Below, in pieces: positions 1 through 10,902 of a DNA stretch of 10,902 bases. A program made the translations under genes and the position numbers. This DNA comes from Paludibacter sp. (GTDB lineage: Bacteria; Bacteroidota; Bacteroidia; Bacteroidales; Paludibacteraceae): contig JAITXR010000296.1 in NCBI GenBank assembly GCA_031284665.1, positions 1 to 10,902 of the forward strand. Direction: 5' to 3'. How positions within the stretch are numbered: the stretch's first letter is position 1; the number at the start of each line of letters is the position of its first letter. The notes beneath the pieces were generated by a model, which was not told the DNA's origin, searched no databases, and worked only from the letters and a program-made list of their open reading frames with translations.

Positions 1-1608
1 AACGGATTTTTCAAAAACAAAAAAGCGCAACACAAAGCCGATTTGGTGGAATATAATTTTGATACCGCCCCGCTGATGCTTATTCCGTCCGACTGGAACA
101 CGCGAAATCCGCAACTGTTTTTTTACGAAGGCAGCCTTTGGTTTAAGAGAGATTTTAATTACACAAAAAAACCGAATAATAAAACATTTGTTTATTTTGG
201 CGCAGTAAATTACGATGCCAAAGTGTATCTTAATGGTGAAAAAATAGGCGAGCATATCGGAGGTTTTACGCCTTTCAATTTTGATATAACGGACAAAATA
301 AAAGATGGCGATAATTTTATTATCGTTCTGGCAAACAACGAGCGAAAACCCGAAGGTGTGCCAACCGTCAATGCCGATTGGTGGAATTATGGCGGAATTA
401 CGCGCGAAGTTTTGATAGTGGATGTTCCCGAAGTGTTTATTGATGATTATTTTGTTCAATTGGAAAAAGGGAAATCCGATGTTATTGCGGGCAACATTAA
501 GTTAAGCCAACAAGTGCCCGGCAAATCAATTATTTTTGAAATTCCGGAACTGAAAATCAAACAAACGCTATCAACAGATGAATCGGGCACTGCCTCATTT
601 AGCATTAAAACCAAAGCTCAATTATGGACACCCGAAAATCCGAAATTGTATGATGTAACCCTATCTCTCGGCGGTGAAAAAATCAACGACAAAATCGGTT
701 TCCGCCAAATCGAAACCGTAGGCAAAGAAGTGCGTTTGAACGGCAAAAAAATCTTTTTGAAAGGAATATCCATTCACGAAGAAGCCCCTTACCGTCAAGG
801 ACGCGCGTGGTCGGCTGACGATGCCAAAATTTTATTGGGTTGGGCTAAAGAATTGGGCTGCAACTTTGTTCGTTTGGCGCATTATCCGCACAACGAAAAT
901 ATGCTGCGCGAAGCCGAAAAATTAGGAATGATGGTTTGGTCTGAAATCCCTGTTTATTGGACTATTCATTGGGAAAATCCCGACACTTACGCCAACGCAC
1001 AACAACAATTAAACGATATGATTGACCGCGATAAAAACCGCTGTAACATAGTTATTTGGTCGGTGGCAAACGAAACGCCGCACAGCGATGCCCGCGATGT
1101 GTTTTTGGCTAATCTTGCCAAATTTGCCCGCGAAAAAGACAATACCCGCTTAATAAGTATGGCAATGGAAGTAACAGGCAACGGCAATAATTCGAGCAAA
1201 GTGGAAGATTATATGAACAAATATGTTGATATTATCAGTTTCAATAATTACTTGGGATGGTATGGCGGAACTATCGAAGACTTGAAAACTCGTCAATGGA
1301 CAATTCCTTACGATAAACCGTTCTTTATCAGCGAATTTGGTGCAGGCGCATTGCAAGGACGGCATGGCGACAAATCTGAAATTTGGACAGAAGAATATCA
1401 GGCGGAATTATACAAGGAAACCCTTGCGATGTACGACCGCATAGACGGTTTTGCAGGAACAAGCCCGTGGATTTTGGTTGATTTTTATTCTCCCCGTCGC
1501 CAACTTAATGGCATACAGGACTTTTTTAATCGCAAAGGCTTGATTTCCAATAATGGAATAAAAAAACAGGCATTTTTTGTTTTGAAAGATTTCTATAACA
1601 CAAAATAA
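1..1608 (+). CDS. Glycoside hydrolase family 2 (beta-glucuronidase/beta-galactosidase-like), 5' end outside window
   Basis: A retaining glycosidase of family GH2, expected to release a beta-linked terminal sugar from glycans. The frame is already open at base 1 (535 codons visible). A TTG/GTG at 43-48 lies inside the sugar-binding domain and is not the true start, so the N-terminus with any signal peptide is missing. Counting codons from base 1, a jelly-roll sugar-binding domain runs to about 150 (YEGSLWFKR, YLNGEKIGEHIGG), an Ig-like domain covers about 155-240, and the TIM barrel starts near 244 (RLNGKKIFLKGISIHE). Family landmarks are RLAHYPHN (291-298), the acid/base Glu358 in WSVANETP and the nucleophile Glu445 in ISEFGAG. 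The C-terminal SPWILVDFYSPRR segment is typical of bacteroidotal GH2 enzymes. Both catalytic residues are present, so it should be active. The exact substrate cannot be read from the sequence. No polysaccharide-utilisation partner is visible downstream. Confidence 0.92.
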   Translation, partial: NGFFKNKKAQHKADLVEYNFDTAPLMLIPSDWNTRNPQLFFYEGSLWFKRDFNYTKKPNNKTFVYFGAVNYDAKVYLNGEKIGEHIGGFTPFNFDITDKIKDGDNFIIVLANNERKPEGVPTVNADWWNYGGITREVLIVDVPEVFIDDYFVQLEKGKSDVIAGNIKLSQQVPGKSIIFEIPELKIKQTLSTDESGTASFSIKTKAQLWTPENPKLYDVTLSLGGEKINDKIGFRQIETVGKEVRLNGKKIFLKGISIHEEAPYRQGRAWSADDAKILLGWAKELGCNFVRLAHYPHNENMLREAEKLGMMVWSEIPVYWTIHWENPDTYANAQQQLNDMIDRDKNRCNIVIWSVANETPHSDARDVFLANLAKFAREKDNTRLISMAMEVTGNGNNSSKVEDYMNKYVDIISFNNYLGWYGGTIEDLKTRQWTIPYDKPFFISEFGAGALQGRHGDKSEIWTEEYQAELYKETLAMYDRIDGFAGTSPWILVDFYSPRRQLNGIQDFFNRKGLISNNGIKKQAFFVLKDFYNTK

Positions 1609-1686
1609 ATATTTTGCTTTATTATTCGTTTCGTGCCAAGAAATGTAATTTGCTTATTTTTCAGCACTTTCTTCCCGAAATTATTA

Positions 1687-1719
1687 AACTCTAACAGGGT
1701 TTAAAACGCTGTTAGAGTT
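1687..1719. repeat. Perfect 11-bp hairpin with palindromic centre, 3' of the GH2 gene
   Basis: Arms 1687-1697 (aactctaacag) and 1709-1719 (ctgttagagtt) are perfectly complementary. After one mismatch the loop continues as the palindrome gtttaaaac, so the whole 33 bases can fold. It lies about 80 bases after the GH2 stop and may help end transcription. No T-run follows on either strand, so it is not a classical rho-independent terminator. It may equally be a dispersed repeat. Confidence 0.6.
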
Positions 1720-1782
1720 AATACCAAACAACGAGAAAAACAAAATAATGATTAACGATGAGCGATGAACAGCCCGCCGCCT

Positions 1783-1812
1783 TGTAGAGACGTGGCATGC
1801 CGCGTCTCTACA
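1783..1812. repeat. REP-like 30-bp palindrome, copy 1
   Basis: Arms tgtagagacg (1783-1792) and cgtctctaca (1803-1812) are perfectly complementary. The centre tggcatgccg is itself nearly palindromic, so the element folds into one long GC-rich stem in AT-rich surroundings. It shares the plan TGTAGRGRCGT-GCATGC with the element at 2079-2110. From memory it resembles palindromes of the type TGTAGAGACG-TTGCATGCAA scattered in cyanobacterial and some other genomes, which I cannot verify here. Confidence 0.7.
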
Positions 1813-1871
1813 GACAAGCGACATCATACGAAACGGTATCGGCGCGAGCGGGGTGTAAGGAGAAGTTATAA

Positions 1872-1959
1872 AAAACGTCAAGACCTTTTTCCAAAAACGT
1901 CGGTACGTTTTTCATAAAACGTACTGACGATTTAGTAAAAACGTTTCGACGAATTTTGT
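1872..1959. repeat. Four 22-bp direct repeats (AAAACGT core, exact period)
   Basis: AAAACGT occurs at 1872, 1894, 1916 and 1938, each exactly 22 bases apart. Within the unit, positions 11-14 are GACC, TACG, GACG and GACG, and positions 15-18 are mostly T. Degenerate consensus: AAAACGTNNNGACGWTTT plus four variable bases. Units 2 and 3 also form a hairpin, arms 1898-1911 and 1916-1929 with one G-T pair and loop tcat. Two helical turns per unit suits either a row of protein-binding sites or a decayed minisatellite. There is no gene immediately downstream on the plus strand. Confidence 0.7.
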
Positions 1960-2010
1960 ATATTGATTTATAGCAAGATAAGGAAACATAATGAACGTAT
2001 GCAATGTCCC

Positions 2011-2057
2011 AACTCCGTAGGAGTTATCTGTGCATAACCCCGAGTGAAACTCGGGGT
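2011..2057. repeat. Twin hairpin repeat
   Basis: There are two perfect hairpins in a row: aactcc-gta-ggagtt (2011-2025) and accccgagt-gaa-actcggggt (2037-2057), separated by 11 bases. The second is a strong 9-bp GC-rich stem with a GAA loop. I recall similar paired hairpins between genes in Bacteroidota genomes but cannot confirm the family. No gene starts or ends next to it, so a regulatory RNA role is not supported. Confidence 0.6.
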
Positions 2058-2078
2058 AAAAATGCCCTACCACCCACA

Positions 2079-2110
2079 TTGTAGGGGCGTTGCATGCAAC
2101 ACCCTTACAA
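2079..2110. repeat. REP-like palindrome, copy 2
   Basis: Arm ttgtaggggcgttgca (2079-2094) pairs with tgcaacacccttacaa (2095-2110), with one G-T pair and one C/A mismatch. The plan is the same as the palindrome at 1783-1812: tgtag outside, gcatgc in the centre. The two lie about 300 bases apart and bracket the 22-bp repeats and the twin hairpin, an arrangement like a REP doublet. Confidence 0.7.
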
Positions 2111-2210
2111 ATCGCCGTGTGCGGAGAAAATAAGGTAATAAATAAGGTAAAAAATGTATTGGCTACTGAGCTTGTTCTGTAAAGAAAATGAGGTAAAAAT
2201 GAGATTGGAA

Positions 2211-2272
2211 GATAATGATAAATGATAAATGATAAATGGTTAATGAAAAACTACTAATTAGGAAACTATTCA
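2211..2272. repeat. Heptamer repeats plus dispersed motif next to the mutase stop codon
   Basis: Three perfect gataaat units occupy 2217-2237, preceded by a 6-base variant and followed by ggttaat (2238-2244). Then comes ctactaattag (2251-2261) and, one base on, aaactattca (2263-2272), ten bases from the stop codon of the minus-strand mutase gene. Read in that gene's direction it gives tgaatagttt then ctaattagtag then ttcattaacc, the same order of motifs as after the trmB stop codon. Confidence 0.75.
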
Positions 2273-2281
2273 AACTCTATA

Positions 2282-3658
2282 CTAACCAATCACTTTTCTC
2301 ACTTCATTTGTTAGTTCGTCGGCTCGTTGGGTTGTGGCGGCTTCGCAGTATATTCTGAATATTGGCTCGGTGTTCGACCGCCGGAGATGAATCCATCCAT
2401 CAGCCAAATCAATTTTTACGCCGTCGATTTCGTTTATTTGCTCGTTACGATAATGTTGTTTGAGTTTTTGTAACAGACTGTTTGCATCCGTTTGTGGCGA
2501 AATATCTATCCTGTTTTTGGATATAACATAATTTGGATAACTGCCGCGAAGTTGCGAAACCGTGAGTTTTGATTTTGCTAAATTACTCAAAAACAGCGCA
2601 ATTCCCACCAAGGCATCGCGTCCTGAATGGCAAGCGGGATATATCACACCGCCATTGCCTTCGCCTCCGATAATTGCAGCGTTTTCCTTCATTTTTTCGA
2701 CCACATTCACTTCCCCAACGGCTGATGCAAAATAATTTCCTCCGTATTTGGCAGTTACATCACGCAAAGCGCGCGTGGAACTTAAATTTGAAACCGTATT
2801 TCCCGGCGTGTTTTGCAGCACATAATCGGCAACGGACACCAAAGTGTACTCCTCGCCAAACATAGAGCCATCTTCGCACACAATTGCCAAACGGTCAACA
2901 TCTGGGTCAACCACAAAGCCGACATCAATTTTACCGCTTTTCATTTTTTCGGCAATCTCAGTTAAATGTTGTGGCAGCGGCTCGGGATTATGTGCAAAAT
3001 TGCCGCTTGGGTCGCAGTTGATTTTTTCGATATATTTTACTCCAAGCGCATTAAGAAGTTGAGGCACAACAATTCCGCCCACAGAGTTCACAGCATCAAT
3101 GGCAACAGTGAAATTTGCCGATTTTACGGCATCAATATCAACAAGTGGCAGTTCGAGAATTTTTTGTATGTGGATTGAGTTGTAGTCGTGCCGCTCGGTC
3201 ATTTTGCCCAGCGAATCGACATCTGCAAATTCAAAATTTTCACTTTGGGCTATTTGCAGTACTTTTTCGCCCTGTGCAGCGTTGAGAAATTCCCCATTAC
3301 GATTAAGGAGTTTCAGTGCGTTCCAATGTTTTGGATTGTGGCTTGCAGTAATGATTATTCCGCCTGCCGCCTGTTCGTTCACAACTGCAATTTCGGTGGT
3401 CGGCGTAGATGCCAAACCAATGTTTACAACGTCGAAACCGGCAGCCATTAATGTTCCGCACACAATGTTGTTCACCATTTCGCCTGAAATTCGGGCATCG
3501 CGCCCAACAACAATTTTGCGGCTGCCTTGCGTGTTGTCCTGATGGATAAAACTTGCAAAAGCCGAAGTAAATTTTACCAGCGATAGTGGATTAAGTCCTT
3601 CGGCAGGTGCGCCTCCAATAGTTCCTCTTATCCCTGATATTGAAGCAATTAAAGCCAT
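2282..3658 (-). CDS. glmM: Phosphoglucosamine mutase / phosphomannomutase family protein
   Basis: A 458-residue alpha-D-phosphohexomutase that interconverts hexose 6- and 1-phosphates. GlmM makes glucosamine-1-phosphate for UDP-GlcNAc and hence peptidoglycan and LPS. All four family signatures are visible: phosphoserine loop TASHNP (Ser106), Mg-binding DPDVDR (Asp251, 253, 255), sugar-specificity loop GGEGNGG (331-337) and phosphate-binding RRSNTEP (426-432). Length is normal for the family. The specificity loop is of the GGE(x)NGG type seen in archaeal-like GlmM proteins rather than the GGEQSGH of E. coli GlmM. The substrate assignment is therefore an inference, and phosphomannomutase remains possible. 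ATG at 3658 gives the conserved N-terminus MALIASISGIRGTIGG. It starts one base after the stop of the upstream lipoprotein gene, so the two are almost certainly co-transcribed. The stop is TAG. Confidence 0.85.
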   Translation of the reverse strand: MALIASISGIRGTIGGAPAEGLNPLSLVKFTSAFASFIHQDNTQGSRKIVVGRDARISGEMVNNIVCGTLMAAGFDVVNIGLASTPTTEIAVVNEQAAGGIIITASHNPKHWNALKLLNRNGEFLNAAQGEKVLQIAQSENFEFADVDSLGKMTERHDYNSIHIQKILELPLVDIDAVKSANFTVAIDAVNSVGGIVVPQLLNALGVKYIEKINCDPSGNFAHNPEPLPQHLTEIAEKMKSGKIDVGFVVDPDVDRLAIVCEDGSMFGEEYTLVSVADYVLQNTPGNTVSNLSSTRALRDVTAKYGGNYFASAVGEVNVVEKMKENAAIIGGEGNGGVIYPACHSGRDALVGIALFLSNLAKSKLTVSQLRGSYPNYVISKNRIDISPQTDANSLLQKLKQHYRNEQINEIDGVKIDLADGWIHLRRSNTEPIFRIYCEAATTQRADELTNEVRKVIG

Positions 3659-3659
3659 A

Positions 3660-4178
3660 TTATTTTTGAAGTTTGATGCGGAAATCGTAAATATACGGAA
3701 TTACCGCGCTTTCGTCTTCGGTAAAACCTAATTTGGAGTATATAATCATTTTTGCGCGCGAATTGTTGTATTTCATATACGAAACGGCTTCGTGCCAACC
3801 TTCGCAGACTTGCGACATATCTAAATAATTGAATTTATCCGGGTATAAATTATCGATAGTATTCCATGTTGACACAGTATCAGGATTTACATTCAGCGTA
3901 ATTTTTCTATAACGTGCAATAACAATATCGTTCGGCATAACGCTCGCGCTCGTAGTGTCGCCCACATCTGTCAGTTGAAAATACAGCCCGCTTGGAGTTT
4001 TCCAGTAAACATTTTCGCTCCATTTGGCAGGTTTGGTTTTGACTACCGTTATATGATTTCGTTTTATATAATCGTTAATCAAACGTTCTTCGGATTTTAA
4101 CTGTTCGGCGTAAGTTCTGCCGTCTTGGCACGAAAACAGGGCTAATGTTGATAATAATGTGATAAATAAATATTTCAT
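3660..4178 (-). CDS. Small lipoprotein, DUF4827-like (FKBP-like fold family of Bacteroidales)
   Basis: A 172-residue exported protein of unknown function. Residues 1-17 (MKYLFITLLSTLALFSC) form a short lipoprotein signal peptide with the modified Cys at 17, so it is expected on the periplasmic or outer-membrane side of the envelope. The rest has one soluble domain (YAEQLKSEERLINDYIKRN, then YWKTPSGLYFQLTDVGD and PNDIVIARYRKITL), matching my recollection of the DUF4827 family, which is annotated as FKBP-like without known activity. The C-terminal GWHEAVSYMKYNNSRAKMII resembles the segment that in FKBP lipoproteins precedes the last strands. The gene ends one base before the mutase start codon, which implies shared expression and suggests, without proof, a cell-envelope role. 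The family name is from memory; the lipoprotein nature is direct from sequence. Confidence 0.75.
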   Translation of the reverse strand: MKYLFITLLSTLALFSCQDGRTYAEQLKSEERLINDYIKRNHITVVKTKPAKWSENVYWKTPSGLYFQLTDVGDTTSASVMPNDIVIARYRKITLNVNPDTVSTWNTIDNLYPDKFNYLDMSQVCEGWHEAVSYMKYNNSRAKMIIYSKLGFTEDESAVIPYIYDFRIKLQK

Positions 4179-4199
4179 TTTTTTTATTTTGTTTTTTTT

Positions 4200-4266
4200 A
4201 CCACGAACATCACAAACATCACGAACTTTTTTTTCTTTTGTTCGAGTGGTTAGTGTGGTTTGTGGT
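4200..4266. repeat. Imperfect inverted repeat upstream of the lipoprotein gene
   Basis: Arm 4200-4226 starts accacgaacatcac, and the reverse complement of arm 4240-4266 starts accacaaaccacac. They match at 20 of 27 positions, separated by a T-rich 13-base spacer. Each arm is itself a loose tandem of about 9 bases (accacgaac / atcacaaac / atcacgaac). It lies between the candidate promoter and the lipoprotein start, so it would be in the leader transcript. It looks like a repeat rather than a specific operator. Confidence 0.5.
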
Positions 4267-4296
4267 TTTATTTAGTTGTATATGAACAATTAATTG

Positions 4297-4332
4297 CAAA
4301 AGTAAATTATTTTTTTATCTTTTTTGTCAAAA
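4297..4332 (-). promoter_or_regulatory. Candidate Bacteroidota promoter for the lipoprotein-mutase operon
   Basis: On the minus strand TTTTG (4332-4328) is followed after 23 bases by TACTTTTG (4304-4297), which fits the TAnnTTTG -7 element. The spacing is a few bases longer than the usual 19-21. Transcription would start near 4290, giving a leader of about 110 bases that contains the inverted repeat at 4200-4266. Confidence 0.35.
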
Positions 4333-4357
4333 TCGTATTAAATAAGATAAACAAATA

Positions 4358-5251
4358 CTAAAACTTTGGTGTGCCTATATATTTTTCGAGTAAACAGGCG
4401 GGACTGTACGACATTTTAGCCTGCCTCAATCCAAGTAATCCAAGGTCTTCTTCGCGGTTAATATATTCAAAATTTTCGGGTAATGTCCGTATAAACTCTC
4501 TGTTAATCATAGTATAAGCCCCAATATAGGCAGTGTCGGCTTTTTCGACACAAATATCAAAAGTATTGTTATTAATTGCAGAGCCGTAAGTAAACGCCAC
4601 GATTTTATCGTTCACTTTCAACACGCCACCCGACAGATTAAAAGTGTCGTAATTGGCAAAAGCCAGCAAAATAGCACTGTGTTCGGTTTGGCGACTTAAC
4701 ATATCAACTCGGTTTGCGGTATTTTCTCTCCACAATTCGTAAAGCGTGATGCATTGCGGCGTAAGTTCCTTTGTGAGAGGCAGATACTCGTAATCGGGGT
4801 AAGCGCGTAAAAATTGATTTATATGATTGCGCTTTGGCTGTAATCGTTTGCCGGCAAGAGTTGCAAGGTCGCGGCGAAGGTAAATATATTCCGACGAATC
4901 GCGATTGCTGTCCCACACAATTTGGTTGTGAAATATGTCATTTATCACTTCGGTATCGTGCGGGCTGAGGCTTTGAATTTTGAAAGGCTCGGCTTGAGTG
5001 TGCAGAAAATCGAGTAAAATGTCGAAAGCCTCCGTTGTTTTTCCTCTGCCCATCGGCATTATATAAACGTATGCATCTTGACTGCGATAACGCATAAAAA
5101 GAAAATCGTGTTTGATTGCAAATTGTGTTTTGAACAAATCTTGCCAACAAATCAGATTTAAGAAATTGAGATAGCAACATTTGCTGTCGGAATAGACGGT
5201 GTATTTTTCAATAGTATTTTTATCTTCGAGTGTAATGGCTGCGAAATTCAT
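4358..5251 (-). CDS. DUF2156 / phosphatidylglycerol lysyltransferase C-terminal-like protein
   Basis: A 297-residue soluble protein of the DUF2156 family, which shares the double GNAT fold of the catalytic domain of MprF-type aminoacyl-phosphatidylglycerol synthases. Family-typical blocks are LNFLNLICWQDLF near residue 28, YIYLRRDLATLAGKRLQPKRN in the middle and YINREEDLGLLGLRQAKMSY near the C-terminus. There is no transmembrane flippase part, so it is the stand-alone form common in Bacteroidales, whose substrate is not established. The start ATG (5251-5249) overlaps the stop TGA of the upstream Cys-cluster gene as ATGA, so translation is likely coupled. This may be an aminoacyl or acyl transfer enzyme, but the actual reaction cannot be read from the sequence. 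Confidence 0.82.
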   Translation of the reverse strand: MNFAAITLEDKNTIEKYTVYSDSKCCYLNFLNLICWQDLFKTQFAIKHDFLFMRYRSQDAYVYIMPMGRGKTTEAFDILLDFLHTQAEPFKIQSLSPHDTEVINDIFHNQIVWDSNRDSSEYIYLRRDLATLAGKRLQPKRNHINQFLRAYPDYEYLPLTKELTPQCITLYELWRENTANRVDMLSRQTEHSAILLAFANYDTFNLSGGVLKVNDKIVAFTYGSAINNNTFDICVEKADTAYIGAYTMINREFIRTLPENFEYINREEDLGLLGLRQAKMSYSPACLLEKYIGTPKF

Positions 5252-5736
5252 AATTCTTTGTTAGTAATTTTTTTGATTGCAAAAACAGGATAACCGTCAA
5301 TATAATGATGTAATGCTTGGCTGTGTTGTTGCGCATTGTCAAAAGCGATTTGAGCGATATTGTGTTTTTCGATAAATTCAATAATCGTAGTTAGCGAATG
5401 TTGGCTTGTTGCCGGACAATTTGGCGACAAAGTGAGCAAATAATAATTCCCTGCCGTCATCACTCTGAGGGGCCACAATCGGCAATCGAAAGGTTTATTG
5501 TCGCCAAGTCGGCAGCCGTTTTCGGTCAGCATTGGGCAGGCAAACAAGCCTTCGCTATTGTATTGAGGCGCAAATTTGCATACTGAATTTTTTACATCAA
5601 AGCGGCAGTGCTGCAATGCCGACGTTTGAGCAAGTTGCCCATCGATTACAGGCAATTCCCAAGCATCACTGCTGTCGAAAGTGCAGCAAAAGCGACATTT
5701 GGCGCAAGTTTGGGACGAAATCAGTTCTTTGAGCAT
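5248..5736 (-). CDS. YkgJ-like cysteine-cluster (putative Zn/Fe-chelating) protein
   Basis: A 162-residue protein with the Cys pattern of the YkgJ family (putative Fe-S or Zn binding; function not established). From the start chosen here, Cys11, 14, 17 and 18 form CAKCRFCC. Further Cys lie at 44, 53, 67, 75, 85 and 107, the later ones in CPMLTENGCRL and PFDCRLWPLR, which is characteristic of the family. An in-frame ATG 45 bases upstream (5781) would add MFVSYICTKKFPFTI. I prefer the ATG at 5736 because a good -7 promoter element (5762-5769) lies between the two, so transcripts would begin after the upstream ATG. MLKELISSQTCAKC is also the usual kind of N-terminus. Its TGA overlaps the next gene's ATG, making a two-gene operon with the DUF2156 protein. 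Confidence 0.8.
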   Translation of the reverse strand: MLKELISSQTCAKCRFCCTFDSSDAWELPVIDGQLAQTSALQHCRFDVKNSVCKFAPQYNSEGLFACPMLTENGCRLGDNKPFDCRLWPLRVMTAGNYYLLTLSPNCPATSQHSLTTIIEFIEKHNIAQIAFDNAQQHSQALHHYIDGYPVFAIKKITNKEL

Positions 5737-5761
5737 TATTGTAAAGGGAAATTTTTTTGTG

Positions 5762-5769
5762 CAAATGTA
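5762..5769 (-). promoter_or_regulatory. -7 promoter element for the Cys-cluster/DUF2156 operon
   Basis: The minus strand reads TACATTTGC, an exact TAnnTTTG match. The predicted start of transcription near 5755 leaves a leader of about 20 bases before ATG 5736. No clear TTTG is found at the -33 distance. It is the main reason for rejecting the upstream ATG at 5781. Confidence 0.45.
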
Positions 5770-5811
5770 CGAAACAAACATAAGAAATTATTATGTTTTG
5801 CGTTTTTTAAC

Positions 5812-5819
5812 TAACTTTG
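5812..5819 (+). promoter_or_regulatory. -7 promoter element facing trmB
   Basis: The plus strand reads TAACTTTGCA, a very typical Bacteroidota -7 element (TAnnTTTG). There is no clear -33 TTTG at the usual distance. Transcription from about 5826 would give a repeat-filled leader of about 200 bases before trmB. It lies back to back with the minus-strand element at 5762-5769. Confidence 0.4.
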
Positions 5820-5897
5820 CACGAAATAGAGCAAAGAAAAATGTGCTAATAAACAATGAGGCAATTAAGAAATTAAGAAATGTAAAAATTGACAAAA

Positions 5898-6032
5898 CTA
5901 CTAATTAGGTAACTTTTCAAACTATTCAAATCTTCAAACTTCTCTAACTTCTATCTTCTTTAACTTTACGAACTTTATGAATTTTATAACTTCTTTAACT
6001 TCCATCTTCTAACTTCTATCTTCTATTAAATT
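5898..6032. repeat. Repeat-filled trmB leader ending at the start codon
   Basis: It starts with ctactaattag (5898-5908) and aaactattca (5919-5928), both shared with the repeat next to the mutase gene. A loose 9-base tandem follows (acttttcaa, actattcaa). Five in-phase 7-mers come next: ttcttta, acttcca, tcttcta, acttcta, tcttcta (5991-6025). The next 7 bases, ttaaatt, end directly at ATG 6033. The 7-mers are the reverse complement of the TAGAAGA units found after trmB. There is no Shine-Dalgarno sequence. Confidence 0.75.
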
Positions 6033-6776
6033 ATGAGTAAAAATAAATTGACAAAATTTGCCGAAATGGAGGCTTTCCCGAATGTGTTCCAATGTTCTGC
6101 TCAGCAGTTGCAGCAGGAAGGGATGCGTTATCCGATGCGCGGCAAGTGGAACGAAAAGTTTTTTGGCAACAGCAATCCCATAATTCTCGAACTTGGCTGT
6201 GGCAGAGGTGAATACAGTGTTGCAATGGCTGAAATGTTTGCCGACAAAAACTTTATCGGGGTAGATATTAAAGGGGCAAGAATGTGGGCTGGCGCAAAAC
6301 GCGGGCTGGAAAATGGATTGAAAAACGTGGCGTTCCTGCGTACAAATATCGAAATGCTCGGATATTTTTTTGCCGAAAACGAGGTGAGCGAAATCTGGCT
6401 TACCTTCCCCGACCCGCAAATGAAAAAAACCACGAAACGGCTGACTTCAATTCGTTTTTTGGAAATTTACAGCCGTTTTATGGTCGATGGCGGCTTAATT
6501 CACCTTAAAACCGACAGTAATTTTATGTTTTCGTACACGCGAGCAATGATTGAAAAAAATCAATTTTTACCCCATTGCACAATCGATAATATTTACAGCG
6601 CAGAGCATAATTTTCCTCTGTTAAATATCAAAACTTACTACGAGCAGCAGTGGTTGGCGCGGGGTATCGACATTAAATACCTGAATTTTGCTTTACCCCG
6701 CAAAGCGGTTTACAGCGAGCCTGAAATCGAAATCGAAAAGGATACTTATCGAAGTTTTGGGCGGAATTTGATTTAG
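6033..6776 (+). CDS. trmB: tRNA (guanine-N7-)-methyltransferase
   Basis: A 247-residue SAM-dependent enzyme that makes 7-methylguanosine at position 46 of the tRNA variable loop. The Rossmann SAM-binding motif is ELGCGRGEYS (53-62), followed by the acidic residue of GVDIKG (Asp78). The family motif WLTFPDPQMKKTTKRL (122-137) includes the FPDP loop. The KTD motif is at 159-161 and the C-terminal TYYEQQW near 201-207. Length is normal. An in-frame TAA at 6027-6029, two codons before the ATG, excludes an earlier start. MSKNKLTKFAEMEAFPNVFQ is the usual N-terminus for Bacteroidales TrmB. It is a single-gene unit; both flanks are 7-bp repeat arrays in opposite orientation, and one array starts on the stop codon itself. 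Confidence 0.95.
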   Translation: MSKNKLTKFAEMEAFPNVFQCSAQQLQQEGMRYPMRGKWNEKFFGNSNPIILELGCGRGEYSVAMAEMFADKNFIGVDIKGARMWAGAKRGLENGLKNVAFLRTNIEMLGYFFAENEVSEIWLTFPDPQMKKTTKRLTSIRFLEIYSRFMVDGGLIHLKTDSNFMFSYTRAMIEKNQFLPHCTIDNIYSAEHNFPLLNIKTYYEQQWLARGIDIKYLNFALPRKAVYSEPEIEIEKDTYRSFGRNLI

Positions 6777-6880
6777 TGAATAGTTTATAGTTTATAGTTT
6801 GTAGAAGATAGAAGATAGAAGATAGAAGATGGAAGATAGAAGTTAGAAGTTAGAAGATAGAAGTTAGAGAAGATAGAAGA
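6774..6880. repeat. Heptanucleotide array starting on the trmB stop codon (TAGTTTA/TAGAAGA)
   Basis: Thirteen in-phase 7-mers run from 6774 to 6864: tagtgaa, tagttta x2, tagtttg, tagaaga x4, tggaaga, tagaagt x2, tagaaga, tagaagt. A 9-base variant (tagagaaga) and one more tagaaga follow to 6880. The first TAG is the trmB stop codon. Two different motifs share one uninterrupted 7-base phase, all units beginning TAG or TGG. The array is non-coding on both strands. Confidence 0.9.
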
Positions 6881-6883
6881 TAT

Positions 6884-6953
6884 CTAATTAGTAGTCTTTT
6901 CATTAACCATTGACCATTGACCATTAACCACTATATAGTAGTCTTTTCATTAA
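6884..6953. repeat. Dispersed motif copies with a four-unit ATTRACC array between them
   Basis: The 17-base sequence agtagtcttttcattaa occurs at 6890-6906 and again at 6937-6953. The first copy is preceded by ctaatt, completing ctaattagtag (6884-6894). Between them lie four in-phase 7-mers, attaacc, attgacc, attgacc, attaacc (6902-6929). Further relatives are at 2238-2261 (reverse strand) and 7131-7144. Confidence 0.8.
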
Positions 6954-6995
6954 TCACTAAGTGAACAACAACAAACAACTGTTTCTACCAACATA

Positions 6996-7034
6996 TTGTC
7001 CCCCGACATATCGGGGCAGGCTCTAACGGGACAA
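6996..7034. repeat. Nested hairpin between trmB and rarA
   Basis: The inner hairpin ccccga-cata-tcgggg (7001-7016) is enclosed by the outer complementary pair ttgtccc (6996-7002) and gggacaa (7028-7034); only one of the two can form fully at a time. Six A follow. It may end transcription coming from trmB, or be another dispersed repeat. Confidence 0.45.
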
Positions 7035-7085
7035 AAAATCAGTAAATTTTCAACTCTTGATTCGCATTATTAATAAAAAAGTATT

Positions 7086-7093
7086 TATATTTG
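7086..7093 (+). promoter_or_regulatory. Candidate -7 promoter element for rarA
   Basis: TATATTTG matches TAnnTTTG. The nearest upstream TTG (7057-7059) is 26 bases away, longer than the usual 19-21, so the match is incomplete. If used, the rarA leader would be about 155 bases and would contain the whole 15-unit heptamer array. Confidence 0.3.
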
Positions 7094-7130
7094 ACAAAAA
7101 AATAATTCAGTGATTAGTGATGAACAACCA

Positions 7131-7257
7131 AATTAGTAGTTTTTCACTCTCCACTATAAACTATAAACTACAAACTATTAACTATAAACTATTAACTATA
7201 AATTATTAACTATAAACTATTAACTATAAACTATAAACTATAAACTATTAACTATCT
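7131..7257. repeat. Fifteen-unit heptanucleotide array (ACTATWA) ending at the rarA start codon
   Basis: After a copy of the dispersed motif (aattagtagttttt, 7131-7144) and cactctcc (7145-7152), fifteen 7-mers run without a phase break from 7153 to 7257. Eight are actataa and four are actatta; there is one each of actacaa, attatta and a final actatct. ATG 7258 follows directly. The array contains in-frame TAA codons and no ribosome binding site, so it is a non-coding leader. The unit is the reverse complement, circularly shifted, of the TAGTTTA units after trmB. Confidence 0.93.
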
Positions 7258-8526
7258 ATGCAACCTCTTGCCGAGCGGCTTCGTCCGCAAACACTTGCCG
7301 ATTATGTAGGTCAAAAGCACCTTGTGGGCGAAGGCTCAATCCTCCGTCGGATGCTCGAATCGGGTCATATTGCGTCGTTTATCCTGTGGGGACCTCCCGG
7401 CGTGGGCAAAACTACTTTGGCGCGCATTATTGCAAATACCCTGCAACGCCCTTTTTACACGCTGAGCGCGGTGTCGTCAGGCGTAAAAGATGTGCGCGAA
7501 GTGATTGAAAAAGCAAAGCAAAGCCGAATGTTTGCCGCAGGTGGAAATCCGGTGCTTTTTATCGACGAAATCCACCGCTTTAGCAAGTCGCAGCAGGACT
7601 CGTTGCTCGGAGCGGTCGAAAATGGGACGGTAACGCTTATCGGCGCAACAACCGAAAATCCATCATTTGAAGTTATCACGCCATTGCTCTCGCGCTGTCA
7701 GGTTTATGTCCTCAAATCGCTTGATAATGACGATTTGCTCGACCTTGCGCAACGTGCAATTTCAAGCGATATTGAACTGAAAAACAGAGAAATTCATCTT
7801 GACGAAACTGAATCTCTCTTGCGCTTTTCGGGTGGAGATGCTCGCAAACTGTTGAATATCATCGAACTTGTGGTGTCGGCGCAACCCGAAGGCATTATCC
7901 ATTTTACCAACGAAACAGTTACCGAACGCCTGCAACAAAACCCAATGGCGTACGACAAAGACGGCGAAATGCACTACGACATTATTTCTGCCTTTATAAA
8001 ATCGGTGCGAGGCAGCGACCCCGATGCGGCTGTCTATTGGCTGGCGCGAATGGTGGCTGGTGGCGAAGACCCGAAATTTATCGCTCGCCGATTGATGATT
8101 TTGGCTGCCGAAGATATTGGACTTGCCAATCCTAATGCCCTGCTGCTGGCAAACGCCTGCTTTGATGCGGTACATAAAATTGGTTTCCCCGAAAGCCGAA
8201 TAATCCTTTCGCAAACTACTATTTACCTTGCCGCCTCGCCAAAAAGCAATTCGGCATATCTGGCAATAGATGAGGCACTTGCAATGGTTGAAGAAACGGG
8301 AAATTTGCCTGTGCCACTGCATTTGCGTAATTCGCCAACCAAACTGATGAAAGACCTGAATTACGGAAAAGATTATAAATACGCCCACGATTTTACAAAT
8401 AACTTTGTAGAACAACAATTCCTGCCCGACAAAATCGCAAAACGCCGAATCTGGAAAGTGCAAGAAAATCAAGCAGAAAAAAAACTTGGCGAATGGCTGC
8501 GAATGCTGTGGAAAGGACGATTCTAA
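7258..8526 (+). CDS. rarA: Replication-associated recombination protein A (RarA/MgsA, AAA+ ATPase)
   Basis: A 422-residue AAA+ ATPase of the RarA/MgsA/WRNIP1 family, related to clamp-loader subunits, which acts at stalled or collapsed replication forks. Visible features are N-terminal PLAERLRPQTLADYVGQ, Walker A GPPGVGKT (45-52), Walker B FIDEIHRF (101-108) with Asp103 and Glu104, sensor 1 GATTENPSFEV (129-139) and the arginine finger in SRC (Arg146). The C-terminal tetramerisation region includes DGEMHYDIISAFIKSVRGSDPDAAVYWLARM, a family hallmark. Length is normal. An in-frame TAA at 7249-7251 fixes ATG 7258 as the first possible start. The leader is made entirely of 7-base tandem repeats. 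It is transcribed alone; the stop is TAA. Confidence 0.95.
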   Translation: MQPLAERLRPQTLADYVGQKHLVGEGSILRRMLESGHIASFILWGPPGVGKTTLARIIANTLQRPFYTLSAVSSGVKDVREVIEKAKQSRMFAAGGNPVLFIDEIHRFSKSQQDSLLGAVENGTVTLIGATTENPSFEVITPLLSRCQVYVLKSLDNDDLLDLAQRAISSDIELKNREIHLDETESLLRFSGGDARKLLNIIELVVSAQPEGIIHFTNETVTERLQQNPMAYDKDGEMHYDIISAFIKSVRGSDPDAAVYWLARMVAGGEDPKFIARRLMILAAEDIGLANPNALLLANACFDAVHKIGFPESRIILSQTTIYLAASPKSNSAYLAIDEALAMVEETGNLPVPLHLRNSPTKLMKDLNYGKDYKYAHDFTNNFVEQQFLPDKIAKRRIWKVQENQAEKKLGEWLRMLWKGRF

Positions 8527-8527
8527 T

Positions 8528-8550
8528 TAATAGTTAATAAGCGGAGAGTG
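8528..8550. repeat. Short inverted copy of the rarA leader repeat, 3' of rarA
   Basis: taatagt and taataag (8528-8541) followed by ggagagtg (8543-8550) read, on the reverse strand, as cactctcc then gcttatta-actatta. That is the same order as cactctcc (7145-7152) plus ACTATWA units before rarA. It begins one base after the stop codon. The match is short, so the relationship is plausible rather than certain. Confidence 0.5.
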
Positions 8551-8640
8551 AACAAAAACATATTAATGTAAATAGTAGTGATGCACTAAATTTTAAAATT
8601 TTCTTGTAATTAATTGATATTAAATATATTATAAGCGTTC

Positions 8641-8672
8641 TTTGATTTTTGGGCTTGAAAAAAGTAATTTTG
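8641..8672 (+). promoter_or_regulatory. Transposase promoter (TTTG-N20-TAATTTTG)
   Basis: TTTG at 8641-8644 and TAATTTTG at 8665-8672 are separated by 20 bases, the best complete Bacteroidota promoter in the window. Transcription would start near 8679, leaving a leader of about 26 bases to ATG 8705. A possible TTG start at 8642 lies inside the -33 box and is therefore excluded. Confidence 0.65.
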
Positions 8673-8704
8673 CGGTTTTTTATTCATTAAACCACAAACT
8701 TATT

Positions 8705-9880
8705 ATGTATTCAGGTAAATATGTATTTTCTCAGGTATTATCATTTGTTGATAAGTACGAGTTCAACAAGTGCGTAAAGCGCTATAACGGCAACAAACAC
8801 AATCGCGGTTTCGACTGTTGGAATCAATTTGTTCAATTACTCTTTGGTCAGTTGGCTTCGTTGAATTCTCTGCGGTCAATTAGCACTTGTTTGAAAGCAC
8901 ATAGTCATCAGTTGTGCCATTTAGGAATAAATAAATGGGTTGATTCGTCCGTTCTTTCGCGTGCCAATGAGAGCCGTAACAGTCAGATTTTCGCCGATTT
9001 CGTTACATATTTAATGTCGCTTGTTCGTCCTTTGTATGCCAATAGTTCCATTCCCAAAATTGATATTGAGAATGAAATCTACGCATTAGATTCAACCAGC
9101 ATTTCGGTGAGTATTAATCTTTGCACTTGGGCAGAAGGAAAATATTCTCGCGGGGCGGTCAAAATGCACACTTTGCTGAATTTGCGAGGCTGCATAACCG
9201 AATTTATTCTTATCACAGACGGCAAATGGCACGATAGCAATGCGTTGGATGTCATTCCGTTTTACGCCAATGCCATTTATCTGATGAACAAAGCGTATGT
9301 TGATTTTGAGGCGTTGTTTCGGATAAATAATGCAGCTGCGTTTTTTGTAACAAGAGCAAAAACATCTATGCAATACAGAGTTATAGAGCAAAATTTCAAC
9401 ATTGACCAAAATACAGAATTGAGAACTGACAAAATAGTAGAACTGACCGTTGCTAAATCCAAAAAATTGTATCCGCAAAGACTGCGTTTAGTTGAGTTTT
9501 ATGACAGCCAAAACGACAATCTGTTGGTTTTTCTGACAAATAACTTTGATGTTTCAGCCTTTGAAGTTGCCAATTTGTATAAAAACCGTTGGCAAATAGA
9601 AGTTTTTTTCAAATGGCTAAAACAGAATCTGACTGTCAAAAAATTTTGGGGATACTCCGAAAATGCTGTTAAAACTCATTTATGGATGGCTGTTTGTTCA
9701 CATTTGCTTGTTGCATATATCAAGCAAATGGTCAAAAGTCAGCTCTCTATCCATGAAATTATGCAGATTTTAGGCACTTCGCTGTTTGACAAAACGCCAA
9801 TCAGGGAGCTGCTTACGGAAAATACAGATTTTCAAGTCATGAAAAATCAAAATGTCAAAGAACAATTATCTTTATTTTAG
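8705..9880 (+). CDS. IS4-family DDE transposase (DUF4372 N-terminal domain)
   Basis: A 391-residue cut-and-paste transposase. The N-terminal part (GKYVFSQVLSFVDKYEFNKCVKRY, then CWNQFVQLLFGQL) matches the DUF4372 domain usual in this IS4 branch. The catalytic RNase H-like domain shows Asp129 in YALDSTS, Asp200 in YVDFEALF and Glu299. The IS4 signature Y-(2)-R-(3)-E-(6)-K is perfect: Tyr292, Arg295, Glu299, Lys306 in YKNRWQIEVFFKWLK. The ATG at 8705 is chosen because the promoter covers an earlier TTG. The frame is uninterrupted and the C-terminus complete, so the enzyme looks functional. The stop TAG is 14 bases before the right terminal repeat. Confidence 0.95.
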   Translation: MYSGKYVFSQVLSFVDKYEFNKCVKRYNGNKHNRGFDCWNQFVQLLFGQLASLNSLRSISTCLKAHSHQLCHLGINKWVDSSVLSRANESRNSQIFADFVTYLMSLVRPLYANSSIPKIDIENEIYALDSTSISVSINLCTWAEGKYSRGAVKMHTLLNLRGCITEFILITDGKWHDSNALDVIPFYANAIYLMNKAYVDFEALFRINNAAAFFVTRAKTSMQYRVIEQNFNIDQNTELRTDKIVELTVAKSKKLYPQRLRLVEFYDSQNDNLLVFLTNNFDVSAFEVANLYKNRWQIEVFFKWLKQNLTVKKFWGYSENAVKTHLWMAVCSHLLVAYIKQMVKSQLSIHEIMQILGTSLFDKTPIRELLTENTDFQVMKNQNVKEQLSLF

Positions 9881-9913
9881 TTAAACCTATTAACAATTTA
9901 GTGCATCAGTAGT

Positions 9914-9934
9914 AATTATCAATTATCAATTAAT
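9914..9934. repeat. AATTATC heptamer repeats over the LRR gene stop codon
   Basis: Three in-phase 7-mers, aattatc, aattatc, aattaat, begin at the base after the right target duplication of the insertion sequence. They run across the stop codon (9926-9928) of the minus-strand LRR gene, so the array includes both the stop and the last codons of that gene. Confidence 0.75.
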
Positions 9935-10902
9935 AATGAATTTCCCCACGCTATCTCCTACCTTTACAAAATACACTCCTGCTGGTAATGCCGACACATT
10001 AATTGTTGCGCCGTAATTCGTAATTTGTAATTCGTAATTGCCAACCGTGCGCCCTTGCAAATCTGTAATTATTACCGTATTTACATCTCCTTTTTCGGGG
10101 AGGCTTGGGGAGGTGATTGTTACAAAATCGGTGGCAGGGTTGGGGAATATTTGCAACCTCGTGTTTGCCTGCACATCGGCAATGGCGGATGCGCCGCCTA
10201 CCACATTCATTTCTTTCCATACATCGGCAGCGTTGTAGGTGGCTACGGCGGATGTGGGTACGGCAAGGGTAATGGCGGATAGCGTTACATCATCAAAAAC
10301 ATCCACTCCAAGTGTGGGAGGTGTTGTGGTAAGTGCGCTGATAGATGTTAAAGCGCTGCAACCGGCAAAAGCACTCTCTCCAATAGCACTAAGCGAAGTA
10401 CCAAGGCGAAGCGAAGTTAAACCTTCGCAATACAAAAAAGCCCTCTCTCCAATAGTCGTTACCGAATTGGGAATAGTTACTGATGTTAAACCTTTACAAT
10501 TACCAAAAGTTAGATATTCAATAGAGCTTACCGAATTGGGAATAGTTAATGATGTTAAACCTGTGCAATTCAAAAAAGCAGCCGTTCCAAGAGTCGTTAC
10601 CGAATTGGGAATGGTTAATGCGCCTGTTAAACCGATGCAATTAGCAAAAGCGTTATTTCCAATAGTCGTTACCGAATTGGGAATAGTTATCGACGGTAAA
10701 GCGATGCACGCTCGAAAAGCCCTTTCGCCAATAGTCGTTACCGAATTAGGAATAGTCGCCGAAGTTACATTGATGTGCTCACTAAAAGCATTGGTTCCAA
10801 TAGCCGTGATGCCGTTTTGAATAACAATGGTGGTTATATCCGTAATATCCGCAATCCACGGCAAATCATAAGGCGACGTGTAATCGGGCATTGCGCCTGT
10901 TC
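9926..10902 (-). CDS. BspA-like leucine-rich repeat protein with T9SS sorting domain, 5' end outside window
   Basis: A secreted, probably surface-bound or released protein. The frame runs off the right edge (325 full codons visible). Counting from the internal Met encoded at 10891, seven LRR_5/BspA-type units of 23-24 residues start around 24, 47, 70, 94, 117, 140 and 163, with consensus LTSxTIPNSVTTIGxxAFxNC. A cap with TTPPTLG and VPTSAVATYNAADVWKEM follows (190-228). From about 245 to 321 lies a type A T9SS C-terminal sorting domain: LQIFPNPATDFVTI, ITDLQGRTV, NVSALPAGVYFVKV, then KFIIN at the end. The signal peptide and N-terminal part are missing. BspA repeats often mediate adhesion, but no ligand can be inferred. 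NYELQITNYG inside the sorting domain is encoded by a 7-base tandem repeat. The TGA stop lies in another heptamer array next to the insertion sequence. Confidence 0.92.
   Translation of the reverse strand, partial: TGAMPDYTSPYDLPWIADITDITTIVIQNGITAIGTNAFSEHINVTSATIPNSVTTIGERAFRACIALPSITIPNSVTTIGNNAFANCIGLTGALTIPNSVTTLGTAAFLNCTGLTSLTIPNSVSSIEYLTFGNCKGLTSVTIPNSVTTIGERAFLYCEGLTSLRLGTSLSAIGESAFAGCSALTSISALTTTPPTLGVDVFDDVTLSAITLAVPTSAVATYNAADVWKEMNVVGGASAIADVQANTRLQIFPNPATDFVTITSPSLPEKGDVNTVIITDLQGRTVGNYELQITNYGATINVSALPAGVYFVKVGDSVGKFIIN
10013..10040. repeat. In-frame heptamer array inside the T9SS sorting domain
   Basis: Four in-phase 7-mers, gtaattc, gtaattt, gtaattc, gtaattg, lie within the coding region of the LRR protein. 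Because 7 is not a multiple of 3, consecutive units are read in different frames, giving NYELQITNY (residues 285-293). They fall between the conserved ITDLQGRTV and NVSALPAGVYFVKV blocks, where a loop or short strand is expected. Confidence 0.8.

Follow-up and report, generated by a model that had tools for sequence, protein, structure and literature searches.

Tandem repeats with a 7-bp period and changing words often occupy gaps between genes of this Paludibacter genome, and many of them lie near a dispersed core of about 24 nt, to which they stand in one register and with which they recur as shared stretches at different loci. The period is real, extends beyond this genome, and is largely known already; the core-associated mosaic is the new part. 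We favor, at slightly better than even odds (roughly 0.55), an explanation in which slippage in 7-nt steps changes array length and recombination copies modules of core and array from gap to gap.

The stretch of DNA analyzed, here called the window, is 10,902 nt long and is contig C134 of a 2.27-Mb assembly of 419 contigs that is 82% complete. An initial annotation made from the letters alone had named seven places with in-phase 7-mers, and Tandem Repeats Finder reported all seven at period 7. A lag scan found six period-7 arrays in the window and none at periods 2 to 6 or 8 to 11, and 20 first-order Markov copies of the window gave a mean of 0.0 arrays at period 7. The array before trmB, placed at 5991-6025 by the annotation, was weaker and appeared in the lag scan only at lag 14. 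The arrays, the copies of the core, and an insertion sequence are distributed in the window as follows.

2214..2250, + strand: heptamer array, GATAAAT then GGTTAAT (G-type, with G and little or no C), where two genes converge on a gap (Tandem Repeats Finder, lag scan)
2246..2259, − strand: core copy, 14 bases exact, overlapping the end of the GATAAAT/GGTTAAT array
5893..5906, − strand: core copy with one mismatch, AACTATTCA-type 8-9-mers then following on the + strand
5992..6026, + strand: heptamer array TCTTCTA/ACTTCTA (C-type) (Tandem Repeats Finder, periods 14 and 7)
6780..6804, + strand: heptamer array TAGTTTA, beginning 3 bp past the end of the trmB open reading frame (ORF) at 6776 (Tandem Repeats Finder)
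6802..6882, + strand: heptamer array TAGAAGA/TAGAAGT, in the phase of the preceding TAGTTTA array (Tandem Repeats Finder, lag scan)
6886..6899, + strand: core copy, 14 bases exact
6901..6930, + strand: heptamer array ATTAACC/ATTGACC, in register with the 3′ end of the core at 6886..6899
6933..6946, + strand: second core-like copy in tandem, two mismatches
7131..7144, + strand: core copy, 14 bases exact
7153..7255, + strand: heptamer array ACTATAA/ACTATTA, 14.7 units (Tandem Repeats Finder, lag scan)
8575..9912, + strand: DUF4372/DDE_Tnp_1 insertion sequence between GTAG direct repeats
9914..9932, + strand: heptamer array AATTATC, directly adjoining the insertion sequence (Tandem Repeats Finder, lag scan)
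10012..10039, + strand: heptamer array GTAATTC, within a gene whose product carries a type IX secretion sorting domain (Tandem Repeats Finder)

The arrays of the window are mainly in gaps between genes, and one is inside a gene. The convergent gap that holds the first array adjoins a phosphoglucomutase-family gene, the TCTTCTA/ACTTCTA array ends 6 bp upstream of the start codon of trmB (6033; match to PF02390), and the ACTATAA/ACTATTA array ends 2 bp before the start codon of rarA (7258; match to MgsA_C). The sorting-domain gene around the GTAATTC array runs from 9926 to 10891 on the minus strand; that array is in frame and encodes NYELQITNY in the sorting-domain region of what is a BspA-type leucine-rich-repeat gene. 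A two-mismatch core match at 9594, inside the transposase gene, was left out of the list as chance, and no Rfam family matched the window at the gathering threshold. Separately, REP-like palindromes, GTAGAGACGTGGCATGCCGCGTCTCTAC and a variant, occur in the window at 1784-1811 and 2081-2108, and a palindrome related to GTAGAGACGTGGCATGCCGCGTCTCTAC adjoins cores in loci L023, L163, and L192.

Two motifs can follow one another without a break in phase, as had been noted for 6774-6864: the lag scan returned 6780-6868 as one unbroken period-7 segment spanning both. The motifs had also been described as different and unrelated, and it holds that many motifs share one period. Relatedness was underestimated, however: ACTATAA, once rotated, is the reverse complement of TAGTTTA, and reverse complementation likewise relates TAGAAGA to TCTTCTA and GGTTAAT to ATTAACC (all read from the sequence). 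With three motif pairs reverse-complementary, the vocabulary is smaller than the initial annotation supposed; these pairs and the dispersed core near many arrays had both been overlooked.

Period 7 stood out sharply outside the window as well. In 35 of the genome's own contigs (168 kb), picked by index, 14 arrays were found at period 7, none at any of periods 4, 5, and 6, and three each at periods 8 and 9; the 10 and 6 arrays at periods 14 and 21 may partly duplicate those at period 7. Ten order-3 Markov copies of this sample gave a mean of 0.0 at period 7, and 13 of the 14 arrays were outside ORFs, though ORFs make up 86% of the sampled DNA. A larger, core-enriched body of the genome's DNA (289 kb) held 83 period-7 arrays in 22 motif classes, a number given without a chance expectation, and one class accounted for 25 arrays; among the 14 of 22 classes listed, the commonest include AAAATGT, AACCATT, and AATCACT. 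The same peak appeared in 1.23 Mb of sequence surrounding rarA at 80 named Bacteroidales loci: 24 loci held 47 arrays at period 7, 39 of them outside coding regions, whereas period 6 gave 3 arrays and period 8 gave 9. Among named sequences, the closest rarA relatives belong to metagenome-assembled Bacteroidales genomes, many of which bear the name Paludibacter. Thus, the claim of a period fixed at 7 over many motifs is borne out, and the peak is confined neither to the window nor to this genome.

The arrays are AT-rich, as they would be if chance and AT-rich low complexity alone produced them, but Markov copies that keep local composition gave means of only 0.0 to 0.2 arrays at periods 7 to 9. 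Moreover, identical scoring of 79 viral contigs (782 kb) found a single period-7 array, and this near-empty control indicates that the method does not create the peak. We regard chance and low complexity as having essentially no claim as the whole explanation.

Relatives are not uniformly endowed with period-7 arrays. A set of 26 loci around trmB in relatives (95 kb), with trmB at 61% identity or less, held none; the 177-amino-acid protein next to trmB was absent from 30 relatives, and none of the window's other genes adjoined rarA in the flanks of the 80 loci. A second genome, G072, had 7 period-7 arrays, all at its five array sites and none in four other contigs, and no nonperiodic 15-mer was common to three of its nine stretches, parts of which read N. 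ATTAACC was considered as a shared ancient word and set aside, as arrays of it occurred in 10 of 119 genomes of the order, including this one, a modest excess over 5 of 119 for a reversed control. As a separate observation, period 22 was also enriched in the named loci, with 33 arrays in 21 loci, 2 of them in ORFs; the twelve examples listed have the look of direct repeats with spacers, situated between genes.

A preference of bacterial simple repeats for seven bases has precedent. According to PMC4692102 and PMC4679880, Mrazek and colleagues reported in 2007 that heptamers outnumbered every other class in the majority of the genomes they studied and suggested that DNA polymerase makes contact with a stretch of 7 nt. 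An intergenic heptamer excess is given for Xanthomonas and Nostoc (PMC4692102). The initial annotation had excluded ordinary slippage on the ground that it would not favor one period across unrelated motifs, a position that the polymerase-contact proposal, as relayed in those papers, does not support. It had also known of no equivalent in Bacteroidota, but MacGregor (2015) had published TAACTGA heptamer repeats from Beggiatoaceae, from cyanobacteria, and from five Bacteroidetes that include Paludibacter, with some of the repeats lying beside other heptamers and often near start codons (PMC4679880). That paper was the sole match in a full-text search for heptamer repeats in Bacteroidetes. In the first step of the explanation we favor, replication slippage with a preferred 7-nt step would lengthen, shorten, and locally homogenize arrays, and the preference would be a property of the replication machinery, as proposed earlier in print. 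A smooth slippage curve would not be expected to give the steps seen at periods 6, 7, and 8, namely, 0, 14, and 3 in the index sample and 3, 47, and 9 in the named loci.

The words themselves obey a further rule. Of the 47 heptamer units in the 80 named loci, 44 lacked G or lacked C, where 28.8 (standard deviation, 2.7) would be expected from non-array, noncoding heptamers of equal GC count, with arrays taken as independent; the proportion in this genome was 73 of 86. Plain slippage does not predict words that avoid G and C together, and the rule therefore counts against the explanation that we otherwise prefer. It is a constraint for any mechanism of array origin.

One could suppose instead that the mosaics are regulatory, with G-free C-type arrays before starts and C-poor G-type arrays after stops either keeping untranslated RNA unstructured or binding a regulator. 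Such a role was proposed in 2015 by MacGregor for TAACTGA repeats before start codons (PMC4679880), and in co-directional gaps of this genome G-type arrays fell in the stop-side half in 17 of 22 cases and C-type arrays in the start-side half in 12 of 16. The 80 named loci did not follow the placement rule, however, the stop-side half holding 10 of 15 G-type and 3 of 4 C-type arrays, and for this reason we do not read it as general regulation. Moreover, the pattern in this genome may follow from the change of array type across the core, and cores have no uniform orientation: relative to co-directional genes, 36 run against and 14 run along, in a tally that includes several cores per locus. Regulation as a general role of the mosaics is not supported, and we hold it to be improbable.

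The core was first recognized as a recurring ATTAGTAGTYTTTTC around arrays. Its consensus block of about 24 nt, AGTTWCCWAATTAGTAGTYTTTTC, comes from 117 copies, scored on 117 of 136 core matches at no more than one mismatch once matches at contig ends and those lacking TAG had been dropped. The near-invariant parts are AATTAGTAGT and the TT after the Y. Conservation declines beyond roughly −8 on one side and +15 on the other. There is hardly any variation within the conserved part; the left half does vary, and position −1 is T in 51% and A in 45% of copies. A 15-base form with at most one mismatch occurred 133 times in the genome versus 0 for the reversed pattern, and a 16-base form with two mismatches occurred 166 times versus 14. 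Forty other genomes had at most 9 matches to the 15-base form, near their control level, and the strict form was found 32 times in this genome and 0 times in 392 other genomes of the order, a set with no other member of the genus. The copies collected numbered 124, at 72 loci, and none duplicated another over 50 bases; 6 of the 124 were inside ORFs, and 45 had no ORF on one side. Literature searches, which did not use the core sequence as a term, returned no description of the core.

Cores and arrays are loosely associated. In the index sample, 7 of the 14 period-7 arrays lay within 150 bp of a core, compared with 1.9% of random positions within 170 bp of one. Five contigs had been kept out of that sample: C35, C81, and C86, chosen originally for their cores, and C70 and C90, which satisfied the index rule and were left out because they were known to hold cores. 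Taken from single cores, the association is weaker and speaks against the favored explanation: clear period 7 within 42 nt was present in only 26 of 122 right flanks and absent from the other 96.

Arrays that follow the core do so in one register. Across 122 of the 124 right flanks, with those that contain a second core kept in, C stood at every seventh base counted from the last C of the core 337 times versus 200 times in the next phase, and the largest value in 2,000 rotations was 223. In the 26 flanks with clear arrays, the register phase held 108 C and the next phase 27. Because C is concentrated in one phase, arrays of words as different as CATTTTA, CATTGAC, CACTAAT, and CGTTTAC begin in one register. 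The fixed register could reflect either descent from one core-plus-unit ancestor or a process directed by the core. In a strong form of the second idea, the core would seed arrays, a process at its 3′ end (TTTTC) adding 7-nt steps outward in one register, with mostly G-free units on the outgoing strand and words that differ by locus. If true, seeding would make the core a sequence-directed generator of 7-nt steps rather than a site of passive slippage; we think it improbable.

Stretches of 128 to 174 bp that include core and arrays are common to different loci at 77 to 89% identity, figures taken from the 40 longest of 5,615 matches between core regions; one example is a TTTCGTGCCTTCGTCC-type stretch between two cores. 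We read these shared stretches as probable copies rather than as independent births. In the second step of the favored explanation, a core and its adjoining units would be copied as a module from one intergenic site to another, through recombination or through template switching between shared repeats. Such copying would be the reason that different loci have a small set of words in common, all of them in one register to the core.

A possible length step in an array is provided by contigs C119 and C208 (loci L008 and L014), in which a core-array mosaic leads from different upstream genes to a common start of the downstream gene, the upstream gene matching RBFA in one and Aminotran_1_2 in the other. 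The distance from the last core to the downstream gene is 99 bp in one and 120 bp in the other, a difference of 21 bp in the array. One contig has two core-to-core spacings of 41 and the other has a spacing of 47, and we read the difference of 6 as an additional 7-bp unit minus a single core base. This is a single pair from a metagenome assembly, and strain mixing, rearrangement at the repeat site, or a misjoin could account for it.

The core could instead be a tiny mobile element, comparable to the small dispersed repeats of Nostoc, moved in trans by an enzyme and preferring sites in or beside heptamer arrays. In favor of mobility, the core has 124 copies and a strict form private to this genome among the 393 searched; its conservation drops at the limits given above, 96 of 122 cores have no clear period-7 array directly to the right, and 24 spacings of 32 to 85 bp were found among same-strand neighboring cores less than 300 bp apart. 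The genome also has two Y1-type transposases, an enzyme class that invites comparison with REP/RAYT systems; the core is no strict palindrome, and other palindromes exist in the genome. Against mobility, the arrays on the two sides of a core, where both are present, usually differ by eye, which is not the look of an insertion that split a single continuous array. Nor is there a clear hairpin: the mean RNA folding energy of cores was −6.5 versus −5.3 for Markov shuffles, and 61% of the 124 were below the shuffle mean. No target duplication or empty site was seen among the genomes searched, which include none of the same genus. We consider a mobile core unlikely, while giving it more weight than either seeding or regulation, and return to slippage with module copying as the preferred reading.

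Three other ideas about the core were discarded. A strict palindrome, with TGAAAAG and CTTTTCA flanking CTAATTAG, did not fit the variable left half and the weak folding of the copies. Spread by a resident reverse transcriptase found no RVT_1 match in the genome (82% complete). Phage spread was set aside on 79 viral stretches with one core-like match each, judged to be chance without a computed expectation. Plasmid similarity searches returned no match or only short, weak ones.

In the third step of the favored explanation, other mobile DNA, namely, an insertion sequence, its 208-bp miniature relative, and palindromes of 16 to 20 bp, would land in the mosaics. The insertion sequence of the window spans 8579-9908, has 14-bp terminal inverted repeats at 8579-8592 and 9895-9908, and sits in a TAGTAG site, with GTAG on either side, beside the AATTATC array. 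Its terminal repeat, at no more than one mismatch, was found in one further place only, a 208-bp element on contig C321 (L317, 1501-1708) that lies between AAATTAGTAG and GTAGTAATGTAAAATG, has no ORF of at least 100 amino acids inside, and has a right end read by eye. TAGTAG, the site of both elements, occurs in the core, and both have GTAG on either side and heptamers adjoining, but with two of two cases this siting is suggestive only. Palindromes of the TCCCGATAGCTATCGGGA type interrupt heptamer arrays in L187 (about 1194) and L317 (about 1733), and others lie at module borders or in other gaps (L001, about 1601; L025, about 2768; L197, about 1076); two scans found 11 distinct palindrome places.

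Compared with the heptameric long simple sequence repeats of other bacteria, the arrays described here are alike in that heptamers are overrepresented relative to neighboring unit lengths and lie mostly outside coding regions. They differ in that the word changes within one phase, the words are few and recurrent, and half of the index-sample arrays adjoin a dispersed core. The passages of PMC4679880 that deal with TAACTGA repeats follow one word throughout and describe no dispersed core, and heptamers of Calothrix are mentioned in PMC4692102. In a 40-kb stretch of a plasmid from Sphaerospermopsis (Nostocales), we found at least 5 period-7 arrays, CCCCAAT among their words, and at most 2 arrays at any other period from 2 to 24. 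Heterocystous cyanobacteria carry heptamer repeats known as STRR, whose described words are CCCCAGT and its kin. Degenerate heptamers are common to both systems, whereas CCCCAGT-type words are not among the commonest classes listed here, and we know of no report of this core from the STRR systems of cyanobacteria.

For a short repeat that is dispersed among heptamer arrays, the closest parallel may be the small dispersed repeats (SDR) of Nostoc punctiforme, which Elhai in 2008 reportedly found to be about 21-27 nt long, often within heptamer arrays, and restricted in lineage. The likeness would lie in a dispersed repeat of about 24 nt associated with heptamer arrays, although 96 of 122 cores here are without a right-hand array. 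Some SDR families of Nostoc have a conserved hairpin with compensatory changes, whereas the core folds only weakly and shows no clear hairpin; the small TCCCGATAGCTATCGGGA palindromes embedded in heptamers also resemble small dispersed repeats. A further likeness is to the intergenic mosaics of Neisseria (dRS3/RS), in which short separator repeats alternate with repeated modules between genes and mobile DNA lands. Separators alternating with modules, and mobile DNA landing there, are features of the mosaics described here as well, but dRS3 is an inverted repeat, a description that the core does not strictly fit, and many of the modules here are heptamer arrays.

The question why simple repeats of bacteria favor exactly seven bases goes back to a 2007 publication, as PMC4692102 and PMC4679880 cite it. 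A core with more than 100 copies in one genome makes the origin of seven-base repeats easier to study, and arrays whose register is set relative to a known short sequence offer defined start points from which to follow how they arise and grow. The genome also suggests that heptamer arrays are paired with a small dispersed repeat in Bacteroidota, as in Nostoc.
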